Below, one piece after another: positions 1 through 38,085 of a stretch of DNA of 38,085 nt (the stretch's first letter is position 1; each line of letters opens with the position of its first letter). This stretch comes from Chloroflexota bacterium (GTDB taxonomy: Bacteria; Chloroflexota; Anaerolineae; UBA1429). The notes beneath the pieces were generated by a model. It did not search any database and had not been told where the DNA came from. It saw only the letters and a list, made by a program, of their open reading frames with translations. A program made the position numbers and the translations under genes. The stretch covers positions 1 to 38,085 of the forward strand of contig JAAYAW010000056.1 of NCBI GenBank assembly GCA_012719135.1, given 5' to 3'.

Positions 1-5
1 GCTTT

Positions 6-79
6 TGGCTGAGGGACAGGGATTCGAACCCCGATTGACTGATCCAGAGTCAGCTGTCCTACCTTTAGACGATCCCTCA
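6..79 (-). tRNA. tRNA-Gln (anticodon CUG)
   Basis: Read on the minus strand, the 74-nt sequence begins TGAGGGA and ends TCCCTCA-G-CCA, a perfect 7-bp acceptor stem with an encoded CCA end. The anticodon arm has a CTGA/TCAG stem around a seven-base loop CTCTGGA, which puts CTG at positions 34-36 and reads the glutamine codon CAG. The T arm contains GGTTCGAATCC. A first base U paired to A72 is typical of bacterial tRNA-Gln, which supports the identity. Confidence 0.95.
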
Positions 80-90
80 GTGCGAGCGCG

Positions 91-119
91 ATTATAGCAC
101 AGGCACGCCGGGCGACCAA
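91..119 (-). promoter_or_regulatory. Promoter of tRNA-Gln
   Basis: On the minus strand a perfect TATAAT (91-96) lies 12 bases upstream of the tRNA 5' end, with TTGGTC (114-119) 17 bases further up as the -35 box. The spacing from the -10 box puts the transcript start only a few bases before the mature tRNA. Confidence 0.7.
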
Positions 120-303
120 ATCCGTGATCGCCTGGGGCCCGCCGAGGCTGCATCTGAGCCGGAGTTGTTGGTAAAGTTGAGCCAGGCCTGGAAGGTTTGA
201 TGATTATGATCAGGTTTAATCTGCTTTTCTACAAGAATCTAGGCTCTGCTTAGCCGTGCCCTCGGGTTGATCTGCGCTGCGACGTCCTTCTCGTTGGCCT
301 TTC

Positions 304-332
304 TTGACAAAGCCGGTCCGCAGTGCTATGAT
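304..332 (+). promoter_or_regulatory. Sigma-70-type promoter of the hrcA operon
   Basis: A perfect -35 TTGACA (304-309), a 17-base spacer and TATGAT (327-332), five of six bases of the -10 consensus. The CIRCE operator starts two bases after the -10 box, so the transcript start lies inside the operator. This is the arrangement expected of a strong vegetative promoter held down by HrcA. It also shows that the longest reading frame for hrcA (from 267) cannot be the translated one. Confidence 0.9.
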
Positions 333-333
333 G

Positions 334-360
334 TTGGCACTCGATGCTTGAGACTGCTAA
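334..360 (+). promoter_or_regulatory. CIRCE operator (HrcA binding site)
   Basis: TTGGCACTC (334-342), nine spacer bases, then GACTGCTAA (352-360). The CIRCE consensus is TTAGCACTC-N9-GAGTGCTAA, so each arm differs at a single base. It overlaps the predicted transcript start of the promoter at 304-332 and lies just before the hrcA start codon. In bacteria that use HrcA, the repressor binds here and is released under heat stress when GroEL is occupied; autoregulation of this operon is the direct inference. Confidence 0.9.
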
Positions 361-386
361 AGTGGCTCGAGAGATGGGATGTAAAG

Positions 387-1460
387 ATGGACCGCACGGG
401 TACCGGGCGTATCTGCGACGACCTGACGGCGCGCCAACGGCAGGTTCTGCGTCTGTTGGTGCAGGAGTATGTTGCCTCTGCATCTCCGGTGGGCTCGGGC
501 ACGCTGTTGCGGCAGGGTCAGATGGGGGTTAGCTCGGCCACGGTGCGAAGCGAGTTGGCGCTCCTGGAAGAGTTGGGTTATCTGCATCAGCCACATACAT
601 CAGCCGGACGCGTGCCCACGACCAAGGGGTACCGGTACTATATCGAGCGTCTGATGGACAACGTGGAGTTGCCTGCTCCGCACCGGATGATGATCGGGCA
701 TCAGTTCCACCAGATTCGGCTGAACATGGATCAGTGGCTGCAGCTGACGGCGGCCGTGTTGGCGCATACAACGCGATCGGCATCGGTGGTGACGGCGCCG
801 CACGCCGCTCACTCACGCCTCAAGCACATCCAACTGATCGCCACGCACGACACGCTGGTTCTCATGGTGTTGGTCCTGCAAGATGGTAGTGTACACCAGG
901 AGATGCTGGCTGTGGACGAACAGGTGACGCAAGATCGCTTGAGCGTGCTGACCAGCCAGATCAACGACCTGTTCCGCAATATGACGGCGGATGAGATACG
1001 GGATGAGATAGCGCACGAACCGCCGCTCGTCACGGGTTGGCCGGCGCGTGTGGTGGAGTGGTTCGCCAGCCGGATGCAGGAGGTGGACCTCCGCACGGTC
1101 GACGAGATCTACCAGGCGGGGCTGGCCAACGTGCTGGAACAGCCCGAGTTCGAAGACGTGGCTGCTTTTCGCCGGCTGGTCGATATGATGGAACAGCGAC
1201 AGCGGCTGGAGGTGGTACTGGCGCGCACGCTGACTGCCAACGGCGTACAGATCATCATCGGTGGCGAGCGACCGATCGAGGAAGTGTACGATGTCAGCCT
1301 TGTGCTCTCGCCCTACGGGATCCGCGAGAAGGCGAGCGGTGTTCTGGGGGTGGTGGGTCCGACGCGGATGCCCTATGCACACGTGGTCTCCACAGTGAGA
1401 TACGTGGCACGGATGATGGACGGGCTGATCGATGAGGTCTACGGCGAACCATCCGCCTAG
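387..1460 (+). CDS. hrcA: Heat-inducible transcription repressor HrcA
   Basis: HrcA represses chaperone operons by binding CIRCE. The protein (357 aa from ATG 387) has the N-terminal winged helix at about residues 13-90, with the family hallmarks LTARQRQVL, the recognition stretch SSATVRSELALLEELGYL and HTSAGRVPTTKGYRYY, followed by the GAF-like dimerisation region to the C terminus. The frame is open back to 267, but that extension would translate the promoter and the CIRCE element. ATG 387 follows them directly and gives a length close to the usual 340-350 aa. It is first in an operon with grpE and dnaK; the CIRCE in front implies autoregulation. Function is certain at family level. Confidence 0.95.
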   Translation: MDRTGTGRICDDLTARQRQVLRLLVQEYVASASPVGSGTLLRQGQMGVSSATVRSELALLEELGYLHQPHTSAGRVPTTKGYRYYIERLMDNVELPAPHRMMIGHQFHQIRLNMDQWLQLTAAVLAHTTRSASVVTAPHAAHSRLKHIQLIATHDTLVLMVLVLQDGSVHQEMLAVDEQVTQDRLSVLTSQINDLFRNMTADEIRDEIAHEPPLVTGWPARVVEWFASRMQEVDLRTVDEIYQAGLANVLEQPEFEDVAAFRRLVDMMEQRQRLEVVLARTLTANGVQIIIGGERPIEEVYDVSLVLSPYGIREKASGVLGVVGPTRMPYAHVVSTVRYVARMMDGLIDEVYGEPSA

Positions 1461-1492
1461 GCGAGTACTGAAGCGAGGGAGAACAGAGAGAT

Positions 1493-2044
1493 ATGACGGA
1501 TGATCGTGATGAGATACGCGTGCCTCACGAAGAGGACGCAGAGCCGGTCGAGTCCTCTGAGCCCGGGCTGGAAGAGCAGTTGGAGACGGCGCAACAGGAG
1601 ATAGAGCAACTCCGGGACAAGTACTTGCGCAGCCTGGCGGAGATGGACAACTATCGCAAGCGGGTGGCTCGCGAGCGGGAACAGCAGCAGCTTCGATCCC
1701 GGATGGAGCTGATCCGGCAGTTGCTGCCGGTGGCGGATGACTATGGCCTAGCGCTGAGCCATGTGCCGGAGGAGTATGCCGGGCTGGCCTGGATCGAAGG
1801 GCTGGCGTTGATCTACCGCAAGTTGGAGCAGTACTTGAGTGGCGTGGGCGTAGAACCGATCGAGGCTGCGGGCCAGCCCTTTGATCCCCACTACCATGAC
1901 GCGCTTATGAGGGAAGCGAGCGACACGTACCCGGAGGGCATTGTCACGGAGGAGATACGCAAGGGCTACATGATGGCCGGCGAGGTTCTCCGCCCGACGC
2001 TGGTCAAAGTGTCGATGGGCGCGGGCGTACAGCATGAAGAATAG
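1493..2044 (+). CDS. grpE: Nucleotide exchange factor GrpE
   Basis: GrpE is the cytosolic dimer that releases ADP from DnaK. The 183-aa protein has an acidic, disordered N terminus (about 1-25), a long coiled coil with LEEQLETAQQEIEQLRDKYLRSLAEMDNYRKR split over about residues 25-75, and the C-terminal beta domain that contacts DnaK, including FDPHYHDALM and GYMMAGEVLRPTLVKVS. It starts 32 bases after hrcA, with a purine-rich GAGGGAG ahead of ATG 1493, and is followed 45 bases later by dnaK. Order hrcA-grpE-dnaK matches the classical CIRCE-controlled operon of Gram-positive bacteria. Confidence 0.95.
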   Translation: MTDDRDEIRVPHEEDAEPVESSEPGLEEQLETAQQEIEQLRDKYLRSLAEMDNYRKRVAREREQQQLRSRMELIRQLLPVADDYGLALSHVPEEYAGLAWIEGLALIYRKLEQYLSGVGVEPIEAAGQPFDPHYHDALMREASDTYPEGIVTEEIRKGYMMAGEVLRPTLVKVSMGAGVQHEE

Positions 2045-2089
2045 CGCGAAAGCGATCAGAATACGAGATTGGAGTGCAAGGAGCACACA

Positions 2090-3973
2090 ATGAGCAAGAT
2101 CATCGGAATTGACCTGGGAACAACGAACTCGGTTGTGGCGGTGATGGAGGGCAATGAGCCCACAGTGATCCCAACCGCCGAGGGTGCTAGGCTGTGTCCG
2201 TCCGTGGTGGCCGTCAATCCAAAGACGGGCGAGCGGCTGGTGGGGCAGGTGGCGCGCCGGCAGGCGATCACCAACCCGGAGAACACGATCTTTTCGGTTA
2301 AGCGGCTGATGGGCCGCCGCTTCTCCGACCCCGAGGTTCAGAAGGCCATCAAGCTGCTGCCCTACAAGATCGTCGAAAACGACAACGGCGATGCCTGGGT
2401 GGTCATGGGAGACAAGCAGTATTCGCCGGCGGAGATATCGGCGATGATCCTGGCCAAGCTCAAGGCAGACGCAGAGGCTTACCTGGGGGAAACGGTCACG
2501 CAGGCTGTGATCACCGTTCCGGCGTACTTTAACGACTCTCAGCGTCAGGCGACCAAGGACGCCGGCCGGATCGCGGGGTTGGAGGTGCTGCGCATCATCA
2601 ATGAGCCCACGGCATCGTCTCTGGCCTACGGCCTGGACAAGTCCGCGGATCAGGAGATCGCGGTCTACGACCTGGGCGGTGGAACCTTTGACATCTCAAT
2701 CCTGGATATCGGCGAGGGAGTGTTCGAGGTTCGCGCGACGAATGGCGATACCTTCCTGGGCGGTGACGACTTTGACCAGCGGATCATCGACTGGGTGGTG
2801 GAGGAGTACCGCAAGGATCAGGGCATCGACCTGCGCAGCGACCGCATGGCGTTGCAGCGTCTCAAGGAGGCCGCCGAGAAGGCCAAGATCGAGCTCTCCA
2901 GCACAGCGCAGACGGAGATCAACCTGCCGTTCATCACGGCGGATGCGAGCGGCCCCAAGCACCTCTCCATGACCCTCACGCGCAGCAAGTTCGAGCAACT
3001 GGTTCAGGATCTCGTAGAGCGCAGCCTGGGACCCTGCCGTCAGGCCCTGACGGATGCAGAGCTCTCGGTCAGCAATATCGACGAGGTGATTCTGGTGGGC
3101 GGGCAGACGCGCTCGCCGCTGGTGCAGCGCAAGGTCGAGGAGTTGTTCGGGCGGGCTCCCCACAAGGGTCTGAACCCGGACGAGGTCGTAGGCCTGGGAG
3201 CCGCGATCCAGGCGGGCGTTCTGGGTGGCGATGTAAACGATGTGCTGCTACTCGACGTGACGCCGCTCACGCTGAGCATCGAAACGCTTGGGGGCGTTGC
3301 GACTCCGTTGATCCCGCGGAACAGCACGATCCCGACCCACAAGGAGCAGGTGTTCTCCACCGCATCCGATAGCCAGACGCAGGTGCAGATCAACGTGCTC
3401 CAGGGTGAACGCCCGATGGCAGGCGACAACAAGCTGCTGGGCACGTTCTCGCTGGACGGGATTCCGCCGGCGCCGCGCGGTATGCCGCAAATCGAAGTGA
3501 GCTTTGACATCGATGCGAACGGTATCCTGAAGGTATCCGCCAAGGACAAGGCCACCGGCCGTCAGCAGGATATCACCATCACCGCCTCGAGCGGCCTCTC
3601 CGAGTCGGAAATCGACCGGATGGTGCGCGAGGCAGAACAGCACGCGGCTGACGACCGGTCCCGGAAGGAGGCCGCCGAGCTGCACAACGAGGCGGATACG
3701 CTTGCATATTCGGCGGAGAGGACCTTGAAGGACCTGGGCGATAAGGTCCCTGCAGAGATGCGCTCCGACGTTGAGCAGAAGATCAGCGCCGTGAGGGAGG
3801 CTCTGAACGGCAGCGACGCGGCCAGGCTGAGACAGCGCCGGGATGAGCTTCAGGAGGCGCTCCAGAAGGTAGGGGCTCAGGCCTATCAGCAGGCCGGCGG
3901 GCAAGAGGCGGCAGGCGGGGAGCAGCAGGGGCCGGAGGACGGCACCGTGGATGGCGAGTTCCGCGAGGTATAG
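2090..3973 (+). CDS. dnaK: Molecular chaperone DnaK (Hsp70)
   Basis: ATP-dependent Hsp70 chaperone, 627 aa. The nucleotide-binding domain opens with [14 protein letters not shown], carries the phosphate loop [12 protein letters not shown] and FLGGDDFD, and runs to about residue 385. The hydrophobic linker [15 protein letters not shown] leads into the substrate-binding beta sandwich. The helical lid and a Gln/Gly-rich tail ending in DGEFREV close the protein. The frame is open to 2069, but ATG 2090 is preceded by AAGGAG (2078-2083) six bases upstream and gives the expected N terminus. It works with GrpE and DnaJ encoded on either side. A strong terminator follows, so dnaJ is separately transcribed. 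Confidence 0.97.
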
Positions 3974-3994
3974 CCCCCTGTACTCGGTTACGGC

Positions 3995-4041
3995 GGGGCC
4001 GGGAGAGGGGTCCAGGCGATCTCTCTCCCGGCCCCGTTTTT
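3995..4041 (+). terminator. Intrinsic terminator after dnaK
   Basis: A perfect 13-bp stem GGGGCCGGGAGAG (3995-4007) with CTCTCCCGGCCCC (4023-4035), a 15-base loop and a run of five T at 4037-4041. It ends the hrcA-grpE-dnaK transcript. Confidence 0.9.
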
Positions 4042-4068
4042 GATCGCGAGGCCCAAGCGCTCAGGGCT

Positions 4069-4097
4069 TTGACCGGTCCGGCCAAACGGACTAGACT
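4069..4097 (+). promoter_or_regulatory. Promoter of dnaJ
   Basis: TTGACC (4069-4074), 17-base spacer, TAGACT (4092-4097), about 40 bases before the dnaJ start. No CIRCE-like arms are visible near it, so dnaJ seems to escape direct HrcA control. Confidence 0.65.
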
Positions 4098-4136
4098 CTC
4101 ACAGCGATTCAGTTATCTCAAGTGGAGCAGCGAACG

Positions 4137-5264
4137 ATGTCTTCCGAAGGCAGACGCGACTATTATGAAACATTGGGCGTGTCGCGCGATGCATCCAAAG
4201 ATGATCTGCGGTCGGCCTACCGAAAACTGGCCCGGCGTTATCACCCCGATGTGAACAAGGAGCCGGACGCCGAGGACCGGTTCAAGGAGATCAACGAAGC
4301 GTACCAGGTCCTGAACGATGACAAGCTGAGAGCGCAGTATGATCGCTTTGGTCACGCGGGCTTGGAGGGACAGGGCGGCGCTGGTGGGTTCGGCTTTGGT
4401 TTCGGCGGCTTTGAGGACATATTTGAGGATCTGTTCGGCTTTGGCACAAGCCGTGCGGCTCGCCAGGGACCCAGGCGGGGAGCGGACCTGCGGTATGACC
4501 TGGAGATCGCCTTTGAGCAGGCCGTGTTTGGTGTTGAGCGTGAGATCGAGATCACGCGATTGGAGACGTGCGATCATTGTGCCGGCAGTGGCGCCGAGCC
4601 GGGAACGTCGCCGATTCGCTGCTCCGAGTGCAATGGCACCGGGCAAGTGCGCCGTACGCAGCAATCGGTGTTTGGCTCCTTTGTGAACGTGGCCACGTGT
4701 CCCCGTTGCCAGGGGACCGGTGAGGTCGTGACTTCACCGTGCTCCGTGTGCCATGGCTCCCGGCGCAGCCAGCAGACCAGGCGGCTGAGCGTGGATATCC
4801 CTGCCGGGGTGGATGACGGGATGCGCATCCGTCTCGCGGGCGAGGGCGAGCACGGGCTATTTGGAGGCCCGCCTGGCAACCTCTACGTCATGCTCCATGT
4901 GGCTCCGCACAAGTTCTTTACACGGCGAGATCAGGACGTCCTGCTCAACGTCAACATCAACATCGCCCAAGCGGCTCTGGGGGATGAGATCACCGTGCCT
5001 ACGCTGGATGGCGACGAGAAGCTGCTGGTTCCGGGGGGCACGCAGGCGGGAAGCGTGCTGCGCATGCGCGGCAAGGGCGTCCCGCGGCTCAACGGGCATG
5101 GTCGTGGCGAGCAGATCGTCATTCTCAACGTCGTGATCCCGACGGATCTCACGGTGGAACAACGCGATCTTCTTAAGCAACTCGGCAAGACGCTCGGCTC
5201 AGAAGTGGCCCCGCAGGCGGGCCGTGGCTTTCTGGACCGCGTGAGAGAGGCACTGGGGATCTGA
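4137..5264 (+). CDS. dnaJ: Chaperone protein DnaJ (Hsp40, type I)
   Basis: Co-chaperone that delivers substrates to DnaK and stimulates its ATPase. The 375-aa protein has a J domain (about 8-70) with the HPD motif at residues 36-38, a Gly/Phe-rich linker with GGFGFGFGGF, four CxxCxG zinc-finger repeats (CDHCAGSG, CSECNGTG, CPRCQGTG, CSVCHGSR) and the C-terminal substrate-binding domains. The fourth repeat lacks the final glycine of CxxCxGxG but keeps both cysteines. GTG 4122 is in frame upstream, but GGAG at 4124-4127 makes ATG 4137 the likelier start. The stop overlaps the prmA start by one base. Confidence 0.95.
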   Translation: MSSEGRRDYYETLGVSRDASKDDLRSAYRKLARRYHPDVNKEPDAEDRFKEINEAYQVLNDDKLRAQYDRFGHAGLEGQGGAGGFGFGFGGFEDIFEDLFGFGTSRAARQGPRRGADLRYDLEIAFEQAVFGVEREIEITRLETCDHCAGSGAEPGTSPIRCSECNGTGQVRRTQQSVFGSFVNVATCPRCQGTGEVVTSPCSVCHGSRRSQQTRRLSVDIPAGVDDGMRIRLAGEGEHGLFGGPPGNLYVMLHVAPHKFFTRRDQDVLLNVNINIAQAALGDEITVPTLDGDEKLLVPGGTQAGSVLRMRGKGVPRLNGHGRGEQIVILNVVIPTDLTVEQRDLLKQLGKTLGSEVAPQAGRGFLDRVREALGI

Positions 5265-6181
5265 TGGCACTGGATGACAAGCGACTCGTGGAGATCAGCG
5301 TGCAGGCCGACCATGAGGCCGTTGACGATCTGATGGGATTGTTTACGCGCTACTGCTCCGGCGGCGCGGCGGTGGATGAGCGACGAGAGGGCCCCAACTG
5401 GGCAGAGCAGGAGCGGGTGACCGTCAAGGGGTTTGTCGAGGAGAGCGACGAGGAGACACTGCAGAAGCTTGAGATCGCGCTGCTGCTCCTGAGCAAGTCC
5501 GGAGTCATCTCGGCGCCTTCGACGCGGGTGCTGGAGGCCGCCGACTGGGCGGAGGCGTGGAAGCAGTTCTTTCCCCCACTCCCGATCGGCGAGCGGTTCG
5601 TGGTGGTGCCCAGCTGGGTTGAGTACAAAGTTCCAGCGGGCCGACTTGCCCTCCATCTCGATCCGGGCATGGCCTTTGGCACGGGGCTCCACGCCACCAC
5701 GCGTCTGTGCCTGAAGGCGATGGAGAGCCTGCCCATCGCCGGCGCTCAGGTCCTGGATGTGGGGACGGGCTCCGGGATTCTCTCGATCGCAGCCGCTTTA
5801 CTGGGTGCGACTCACGTTGAGGCCATCGACGTGGACCCTGTGTGCGTGCAGGTGACGTTGGAGAACTGCGAGCGGAACGGTGTTGCGAGCCAGGTGGACG
5901 TGAGCCGTGCGACGCTGCCGAGCCGAGCGCGAACCGGCGTGGAATACCATCGGGGCGGCCCGTACGACGTGCTCCTCATCAACATCCTGGCTGAGATCAT
6001 CATGGATATGTCGGCCAGCCTGCCGGGCTACATCAAGCCTGGCGGCATCTGTGTGGCCTCCGGCATCCTGGCGGAAAAGTCGGCCGCCGTTCAGCAGGCG
6101 CTGCAGGAGGCCTGCCTGACGGTCCAGAGCGAGCGCGTCGAAGATGGCTGGGTGGCGCTGGTGGCAACCAGGCCCACCTGA
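5264..6181 (+). CDS. prmA: Ribosomal protein L11 methyltransferase PrmA
   Basis: SAM-dependent enzyme that trimethylates ribosomal protein L11. The 305-aa protein has the N-terminal L11-recognition domain (to about 100) and a Rossmann methyltransferase domain with LDPGMAFGTGLHATT, the SAM motif VLDVGTGSGILSIAA, the acidic ribose-binding stretch AIDVDP and the catalytic-loop motif NILAEII. It starts on the last base of the dnaJ stop codon (TGATG), so it is probably translationally coupled. The dnaJ-prmA-rsmE order is conserved in Firmicutes such as Bacillus subtilis (yqeT, yqeU). Confidence 0.93.
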   Translation: MALDDKRLVEISVQADHEAVDDLMGLFTRYCSGGAAVDERREGPNWAEQERVTVKGFVEESDEETLQKLEIALLLLSKSGVISAPSTRVLEAADWAEAWKQFFPPLPIGERFVVVPSWVEYKVPAGRLALHLDPGMAFGTGLHATTRLCLKAMESLPIAGAQVLDVGTGSGILSIAAALLGATHVEAIDVDPVCVQVTLENCERNGVASQVDVSRATLPSRARTGVEYHRGGPYDVLLINILAEIIMDMSASLPGYIKPGGICVASGILAEKSAAVQQALQEACLTVQSERVEDGWVALVATRPT

Positions 6182-6191
6182 GGCACGCGCC

Positions 6192-6956
6192 ATGCATCGC
6201 TTTTTCGTGCCGGCCGAGACGATGCAGAGCAAAGCTGTGCTGCTCGCAGGCGACCTGGCACACCAGCTGAGCCGCGTCCTGAGGCTGCGCGCCGGGGACC
6301 AAATTGAGCTGCTTGACAACAGCGGGAGGGCCTGGCTCGCGCGGCTGGACGAGGTGAGTCCCCGGTGCTGCCGAGCGACTACGCTGGCCTGCTATCGTCC
6401 CTCTACCGAATGCCGGACTCGGTTCGTCCTCTACCAAGGCCTGCCTCGCGGGCACAAGTTCGACCTCATCCTTCAAAAAGCCACAGAGCTCGGGGCGAGC
6501 CGGATCGTTCCGGTGAGGGCTGCCAGGTCCATCCAGATGGCGGCTGAGGAAGCTACGCCGGCCAGAGCCAGGCGCTGGGAGCGCATCATTCAGGAGGCGG
6601 CCGAGCAATCAGGCCGCGCGCTGATGCCCGCGCTCTCGGAGGCGATCTCACTGCCTGCGGCCATCGACGAGATAGAGGAGGGCGATCTGTGCCTGGCCGG
6701 TGCCCCGGGGGAGAGGGCCACGCCGATCCGCCATGTGCTCGAGCGCATCCCTCAGGCTCCAACGAGCGTGCGGCTGTTCGTGGGGCCGGAAGGCGGCTTG
6801 GACGATGCGGAGCTCGGTTCGCTCCAAGCGGCAGGCGTCTCGCTGGTATCGCTGGGTCCCCGTGTGTTGCGGACAGAGACAGCCGGGCTGGTGATGCTGG
6901 CACTGGCGAGCTACGCCCTGGGGGAGATGGAATTGCCGGGCGAACATGGTTTCTGA
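6192..6956 (+). CDS. rsmE: 16S rRNA (uracil(1498)-N3)-methyltransferase RsmE
   Basis: SPOUT-class enzyme that methylates U1498 in the decoding region of 16S rRNA. The 254-aa protein begins MHRFFV, has a PUA-like RNA-binding N domain with HQLSRVLRLRAGD, and then the knotted SAM domain: QGLPRGHKFDLILQKATELG (82-101), GPEGG (198-202) and LGPRVLRTETA. ATG 6192 is preferred over the in-frame 6144 because the extra 16 residues would lie inside prmA and MHRFF is the usual N terminus. It ends within the next gene's first codons. Confidence 0.93.
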   Translation: MHRFFVPAETMQSKAVLLAGDLAHQLSRVLRLRAGDQIELLDNSGRAWLARLDEVSPRCCRATTLACYRPSTECRTRFVLYQGLPRGHKFDLILQKATELGASRIVPVRAARSIQMAAEEATPARARRWERIIQEAAEQSGRALMPALSEAISLPAAIDEIEEGDLCLAGAPGERATPIRHVLERIPQAPTSVRLFVGPEGGLDDAELGSLQAAGVSLVSLGPRVLRTETAGLVMLALASYALGEMELPGEHGF

Positions 6957-7809
6957 GATGAAGAACGGCTCGGGGAGGCGGTTCGCACATGCTCTCCTGG
7001 TGCTCATCGTATTCTTTGGTCTTGCGACTGTGTGCTATGGATTGCAGCAACTGCCTGTCATCGAGACGGTCGGGGTGGGCGAGCCCGCGGGTCTCTCGAC
7101 CGGTGGGATCACCATCGTCCAGCTGAGCGACTTGCACGTGACCGGCAGGGCGGATGTGTGGCGGTTGCGATACGCTCTGCGCCTCATCGAGCGGACGGAC
7201 CCCGATCTGATCGTGCTGACCGGCGATTTCGTGCGTGGGAGCGCCGCAGGCATCGACCTGGCCCTTCCCGTGCTCCGGACTCTGGAGGCTCCTCTCGGGG
7301 TGTATGCGGTGCTGGGCAACCACGATCTGTGGAGTGATCGTGAGGCCGTGGCTCGCGGCCTGGCGGAGGCCGGGATCGATCTGCTTGTGAACCGCGGCCT
7401 CGCGATCGAGCAGGGAGAGGCGCGGTTCTACCTCGCCGGCCTGGACGACGCCTGGAGTGGGCGGCCCGACCTGGATGCTGCTACGGCGGGCAACACCGGG
7501 CATCTGCCGGTAGTCGTCTTGCTCCACGAGCCCGATCTGGGGCAGGAGATCCTCCGCTCCGGCCGGGCCTGGCTGTTGCTGTCCGGCCACTCGCATGGGG
7601 GCCAGGTTCGGTTGCCTGGCATCGGCGCGATCATACTGCCGGAACATGGGCGCGAGTATGATCAGGGGCTCTATGGTGTCGGCGAGGGCTGGCTGTACGT
7701 CAACCGCGGGCTGGGCACTGCCGCGATACCGGTGCGACTCGGCTGCCGGCCCGAGGTGACCGTGCTTGAGGTGTACCCGCCGCAGGTGCTGAAGGTGAGG
7801 GCTCCGTGA
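6946..7809 (+). CDS. Membrane-anchored metallophosphoesterase (YkuE-like)
   Basis: Calcineurin-type phosphoesterase, 287 aa. A hydrophobic segment at about 14-32 looks like an uncleaved anchor, placing the enzyme outside the membrane. The dinuclear-metal motifs are complete: D62 and H64 in SDLHV, GD at 93-94, GNHD at 124-127, a further His in LLHEPD and GHSHGG at 214-219. The subgroup includes Bacillus YkuE and LpxG/LpxH-like enzymes; the substrate cannot be told. ATG 6946 overlaps the rsmE stop by 11 bases; ATG 6958 is an alternative. The stop overlaps the GTG of the next gene, so this is the same transcription unit. Confidence 0.85.
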   Translation: MVSEMKNGSGRRFAHALLVLIVFFGLATVCYGLQQLPVIETVGVGEPAGLSTGGITIVQLSDLHVTGRADVWRLRYALRLIERTDPDLIVLTGDFVRGSAAGIDLALPVLRTLEAPLGVYAVLGNHDLWSDREAVARGLAEAGIDLLVNRGLAIEQGEARFYLAGLDDAWSGRPDLDAATAGNTGHLPVVVLLHEPDLGQEILRSGRAWLLLSGHSHGGQVRLPGIGAIILPEHGREYDQGLYGVGEGWLYVNRGLGTAAIPVRLGCRPEVTVLEVYPPQVLKVRAP

Positions 7810-8513
7810 CGGACGGTCGCCAGTCTACAGCCGATCCGCACATCGGCCGGCTCAATGAGCGTTCGCTGCATGCCGCCCTGAAGGAGTGGTGCCGGCTGCC
7901 GGGCGACGCGCTCGAGACGGTGGTGGACGGATACGTCGTGGACGTGGTGCGCGACGGGCTGCTGATCGAGGTGCAGACCGCGGGGATCGGCGCGATAAAG
8001 GCCAAGCTCGAAAGCCTCGCTCAGAGACACGCTGTGCGGGTGGTGTATCCGATCATCTCCCAGAAGATGATCCAGACCATCGCGCCGGATGATGGGCGCG
8101 TGCTCCGGAGACGCCGGTCGCCGGCCAGGCTGGTGTGGGCCAATGTCTTTGACGAACTGGTCTACTGTCCGACGCTGCTGGATACCCCGCAACTGGACAT
8201 GCTGGCCGTCCGGGTGGCCGTTACCGAACTGCGGTGTGATGACGGCCAGGGCGCCTGGAGGCGGAGGCGGGTGAGCATCCGCGATACCCTGCTCGACGAG
8301 GTGCTGGAAAGCCGGGTGTTTTCCTCCGGCGGCCAACTGGCAGAGCTGTTGCCGGAGGACCTCACGGGAGCGTTCACGCATCGGGAGATGGCCACGGCCA
8401 TGGGGATAGCGATGCGAACGGCACAGCGGGCCTCCTATTGCCTTCGGAAACTCGGGCTGTTGCGCGTTGTGGGGAGACGCGGGCGCGAGATGCTCGTAGA
8501 GCGCGCCGGCTGA
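7806..8513 (+). CDS. Nuclease-like (PD-(D/E)XK-type) protein with C-terminal winged helix
   Basis: Function unknown, 235 aa. Residues 35-75 read ETVVDGYVVDVVRDGLLIEVQT followed by IKAKLESL across two strands and a helix. E37, D46 and E55-x-Q57 fit the E...D...(D/E)xK pattern of restriction-endonuclease-like folds, with Gln replacing Lys. Residues about 185-230 (FTHREMATAMGIAMRTAQRASYCLRKLGLL) look like a winged helix. I recall similar hypothetical proteins in other bacteria but no tested function. The GTG start at 7806 overlaps the preceding stop (GTGA), which supports translation coupled to the phosphoesterase. A nuclease or a DNA-binding regulator is possible; the fold assignment is by eye. 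Confidence 0.8.
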   Translation: MTDGRQSTADPHIGRLNERSLHAALKEWCRLPGDALETVVDGYVVDVVRDGLLIEVQTAGIGAIKAKLESLAQRHAVRVVYPIISQKMIQTIAPDDGRVLRRRRSPARLVWANVFDELVYCPTLLDTPQLDMLAVRVAVTELRCDDGQGAWRRRRVSIRDTLLDEVLESRVFSSGGQLAELLPEDLTGAFTHREMATAMGIAMRTAQRASYCLRKLGLLRVVGRRGREMLVERAG

Positions 8514-8554
8514 GCCAGACGTTCGCCAGCAGGGTTCGATCTCGGTCCTCTTCC

Positions 8555-8583
8555 TGTACATTGCATCTGCCAGGTCGTAGAAT
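8555..8583 (+). promoter_or_regulatory. Possible promoter of the kinase-like gene pair
   Basis: TGTACA (8555-8560), 17-base spacer, TAGAAT (8578-8583), ahead of a strong ribosome site AGGAGG (8614-8619) and ATG 8624. The -35 matches consensus at four of six bases, the -10 at five. Confidence 0.45.
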
Positions 8584-8623
8584 GGCCATGTGGGCGCCTG
8601 GTGATGCATGTTGAGGAGGAGAT

Positions 8624-9382
8624 ATGGCCACACTTTCCGATGGACGCCCCCTGCCGGGCCGCCTGTTCGTGGTCGAGGGCATCGATGGTTCTGGCAAGAG
8701 CACGCAGCTGGACCTCCTTCACAAGTGGCTGACCTCTCTGGGTTACGTCGTGGCCTTTAGCGAATGGAACTCCTCGCCCGTGGTGCGCAAGACGACCAAG
8801 GTGGGGAAGAAAAAGCAGTTGCTCACCCCGACGAGTTTCAGCCTCATCCACGCGGTGGACTTTGCGGACCGATACCAGCAGCAGATCGAGCCGGCGCTCA
8901 AGGCGGGCGCGATCGTTCTGGCGGATCGCTACATCTACACCGCCTTTGCGCGCGACGTTGCCCGTGGCGTCAATCGGGACTGGGTGCGCAAGGTCTACTC
9001 CTTTGCCGCGAACCCCTCTGTAGCGCTGTATTTCCGCGTGCCGTTGGATGAATCCTTGCGACGGATCATCACCGGAAGGCCGAATCTCAAGTTCTACGAG
9101 GCAGGGTTGGATTTAGGGCTATCGGACGATCCGCTTGAGAGCTACCGGATCTTCCAGGGGCGCATCCTTCGCGAGTACGAGCGGCTGGTCGAGGAGTACC
9201 GGCTGGCCGTCATCGATGCAAGCCTGCCTCTGGTGGAACAGCAGGAGGTGGTTCGGGAGATCATCCGGCCGCATCTGGAGGGGGCGCTGATGGCTGAATC
9301 GAACCCCTGGCGTAAGGTCCTGGCTGCGGAGGGACTGTCCGGGCGGTATCTGGACAGCCTGGCACGAACGGGGGAGCGTTAA
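8624..9382 (+). CDS. Thymidylate-kinase-like protein, first of a tandem pair
   Basis: P-loop nucleoside-monophosphate kinase fold, 252 aa. The Walker A loop GIDGSGKST is at 19-27, and the DR of the dTMP-kinase signature is at 101-102 (ADRYIYT). It differs from canonical Tmk by a basic segment TTKVGKKKQ near 57-65, a conserved-looking GRPNLKFYEAGLDLGLS where a lid would be, and a C-terminal extension of about 40 residues. So it may phosphorylate something other than dTMP, or may be a regulatory relative. It is followed after one base by a paralogue; both open with MATL. I would not assign the symbol tmk. Confidence 0.85.
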   Translation: MATLSDGRPLPGRLFVVEGIDGSGKSTQLDLLHKWLTSLGYVVAFSEWNSSPVVRKTTKVGKKKQLLTPTSFSLIHAVDFADRYQQQIEPALKAGAIVLADRYIYTAFARDVARGVNRDWVRKVYSFAANPSVALYFRVPLDESLRRIITGRPNLKFYEAGLDLGLSDDPLESYRIFQGRILREYERLVEEYRLAVIDASLPLVEQQEVVREIIRPHLEGALMAESNPWRKVLAAEGLSGRYLDSLARTGER

Positions 9383-9383
9383 G

Positions 9384-10097
9384 ATGGCCACACTCAGGTT
9401 CTACGGAGAAGGCCTGCCGGCCGCTGAGAATCTCGACGCGGGGGGCAAACTGATCGTGTTGGAGGGACCCGATGGCGTCGGGCGCTCCACGCAGGTAGCG
9501 CTGCTCCGTGAGTGGCTGGAGGCCGCCGGGTACGCCGTGTTTTCCAGTGGGTTCAAGCGATCGGAACTGGCAAGCCAGGGGATCGAGGCCGCCAAGCGGG
9601 GCCACACGATGGGAAATCTCACGATGGCGCTCTTTTACGCCGCGGACCTGGCGGACCGGCTGGAGCGTGAGATCATCCCGATGCTCAAGGCCGGCTTTGT
9701 GGTCCTCACGGACCGCTACATCTACTCGATGATGGCCCGGGCGCGCGTGCGCGGAACCGATAGCGAGTGGCTCAGGTCGCTGTTGGGCTTTGCGGTGATC
9801 CCGGACCGCATCCTCTACCTGAAGGCCGATGTTCGCAGCCTGCTTCCTCGGGTGCTCAGCTCGCGCGGCTTTGACTATTGGGAGTCCGGGATGGACTATT
9901 TGGGGTACTCGGACTATTACGCGAGCTACCTTGAGCACCAGGAGCGGATGCATCGCGAGTTGGACGCGATGAGCGAGGAGTATGGTTTCTACACCATCGA
10001 GGCATCGCAGCCGATCGATCGCGTCTTTGCTGATCTGAAGCGAGCGGTGGAAGAGGTCGTTCAGGACCTCAAGCCGGCACGCCTCGCGATGCCATAG
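9384..10097 (+). CDS. Thymidylate-kinase-like protein with altered P-loop, second of the pair
   Basis: Paralogue of the upstream gene, 237 aa. The fold signatures are visible: GPDGVGRSTQ at 28-37, FYAADLADRLE, and TDRYIYSMMARA with DR at 110-111. The invariant Walker A lysine is replaced by Arg (R34). DYWESGMDYLGYSDYY occupies the place of GRPNLKFYEAGLDLGLS in the first protein. The start lies one base after the previous stop, with GGGGGAG just upstream, so the two are co-translated and may act as a complex in which this subunit is catalytically weak or regulatory. That role is inference; the substitution is seen directly. Confidence 0.85.
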   Translation: MATLRFYGEGLPAAENLDAGGKLIVLEGPDGVGRSTQVALLREWLEAAGYAVFSSGFKRSELASQGIEAAKRGHTMGNLTMALFYAADLADRLEREIIPMLKAGFVVLTDRYIYSMMARARVRGTDSEWLRSLLGFAVIPDRILYLKADVRSLLPRVLSSRGFDYWESGMDYLGYSDYYASYLEHQERMHRELDAMSEEYGFYTIEASQPIDRVFADLKRAVEEVVQDLKPARLAMP

Positions 10098-10106
10098 AGG
10101 GCGAGG

Positions 10107-11348
10107 TCAGCGGGGCGACGCCAGCCTGCCGAGTGGCGACTTGACGAGCTCTATCGCGTCATGCGGACACAGCTCGTGGCAGCAATAGCAGCGTATGCAG
10201 GTGTGCGAGTCCATGCGGGCGCGTCCGTTGATGAGGCTGATCGCGTTCACGGGGCAGTGCTTGACGCAAAAGCCGCAGGCGATGCAGCGGTCCGTCGCTC
10301 TCGGGCGCGCCACGAGCTGCTTCCAGATCCAGCCCTGTGCCAGTGACCGGAGCGCGCGCGCCCCGCGGGTATCCGGCTTGTCGTTGATCGTGGAGGGAGT
10401 CGCCAACCTCACCAGGGGACGGAGCGGCGCGGGCAGGAGGCCAGGATCCAGCGGGGACTCGATGCCCTGCAGAAACCCGGATACGCTCAGATCATCAAGC
10501 GAATCGCCGAGAATCACCAGATCCTCGACCTTACCGGTTGTCAGCCCGCGGGCAGCGGCCAGGCGCGTTGTCAGGATCTGCAGAGGATCGATCCCGACCA
10601 GAGCGGCACCCAGGGTGTCCACGTCGAGCGGGTCCGCAGCGGCGATGATTGCGCCAACGGGACGGGGTGAGCCGCCGGTCGGTCCCTCGCCCTCCATGGC
10701 GACGATCGCGTCCATGATCGTGAGCGCCGGGCGGACATAGAGCATTAGGTCGAGCAATCCCTCACAGAAAAGCTCCCGCTCGATCAGCTTGGAGTGATAG
10801 CCGATCTTGAGGGCGCCAGGAACGAGGCCGAACAGGTTCTTGACGCCCATGGTAAGCGTCGTCAGGTTGTGCGTCTTGAGCTTGGGCAGGTTGATGACGG
10901 CATCGGCTTGCAGCAACGGGTCTATGAGATCGAGTCGGTGGAGAACCCTCCCGCCGGGGTTGGACACCTGGGATGCGCCCGTATCATAGTTCAGTTCCGC
11001 GCCGGATAGCTGGGCGGCCGCTTCGATGCCGGTTCGCCGGTAGGTGGATTTGAGGGTGGCGGCGGTATAGGGTCCACCGGGCGACTCGGCGATAACCGGA
11101 GTGGCCCCAGCCTCGCGGACAAGGCGGGCCACCGCTGCGACCAGAGAGGGATGGGTAGTGGCAGCCCGCTCCGGGGCCATGCTCCGCACCAGGTTCGGCT
11201 TGAGTAATACCCTGGTTCCGGGCTTGATGAAGGCCTCGATTCCCCCGATGAGGTCAATGGATTGCCGGATGGCGCCATAGACCTTCTGGGCATCATAGTC
11301 GCCACAGGATACCAGCGAAACGTTGCGAGCGCTCACCTGTTGGGACAT
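10107..11348 (-). CDS. DUF362 protein with C-terminal 2x[4Fe-4S] ferredoxin domain
   Basis: The 413-aa protein has a DUF362 domain (about 10-320) with LLKPNLVRSM, TTHPSLVAAVARLVREAGA, NLPKLKTHNLTTLTMGVKNLFG and a long alpha/beta body. A bacterial ferredoxin module follows, with two clusters, CIACGFCVKHCP (355-366) and CIRCYCCHELCP (384-395). It is a likely cytosolic iron-sulfur redox protein; no reaction has been pinned to DUF362 that I know of. The ATG follows the stop codon of the upstream ParB-like gene with no gap, so the two are tightly coupled. It ends 9 bases from the convergent kinase-like gene. Confidence 0.88.
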   Translation of the reverse strand: MSQQVSARNVSLVSCGDYDAQKVYGAIRQSIDLIGGIEAFIKPGTRVLLKPNLVRSMAPERAATTHPSLVAAVARLVREAGATPVIAESPGGPYTAATLKSTYRRTGIEAAAQLSGAELNYDTGASQVSNPGGRVLHRLDLIDPLLQADAVINLPKLKTHNLTTLTMGVKNLFGLVPGALKIGYHSKLIERELFCEGLLDLMLYVRPALTIMDAIVAMEGEGPTGGSPRPVGAIIAAADPLDVDTLGAALVGIDPLQILTTRLAAARGLTTGKVEDLVILGDSLDDLSVSGFLQGIESPLDPGLLPAPLRPLVRLATPSTINDKPDTRGARALRSLAQGWIWKQLVARPRATDRCIACGFCVKHCPVNAISLINGRARMDSHTCIRCYCCHELCPHDAIELVKSPLGRLASPR

Positions 11349-12413
11349 CTAGTGACCCGCCTGAGCGAGCACACTCACCGCCTCCGACAGGAAGCGAAGC
11401 TGGCGGGCGGCCAAGCCCAGCTTCAGGGGGCTCTCGGGATCCGCCTCGATGAGCCGCTGAAGGTCGCCACTCTGCAGGCACTGGGTCAGGCGCTGAATCT
11501 CATCCACGAAGGAATCGAGAGAATGGATGCGCAGGACGCGGTTGCCGTCGCGCGTGACGGGTTCCAGGCGGGAGAAATCCTCAGGGGGCGATGCACCGGC
11601 GAACTCAGGCTCGACGGCGTCCTCCCAGGGCGCAGGGGGGTCCTCTTCGATGTCGCCGATACCGTCGCGGCCGCCATCCAGGCTTGCTGCGCTAAAGCTC
11701 CGGATCGGGTCCTCGTGGCGTGCCTCGACTCGGGGAACGTCCTCTCCGCGGCGCAAGATGGCCAGGGCGGCCGCGGGCGCGATATTCGGGTTCCTGGCGA
11801 GAGAGGCGCAGAGGCGTGCTAGCTCGGCGGCCGACAGCGTCTCTTCGATGACCAGGTCGGCAATGGCTTCCTGGCGTTCGTCCGGCGTGATGTCCACCAG
11901 GTGCTGAGCATGGGTAACGCCGATGGCTCCGGTGGCAACGCGCTGCCTTACCTGTGGGGAGAGTTGAAGCAACCGGAGGTACCGCTGGATCTGCCTGGAC
12001 GAAAGCCCCAGAGTGCGGGCCATGCGATCGAGGGCATCACCCTGGGATACGCCGCTGGCGGCCAGTTCGCGCAGCATGGCGTCAAAGGCCTGAGCTTTGT
12101 CCATGTCGTTGAGATCCAGGCGCTGCAGGTTTTCCAGAACCTGCTGGATCATCACATCCTGAGGGGCGCTGGCCTCCACCGTGACACAGGGCACGCGGTC
12201 CAGCCCAACCACGATGGCAGCGTCCCGCCGGCGGTTGCCGTACACCACGCGGTAAGCCTGCCCCTCTGGGGCAACGCCGAGTGGCTGGAGCACGCCGTGT
12301 TCCCGTATCGTCTCCGCGAGGCCCGCCAGGTTGCCGGGGTCTGAGCGTACGTTCTGGCTGCTCGGCAGGATGTCGCGGGGGTTGAGATAGATGATCTGCT
12401 GGTCAGGGGGCAT
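11349..12413 (-). CDS. ParB/Spo0J-like DNA-binding protein (no ParA partner)
   Basis: The 354-aa protein has a ParB N-terminal domain with DILPSSQNVR, HGVLQPLGV, the CTP-binding-type box YGNRRRDAA (58-66) and ENLQRLDL (94-101). A helix-turn-helix follows at about 125-150 (ALDRMARTLGLSSRQIQRYL), then an Asp/Glu/Pro-rich linker (about 240-290) and a helical C terminus. The frame is open to 12662, but the extra 83 residues would overlap the upstream gene and look unlike protein; the ATG at 12413 follows AGGAG. No parA or parS-like cluster is nearby, so it may be a specialised ParB relative such as a nucleoid or regulatory factor, not the chromosome partition protein. Confidence 0.88.
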   Translation of the reverse strand: MPPDQQIIYLNPRDILPSSQNVRSDPGNLAGLAETIREHGVLQPLGVAPEGQAYRVVYGNRRRDAAIVVGLDRVPCVTVEASAPQDVMIQQVLENLQRLDLNDMDKAQAFDAMLRELAASGVSQGDALDRMARTLGLSSRQIQRYLRLLQLSPQVRQRVATGAIGVTHAQHLVDITPDERQEAIADLVIEETLSAAELARLCASLARNPNIAPAAALAILRRGEDVPRVEARHEDPIRSFSAASLDGGRDGIGDIEEDPPAPWEDAVEPEFAGASPPEDFSRLEPVTRDGNRVLRIHSLDSFVDEIQRLTQCLQSGDLQRLIEADPESPLKLGLAARQLRFLSEAVSVLAQAGH

Positions 12414-12448
12414 CTCTACTCCTGATTTGGAAGGAAGATGGGCAAACG

Positions 12449-13441
12449 CTAGAGGTCGCGCTCGAAAGTGCCATACCGAACAAAGGCCCGGCAAGCGATG
12501 TCCTGCCAGGCTGGATCGAGCCCAATGGAGGCATTGTCCGAATAGTAGCCGGCGACAAAGCCGCCGTCTGGGCCACCCAGCCGCTCGATCAGCTCCCGGG
12601 CTTCCGCTTCGATGGCGCGGGCATCTCCGCTCTGCAGGGTCTTCTGGATGTCCACCGGGCACCAGAAGGCGATCTGGCCATGGAAGCGAGCCAGGACATC
12701 GATGCCGTGCAGCTGCGGCTGATCGAACTGAAGCAGATCGATCCCTGCTTCGACTAGATCAGGCACGATATCCGTGATCTTGCCACAGGAATGCATGAAT
12801 ACGCGCACGCTGTGCTCGTGCGCCACCTGGCACAGATTCACAAAGCCTTGCTTGAACGTGGCTCGCCAGGCATCCGGCTTGATCATGAGCCCGCGCTGCG
12901 TGCCCCAGTCCTCGGGGAACATGACAGCGTCCACGCCGCTCTCGGCATAGGCGACGATGGTCTCGGCAAGGAGCGCCTCTATCCGGCCGCAGAGCGCTTT
13001 GACGCGCTCTGGCTCGAGCAGGATATCCATCAGGAACTGGTCCAGCCGGCGCAGCTTGCGGGCCAGGTTGAAGGGAAACCCGGGCAGGTGACCGATCACA
13101 AAGCGCTCGCGAGCATTGCGCTCGCAGGCCTGGCGCACCACGGCGTAGTTCTCCCGGCGGGCAAGATCGGGCATCACGAGGCGATCAAGATCGTCCCAGG
13201 ATTCGAGGGCCCCCCTGGAGACTTCACCTTTGCTGGTGCGATCCAGCCGCGCCCAGGTGTTGCCCCACTCGTCGACATACTCCTGCCGTTCGGGGCCGAC
13301 CTGTCGCCACTCGGGAGCGTAGCCCTCAAGCTGAAGACTGGTCTGTACAAAGTCGTTCCAGTACGGCTCCGGAAGGGTCGCCGCGACGCGTTCTGGTCCA
13401 GTGAAATCGAGCGTACGGATGACGATCTCGCGGGAGTTCAT
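12449..13441 (-). CDS. Uroporphyrinogen decarboxylase (URO-D) family protein, methyltransferase-like
   Basis: The 330-aa protein belongs to the URO-D superfamily but not to HemE: it has VFMHSCGK (HSCG at 217-220), the zinc-type HxCG motif of cobamide-dependent methyltransferases such as MtaA/MtbA, with GIDLLQFDQPQLHG downstream. No adjacent corrinoid protein gene is present, so the methyl donor and acceptor cannot be named. The frame is open to 14062, but ATG 13441 follows AAGGAA by a proper spacing and sits below a promoter at 13473-13501. It is the first gene of the minus-strand operon with the ParB-like (35-base gap) and DUF362 genes. Confidence 0.85.
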   Translation of the reverse strand: MNSREIVIRTLDFTGPERVAATLPEPYWNDFVQTSLQLEGYAPEWRQVGPERQEYVDEWGNTWARLDRTSKGEVSRGALESWDDLDRLVMPDLARRENYAVVRQACERNARERFVIGHLPGFPFNLARKLRRLDQFLMDILLEPERVKALCGRIEALLAETIVAYAESGVDAVMFPEDWGTQRGLMIKPDAWRATFKQGFVNLCQVAHEHSVRVFMHSCGKITDIVPDLVEAGIDLLQFDQPQLHGIDVLARFHGQIAFWCPVDIQKTLQSGDARAIEAEARELIERLGGPDGGFVAGYYSDNASIGLDPAWQDIACRAFVRYGTFERDL

Positions 13442-13472
13442 GGTCGTTCCTTTCAACGGGCTACGGGACACC

Positions 13473-13501
13473 ATAATAGGGCGGATGGGACCTTCCCGCA
13501 A
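13473..13501 (-). promoter_or_regulatory. Promoter of the UroD-ParB-DUF362 operon
   Basis: Minus strand: TTGCGG (13496-13501), 17-base spacer, TATTAT (13473-13478), about 32 bases before the start codon. It is back to back with the RRM gene promoter at 13537-13565. Confidence 0.6.
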
Positions 13502-13536
13502 GCGCGTGCCCGTCAGGCGACAACGCGGCGTGTGCG

Positions 13537-13565
13537 TTGACGCCAATACTGCCTGATGATACAAT
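13537..13565 (+). promoter_or_regulatory. Promoter of the RRM gene
   Basis: TTGACG (13537-13542), 17-base spacer, TACAAT (13560-13565), each one base off consensus. It implies a leader of about 185 bases before the RRM start codon. Confidence 0.75.
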
Positions 13566-13571
13566 CGGCCC

Positions 13572-13756
13572 AAGCGTGCAGTCGGGTTCGGGCCTATCGG
13601 TCTCTGTTGAGCGCCGTGGGTATCCCACTGGCGAGCTTTGGCCGCCTTTGGGGATGCCCCAGCGACCTTGAGGAGGGATGCGGACGGGCGCGGTGTCCGG
13701 CGGTGCGCCGTGTGATTCGAGCGCCGCGACAGGGGCGGCAAACCTTGGAGGATAGC
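13572..13756 (+). promoter_or_regulatory. Long 5' leader of the RRM gene
   Basis: About 185 transcribed, apparently untranslated bases. It holds AGGAGGG at 13671-13677 directly abutting an ATG (13678) of a 25-codon frame whose TAG (13753-13755) ends one base before the RRM ATG. The ribosome site is too close to that ATG for efficient use, so the small frame is doubtful. Cold-shock and RNA-binding protein genes often have long regulatory leaders; that this one acts likewise is inference. Confidence 0.45.
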
Positions 13757-14029
13757 ATGGCAAAGAGACTGTATGTGGGCAATCTGCCGTACAGCACCCG
13801 CGATGAGGATCTGGCAGATGCGTTTGCCCAGGTAGGCGAGGTGGCTGAAGCGATCGTGATGATCGATCGCGAGACGGGCCGCTCGCGCGGCTTTGGGTTC
13901 GTGGAGATGGCCGATGATGCAGACGCGGATGCCGCCGTCGAGCAGATGGACGGAACCATGCTCGATGGGAGAGCCATTCGCGTGTCGATAGCGAGGCCTC
14001 GCGGCGAATCGCGCGGAAGAGACTGGTAG
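13757..14029 (+). CDS. Single-RRM RNA-binding protein
   Basis: A 90-aa protein that is almost entirely one RNA recognition motif: RNP2 LYVGNL (5-10), RNP1 RGFGFVEM (44-51), and a short Arg/Gly-rich tail (PRGESRGRDW). Related small RRM proteins in cyanobacteria and other bacteria bind single-stranded RNA and are often cold-induced. The frame is open to 13556, but GGAGG at 13747-13751 and the family's MAKRLYVGNL N terminus fix ATG 13757. It is monocistronic, with its own promoter, long leader and a strong terminator. Confidence 0.95.
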   Translation: MAKRLYVGNLPYSTRDEDLADAFAQVGEVAEAIVMIDRETGRSRGFGFVEMADDADADAAVEQMDGTMLDGRAIRVSIARPRGESRGRDW

Positions 14030-14061
14030 AACCCTCCAGCGCTCGGGGGCGGAACAAGCCA

Positions 14062-14095
14062 ACAGCCCCGGGGTGAAGCCCCGGGGCTGTTCTTT
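14062..14095 (+). terminator. Intrinsic terminator of the RRM gene
   Basis: A perfect 12-bp stem, ACAGCCCCGGGG (14062-14073) and CCCCGGGGCTGT (14079-14090), a 5-base loop and TCTTT. The minus side lacks a good T run, so it serves mainly the plus strand. Confidence 0.88.
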
Positions 14096-14140
14096 GTGCG
14101 GACAGCAGCCAGCCCGGATCGGCTGGCGCCGCTGAGAGCG

Positions 14141-14794
14141 CTACTCCTCGGATTCCTCTCCGGGAGCTTCAGCCTGAGCCTCAACCTCGCCCTCGATCAT
14201 CTCCTCAGCGCCTTCAGCCTCTTCCTCTTCCTCGGCGGCTCGAGGCGCCAGGACGCGGGCCACCACGGCCTCGGCATCGATAAGGGCGGTGACGCCCTCA
14301 GGAAGGGACAGATCGCTCACATAGATCACCGAATCCATCTCGGTGAGAGCGGATAGATCCACGACGATCTGCTCAGGAAGGTCGGCGGGCAGGCACTCGA
14401 TCTCGAGTTCGTTGAGGAGCAGGCTCACCACGCCGCCTTCTTCAGTAGCGGGGGCTTCGCCGTGCGCACGCACAGGCACTGCCGTGGTGATCGCCTGGCC
14501 GGCCACGATGCGATAGAGATCGATGTGGAGCAGACTGCCGGTCACCGGATGGCGCTGTACGGCTCGCACCAGCACCGTCTCACTCAGACTGCGGTCTGAT
14601 ACGGAGAGCGAAAAGAGTCGCGTGGTGCCGACTGTGTTCAGGACTCTGCTGAGGGCGCGCTCCGGGATCTGCAGAGCCACGGAATCGAACTGGTTTCCGT
14701 AGAGCACGCCGGGCACAAAGCCCTCGCGGCGCAACGCCCGCGGCGTGCTCTGGGTATCGCGCGACTGCGCCTCAAGCGTCAGTGTCTGTGCCAT
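14141..14794 (-). CDS. rplY: 50S ribosomal protein L25 / general stress protein Ctc
   Basis: The 217-aa protein is the long (TL5/Ctc) form: an N-terminal 5S-rRNA-binding L25 domain (about 5-95, with LRREGFVPGVLYG and ETVLVRAVQRHPVTGSLLHIDLYRI), a C-terminal TL5 beta domain (about 100-185, VPVRAHGEAPATEEGGVV, IVVDLSALTEMDSVIYVSDL) and an acidic Glu-rich tail (about 188-217). AAGGA lies 9 bases before the ATG. It is transcribed from its own consensus promoter at 14931-14958 through a leader of roughly 130 bases. Ctc-type proteins are stress-linked in Gram-positives, but nothing here shows that directly. Confidence 0.94.
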   Translation of the reverse strand: MAQTLTLEAQSRDTQSTPRALRREGFVPGVLYGNQFDSVALQIPERALSRVLNTVGTTRLFSLSVSDRSLSETVLVRAVQRHPVTGSLLHIDLYRIVAGQAITTAVPVRAHGEAPATEEGGVVSLLLNELEIECLPADLPEQIVVDLSALTEMDSVIYVSDLSLPEGVTALIDAEAVVARVLAPRAAEEEEEAEGAEEMIEGEVEAQAEAPGEESEE

Positions 14795-14865
14795 CTGGTC
14801 CGTCCTTCATCATGGATTGGCGCAACGGCGCCCGCCTGGCTGCGCCGCGACCGAGTGCTATCGAC

Positions 14866-14905
14866 AAGAAACAAGGGCCCTGCGTGGTCGCCCAGCTGGC
14901 CCCTG
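14866..14905 (-). promoter_or_regulatory. Attenuator-like hairpin in the L25 leader
   Basis: On the minus strand CAGGGGCC (14905-14898) can pair with GGCCCTTG (14879-14872), 8 bp with one G-U, followed by the T-rich TTTCTT. It lies between the promoter and the gene, so it could stop transcription early. A second possible stem, GGCGCA/TGCGCC (14819-14846), sits just ahead of the ribosome site. Ribosomal-protein operons often carry such leaders; the function is inference. Confidence 0.35.
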
Positions 14906-14930
14906 TCTATGCAACTGGCGTACCTGAGTG

Positions 14931-14958
14931 ATTATAGAGCCTGCTTTGTGGGTGTCAA
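14931..14958 (-). promoter_or_regulatory. Consensus promoter of the L25 gene
   Basis: Minus strand: perfect TTGACA (14953-14958), 16-base spacer, perfect TATAAT (14931-14936). It lies between the end of the HEPN-motif gene and the L25 leader. Confidence 0.9.
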
Positions 14959-14973
14959 ATAACGGGGCGCGTC

Positions 14974-16017
14974 TTAGGACGACACCGAGCGGGCACCGGA
15001 TGCGCCACGCTGGTTGCGCTGGCGCACCCTGCGCAGCCAGTCCAGCAGGCTCCGTGTGGTCCGCAGAGCCTGCTGAGCCTGCCGATAGCTGGGCCGGAGG
15101 CCCCGGTGGACTGTATCATTGCGGAGCTCATTCAGCTCACCAAAGGCCTGCCAGAGGGTCCGGTTGTCGTTGCGGAGGCTAAAGCCGCAATAGGTTCCCA
15201 TCAACGCAGCGAGCTTGGACGTGAGGCTGCGGGTAGAGAGCATGTGGTCGATCTGGTCATCATCGAGACCTCGGCGGAGCATGCCCTCCGTCAATAGGGC
15301 GGAGGCTGCGGCCTCTATCGTGGTGTGGCAGCTGGCGATAGTCTGGCGGGGAAACCGCTGGAACAGGGCGCGCTCTGCCTCAATCAGAAGCTCGTCAGCC
15401 AGTTCCACCGGCCTTTGTTCGCGCATGGCGCGATCCAGATCGCGATACCAGGCGCTGCTCTGGCCAACCAGGTCGAATATCTCAGCGCGGGCCTCCTCTT
15501 CCCGGATGAGCTGATCCTGCAGGGGGTCCTCGACCAGGACTGTGCCATCGTCAGCGCGTACGGTGAGATCGATATCATCACGGCGCAGATCGAAGAGGTG
15601 ATACAGCTTGGCTTTGCGGCGGATGACGGCGACCAGGTTGTTGAGGGCCTCGAGCGCCTCTATCGCAAACCGATCGCGCGCGGCGTGCAGTTGCTCTGGC
15701 GCAGCGAGATCTAGATCCTCGGGGAGACGACGTACGACCGTAGCGCCGGAGTTGATCGATCCCAAGGCCGCGCGATTCTCGCCAAAGAGCACCCGGAGGA
15801 CAAAGGGGTGGTCATACCAGGTGTAGGCGGTGGTGGAAGCCTGACCCTCGTCGAGAGCGCTGGCGTCCACCGGTTCTCCCTCGGTACTGACGGAGATCAG
15901 GGGGTTGAACCGCCGCTCAGAGATGTGGATGGTGAGAGGACCCGATTCGGTTGTTACGGTGTAGGAGCGCTCACGTACACCAAAGGGAAGGCTCGCGAAG
16001 GCTACCAGCAGGGTCAT
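14974..16017 (-). CDS. Hypothetical protein with a C-terminal HEPN-type motif
   Basis: Not a named family to me, 347 aa. The first 110 residues look beta-rich; about 110-215 is charged and helical. The C-terminal 150 residues form a helical bundle with ELLIEAERALFQRF, TTIEAAASALL and NELRNDTVHRG. RNDTVH (299-304) fits the RN-x3-H catalytic motif of HEPN ribonucleases and the surrounding pattern resembles Apea-like HEPN domains. A very basic tail (RRVRQRNQRG) follows. The ATG is preceded by AAGGAG. It lies 39 bases downstream of the arfB-like gene on the same strand. An RNase role is inference from the motif. Confidence 0.85.
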   Translation of the reverse strand: MTLLVAFASLPFGVRERSYTVTTESGPLTIHISERRFNPLISVSTEGEPVDASALDEGQASTTAYTWYDHPFVLRVLFGENRAALGSINSGATVVRRLPEDLDLAAPEQLHAARDRFAIEALEALNNLVAVIRRKAKLYHLFDLRRDDIDLTVRADDGTVLVEDPLQDQLIREEEARAEIFDLVGQSSAWYRDLDRAMREQRPVELADELLIEAERALFQRFPRQTIASCHTTIEAAASALLTEGMLRRGLDDDQIDHMLSTRSLTSKLAALMGTYCGFSLRNDNRTLWQAFGELNELRNDTVHRGLRPSYRQAQQALRTTRSLLDWLRRVRQRNQRGASGARSVSS

Positions 16018-16056
16018 CGGTCACTCCTTCATGGGGCCAGGCGCGTTGGGTTACGG

Positions 16057-16494
16057 CTACCAGTCATCGGGCGCCGGGGCTCGGCGGCGGCGCTTGGTCT
16101 CGCTGCGGCGCGCCTTGGAACGGCGGCGCCTCTGTTTTTCGCCGCGGGATGGGCGTGTCCGCAGGCGTGTTCGGCGGGGCCGGAGGGCCTGTGCCAGCAG
16201 CTCCGACAGCCGCGCGAGTGCATCCGCGCGGTTTTGCCACTGGCTGGCGCTGGTCTGCGAGATCAGGTGGAGCACACCCTGGCGGTCGATCAGCCCGGCT
16301 AGCCGGCTGCAGATGAGGGCCTTCTGGACCTCATCGAGGCTGGGCGAGTTGGCCACGTCGAGCAAGAGCTCGACTCGTGTCGCGGTCTTGTTCACGTTCT
16401 GGCCGCCGGGCCCGCTGGAGCGCGTGAACTGCCAGCGGATCTCTGCGAGAGGGATGTTGGTGTCCGTGTCTACTTGAATTCCGGCCGAGTTCAC
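16057..16494 (-). CDS. arfB: ArfB-type peptidyl-tRNA hydrolase (class I release factor domain)
   Basis: ArfB (YaeJ/ICT1) frees ribosomes stalled at the 3' end of broken mRNAs by hydrolysing peptidyl-tRNA. The 145-aa protein has the catalytic loop FTRSSGPGGQNVNKTATRVEL with GGQ at 30-32, followed by the conserved QNRADALARL region and a long basic tail (RPSRGEKQRRRRSKARRSETKRRRR over about 110-138) that binds the empty mRNA channel. The frame is open far upstream but only this part looks like protein. The GTG at 16494 gives the family's length and N terminus; no strong ribosome site is visible, so the start is less sure. Confidence 0.9.
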   Translation of the reverse strand: MNSAGIQVDTDTNIPLAEIRWQFTRSSGPGGQNVNKTATRVELLLDVANSPSLDEVQKALICSRLAGLIDRQGVLHLISQTSASQWQNRADALARLSELLAQALRPRRTRLRTRPSRGEKQRRRRSKARRSETKRRRRAPAPDDW

Positions 16495-16684
16495 TGTGAT
16501 GGGTCCATCCCTGTGGAGAACCGGGGTGTGGCGAGAAGACGCTGCGACTGGAGAGGCGCTCCGGGATCCCACTGCATCTGTATCCCGGGCCATTCCGGTG
16601 CATGGCTGAAGGTCCATTGGGATAATAGACCGATATGGAGCAGGATGCCACTTGACCCTGCTGCGCTGAGAGGCCGCGCTGATG

Positions 16685-16690
16685 TATAAT
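16685..16690 (+). promoter_or_regulatory. Possible -10 box of the sortase gene
   Basis: A perfect TATAAT 41 bases before the GTG start of the sortase gene. No good -35 sits at 16-18 bases; TTGACC at 16652 is 27 bases away, too far. Confidence 0.4.
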
Positions 16691-16731
16691 GTGGCGATTG
16701 TTACAGGAAGAACGCGAAAGAGAGAGGTGCG

Positions 16732-17478
16732 GTGGAAGGCCGAAGGCGGTTCATCATCTTGCTGCTTCTGGCCGCGGGCTGCCTGTTGGTGGCGGTGTAT
16801 ACGAGCCGCTGGGTTCGGCCGGCGCCTGGGGAAGCTGGCCGGCAGTCTACGCCTGTGGCTGTGCTGACTCTGGTAGAGCGACCGGTGGGAACCCCAGTGG
16901 TTGCGGTGGCGATGCCAGGGGCAACGCTCACGCCGACGGCTTACATCCTCGCGGCAGAGCCGAGCCCCGAAGCTACCCCGACGATCACGCCGACCCCGGC
17001 GCCCACGGTGGACTATGGGCGTGAAGGGGCCACGGGCCGGGTTCAGATCCCGGTTCTGGGGATCGATCAAGTCATCGTGCCAGTGCCCTGGCGAATTCAG
17101 TACGTCAATGGCCAGCCAGTGGCCCAGTGGGATACCATCGATGGTGCCGCTGCACATAACCTCGGCTCGGCGCCTCTGGGAGGGCCAGGGAACACGGTAC
17201 TTACAGGCCACACGAGAGGGAACGGCCAAGGGGAGTTCCAGAACCTGTGGGACCTCGAGGCCGGCCAGGAGGTTGTCATCTGGGACTCTATCGGGCGCCA
17301 GTTCACCTATCTGGTCGAGAGCGTGCTCAAGGTTCAGGAAGTCGGGGCGAGCCTTGAGGAACGACAGAAGAACGCACAGTACATGATGCCGACGCAGGAC
17401 ACGCGGCTGACGCTCATCACCTGCTGGCCCGAATGGGTGTACACTCATCGGATCATCGTGATCGCGCGCCCTTTGTGA
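16732..17478 (+). CDS. Membrane-anchored sortase
   Basis: Cysteine transpeptidase of the sortase superfamily, 248 aa. There is an N-terminal anchor (7-24, FIILLLLAAGCLLVAVY), a Pro/Thr-rich stalk (about 35-95) and the sortase beta barrel. The catalytic triad is visible: H160 in LTGHTRG, C231 in TLITCWP and R240 in THRIIVIA. The TLxTC signature is intact. The GTG start follows GAGAGAGG. The next gene encodes a secreted protein that lacks a standard sorting signal, so the substrate is unknown. The class (D/E/F-like) cannot be decided from this sequence alone. Confidence 0.92.
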   Translation: MEGRRRFIILLLLAAGCLLVAVYTSRWVRPAPGEAGRQSTPVAVLTLVERPVGTPVVAVAMPGATLTPTAYILAAEPSPEATPTITPTPAPTVDYGREGATGRVQIPVLGIDQVIVPVPWRIQYVNGQPVAQWDTIDGAAAHNLGSAPLGGPGNTVLTGHTRGNGQGEFQNLWDLEAGQEVVIWDSIGRQFTYLVESVLKVQEVGASLEERQKNAQYMMPTQDTRLTLITCWPEWVYTHRIIVIARPL

Positions 17479-17522
17479 ACGATCTGATAGCATCACATCT
17501 GGCCAGCAGGGGCGAAACACCC

Positions 17523-17550
17523 TTGCAATCCGGCGCTGGGGTGCTATAAT
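17523..17550 (+). promoter_or_regulatory. Promoter of the secreted-protein gene
   Basis: TTGCAA (17523-17528), 16-base spacer, perfect TATAAT (17545-17550), about 65 bases before ATG 17615. Confidence 0.7.
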
Positions 17551-17614
17551 CTGGGTATACGGGTCACACCTATAGCTGGGCCCGCCTGTGGTGGTGCGAG
17601 CAAAGGAGACAAAC

Positions 17615-18133
17615 ATGCCGGAGAACCCAAGGCGCATCCCGTTTGGCTGGATCGCAGCGCTGCTGTTGGTGGTGCTGGTGGCCGCTCTTCCTGCCGCCTG
17701 GGCCGGTCCCCTTGCGGAGCCTGCTCGCCAGACGATTCCCGGCGGTGACCCGACGCCGACGCCGCGCACGCCGGTGGTCGTCTGCAAACTCATCGAGCCC
17801 TGCGAGTTCGCCACGATGACCGTCCCTCTGGAGAACGAGGGTACGCTGGCGATGGAGGGCTGCGAGCTCAGGCTTGAAGAGGCGGCCGCCATCGAGTACC
17901 GTTATCAGGGGCAGACGATGACCGCTCCGTACGTCATCCCGATCCGGCGCCTGCTCCCCGGGGAGACGGTTAACGTTTCGTTCGAGGCCGGGTTGCTGTG
18001 CGATGATCCGGCGGCTTTGCCCTGCACCATGTATGTTCTGGATGTGACGCTCGTGTGCGGAGAGCAATCGTCGCTTGTGGATCAGATCTGCATCGACTCC
18101 CCGTGCCCGGTACTTCCCTCGGTGGGCAAGTAG
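17615..18133 (+). CDS. Secreted cysteine-containing protein, beta-sandwich-like
   Basis: Unrecognised 172-aa protein. A typical signal peptide covers 1-30 (basic PRR, hydrophobic IAALLLVVLVAALPAA, likely cut after AWA). A short PTPTPRTP linker follows, then an alternating hydrophobic pattern with TMTVPLENEGTLAMEGCELRL and PGETVNVSFEAGLLC that resembles CARDB/DUF11-type Ig-like folds. Eight or so cysteines could form disulfides outside the cell. AAAGGAG six bases before ATG 17615 fixes the start. It follows a sortase and ends in LPSVGK, but without a membrane segment after it. Own promoter and terminator. Confidence 0.8.
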   Translation: MPENPRRIPFGWIAALLLVVLVAALPAAWAGPLAEPARQTIPGGDPTPTPRTPVVVCKLIEPCEFATMTVPLENEGTLAMEGCELRLEEAAAIEYRYQGQTMTAPYVIPIRRLLPGETVNVSFEAGLLCDDPAALPCTMYVLDVTLVCGEQSSLVDQICIDSPCPVLPSVGK

Positions 18134-18160
18134 CGCGCGGAACACTCGGACCGAAGCGGC

Positions 18161-18195
18161 GCGGGGATGCGGACTGGGGCATCCCCGCTTTCATT
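18161..18195 (+). terminator. Terminator after the secreted-protein gene
   Basis: A perfect 10-bp GC-rich stem, GCGGGGATGC (18161-18170) with GCATCCCCGC (18179-18188), an 8-base loop and the short tail TTTCATT. Confidence 0.7.
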
Positions 18196-18232
18196 GGAGC
18201 GCTGTTGACGCCAGCGCTGCCCCCGGGTTTTC

Positions 18233-18246
18233 GGATGCCGGCATCC
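18233..18246. repeat. Perfect 14-bp palindrome before the sugar transferase gene
   Basis: GGATGCCGGCATCC reads the same on both strands and ends 31 bases before ATG 18278. It could be an operator, or simply a GC-rich palindrome; no clear promoter overlaps it (TTGACG at 18205-18210 lacks a -10 at the right distance). Confidence 0.4.
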
Positions 18247-18277
18247 AATACCTCACGATCCCTCCGGCTGAGGACCC

Positions 18278-19762
18278 ATGGCACAAGGCTATGCATCTGC
18301 CCGCCAGACAGTCGAGCCCCGTAACGAGCGCGACGCTCCAAGGGCGCGTGCGACTCGCCTTGCCCATGGCTTGCACATCTCCGAAAGAAGAACCCTGCTC
18401 GGCCTTCTGGACGCAGCGCTTCTCGGGCTAGCACTCCTTCTGGCCCTCTGGTCGCGCACCGTGATCTTTGCAGAGATGGACGGTGTGGGCTTTTACCCCC
18501 TGCGCGCCATCTGGTGGCTCACCCTCCTCGTGCTGTGGTTTCCCCTTGCGCTGGTGCTGGATTGTTACAGCCTCAGGCTGGCGGCGAGCCCGGTGCGCAG
18601 CGCATTGTTCGCCGCCGGATGTGCGGCACTGGTGAGCGCCGTATACCTCGTCGTCCCGGTCATCTCCGCACCGCTGACGCGTTCTCGTTTGGCATGGTTT
18701 CTCTTTGCGGGAGCGGCTACCTTGCTGGTGGGCACGGGACGCCTCGCTTACGCGCGCCTGGCAGGGACAGCCCGGCTATCCCGTCGTGTCCTGATCCTGG
18801 GTGCGGGCTGGGCAGGCCGATCCATGGCGAAGGAGATCCAGGACAGGGGGGCCTGGTCGGGCCTGCGCCTGGTCGGCTTTGTGGATGATGACACCCGGCT
18901 GCGTGGGACACAGATCGCGGACCTGCCGGTGCTCGGCGGCGGTGAGGACCTCGAGCGCATTGTGCGTGAGTCCGGCATCCAGGACCTCGTGGTGGCCATC
19001 ACACGAGCCGGAACAATGGCACCCCGCCTCTTGCAGGGCTTGATGGAATGCTCGAACAATGGCGTAGATGTGGTGCCGATGGGCGTGTACTATGAGCGGC
19101 TGACGGGGTCGGTTCCTGCGCAGCATCTGGGGCAGGATCTCTTTGCGCTGGTGGATGTGCCAACCGGGGTGGGGCCGCGACTGTGGGACATGATACGGCG
19201 CGTCGGGGATGTGGTGATCGGGATCGCTGGCCTTGTTGCTCTCCTGGCTATCGCGCCATTTATCGCCCTGGCGATCGTGCTGGACGGCCCCGGGGGGGTG
19301 CTCTACTTTCAGGAACGCGTCGGGATGGGGGGACGACCGTTCACCCTCGCCAAGTTCCGGACGATGGTGCCTGACGCCGAGCAGAACGGAGCGGTTTGGG
19401 CGGTAAGACACGACACTCGCATCACGCGGGTTGGACGGTTCCTGCGCAGCGCGCGCCTGGACGAACTGCCCCAGTTCTGGAATCTGGTGAATGGGACGAT
19501 GACGCTGATCGGCCCGAGGCCAGAACGGCCCTTGTTTGTGGACGAGCTCAGCCGGTCGTTTCCTTACTACCGGATCCGGCACTCGGTGCGGCCCGGCCTA
19601 ACCGGCTGGGCACAGGTACGCTTTCGCTATGGCAATAGCATGGACGATGCTCTCGAAAAGCTGCGCTACGATCTCTACTATATCAAGCACAGGGGCCCGG
19701 CTCTGGATGCCGTGATTCTGCTGTACACACTGCGGGTCATCGCTCGGATGGAGGGCTGCTGA
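18278..19762 (+). CDS. Polyprenyl-phosphate sugar-1-phosphate transferase (WcaJ/WbaP-like)
   Basis: Starts a surface polysaccharide by moving a sugar phosphate from a nucleotide sugar to undecaprenyl phosphate. The 494-aa protein has four or five N-terminal membrane helices (about 40-165), a nucleotide-binding-like domain (VLILGAGWAGRSMA near 170-185, LRLVGFVDDD), one more membrane segment (about 310-333) and the bacterial sugar transferase domain with FQERVGMGGRPFTLAKFRTM, DELPQFWNLVNGTMTLIGPRPERP and RPGLTGWAQV. The sugar is unknown. The stop codon overlaps a small frame (TGATG), and a DUF4012 gene follows. Confidence 0.93.
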   Translation: MAQGYASARQTVEPRNERDAPRARATRLAHGLHISERRTLLGLLDAALLGLALLLALWSRTVIFAEMDGVGFYPLRAIWWLTLLVLWFPLALVLDCYSLRLAASPVRSALFAAGCAALVSAVYLVVPVISAPLTRSRLAWFLFAGAATLLVGTGRLAYARLAGTARLSRRVLILGAGWAGRSMAKEIQDRGAWSGLRLVGFVDDDTRLRGTQIADLPVLGGGEDLERIVRESGIQDLVVAITRAGTMAPRLLQGLMECSNNGVDVVPMGVYYERLTGSVPAQHLGQDLFALVDVPTGVGPRLWDMIRRVGDVVIGIAGLVALLAIAPFIALAIVLDGPGGVLYFQERVGMGGRPFTLAKFRTMVPDAEQNGAVWAVRHDTRITRVGRFLRSARLDELPQFWNLVNGTMTLIGPRPERPLFVDELSRSFPYYRIRHSVRPGLTGWAQVRFRYGNSMDDALEKLRYDLYYIKHRGPALDAVILLYTLRVIARMEGC

Positions 19763-19923
19763 TGGCCGCTGGCCTTGCCGCGAGACTGACGGGCGCCGTC
19801 GCTGGTTGGCGCCCCGACACGCGGCGATATGACGGCTACCCCTCGTCGCGGCTGACCTCCTGGCTCCAGATTCCGCCGGGCCGTCGAGACAAGTCACTCG
19901 CACCACTCTTTCAGGCCCATTGA
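19762..19923 (+). CDS. Possible small protein (53 aa), unknown
   Basis: A short frame whose ATG shares a base with the sugar transferase stop (TGATG) and whose TGA ends two bases before the ATG of the DUF4012 gene. The product starts MAAGLAARLTGAVAGW and is Arg-rich afterwards; it has no membrane helix or known motif. The tight coupling at both ends and the lack of any other use for these 160 bases argue that it is translated; without homologues it could still be an intergenic accident. Confidence 0.4.
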   Translation: MAAGLAARLTGAVAGWRPDTRRYDGYPSSRLTSWLQIPPGRRDKSLAPLFQAH

Positions 19924-19925
19924 GA

Positions 19926-21875
19926 ATGAGTGATCCGGTGCGGGTATCGCCATCGGTAGCTTTGGGTGCGAACCGCGATCGTCCAGGCTGGCGCCGAATC
20001 CTCCCATACGGCCTCCTCCTACTCCTGCTTCTGTGGCTTGGCGTCGGCTGCTATCGCGCTCTCGGGAGTGCGATCCACGCGCGGGCACTTGCTGCAGACT
20101 TGGCCGCGCTGTGGAATGGCCGGGGCGAGCGTGGCGAGATCCCCGGTGAACTGCTAGGGCAGGCACAGCTGCAGGCGGGATATCTCACTCAGGATCTGAG
20201 CGGCTTGCAGCGGTGGGTGAGCCCGCTGGCCTGCGGTCTGCTGGCTCGGATGCCGCCCCGGGCGATCGCCGATTACGGCCAGTATGCCTGCGACGGGCTC
20301 CTGGTGGGGGCCGGCCTGGCCGAAACGTTGCGCGACGTGCTGGCGGCGGCGCACGCCGCTGCCGTCGATGGCCGAGTGGAGCAGGCGGATGCCATCGAGG
20401 CCGCGCTGGCGCGCCTGGCTGAGGGGCGCGCTCGCCTCGAGATGCTTCTGCCAGCCGCCGAGCGTCTGCAGCAGCAAGCGGCAGACGGTCGTGTTACGGA
20501 GCAAGCCAGGCAGCCCGCCAGACTCTCCTCCTTTGCGGTGAATGCCCTGATTGTGGCGCCGTCGGCACTGGGCGGCGACGCAAGCCGTACGTATCTGGTC
20601 CTGCTGCAGAACTCGGACGAGTTGCGGGCGACCGGCGGGTTCATCGGGAGCGTTGTGGTGGTGGCGCTGCAGGGCCACCGGATCACGTCCATGCAGTACC
20701 TGAACAGCTATGACGTGGAGCCGCGCGGGGCGCAGATGCCTCCAGCACCGGCCCCGTTGGTCGAGTACATGGCCGCTCCAGGTTTGGTGTTTCGCGATGC
20801 GAACTGGTCCCCGGACTTTCCCTCCTCCGCCGCCGTGTTGGCCGCGTTGTACAGCGCCCATCGAGGGCAAGTCGACGGGATCGTGGCCATAGATACCGAG
20901 TTCTTGCGCCAGGTGCTTTATGCGGTGGGCCCGGTGCCGGTGGCCAAGTATGGGATCGCGCTGAACGGCGACAATCTGGTTCATATGGCCGAGACCTACT
21001 GGGAGAACCCGCTGGAGGGCGCCGCACTTTCCGGTATCGCCGAGGAGCGCTGGGACTGGTCGAGACACAGGAAGGATTTCGGTGGGGATTTCGCCGACGC
21101 TGCCCGCTCACACGTGGCCTCAATCGACGCCGGCGCGTGGCTGCGATTCGCCGGGACCGCGGCCAGGATGGCCGAGGAGCGACACCTGCTGATCTGGGCG
21201 GCCTCTGAGTCCGTCCAGGCTGCGATTGCCCGTGCCGGATGGTCCGGAGAAGTGCGGCGGGATGCAGGCGATTTCCTCATGGTGGTTGATTCGAACGTGG
21301 GATTCAACAAGGTGGACCGCCGCATCGAGCGCGCGTTCCACTACGAACTCGATCTCGTTGAGGACACGCCCAGGGTTTCCGTGACGCTGAGCTATACCCA
21401 TACCGGCACGGCCGAGGTGCAGGGTTGTGTCCACGAGGCCCGGGTACTGGAATCCTACGATGCGCTGACTCAGCAGTGCTACTGGAACTATACGCGGATT
21501 CTCGTGCGCACTGAGGCGGAGTTGGTCCGTGTGAACGGCAACACACAGCGGGTTGATGAGGGAGCAGAAGCAGGAAGCAAGAGCCTCGGTACGTTGGTTC
21601 TCGTGGCTCCCGGCCAGAGGGTCGACCTGGTGTTCACCTACAGTCTGCCTTCGGATCTGATCAGCTGTCAGGGCAGGACCTGCGAGCTGCGCCTCACCGT
21701 GCAAAAGCAGCCGGGAACCGACGCCACCCCTCTGCAGATCGCGACGGGAGCCGGGCTTCCAGGCGCCCAGGTGCTCGGAGTAGGCCTTTCCGAGGTGGAT
21801 GGCGTGGCGACGACGGACTTGAGTGAGGACCGGAGGCTCGTACTCCGCTGGAGGCGCGGTGTGACAGGGGAGTGA
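19926..21875 (+). CDS. DUF4012 membrane-anchored envelope protein
   Basis: A 649-aa protein with one N-terminal membrane helix (about 26-44) and an extracellular part. After a helical region (about 50-200) comes the DUF4012 domain with YLVLLQNSDELRATGGFIGSVV, FRDANWSPDFPSSAAVLAALY and VDGIVAIDTEFLRQVLYAVGPV. This pattern is distantly like the LytR-CpsA-Psr ligases that attach glycopolymers to the wall. Placed after a sugar-phosphate transferase, a part in surface-polymer assembly or attachment is a fair inference. TTG 19920 is in frame, but ATG 19926 is the more likely start. The stop region overlaps the GTG at 21872. Confidence 0.88.
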   Translation: MSDPVRVSPSVALGANRDRPGWRRILPYGLLLLLLLWLGVGCYRALGSAIHARALAADLAALWNGRGERGEIPGELLGQAQLQAGYLTQDLSGLQRWVSPLACGLLARMPPRAIADYGQYACDGLLVGAGLAETLRDVLAAAHAAAVDGRVEQADAIEAALARLAEGRARLEMLLPAAERLQQQAADGRVTEQARQPARLSSFAVNALIVAPSALGGDASRTYLVLLQNSDELRATGGFIGSVVVVALQGHRITSMQYLNSYDVEPRGAQMPPAPAPLVEYMAAPGLVFRDANWSPDFPSSAAVLAALYSAHRGQVDGIVAIDTEFLRQVLYAVGPVPVAKYGIALNGDNLVHMAETYWENPLEGAALSGIAEERWDWSRHRKDFGGDFADAARSHVASIDAGAWLRFAGTAARMAEERHLLIWAASESVQAAIARAGWSGEVRRDAGDFLMVVDSNVGFNKVDRRIERAFHYELDLVEDTPRVSVTLSYTHTGTAEVQGCVHEARVLESYDALTQQCYWNYTRILVRTEAELVRVNGNTQRVDEGAEAGSKSLGTLVLVAPGQRVDLVFTYSLPSDLISCQGRTCELRLTVQKQPGTDATPLQIATGAGLPGAQVLGVGLSEVDGVATTDLSEDRRLVLRWRRGVTGE

Positions 21876-21917
21876 GTTCAGTACAGGCTACTCTCACGCC
21901 GAGTGAAGGGGAACCCC

Positions 21918-21946
21918 TTGCGAGTATAGAACATACATTCTATACT
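21918..21946 (+). promoter_or_regulatory. Promoter with embedded operator palindrome of the HTH gene
   Basis: TTGCGA (21918-21923), 17-base spacer, TATACT (21941-21946). A perfect inverted repeat, AGTATAGAA (21923-21931) and TTCTATACT (21938-21946) with a 6-base centre, fills the spacer and its right arm is the -10 box. The centre GAACATACATTC is one base from the Gram-positive LexA box core GAAC-N4-GTTC, so LexA control is an alternative to autorepression. Confidence 0.75.
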
Positions 21947-21967
21947 GTGGGCGACGCAGGAGGGGCC

Positions 21968-22222
21968 ATGGAAGACGAGGACATCCGGGCGCTGGTTCGA
22001 ATCCTCAGGCGGATCATGGCGGACGAGTATGTCACGATGCAGGGAATGGCCCGCCGTCTTGGCTTTGCGACGAGCCACGTCTCCATGATCCTCGCCGGCA
22101 AGCGACGCCCAGGGCTGCGCTTTGTATGGGCCGCGATGGAACATATCCCGGAGGTGCGCGAACTGATGCTCAGCCGCCACGCGGGGAAAAGAAAGCCCCC
22201 TGGTTCGACCCCAGGGGGCTGA
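21968..22222 (+). CDS. Small XRE-like helix-turn-helix regulator
   Basis: An 84-aa protein made up of one helix-turn-helix of Cro/C1 type: TMQGMARRLGFATSHVSMILAGKRRPG (about 23-49) is the classical pattern with the recognition helix SHVSMILAG. A GTG at 21872 is in frame but lies before the promoter; AGGAGG (21958-21963) and ATG 21968 follow the promoter with a leader of about 15 bases. The palindrome over the promoter suggests self-repression. The last ten codons are also the stem of the convergent bioY terminator, and the C terminus (KRKPPGSTPGG) looks accordingly unstructured. Target genes unknown. Confidence 0.85.
   Translation: MEDEDIRALVRILRRIMADEYVTMQGMARRLGFATSHVSMILAGKRRPGLRFVWAAMEHIPEVRELMLSRHAGKRKPPGSTPGG
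22186..22220 (-). terminator. Terminator of bioY, overlapping the HTH coding end
   Basis: Minus strand: AGCCCCCTGG (22220-22211), 7-base loop, CCAGGGGGCT (22203-22194), then TTTCTTTT. A 10-bp stem with a strong T run on the minus side only; it ends the bioY transcript and lies within the last codons of the convergent HTH gene. Confidence 0.85.
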
Positions 22223-22238
22223 CTGACCAGAGAGTGCG

Positions 22239-22784
22239 TTACCGGCGGGGGAGTGAAAGCAGGGCCGCCGCGAGGGCGACCTTGAGCAAATCCGTCCCCA
22301 CGAAAGGCACGACACCCGCGGCGAAGGCGCGACTCAGGCTGCCGAGGTATCCTGCCAGCCACAGGGTTCCCAGCGAATAAACGATTCCTAGGGCGAGCGC
22401 GCCCGCCAACAGTCTAAGCGCTGCAGAAGAGCGGCCCGCTCGCCTGCTTAGCGACCCCGCGGCCAGTGCCGCGATGGGGAAGCTGATCAGGTAGCCGGCT
22501 GTAGGTGATAGAAACGCGGCGGGGCCGGCCAGACCGGAAGCGGTGAGAGGTGCTCCCAGTAGAATCGCCTGGAGATAGAGCGCCTGGGCCAGGGCTGCAT
22601 CACGGCCGCCCAGCATATAGCCGCTGAGGATGACCACGAGGACCTGGAGCGTCAGAGGGACTGGCGAGCCTGGAATCAGGATGCTCATGCGCGCGCTCAG
22701 GGCCGTTGCCAGCGCGAACAGGACGATGCCGATGGCCCGAGTTACGATCGTGGCGTCGGTACGGCGGAGCGTTCGAACGTACAT
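22239..22784 (-). CDS. bioY: Biotin transporter BioY (ECF S component)
   Basis: Membrane protein that binds biotin for uptake, alone or with an ECF module (EcfT and two ATPases, not in this window). The 181-aa protein has about six membrane helices; the family pattern is seen in VLFALATALSARMSILIPGSPVPLTLQVLVVILSGYMLG (split about 20-58) and SPTAGYLISFPIAALAAG (about 93-110), including the PVPLTLQ biotin-loop motif. The frame is open to 22826, but GGGAGG four bases before ATG 22784 sets the start. A terminator overlapping the convergent HTH gene follows. A near-palindrome lies 26 bases upstream. Confidence 0.93.
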   Translation of the reverse strand: MYVRTLRRTDATIVTRAIGIVLFALATALSARMSILIPGSPVPLTLQVLVVILSGYMLGGRDAALAQALYLQAILLGAPLTASGLAGPAAFLSPTAGYLISFPIAALAAGSLSRRAGRSSAALRLLAGALALGIVYSLGTLWLAGYLGSLSRAFAAGVVPFVGTDLLKVALAAALLSLPRR

Positions 22785-22809
22785 GGGTCCTCCCAACTTG
22801 CTGAGCCGA

Positions 22810-22830
22810 ATAGTACCACTGTGCAACTAT
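22810..22830 (-). promoter_or_regulatory. Near-palindrome upstream of bioY, possible operator
   Basis: A 21-bp sequence, ATAGT-N11-ACTAT with CAC-C/A-GTG paired inside, symmetric at 8 of 10 base pairs. It differs from the BirA, BioQ and BioR sites that I know. Position between the hydrolase gene and bioY fits a repressor site; no clear promoter could be assigned. Confidence 0.4.
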
Positions 22831-22873
22831 ACGGACGGACGGGGCCGCGTCAAATCCAGACCCTGCTACACCG

Positions 22874-24187
22874 CTACCGCCAGAAGAAGAGCCTGTCCAG
22901 ATCGACGCGAGAAAGCGTGCCATTCTCGATGCGTTCGCGGAATTCTGACACCTGCTGGAGGAGCGAGAGCGAACCGTGCCTGGAGAGGGCCGCGCGAGCA
23001 GGCGGCGGCGCAGTAGGCAGAGCTGGCGTCTCGCCACGCAGTACCGCGACGATATCGGCCAGCACGTTATCGTTGCTGACCAGAGCGTTGTGATTTTCCT
23101 CGAGGTAGTAGGTGATCACGTTGCTGGCGCGGGCCGACCAGATCGGCACCTGCTCGTCCCCGGAGCCTTCAGACTCATCATAGGAGGGCTCATAGGCGGT
23201 GTCAGGGTCCGCTGAGCGGCGTACCGCCGTCACCGTGGGCCTGTTGCAGCCGGCAAAGTTCACCATAGGGAGCTGGGGATCCGAACCGGCGATTGCCTCA
23301 TGCAACGTGCGAGCACTATCGAGAAAGTCCTGCCGGACTGGCGTAGCCGGCCAGGCGGTGGCATCGTAGACGTCCCAGTCAAAGGGATAGGCCGCGGCTG
23401 CGGAGAAGAGGTCCTCCGGCGGAGGCAACAATTGATACACCGAGGGCAACGACCGCGAGAATCGAACGAGATCGTTGTGCTCATGGAGGTTCGCCACGAG
23501 GAGGAACGGGTGTAGCCGGGGGTTAAAGGTGAGGGCCGCGATGGCCGCGCCCTGCAAAGGGACGCCGACCATGATGAGGCGCTCGATTCGCTGCTCAGCC
23601 TCTTCGGGATAGAGCGCGAGATAGGCCCTGGCGACGAGCCCACCCATGCTATGGCAAACGAAAGTATAGCGCCGTGCTGGGCTGGCCACACTCCAGCGTT
23701 CGATGGCGTCGTGGAGTTGCTGCGCGGTCGTAAAGATGCTCTTGCGCCAGTCATACGGGAACTCGTACAGGCGGGAATGGCGAGCCAGGGTCTGAATCAT
23801 GCGGAGGTAGGTCATCTTCTCGATGCCGATCGGGACGATATCCACGTCCGGCGAGGCATCGCTCTCCCCGCCTTCGTCCAGATCCAGCAGGTTAAGGTAA
23901 CCACCCATCAAGAGCGATGGGTTGAGCCAAAGCACGGAGCTGATGCCTCGGGTGCTCGCCAGCAGGGAGCCCATGATGCCGGGGATCAGGATGGTGCACG
24001 CCTGACGATCGGCACCCTCGGGCATATCGAGGATGGCCCGCAAGTGAGCCGATTCGCGGCTGGCGAACTCTGCGGAGATCAGTCGGTCCATCGCGGGAGA
24101 CCCGGGGATCTCGCGCAACAGCTCGGCCGGGAGGCCTTCGGCTTGGCTAAGCAACCACTGGACAAATGTGTTGGACAGATCCGGCAT
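22874..24187 (-). CDS. LCAT-like alpha/beta hydrolase (putative lipase/acyltransferase)
   Basis: The 437-aa protein has the lecithin:cholesterol acyltransferase pattern: oxyanion-side PGIMGSLL (69-76), VLWLNPSLLMGG, EFPYDWRKS (142-150) and the nucleophile elbow CHSMGGLVARAYL with S180. The late EENHNALVSND (near 385) offers the catalytic His. There is no signal peptide, so it acts inside the cell, unlike secreted LCAT enzymes. A short helical C terminus (LLQQVSEFRERIENGTL) follows a Pro/Ala linker. It starts 49 bases after the STAND NTPase gene on the same strand, with GAGG before the ATG. The substrate may be phospholipid, by family. Confidence 0.88.
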   Translation of the reverse strand: MPDLSNTFVQWLLSQAEGLPAELLREIPGSPAMDRLISAEFASRESAHLRAILDMPEGADRQACTILIPGIMGSLLASTRGISSVLWLNPSLLMGGYLNLLDLDEGGESDASPDVDIVPIGIEKMTYLRMIQTLARHSRLYEFPYDWRKSIFTTAQQLHDAIERWSVASPARRYTFVCHSMGGLVARAYLALYPEEAEQRIERLIMVGVPLQGAAIAALTFNPRLHPFLLVANLHEHNDLVRFSRSLPSVYQLLPPPEDLFSAAAAYPFDWDVYDATAWPATPVRQDFLDSARTLHEAIAGSDPQLPMVNFAGCNRPTVTAVRRSADPDTAYEPSYDESEGSGDEQVPIWSARASNVITYYLEENHNALVSNDNVLADIVAVLRGETPALPTAPPPARAALSRHGSLSLLQQVSEFRERIENGTLSRVDLDRLFFWR

Positions 24188-24236
24188 GATAACCTCAAGT
24201 TGTTGGCGATGCGGCTGCAGCGCTCGATCGCGTGTC

Positions 24237-26873
24237 CTATTGGTCAGCCATGGACTCGGCCGCGGCCGGGGGCAGCCCGATTCGGTCGAGGAGCGTGCGG
24301 ACCACCAGTCCGTCGCCGGGCTGAAGATCGGCGTACAGTTCGGTGCTGCGCTCACCGGAGAGTATCCGCCAGAGGCGGCGGGCAAGACTCTTCGTCTGCT
24401 CGTTGTTCTCCAGCGATTCGAGAGTGCTGGCGGTGTCGGAATCCAGGGCCTCGCCCCGAACGGATTGCACAAGCGCTGTGATCAGGGGCTCCCAACGGGA
24501 CAGCACGGCTTCGGCCGCGGAGGAGGCGCTGAAGCCTTCCCGGGCGGCTGCCAGCCACCTGGTCGATGCCTCACGATCTCCCTGTGTCTCGGCGATGCGG
24601 CTCAAGAGGAGGTATAACTCCCAGGGGACAGCGGATTGACTGTCGCCGGCGTCCGCGAGGGCGCGCTCGGCTGCCTGCTGCGCCTCTCCGGCACGGCCTG
24701 AGCGCAGGTAATGCTCAGACAGGCTGGCGCGAGCGCGCAAGAGGGAGCCGAATGCCCGGTTGTCTTCGTAGATCGACACGGCCTCGCGAAGGTGGTCCTC
24801 ACAGGTCTCGTCGGAGCCATTCTGAGCGGCGATCTGGGCAATCTGGGTGTGGAGCTGAGCCTCCGTGGGCCACTGATGGCTTTGATGGGCGTAGGACGCT
24901 GCGGATTCCAGGTGCCTGATGGCATCCGGGAGGTCGGCTGGCGGGCGCATGGCGAGCGCCGCGAACTGGCTCTCCACCGATGCCAACCCGGGCAGGTCCT
25001 CTTCACTGGTCATGAGGTCCGCGGCATGCTGCAACTGCTCTCGTGCGCGATCATCGCTGTTCTGCCGCAGGGCCACGTAAGCACGGCGCACATGGAGCTC
25101 ACTTCGCAGACGGGTGGCCTCGAGGCCTTCCAGGGATTCCAGGGCCCTCTCGCCCGCATCGGAAGCGTGCTCCAACTGACCGAGGCGGAGGTACACTTCG
25201 AGCAACTCACCGTACAGGCGGGCTCGTTCCGTGCGCACAGAATCGTCCGCCTCGATTCGGTTCAGCAGGTTCAGGGCATCGCTCAGCGCGCGAGCGGCCA
25301 CATCGGGGTGTCCTGTATCGCGCAGCACGCGCGCCAGGGCAACGAGGACCCGCACATGGTCCTCGGTAGCTTCGCGGCCGTGGTAGCTGAGGCCATCGCT
25401 CTTTTCCATGCGTACGGCCAGCTGGCTGAGCACGGCGCCGGCCTTCTGGAGATCGGGAGCGGCCATGAGGGCTTCGGCTTGCTTGAGGGCCAGAGCCACT
25501 CCGGCACGAGACCAGGGTTGATCCTGAGGGAGAAGGGCCTCCGCGGCCAAGTTTAGCGCGTCGTTGGCGCGTTTGGTTTCGGCCGCAAGGCCGAGTTCCT
25601 TGAGCAGGGAGGAGTATACCCATGCATAGTCCACTGCTTCTGCGACAAGGTTCAGCGCAAGAAGGCTGTTGAGGCCGAGGGCGATGTTACCGAGTTCGCG
25701 ATAGATCAGCCGTGGACCCGAATCGCGCAACCTGGGCGCGGAGTTGAGTACCCAGGTGATAAAGCCCAGATAGGGGCCGTGTTGAGCGGCGGCGAGCTCG
25801 CTGCGGCGAGAACCGGTGAGCTTCCTGGCGCTCCACTGTTGGAGCGCGGGATGTAGCCTGACCCAGGGAATCGTCAATGGATCGAAGGGCTCGTTCCACG
25901 TCAGCCCGGCTCGTGATAGCGGCTCCGAGAGCGCCGTCCACTGTTCAGGGGAGAGACCCATGGTCTCCGGCCCAAGATTCTCCACGAACCCGCCAACAAA
26001 AAAGGCCAGATCGCCCAGGTGCTCGGCCAGGGGAGGGGCAACGCGTGTGGCGAGATGGTCCAGCGAAATGTCCATCGCACGGTTGCGGAAGCGGGCCTCG
26101 CCGGACGAGAGGCCCGGGATCCGGGCGGCGAGCTGCGACGCGACGTCCTGTAACAGAGTCCCCTCTGCGGCCGCCCACAGGCTGCGCAGGGCCAGCGGGT
26201 GGCCGCCGAGCCACTGGATCAGTTGACTCCAGGTCTCGCGTGACTGGGCCTCGCTCGCGGATCCGCCAAAGGCCAGGGCGAGCTCGATGGCCTCCTGATC
26301 CTGCAGCGGCCCGAGCGCGTACGGCCGCAACCGCGCCAGCCGGCGCGCGCTGGGAGGCAAGGCCGCGCCGTTGGAGATAACACACAGCGCGCTGGGGCTA
26401 CATGCTGCGATCCGGTTGGCCAGCTGGTACCATGTCACAAGGGCGGACTGCTCCAGGGCGAGCGAGCCGCCATAGAGGATCGCATCCGCATCATCCCAGA
26501 CCACCAGGGTGGGCACAGCCTGTAGCGCCTGTTCGATCTGGGCCGGGGAGTCCTCCGTCAGCCGGTATCCGGACCCGAAAAGCACCTGGCCGAGATCGTA
26601 GAGAACCGAATCCGCCACGCCGGTGCGACCGATGCTCGTGTAGACGATGCGCTCAAACCGGCCGGACTGGAGAAGGCTGCGGGCGACATGGGTGAGCAGA
26701 GCGGTCTTGCCGATGCCGTGGTAGCCGGTAACCCACAGGGGGCCCTCATCCGCGGGTGACAGGAGAGACGCGAGCTCGACCGCCTCGGCTCGGCGTCCGA
26801 TGAGGCCGGTTGAGGGGGCTGGCGGTAGTGCACCGGGTTGGCCGAGTGCGGGCAGTACGTGGTTGCTATCCAA
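24237..26873 (-). CDS. STAND NTPase with C-terminal TPR repeats
   Basis: The 878-aa signalling ATPase of the AP-ATPase/NB-ARC type. Walker A GYHGIGKT (50-57), Walker B LVVWDDAD (123-130), GGHPLAL (223-229; the GxP motif), RLHPALQQW in the winged-helix position (near 342), then about 400 residues of TPR-like helix pairs ending near the C terminus. The N terminus is short (about 25 residues before GLIGRR), with no fused effector. GTG 26891 is in frame but has no ribosome site; GGGAGG at 26880-26885 points to TTG 26873. In this family the repeats sense a ligand and the ATPase oligomerises. The adjacent hydrolase may be its effector. Confidence 0.87.
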   Translation of the reverse strand: MDSNHVLPALGQPGALPPAPSTGLIGRRAEAVELASLLSPADEGPLWVTGYHGIGKTALLTHVARSLLQSGRFERIVYTSIGRTGVADSVLYDLGQVLFGSGYRLTEDSPAQIEQALQAVPTLVVWDDADAILYGGSLALEQSALVTWYQLANRIAACSPSALCVISNGAALPPSARRLARLRPYALGPLQDQEAIELALAFGGSASEAQSRETWSQLIQWLGGHPLALRSLWAAAEGTLLQDVASQLAARIPGLSSGEARFRNRAMDISLDHLATRVAPPLAEHLGDLAFFVGGFVENLGPETMGLSPEQWTALSEPLSRAGLTWNEPFDPLTIPWVRLHPALQQWSARKLTGSRRSELAAAQHGPYLGFITWVLNSAPRLRDSGPRLIYRELGNIALGLNSLLALNLVAEAVDYAWVYSSLLKELGLAAETKRANDALNLAAEALLPQDQPWSRAGVALALKQAEALMAAPDLQKAGAVLSQLAVRMEKSDGLSYHGREATEDHVRVLVALARVLRDTGHPDVAARALSDALNLLNRIEADDSVRTERARLYGELLEVYLRLGQLEHASDAGERALESLEGLEATRLRSELHVRRAYVALRQNSDDRAREQLQHAADLMTSEEDLPGLASVESQFAALAMRPPADLPDAIRHLESAASYAHQSHQWPTEAQLHTQIAQIAAQNGSDETCEDHLREAVSIYEDNRAFGSLLRARASLSEHYLRSGRAGEAQQAAERALADAGDSQSAVPWELYLLLSRIAETQGDREASTRWLAAAREGFSASSAAEAVLSRWEPLITALVQSVRGEALDSDTASTLESLENNEQTKSLARRLWRILSGERSTELYADLQPGDGLVVRTLLDRIGLPPAAAESMADQ

Positions 26874-26913
26874 CAGGATCCTCCCTAGCACTTGAACGAC
26901 GACTCTGTCATTC

Positions 26914-26934
26914 TGCCAAATGGCAACTTTGGCA
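26914..26934 (-). promoter_or_regulatory. Inverted repeat at the STAND gene transcript start
   Basis: TGCCAAA (26914-26920), 7-base spacer, TTTGGCA (26928-26934), perfect arms. It lies just downstream of the STAND gene -10 box, around positions +4 to +24, where a repressor would block transcription, or where the RNA could fold into a hairpin. Confidence 0.45.
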
Positions 26935-26944
26935 TCTGGAGGGC

Positions 26945-26973
26945 ATTATAGCGTATCGGACGTCTTTTGCTAA
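26945..26973 (-). promoter_or_regulatory. Promoter of the STAND-hydrolase genes
   Basis: Minus strand: TTAGCA (26968-26973), 17-base spacer, perfect TATAAT (26945-26950). Its -35 box occupies the same bases as the lon -35 box on the other strand. Confidence 0.65.
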
Positions 26974-26995
26974 AGGCTTCCCTATGCTATATCAT
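26967..26995 (+). promoter_or_regulatory. Promoter of lon
   Basis: TTGCTA (26967-26972), 17-base spacer, TATCAT (26990-26995), about 42 bases before ATG 27038. No CIRCE or HAIR element is visible. Confidence 0.6.
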
Positions 26996-27037
26996 TGGCA
27001 GCCACGCACTATGCAATAACAAAGGGGTATCTGCCCT

Positions 27038-29470
27038 ATGGCTCAAGAGTTCATGGACAACTCCGGGATGTTCGAGGATTGGCTGGAGGAGGACTTTGAG
27101 CGCTTTCAGTCAGAGGAAGAGGACAATCCGGTAGAGATGCCGGTGCTGGCGTTGCGGGACGCCGTGATGTACCCGCATATGATGATTCCTCTGTTGGTGG
27201 GCCGGACCAGCTCCCTGAGCGCGGTGGATGCCGCGATGGAGGGAGGCCGGCGCATGATCGCGCTCGCGCAGCGCGAGCAGGACGTGGAGGAACCGGGAGA
27301 GCAGGACCTGTACCAGGTTGGTACAGAGATCGTCATCGGACGGCGCCTGCGAATGCCCGATGGCACCGCCAGCATCTGGGTTCAGGGCCAACGACGTGTA
27401 CGGGTGGAGCGGTATACTCAGCAGTACCCGCATCTGGTGGCGCAGGCCACGGCTCTGGAGGACCGCTGGGAAAAATCGCTTTCGACCGAGGCGCTGATGC
27501 GTGCCGTACTGGCGCTGTTCGAGAAAGTCGTTCAGCTGAACCACAACCTGCCGGAAGATGCCTACGTAGCTGCGGTCAACGCCGAAGAGCCGGGTCTCCT
27601 CGCGGATCTGGTGGCTTCCATCATCGATCTCGAGGTGCCGCGCCGGCAGGAGCTGCTGGAGGAACTGGATGCCACGAGGCGTCTGGAGCATCTGAGCATT
27701 GAGCTCGCGACCGAGCTGGATGTGCTGGAGCTTGAGAACCGGATTCAGTCCCAGGTGCAGGAGGGGATCGACAAGGGACAGCGAGAGTACTTCCTGCGCG
27801 AGCAGATCCGCGTCATGCAGGATGAACTGGGGGAGGGCGATCCGTATCTCCAGGAAGTCAAAGACCTGCGCGACCAGATCACCGCACTCAAGCTTCCTGA
27901 GGAGATCGAGACTCGTGCGCTGCGAGAGCTTCACCGGCTGGAGGGGCTTCCGGCCGCCTCGCCCGAGACGGGAATAATCCGGACGTATCTGGACTGGATC
28001 GTCTCGCTTCCGTGGACCGCTCAGACGGAGGATAGCCTGAATATCGAGGAGGCCGCGCGGATTCTCGATGAATCCCACTTTGGCCTGCCCAAGGCAAAGG
28101 AACGCGTCCTCGAGCATATGGCGGTAAGGCATCTGGCCGCGGACAAAATGAAAAGCCCGATCCTGTGTTTTGTTGGGCCTCCGGGGACGGGCAAAACATC
28201 TTTGGGCAAGTCGATCGCCAAGGCACTGGGGCGCAACTTTGTGCGCGTGAGCCTGGGGGGAATCCGGGACGAGGCCGAGATCCGCGGGCACCGGCGTACC
28301 TACGTTGGCGCACTGCCCGGCCGCGTCATCCAAACCATGCGGCGGGCAGAGACCCGCAACCCGGTCTTTATGCTGGATGAGATCGACAAGGTTGGGACCG
28401 ATTTTCGGGGGGATCCCTCGGCGGCTCTGCTGGAGGTCCTGGATCCAGAGCAGAACAACGCCTTTTCCGATCACTATCTGGAGCTCCCTTTTGACCTCTC
28501 CGGGGTGATGTTCATCACCACAGCCAACATGCTCGACACGATCCCCGATGCCCTGCTGGATCGTATGGAAGTGATCGAGTTCCCCGGCTACCTGGAGGAG
28601 GAAAAGATCTCGATTGCACAGCGGTTCATCATCCCGAGGCAACTGGAGCAGAACGGCCTGGCAGATCTCAGCTTTTCTCTGGGGACGCTGCAGACTCTGA
28701 TTCGCGAGTACACGCAGGAGGCGGGCGTCCGCAATCTGGAGCGCGAAATCTCTAGCATCTGCCGCAAGGTGGCTCGCCGGGTCGCTGAGGGGAAGACGGT
28801 GCCGCGTGTGATCGGCAGGCAGTCGTTGACCAAGTACCTCGGGCCACCGCGGTACAGCATCGGCGAGGCGGAGCAGGTGGACGAGGTGGGCGTGGCTACC
28901 GGGCTGGCCTGGACGGAGGCTGGTGGCGATACGCTCTCCATCGAGGTCAGTGCGCTCCCTGGCAAGGGCAACCTGCTCATGACCGGCCAGCTTGGTGAGG
29001 TGATGCAAGAGTCCGCGCAGGCGGCGCTGAGCTATACGCGTTCACGGGCTGAGGAGCTGGGTCTGGAGGACTTGGACTTTGACAAGGTCGATATCCACAT
29101 CCACGTCCCGGAGGGGGCCGTGCCGAAGGATGGTCCATCGGCAGGTATCACGATCGCCACAGCGCTCATCTCTGCTCTGACGGGCCGACCGGTGGCTCAC
29201 AGTGTAGCGATGACCGGCGAGATCACCCTGCGTGGCCGGGTGCTCCCCATCGGTGGCGTTCGCGAAAAGTTGCTCGCAGCACATCGGGCGGGGCTCAAGA
29301 CCATGCTGCTGCCCAGCAAGAACCGCCGCGATCTTTCAGAGATCCCGCCAAAGATGAGGCGCGGGCTGAGCTTGGTGTTTGTGGACACCATGGACCAGGT
29401 GATTCCTGTCGCCCTGCTACCGGACGTAGATCCGAACGCCCGAATCCAGGCTCTATACGACCAGTCCTAG
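27038..29470 (+). CDS. lon: ATP-dependent protease Lon
   Basis: Cytosolic AAA+ protease that degrades misfolded and regulatory proteins. The 810-aa protein has the N-terminal substrate-recognition domain (about 33-235, with PVLALRDAVMYPHMMIPLLVGR), a coiled-coil region, Walker A GPPGTGKT (380-387), Walker B FMLDEIDKVG (near 444) and the protease domain with the Ser-Lys dyad: S701 in DGPSAG and K744 in GGVREKLLAA, 43 residues apart as in E. coli Lon. An acidic 30-residue N-terminal leader (EDWLEEDFERFQSEEED) precedes the usual start of the domain. AAAGGGG lies ahead of ATG 27038. Own promoter and terminator. Confidence 0.97.
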   Translation: MAQEFMDNSGMFEDWLEEDFERFQSEEEDNPVEMPVLALRDAVMYPHMMIPLLVGRTSSLSAVDAAMEGGRRMIALAQREQDVEEPGEQDLYQVGTEIVIGRRLRMPDGTASIWVQGQRRVRVERYTQQYPHLVAQATALEDRWEKSLSTEALMRAVLALFEKVVQLNHNLPEDAYVAAVNAEEPGLLADLVASIIDLEVPRRQELLEELDATRRLEHLSIELATELDVLELENRIQSQVQEGIDKGQREYFLREQIRVMQDELGEGDPYLQEVKDLRDQITALKLPEEIETRALRELHRLEGLPAASPETGIIRTYLDWIVSLPWTAQTEDSLNIEEAARILDESHFGLPKAKERVLEHMAVRHLAADKMKSPILCFVGPPGTGKTSLGKSIAKALGRNFVRVSLGGIRDEAEIRGHRRTYVGALPGRVIQTMRRAETRNPVFMLDEIDKVGTDFRGDPSAALLEVLDPEQNNAFSDHYLELPFDLSGVMFITTANMLDTIPDALLDRMEVIEFPGYLEEEKISIAQRFIIPRQLEQNGLADLSFSLGTLQTLIREYTQEAGVRNLEREISSICRKVARRVAEGKTVPRVIGRQSLTKYLGPPRYSIGEAEQVDEVGVATGLAWTEAGGDTLSIEVSALPGKGNLLMTGQLGEVMQESAQAALSYTRSRAEELGLEDLDFDKVDIHIHVPEGAVPKDGPSAGITIATALISALTGRPVAHSVAMTGEITLRGRVLPIGGVREKLLAAHRAGLKTMLLPSKNRRDLSEIPPKMRRGLSLVFVDTMDQVIPVALLPDVDPNARIQALYDQS

Positions 29471-29492
29471 CCCGGTCATACCCAGGCATGCG

Positions 29493-29523
29493 AACCCGGT
29501 GGTCTCTACAGGCCACCGGGTTT
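29493..29523 (+). terminator. Terminator of lon
   Basis: AACCCGGTGG (29493-29502) pairs with CCACCGGGTT (29513-29522), 10 bp with a 10-base loop; only three T follow, so it may be partial. Confidence 0.65.
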
Positions 29524-29594
29524 CTGCGTCTGCGGGCCGGGTCGCAACGGGCCGCCGCGTGCTGCGTATAGCAGGCAGTGCGGAGGAGGTGCCG

Positions 29595-30116
29595 ATGGAA
29601 AGCGAACGACCGCTGTATCTGGGCCTGCTGATGGTGGCTGTGGGGGCTACATTGGCGGGGGTGCAGTTGCTGGGGGCGCTGCTGGGGCGCTCCGCCTGGC
29701 CATTGCTTTGGCCGCTCCTGGTGTTGGACGTTGCTCTGGCCTTTTGGCTGCCGCTGGTTGTGTGGCGAGGGCGCCGGTCGCTCGCCGGCCTGGCCGTGCC
29801 CGGGATAGTGCTCGCGCTGAACGGCCTGATCCTGCTGTATCAGTCGCTCACGGGCCAGTGGCGCACCTGGGCGTATCTCTGGGCGTTGGAGCCGATCGCG
29901 CTAGGGGCTGCGTTCCTCTACATGGCGGGCGCTGGTGTCGGTGGGCAGGGTTTGCGTTCCGTTGGGCTCTGGTTCATGGGCGTGGGCGGCCTGCTCTTGC
30001 TGCTGGCCATCTCGCTATACGGGGGCTGGCTTGCCTACATCGGGCCTATGCTGCTGATCGCCGTGGGCCTGCTGCTCTTGCTGCGGGGCCGCCTGGAGAG
30101 ATCCCGCCAGCAATAG
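29595..30116 (+). CDS. Integral membrane protein, unknown function
   Basis: The 173-aa protein is almost wholly hydrophobic, with five or six predicted membrane helices (about 8-30, 33-55, 63-82, 93-110, 122-140, 143-163) and a basic C-terminal tail (RGRLERSRQQ). No enzymatic motif is visible. It is reminiscent of LiaI/DUF5668-type small membrane proteins often found with PspC, which is encoded convergently 133 bases further on; the link is inference. The frame is open to 29499, but the strong GGAGGAGG ahead of ATG 29595 sets the start. Confidence 0.8.
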   Translation: MESERPLYLGLLMVAVGATLAGVQLLGALLGRSAWPLLWPLLVLDVALAFWLPLVVWRGRRSLAGLAVPGIVLALNGLILLYQSLTGQWRTWAYLWALEPIALGAAFLYMAGAGVGGQGLRSVGLWFMGVGGLLLLLAISLYGGWLAYIGPMLLIAVGLLLLLRGRLERSRQQ

Positions 30117-30249
30117 CGTGCCGGGGAATGAGCACCGGAGCCCCGGTGCGAGTGCGCAGCGGGGCCGCCGTTACGCGGCGTAGCGGGCGGCAAGAAGCGT
30201 GGCGCAGAAGCGAGGCGTCCGCACCCCGGGTGAAGCCGGTGGCCGCGAT
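30117..30249. other. Convergent intergenic region
   Basis: 133 bases between the stops of the membrane protein and pspC. It contains GC-rich hairpin-forming sequence, such as GCACCGG with CCGGTGC near 30131-30148, but no T run that would make a convincing terminator in either direction. Confidence 0.4.
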
Positions 30250-30711
30250 TCAGGACGGCCTGCCGTTGGCAACCTCGATCAGCAGGGCAATGCCGAGAGC
30301 CACTAACCCGGCCGGCGCCAGCACTCGCAGCCACCTCAAGAGGCCCAGGTTGCGCAACAGGAGGCTCAGCCCGACTCCGACAAAGACGACGCCGACCAGC
30401 ACCAGGGCATCACTCGCAGACCGCATAGCCGGATCCCCTGGCTGCTCGGAGGCGTCATAGAGTCGCTTTGTGTCGGAGCCAGCATCGACAGTCTCCCGGC
30501 TCAGTCGAGCCTCCTCCTCTCCAAAGACCTCCCGCGAATCGGGAACCGCAATCCAGAGCAGCAGGTAGAGCGGGATCGATATCCCGCCCGCGATGCTGAG
30601 AACGGCGAACAGCGCACGAAACAGCAGCGGGCTCAGCCCAAAGTGCATGCCCAGCCCCCCGCACACCCCTGCGATGACGCGATCGTGCCGGCTACGGTAC
30701 AGGCGTCTCAT
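30250..30711 (-). CDS. PspC-domain membrane protein
   Basis: The 153-aa protein opens with a complete PspC domain: LYRSRHDRVIAGVCGGLGMHFG (split about 4-25), LLFRALFAVLSIAGGISIPLYLLLWIAVP (about 29-57). A polar stretch (about 60-100) leads to two further helices (about 100-120, 125-146). PspC proteins sense envelope stress in enterobacteria; in other phyla the role is mostly unknown. The ATG at 30711 follows a G run; longer frame to 30741 is unlikely. It lies 67 bases downstream of the mutL stop on the same strand, so it may share that transcript. Confidence 0.88.
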   Translation of the reverse strand: MRRLYRSRHDRVIAGVCGGLGMHFGLSPLLFRALFAVLSIAGGISIPLYLLLWIAVPDSREVFGEEEARLSRETVDAGSDTKRLYDASEQPGDPAMRSASDALVLVGVVFVGVGLSLLLRNLGLLRWLRVLAPAGLVALGIALLIEVANGRPS

Positions 30712-30778
30712 GGTTACCCCCCAATCAATGCGCATCTCCACATCCTATACGCAGGAGATGCCAGACGGTTGCTCGGGG

Positions 30779-32533
30779 CTACGTTCGGGAAAAGTACCGT
30801 TCCAGCTGGGCCTGGCTCACGTGGATCATAGTGGGGCGACCGTGGGGGCAGGTATGTGGCAAAGAGGTGTGCTCCAGTTGCTGAACAAGATCGCGCATCT
30901 CTACGGGCGAGAGCGTCTGGCCTGCACGCACCGCGGTGTGGCAGGCGACCGTCATCAGCGCCTGGTCCGCCCAGGAAAAGTCGGCTCCCCCTTCCGTGGC
31001 TGCGTCCAGGACTTCGGAAATCGCCACCGGGATCAAGTCCGACGGCAGGCCGACTGGCACGGCTTTGACCAGGAACGCGTTGTGACCGAACAGGGTCACG
31101 TCGAACCCAAAGGCGGTGAGTGCTTCCAGGTGGTCCTGCAGGAGTGTGCTCTGCTGCGGGCTGAGCTCGAGAATGGGCGGCGTGAGGAGTTGCTGGGTAG
31201 GAACCTGATTGGCGGCGCGTTCCTCCTGCAGGGCTTCGTAGCGGATGCGTTCGTGGGCGGCATGCTGGTCGATCAGATAGAGCCCCCCGGGGCCTTCGGC
31301 GATGATGTAGGTCTGTGCGATCTGGCCTACGATCCGGAGCATCGGTAGCCGCTCTGTCGGACGGGGCTGCACCACAAAGAGGGGCGCGGCCGTCTGTTGG
31401 GATGCGGGCAGATCGCCCGTACGCTGAACATCCAGAGCCATCTGTGCCTGGCCGGGGTAGAGTGGGGCCTCGCCATGACCGTGTGGCCTCGTCCAGCTCG
31501 CACTGGAGCGACCGGGCAGCTCGGCGGCCGGCACCGGGCGTTGCGACATGAGTGTGCTGCGCACGGCCCACTGGACGGCGGCGAACACCGCTCCCTGTTC
31601 GCGGAATCGGACTTCCTGCTTGGTGGGGTGGATGTTCACATCGACCTCTTCCGGTGGCAGAGAGATATTCAGGATCACCAGCGGATGCCTTCCCTGCGGC
31701 AGGAGGGTATGGTAGGCCTGAGTGACGGCATAGGCGAGGGCCGTGTCCTGGATCCAGCGATGGTTCACGAAAAAGATGACATCGCGGCGGTTGGCACGGT
31801 GCAGAGAAGGCGAGCCGATCATGCCCCATACGGCAACGCCATCACGCTGGTAGGTGTTCTCCGGCACGTCGAGCATCTGCTCGGCCACGTCCAGGCCGTA
31901 CAGGGCGAGAACTACATCACGCATCTGGCCGGTGCCCGTGGTCTTGCTGACCAGGCGGTCATTGCTGTAAAGCTCAAAGCGGCGCTCGGGGAAGGCTAGT
32001 GAGTAGCTGCTGATCAGGCGCGCCACGTGGCCGGATTCGGTGGTGTCGGTACGCAGGAATTTCAGGCGGGCCGGGGTATTGTAGAAGAGATTCTCTACGG
32101 TGACCTCGGTGCCCCGATTGCGCGCTACCGGGCCCACGCGCACCATCTCTCCGCCCTCAAAGAGGATGGACGTGCCGACCGGCTCATCGCCGGCACGGGT
32201 GGAAAGAGCCATGCGCGAGACCGATGCGATGCTGGCCAGGGCCTCGCCTCGAAACCCCAGCGTGCGCACGCGGTACAGATCCTCGACGGAGGCTAGCTTG
32301 CTCGTGGCGTGGCGGGCAAAGGCGGTAGGCACCTGATCGGCCGGGATGCCAGAACCGTTGTCCGCGACCGAAATCGTTCGGCGCCCACCCTGCGAGGTGG
32401 CGATGCGAATGCTGGTCGCCTCTGCATCGATGGCGTTCTCGACGAGTTCCTTGACCACCGATGCCGGACGCTCGATGACTTCGCCTGCAGCGATCTTGGC
32501 GGCGAGGTCGGGCGGCAGGATCTGTATTGGCAT
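30779..32533 (-). CDS. mutL: DNA mismatch repair protein MutL (endonuclease type)
   Basis: Links mismatch recognition by MutS to strand removal. The 584-aa protein has the GHKL ATPase motifs ELVENAIDAEA, DNGSGIP and TLGFRGEALASI, the MutL transducer domain with VDVNIHPTKQEVRF, and the C-terminal dimerisation domain with DQHAAHERIRYE (about 419-430) and CPHGRPT. The DQHA-x2-E-x4-E motif marks the endonuclease form found in bacteria without MutH, which nicks DNA itself. The ATG at 32533 gives the family's MPIQILPPDLAAKIAAGEV start. No mutS is in this window. Confidence 0.95.
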   Translation of the reverse strand: MPIQILPPDLAAKIAAGEVIERPASVVKELVENAIDAEATSIRIATSQGGRRTISVADNGSGIPADQVPTAFARHATSKLASVEDLYRVRTLGFRGEALASIASVSRMALSTRAGDEPVGTSILFEGGEMVRVGPVARNRGTEVTVENLFYNTPARLKFLRTDTTESGHVARLISSYSLAFPERRFELYSNDRLVSKTTGTGQMRDVVLALYGLDVAEQMLDVPENTYQRDGVAVWGMIGSPSLHRANRRDVIFFVNHRWIQDTALAYAVTQAYHTLLPQGRHPLVILNISLPPEEVDVNIHPTKQEVRFREQGAVFAAVQWAVRSTLMSQRPVPAAELPGRSSASWTRPHGHGEAPLYPGQAQMALDVQRTGDLPASQQTAAPLFVVQPRPTERLPMLRIVGQIAQTYIIAEGPGGLYLIDQHAAHERIRYEALQEERAANQVPTQQLLTPPILELSPQQSTLLQDHLEALTAFGFDVTLFGHNAFLVKAVPVGLPSDLIPVAISEVLDAATEGGADFSWADQALMTVACHTAVRAGQTLSPVEMRDLVQQLEHTSLPHTCPHGRPTMIHVSQAQLERYFSRT

Positions 32534-32576
32534 GGACTGTGCGTACCTCCGGGCTGCATATATCATTCTGCGGTTG

Positions 32577-32604
32577 ATTGTAGCACAAGGCCGGTCGCGG
32601 CCAA
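32577..32604 (-). promoter_or_regulatory. Promoter of mutL
   Basis: Minus strand: TTGGCC (32599-32604), 16-base spacer, TACAAT (32577-32582), 44 bases before the mutL start. Confidence 0.5.
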
Positions 32605-32663
32605 CCGGCTCACCGGCATCGCGGCATTATCGGAAGGCGCTGCCATCCTGAGGACGGCAGCCT

Positions 32664-32692
32664 TTGACAGGCTCTGGACGCGGGCTTACTAT
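32664..32692 (+). promoter_or_regulatory. Promoter of the EamA transporter gene
   Basis: A perfect TTGACA (32664-32669), 17-base spacer, TACTAT (32687-32692). Its TTG could be mistaken for a start codon of the transporter gene. Confidence 0.75.
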
Positions 32693-32720
32693 CGAGCTTA
32701 TTCTCTTGCGGGGCGGCAAC

Positions 32721-33665
32721 GTGTCACAGGTAGAGCGGACAGGCGTGAGACATCCCTGGCAGCACTATGGAATGCTGCTGTGCGGCATTGTGGCGGTGTC
32801 CTGGTCGTCCGTGCTCATCCGACTCGCGGATGCGCCAGCGCTGGTGGTGGGAGCATGGCGTTTGCTACTCGCTGCACTACTGCTCACGCCATGGGCGCTG
32901 CCCCGAGCCCGACAGGAGTGGCCGCTCCTTAACAGGCGTGAACGAATCTCGCTGGCATGTTCGGGCCTGGCGCTGGCGCTTCACTTTGCTGCCTGGATCT
33001 ACTCGCTTTCGCTCACCAGCGTGGCGAGCTCCACGATTCTGGTATCCACAAACCCGATCTTTGTGGGCCTGGCTACCCACTACCTGCTGAGGTTGCCTGT
33101 GAGGCGCGGCATGGTTGTGGCGATCGCCGTCACAATGGCGGGGAGCATCCTGATTGGCTACGGGGACATGAGATTCTCGGGCAGCGCGGTGCTGGGGGAC
33201 CTGTTGGCCCTGGCCGGCGCCGCGGCCGGATCCGCCTACATCCTGCTCGGACAGAGGGTCAGGCGGCGTGTCTCTACGCTCACGTACATCTGGCCGTGCT
33301 ACGGTCTTGCTGGCCTGTTGCTGCTGGCCGCCAGCCTGGTAGCGCGGCAACCATTGCTTGGATACGGGGTCAGCACGCTTGGCGTGTTCCTGTTGCTGGC
33401 CATAGTCCCACAGATACTGGGGCACTCGGCCTACAACTGGGCACTGGGGCATTTTAGCCCCTTGTTGGTGACAGTGGCGCTCCTTGGCGAGCCGGTGGGG
33501 GCCACTCTGCTGGCCTGGCTGATCCTGGGCGAACGGCCGACGATGCTGGCGCTGTTGGGCGGCCCGCTGATCATAGTGGGCCTTGTGCTGGCATCTCTCG
33601 CTGAAGCTCGTATGGACAGGATAGAGGCAACCGGCACTCAAGTTGGAGGCACGCAATGCCCGTGA
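32721..33665 (+). CDS. EamA/DMT-family transporter (RhaT-like)
   Basis: Drug/metabolite-type exporter, 314 aa, with ten predicted membrane helices in two EamA repeats: first SWSSVLIRLADAPALVVGAWRLLLAALLL (about 26-54), second starting near LGDLLALAGAAAGSAYILLG and ending with PVGATLLAWLILGERPT, the family's conserved final stretch. Substrate unknown. The frame is open back to TTG 32664, but that TTG is the -35 box of the promoter, so the GTG at 32721 after GGGGCGG is the likely start; ATG 32772 would cut into the first helix. The stop overlaps the next gene by 10 bases. Confidence 0.9.
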   Translation: MSQVERTGVRHPWQHYGMLLCGIVAVSWSSVLIRLADAPALVVGAWRLLLAALLLTPWALPRARQEWPLLNRRERISLACSGLALALHFAAWIYSLSLTSVASSTILVSTNPIFVGLATHYLLRLPVRRGMVVAIAVTMAGSILIGYGDMRFSGSAVLGDLLALAGAAAGSAYILLGQRVRRRVSTLTYIWPCYGLAGLLLLAASLVARQPLLGYGVSTLGVFLLLAIVPQILGHSAYNWALGHFSPLLVTVALLGEPVGATLLAWLILGERPTMLALLGGPLIIVGLVLASLAEARMDRIEATGTQVGGTQCP

Positions 33666-34897
33666 AGTGGGAACAGCTGTACGCACAGCGGCTGAAGGGT
33701 ATGTCTACTTCAGCAATTCGTGAGATTCTCAAGGTCGCGCAGTCGTCCGACATCATACCCTTCGCGGGGGGATGGCCCGAGGCCGCCCTGTTCCCGATCG
33801 AGCAGATCACCATGATCTGTGAGGAGGTGTTGAACGATTATCCCCGACAGGCCCTGCAATACGGCCTCACGGATGGCGAGCCCTTGCTGCGCGACGCGCT
33901 CGCTACCGAGATGCGCGCGCGGGGAATCCCCGCTGGGCCGCAGAACATCGTGATCGTGAGCGGCTCTCAGCAGGCGCTGGATCTGCTTCCGCGGATTCTG
34001 GTGGATGAGGACGACGTGATCCTGGTTGAGAACCCCACCTTTCTCGGTGCGATCCAGTCCTTCAACGCCTACGGGCCGAGGTACGTATCCGTTCCTCTGG
34101 ATGAGCAGGGCGCGAGTGCGGATGCAATGGAACGCCTCTTGCGAGAGGAACGCGTCAAGCTGATGTACCTGATCCCGACTTTTCATAATCCCACAGGGAT
34201 CACGATGAGCCGAGCGCGGCGCGAGCGGATCGTGGCCCTCGCGTCTGAGGCGGGGGTGCCGATTATCGAAGACGACCCATACGGTCGCTTGCGGTACCGG
34301 GGCGATGATCTGCCCACTCTGGCCCAGCTCGATGCGGCGCGTAACGGCGGCGATCCGGAGCGGGCGACGGTGCTCTATAGCGGCACCTTTAGCAAAACGC
34401 TGGCCCCGGGGCTGCGCATCGCCTGGCTGGTATGCCCCGAGAGGATCGCCGATCAGCTCGTTATGGCCAAGCAGGGAGTTGATCTTCACAGCAACAGCCT
34501 GTCTCAGATGATCGCCTACTCCTTTCTCAAACACGACTGGCTCGATGACCAGGTGGAGCGCATACGAGACACATACGGGCAGCGATGTGACGCGATGTGC
34601 CAGGCTATTGATGACTATTTCCCGCCGGAGGCGCGCTACCAGCGGCCGGATGGCGGGCTCTTTCTGTGGGTGACGCTACCGGAGGGCATTGATACGGCGG
34701 AAATGCTCAAGGACGCGGCCGCCCGAAAGGTTGCTTTCGTCCCAGGCGCGCCCTTCTTTGTGGGAGGGGGCGGACACAACACCTTCCGAATGACCTTTGC
34801 CAGCGTGCCAGCTCCGGTGATTCGCCAGGGCATCGCGATTCTGGGCGAGGTGATTCGCGACCACCTGCGGGATGCGGGCGCAAGTAGCGCCGATTGA
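33656..34897 (+). CDS. PLP-dependent aminotransferase (LysN/MocR-type class I)
   Basis: Fold-type I aminotransferase, 413 aa. Family marks are FAGGWPEAALFP, LQYGLTDGEPLLRDALA, SGSQQALDL, the NPTG motif, EDDPYGRLRY, the Schiff-base lysine K247 in YSGTFSKTLAPGLRIAW, and FRMTFA with the substrate-carboxylate Arg. The set resembles 2-aminoadipate/aromatic aminotransferases (LysN, ARO8-like) without the N-terminal regulator of MocR proteins. The true substrate cannot be told. GGAGG before ATG 33656 supports the start inside the transporter gene, so the two are co-translated; the transporter may export a related amino compound (inference). Confidence 0.92.
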   Translation: MPVKWEQLYAQRLKGMSTSAIREILKVAQSSDIIPFAGGWPEAALFPIEQITMICEEVLNDYPRQALQYGLTDGEPLLRDALATEMRARGIPAGPQNIVIVSGSQQALDLLPRILVDEDDVILVENPTFLGAIQSFNAYGPRYVSVPLDEQGASADAMERLLREERVKLMYLIPTFHNPTGITMSRARRERIVALASEAGVPIIEDDPYGRLRYRGDDLPTLAQLDAARNGGDPERATVLYSGTFSKTLAPGLRIAWLVCPERIADQLVMAKQGVDLHSNSLSQMIAYSFLKHDWLDDQVERIRDTYGQRCDAMCQAIDDYFPPEARYQRPDGGLFLWVTLPEGIDTAEMLKDAAARKVAFVPGAPFFVGGGGHNTFRMTFASVPAPVIRQGIAILGEVIRDHLRDAGASSAD

Positions 34898-34921
34898 CAG
34901 AGGGCCGGAGGAGGGCATAAT
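34894..34921 (+). promoter_or_regulatory. Promoter of the fmdB-tgt-uppP genes
   Basis: A perfect TTGACA (34894-34899), overlapping the preceding stop codon, a 16-base spacer and CATAAT (34916-34921). Confidence 0.65.
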
Positions 34922-34958
34922 GGGTGGCAGTGAGCGAACGACGTGACATGGAGGGGAT

Positions 34959-37333
<2,375 letters not shown>

Positions 37334-37337
<4 letters not shown>

Positions 37338-38085
37338 AGCTGACGGCGGTGCAGCAAGCGGTGTGGCGCGCGATCGCCCGGGCCCTGTTGGGGCTCTGCG
37401 TGTTGCTCTGTGCCGGATGTGAGCAGGTCTTTGTCCCCCTGCGGCAAGCCCCTGCGCCGGAGCGATCGGGAGGCGACCTGAGTTCTCTGTTGAGGATGAC
37501 GGTTGGCTGGGGGGCCGAGCCTCTGGCGGAGGATCTGCTGGCGGCTTACGCCAGCTACCGGCCGGGCGTGAGGGTGCAGCCCAACACGATGAGCAACGCG
37601 TCCGCACTGCAGGCGCTGGGATCCGGGGCGGCGGATGTGGCTTTTGTCGCCGCCAAGGACGATGAGAGGCTGCTCGAACTGGTGCGCACTGTGACTGGAT
37701 CGTCCGCCGCAGCCGTGCAGCACGTGGCGATCGCGCAGGATGGGGTAGCCCTGGTGGTGCCTCGGCGTTCGGACTTGTCTCAGATCGACATCCAGGGCCT
37801 GCGAGAACTCTTTTCCGGTGAGATCACGGACTGGTCCGCACTGGACTGCGAGGGCGGCCTTCCTCTCGCCCTGGTGCAGACGACCGGCTCAACCGCGAGG
37901 CAAGTCTTTGACGAGGCCGTTATGGACGGAGAGGACGTCTGGTCCAGCGTGCTGGTGCTGCCGAATGACGCCGGTATCCTGGATCGCGTGGTACTTGAGC
38001 CGCAGTCCGTAGGGTATGCGGGAGCGGCATCGGTTTCCGGGAGGGATGTCCGCGTGGTGGCCGTGGACCGGATGCTGCCGACGAC
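37334..38085 (+). CDS. PstS-like substrate-binding lipoprotein (partial, runs off the window)
   Basis: An open frame from ATG 37334 to the window end, at least 250 aa. The N terminus has basic and hydrophobic parts followed by CVLLCAGCEQ, a lipobox with Cys at -3 instead of Leu (cut before C29). The rest follows the PBP-like (PstS) pattern: SNASALQALGSGAADVAFVA, QDGVALVVPRRSDL, LRELFSGEITDW and TTGSTARQVFDEAV, all of which resemble phosphate-binding proteins. Phosphate is the likeliest ligand by family, but other anions are possible. ATG overlaps the uppP stop, so they are co-translated. Confidence 0.88.

Follow-up and report, generated by a model that had tools for sequence, protein, structure and literature searches.

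The window, which is the whole stretch of 38,085 nucleotides analysed here, is one contig of a 2.64 Mb genome of the Chloroflexota (Anaerolineae). On its reverse strand, a gene encoding a 347-aa protein lies between arfB and rplY, with the following features:

14141..14794, reverse strand: rplY/ctc (bL25), downstream of the HEPN gene; TIGR00731, 124 bits (cut-off 73.1)
14931..14958, reverse strand: promoter-like TTGACA-16-TATAAT in the HEPN–rplY gap; perfect 12-of-12 sigma-70-type consensus
14974..16017, reverse strand: gene of the predicted HEPN-fold protein, 347 aa; open reading frame, homologues in 14/15 family genomes
15010..15426, reverse strand: predicted HEPN domain, residues about 198–336; AlphaFold2 model; 2hsb matched at Z 13.9 in VIA-align
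15106..15123, reverse strand: RNDTVH motif, residues 299–304, read from the sequence; R, N and H invariant
15487..16017, reverse strand: predicted beta-rich N-terminal domain, residues 1–177, no fold match; model pLDDT 82.8 (residues 1–200), best Z 3.9
16024..16029, reverse strand: AAGGAG, Shine-Dalgarno-like, 6 bases 5′ of the HEPN ATG; read from the sequence
16057..16494, reverse strand: arfB, with GPGGQ motif and basic C-terminal tail; PF00472; NF006718, 132.8 bits (cut-off 100)

An earlier note on this DNA had described a 347-aa protein with an RNDTVH motif, encoded 39 bases downstream of arfB; the open reading frame, the position of the motif, the gap and the common strand all agree with that description. 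The naming of the upstream gene also holds, since its score passes the NCBIfam cut-off for ArfB, and the GPGGQ motif and an Arg/Lys-rich C-terminal tail can be read in its product. PrfH was considered as the identity of this gene and set aside (TIGR03072, 30.4 bits against a cut-off of 166.65). Elsewhere in the window, on the forward strand, two tandem ORFs one base apart (8624–9382 and 9384–10097) both start like thymidylate kinases, with a P-loop nucleotide-binding motif near the start, a name given by eye.

Fold and motif of the HEPN-like protein

The AlphaFold2 model of the protein is moderate overall (pLDDT 71.6, pTM 0.49), and its C-terminal helices are better modelled. In VIA-align the best match was 2hsb, with Z 13.9, rmsd 3.0 and 122 aligned positions over residues 198–336, a score that should be read with the warning that helical bundles may reach Z of about 13 by chance. 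The next matches (Z 13.3, 13.2 and 12.8) were HEPN or HEPN-like entries over residues ~198–336. Among the best 22 rows, with Z from 13.9 to 7.9 and mostly spanning residues ~200–336, eight are titled HEPN, five Csm6 and one MntA-HepT; six have uninformative titles, and the other two are 3c8g and 5yep (SO_3166), which we take to be a HEPN toxin. The first of these two belongs to the MtlR-family HEPN proteins in the available part of PMC3710099. The top rows were consistently HEPN proteins and spanned one whole domain. Foldseek gave probabilities of 0.94–1.0 for the best HEPN entries, with all HEPN chains at E >0.03 and none at E ≤0.001.

Sequence profiles gave weak but concordant matches. Pfam searches of 12 homologues found DUF4145 in ten, HEPN_RiboL-PSP in nine and HEPN in six, and the isolated domain matched HEPN in 11 of 16 sequences (best E 8.1e-6). 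The full-length window protein had no Pfam family above cut-off, with only DUF4209 listed (12.1 bits); its HEPN domain alone scored 14.4 bits for HEPN, below the cut-off of 22, and the curated cut-offs of PF13643 (DUF4145), PF18735 (HEPN_RiboL-PSP) and PF05168 (HEPN) were not reached by the window protein. Against the PDB, the whole-family profile found no chain at E 1, and the HEPN-domain profile gave a best E of 0.53, with annexins first and ApeA third. NCBIfam offered nothing useful for the homologues, one of which matched the diol dehydratase small subunit at E 0.037. The earlier note had proposed a HEPN domain in this region, and structure prediction bears it out through the matches to solved HEPN proteins described above. 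The models thus support a HEPN four-helix fold for the C-terminal domain.

The motif on its own is weak evidence, because RN...H also arises in 2.5% of 20,000 shuffles of the window protein; its conservation is more informative. R299, N300 and H304 are invariant in 12/12 full-length homologues (45–61% identity to the window protein), and the same three residues are the sole invariant columns of 16 HEPN-domain sequences, a set that adds to the twelve one truncated homologue and three relatives at 20–22% identity, which were recruited via the same protein or profile and are not a fully independent sample. The earlier note had named loss of these residues in homologues as grounds for giving up the HEPN assignment, and they are kept throughout (12/12 homologues, 16/16 domain rows). 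Judged from these alignments, the conservation of the motif is not due to chance. The basic tail described by the earlier note has fared less well: the last 17 residues contain four R, and most homologues terminate at RNK or RNR, mostly without the tail.

The N-terminal part (residues 1–200) was also modelled alone, with pLDDT 82.8. This model had no match at E ≤0.001 in Foldseek searches of PDB and BFVD, and its best VIA-align Z was only 3.9. The predicted N-terminal domain therefore has a fold that is unrecognised among the solved structures searched, which does not by itself prove a new fold.

Distribution and gene neighbourhood

The HEPN gene is present as one copy per genome in 14 of the 15 genomes of its Chloroflexota (Anaerolineae) family (handles G000 to G014), and is absent from G011. 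In the same class outside the family, a weak match was found in 1 of 45 genomes; a phylum sample of 400 genomes, which included G000 and G010, gave weak matches in two further genomes. These weak matches outside the family fall in the C-terminal part. A scan of genome contigs returned 12 loci, all from Chloroflexi, Anaerolineae or Anaerolineales and from the same genomes as the family set, and those relatives of the protein that have names come from Chloroflexi/Anaerolineae MAGs. Phage and plasmid collections gave no tblastn match at E 0.01, and no relative was found in viral contigs. A mobile or defence gene was rejected on these grounds, together with the single copy family-wide; the best reading is a chromosomal, vertically inherited and lineage-specific gene.

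A survey of the neighbourhood of the homologues showed that arfB immediately precedes the HEPN gene, in the same orientation, in 10 of the 13 testable genomes of the family (G000, G001, G003, G004, G005, G006, G008, G009, G013 and G014), with gaps of 5–132 bases. Testable genomes are those with readable sequence 5′ of the HEPN gene; G012, where the gene is cut by a contig end and its upstream side is unreadable, and G011 fall outside the 13. The count includes G014 on the last ArfB residues alone (RPPSRDEW at the contig edge, resembling the end of the G004 ArfB) and G001, whose HEPN gene is truncated by a contig end. In G009 the 5-base gap depends on the start chosen by us, and it becomes 71 if the start is set where the alignment begins. 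In G002, ArfB is encoded 6.5 kb from the HEPN gene on the opposite strand; G011 has ArfB; and G007, G010 and G012 keep the HEPN gene with no ArfB found in the genome. The completeness of the latter three is 95, 99 and 95%, respectively (G007 with 9% contamination), so that the absence of ArfB is likely, not certain. Among ArfB loci outside the family, 0/19 had a related HEPN gene in the flanking 1.5 kb, or as far as the contig reached. In G002 and G010 (L038 and L040, about 6600–8000), the HEPN gene stands directly after a transporter-like gene, in L040 with a one-base overlap as called.

The flanks of the pair are variable. The gene before arfB is common to G000 and G004, and to G001, G003 and G008, and is otherwise different, giving at least five kinds of upstream gene; a divergent gene before arfB is common to 2/9 genomes, and rplY lies 3′ of HEPN in 6/9 readable pair-bearing genomes. 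An inositol-phosphate-synthase-like gene is beside arfB in G013 and G002 (names by eye). The HEPN protein tree, which is midpoint-rooted and has several poorly resolved forks, separates G002 and G010 from the other genomes and places G007 beside the pair-bearing G005. Since all pair-bearing genomes fall outside the G002/G010 part, the pairing may go back to a single ancestral event and, from these placements, is probably old and was then probably lost in G007. The earlier note had raised the idea of RNA cleavage and rescue linked in one unit: the conserved pair with differing flanks stands in favour of gene linkage with arfB, but the linkage is not obligatory, as the other arrangements in G002, G007, G010, G011 and G012 indicate.

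No promoter-like site was found in the 39-base gap between arfB and HEPN in the window, and six of the gaps in the family measure 5–49 bases, which leaves little space for a separate promoter. In the longer gaps of G004, G013 and G014, 9-of-12 promoter-like sites precede the HEPN gene, which may therefore be transcribed alone there. From the gap lengths and sites, co-transcription of arfB and HEPN is plausible in most, but not all, genomes. The HEPN–rplY gap contains 11-of-12 sites in 4/5 other genomes with rplY in this position, which suggests that rplY is a separate transcript; with a perfect or 11-of-12 site in 5/6 genomes, rplY as third operon gene was discarded from the main reading. In G006, the arfB–HEPN gap (L035, 1285–1333) contains GGTTACCTCAG...CTGAGGTAACC, an inverted repeat that might act as an operator or attenuator.

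Possible role in RNA cleavage and ribosome rescue

We tentatively propose, as the best reading although one that is possible rather than probable, a vertically inherited two-domain HEPN endoribonuclease with ArfB as a facultative partner, in which catalysis, substrate, dimer and functional link are all predicted. The C-terminal four-helix domain would dimerise and cleave RNA via R299, N300 and H304, and the conserved N-terminal domain would pick the substrate or gate the activity. The HEPN gene, 3′ of arfB in most of the family, may often be close enough for one transcript. Cleavage of translated RNA would strand ribosomes without a stop codon, and these would be cleared by ArfB, or by tmRNA where ArfB is missing; we infer that the genes are paired because HEPN cuts would leave such ribosomes for ArfB. 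tmRNA was found above cut-off in 11/15 family genomes, including G000, G007, G010 and G012. The genomes in which no ArfB was found thus have a second means of ribosome rescue, a finding that agrees with ArfB as a facultative partner without proving that it is one.

It is somewhat unlikely that only gene order is inherited and that the HEPN RNase acts in an unrelated pathway, e.g. stress RNA turnover. One ancestral pairing fits the tree, three genomes have promoter-like sites of their own before the gene, and HEPN is kept in other contexts in G002, G007 and G010. On the other hand, gene order decays on both sides (upstream gene 2/9, rplY 6/9) while the pair holds in 10/13.

Defence genes are usually patchy in their spread; the HEPN gene occurs as one copy each in 14/15 family genomes and was not found in the phage, viral and plasmid collections searched. 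In this light it is improbable that the protein is an anti-phage effector of abortive infection, similar to ApeA/Abi, whose N-terminal domain senses phages, although HEPN domains are common in defence, at least in the part of PMC3710099 available, weak PADLOC and HEPN_Apea matches occur, and 9hxi, an ApeA chain, can be aligned with it at the motif (E 0.67); the best PADLOC match reaches only E 0.0016. A non-catalytic RNA-binding HEPN regulator is quite improbable: many MtlR members are among the HEPN families that lack the motif and may bind RNA (PMC3710099, in the same part), but no other residues of the domain are conserved as strongly as R, N and H, a pattern that is difficult to account for unless the protein is catalytic. 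A dedicated unit, in which HEPN cuts ribosome-bound mRNA and ArfB is the obligate partner, would account for a pair kept in 10/13 genomes amid differing flanks and for the six short gaps, but is highly improbable: three genomes that are 95–99% complete keep HEPN with no ArfB detected, G011 has ArfB but not HEPN, the two genes lie apart in G002, and there is no HEPN of the family at the 19 non-family ArfB loci.

The reading of an endoribonuclease with a facultative ArfB partner may be taken further, to a version that we regard as unlikely: a lineage-specific, non-mobile HEPN RNase with a new sensor domain would cut ribosome-engaged RNA in normal translation quality control, ArfB would release the ribosomes, and tmRNA would substitute where ArfB was lost. 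If true, this would be an endogenous cut-then-rescue module. Most known HEPN proteins belong to toxin, defence or CRISPR systems; a near-universal HEPN of a family, kept beside a rescue factor, would be a candidate for a housekeeping RNase in translation, and the arfB–HEPN pair may offer a simple two-gene test bench for coupling RNA cleavage to ribosome rescue. The literature searched contained no paper joining HEPN with ArfB or YaeJ; in the available part of PMC11090510, the overlap of HEPN and ribosome rescue concerns SmpB-like domains in CoCoNuT systems.

Comparison with known systems

The HEPN domain of the window protein resembles solved toxins of HEPN-MNT toxin-antitoxin systems (6m6w, 7ae6 and 8xeh), whereas its adjacent genes encode ArfB and bL25 and no MNT nucleotidyltransferase antitoxin, and a HEPN-MNT pair was therefore rejected. 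ApeA has likewise an N-terminal region and a C-terminal RN-x3-H motif (RNLIVH in 9hxi), but the match is weak, and the window gene occurs across its family and in none of the phage and plasmid records searched; in Pfam searches of the 12 homologues there was no ApeA N-terminal model at E 1 or better, and HEPN_Apea was weak in 2/12. In the superfamily, the DUF4145 and RiboL-PSP-HEPN-like proteins differ from the window protein, which falls below their Pfam cut-offs and has an N-terminal domain without solved-fold match, but share with it the predicted fold, the RNxxxH motif and weak profile matches. Finally, the rtcB2-prfH operon, as described in the available part of PMC9223846, has an RNA ligase as partner where the window has a predicted RNase, and the upstream gene of the window is below the PrfH cut-off; the two loci are alike in pairing a release-factor homologue with an RNA-acting enzyme.
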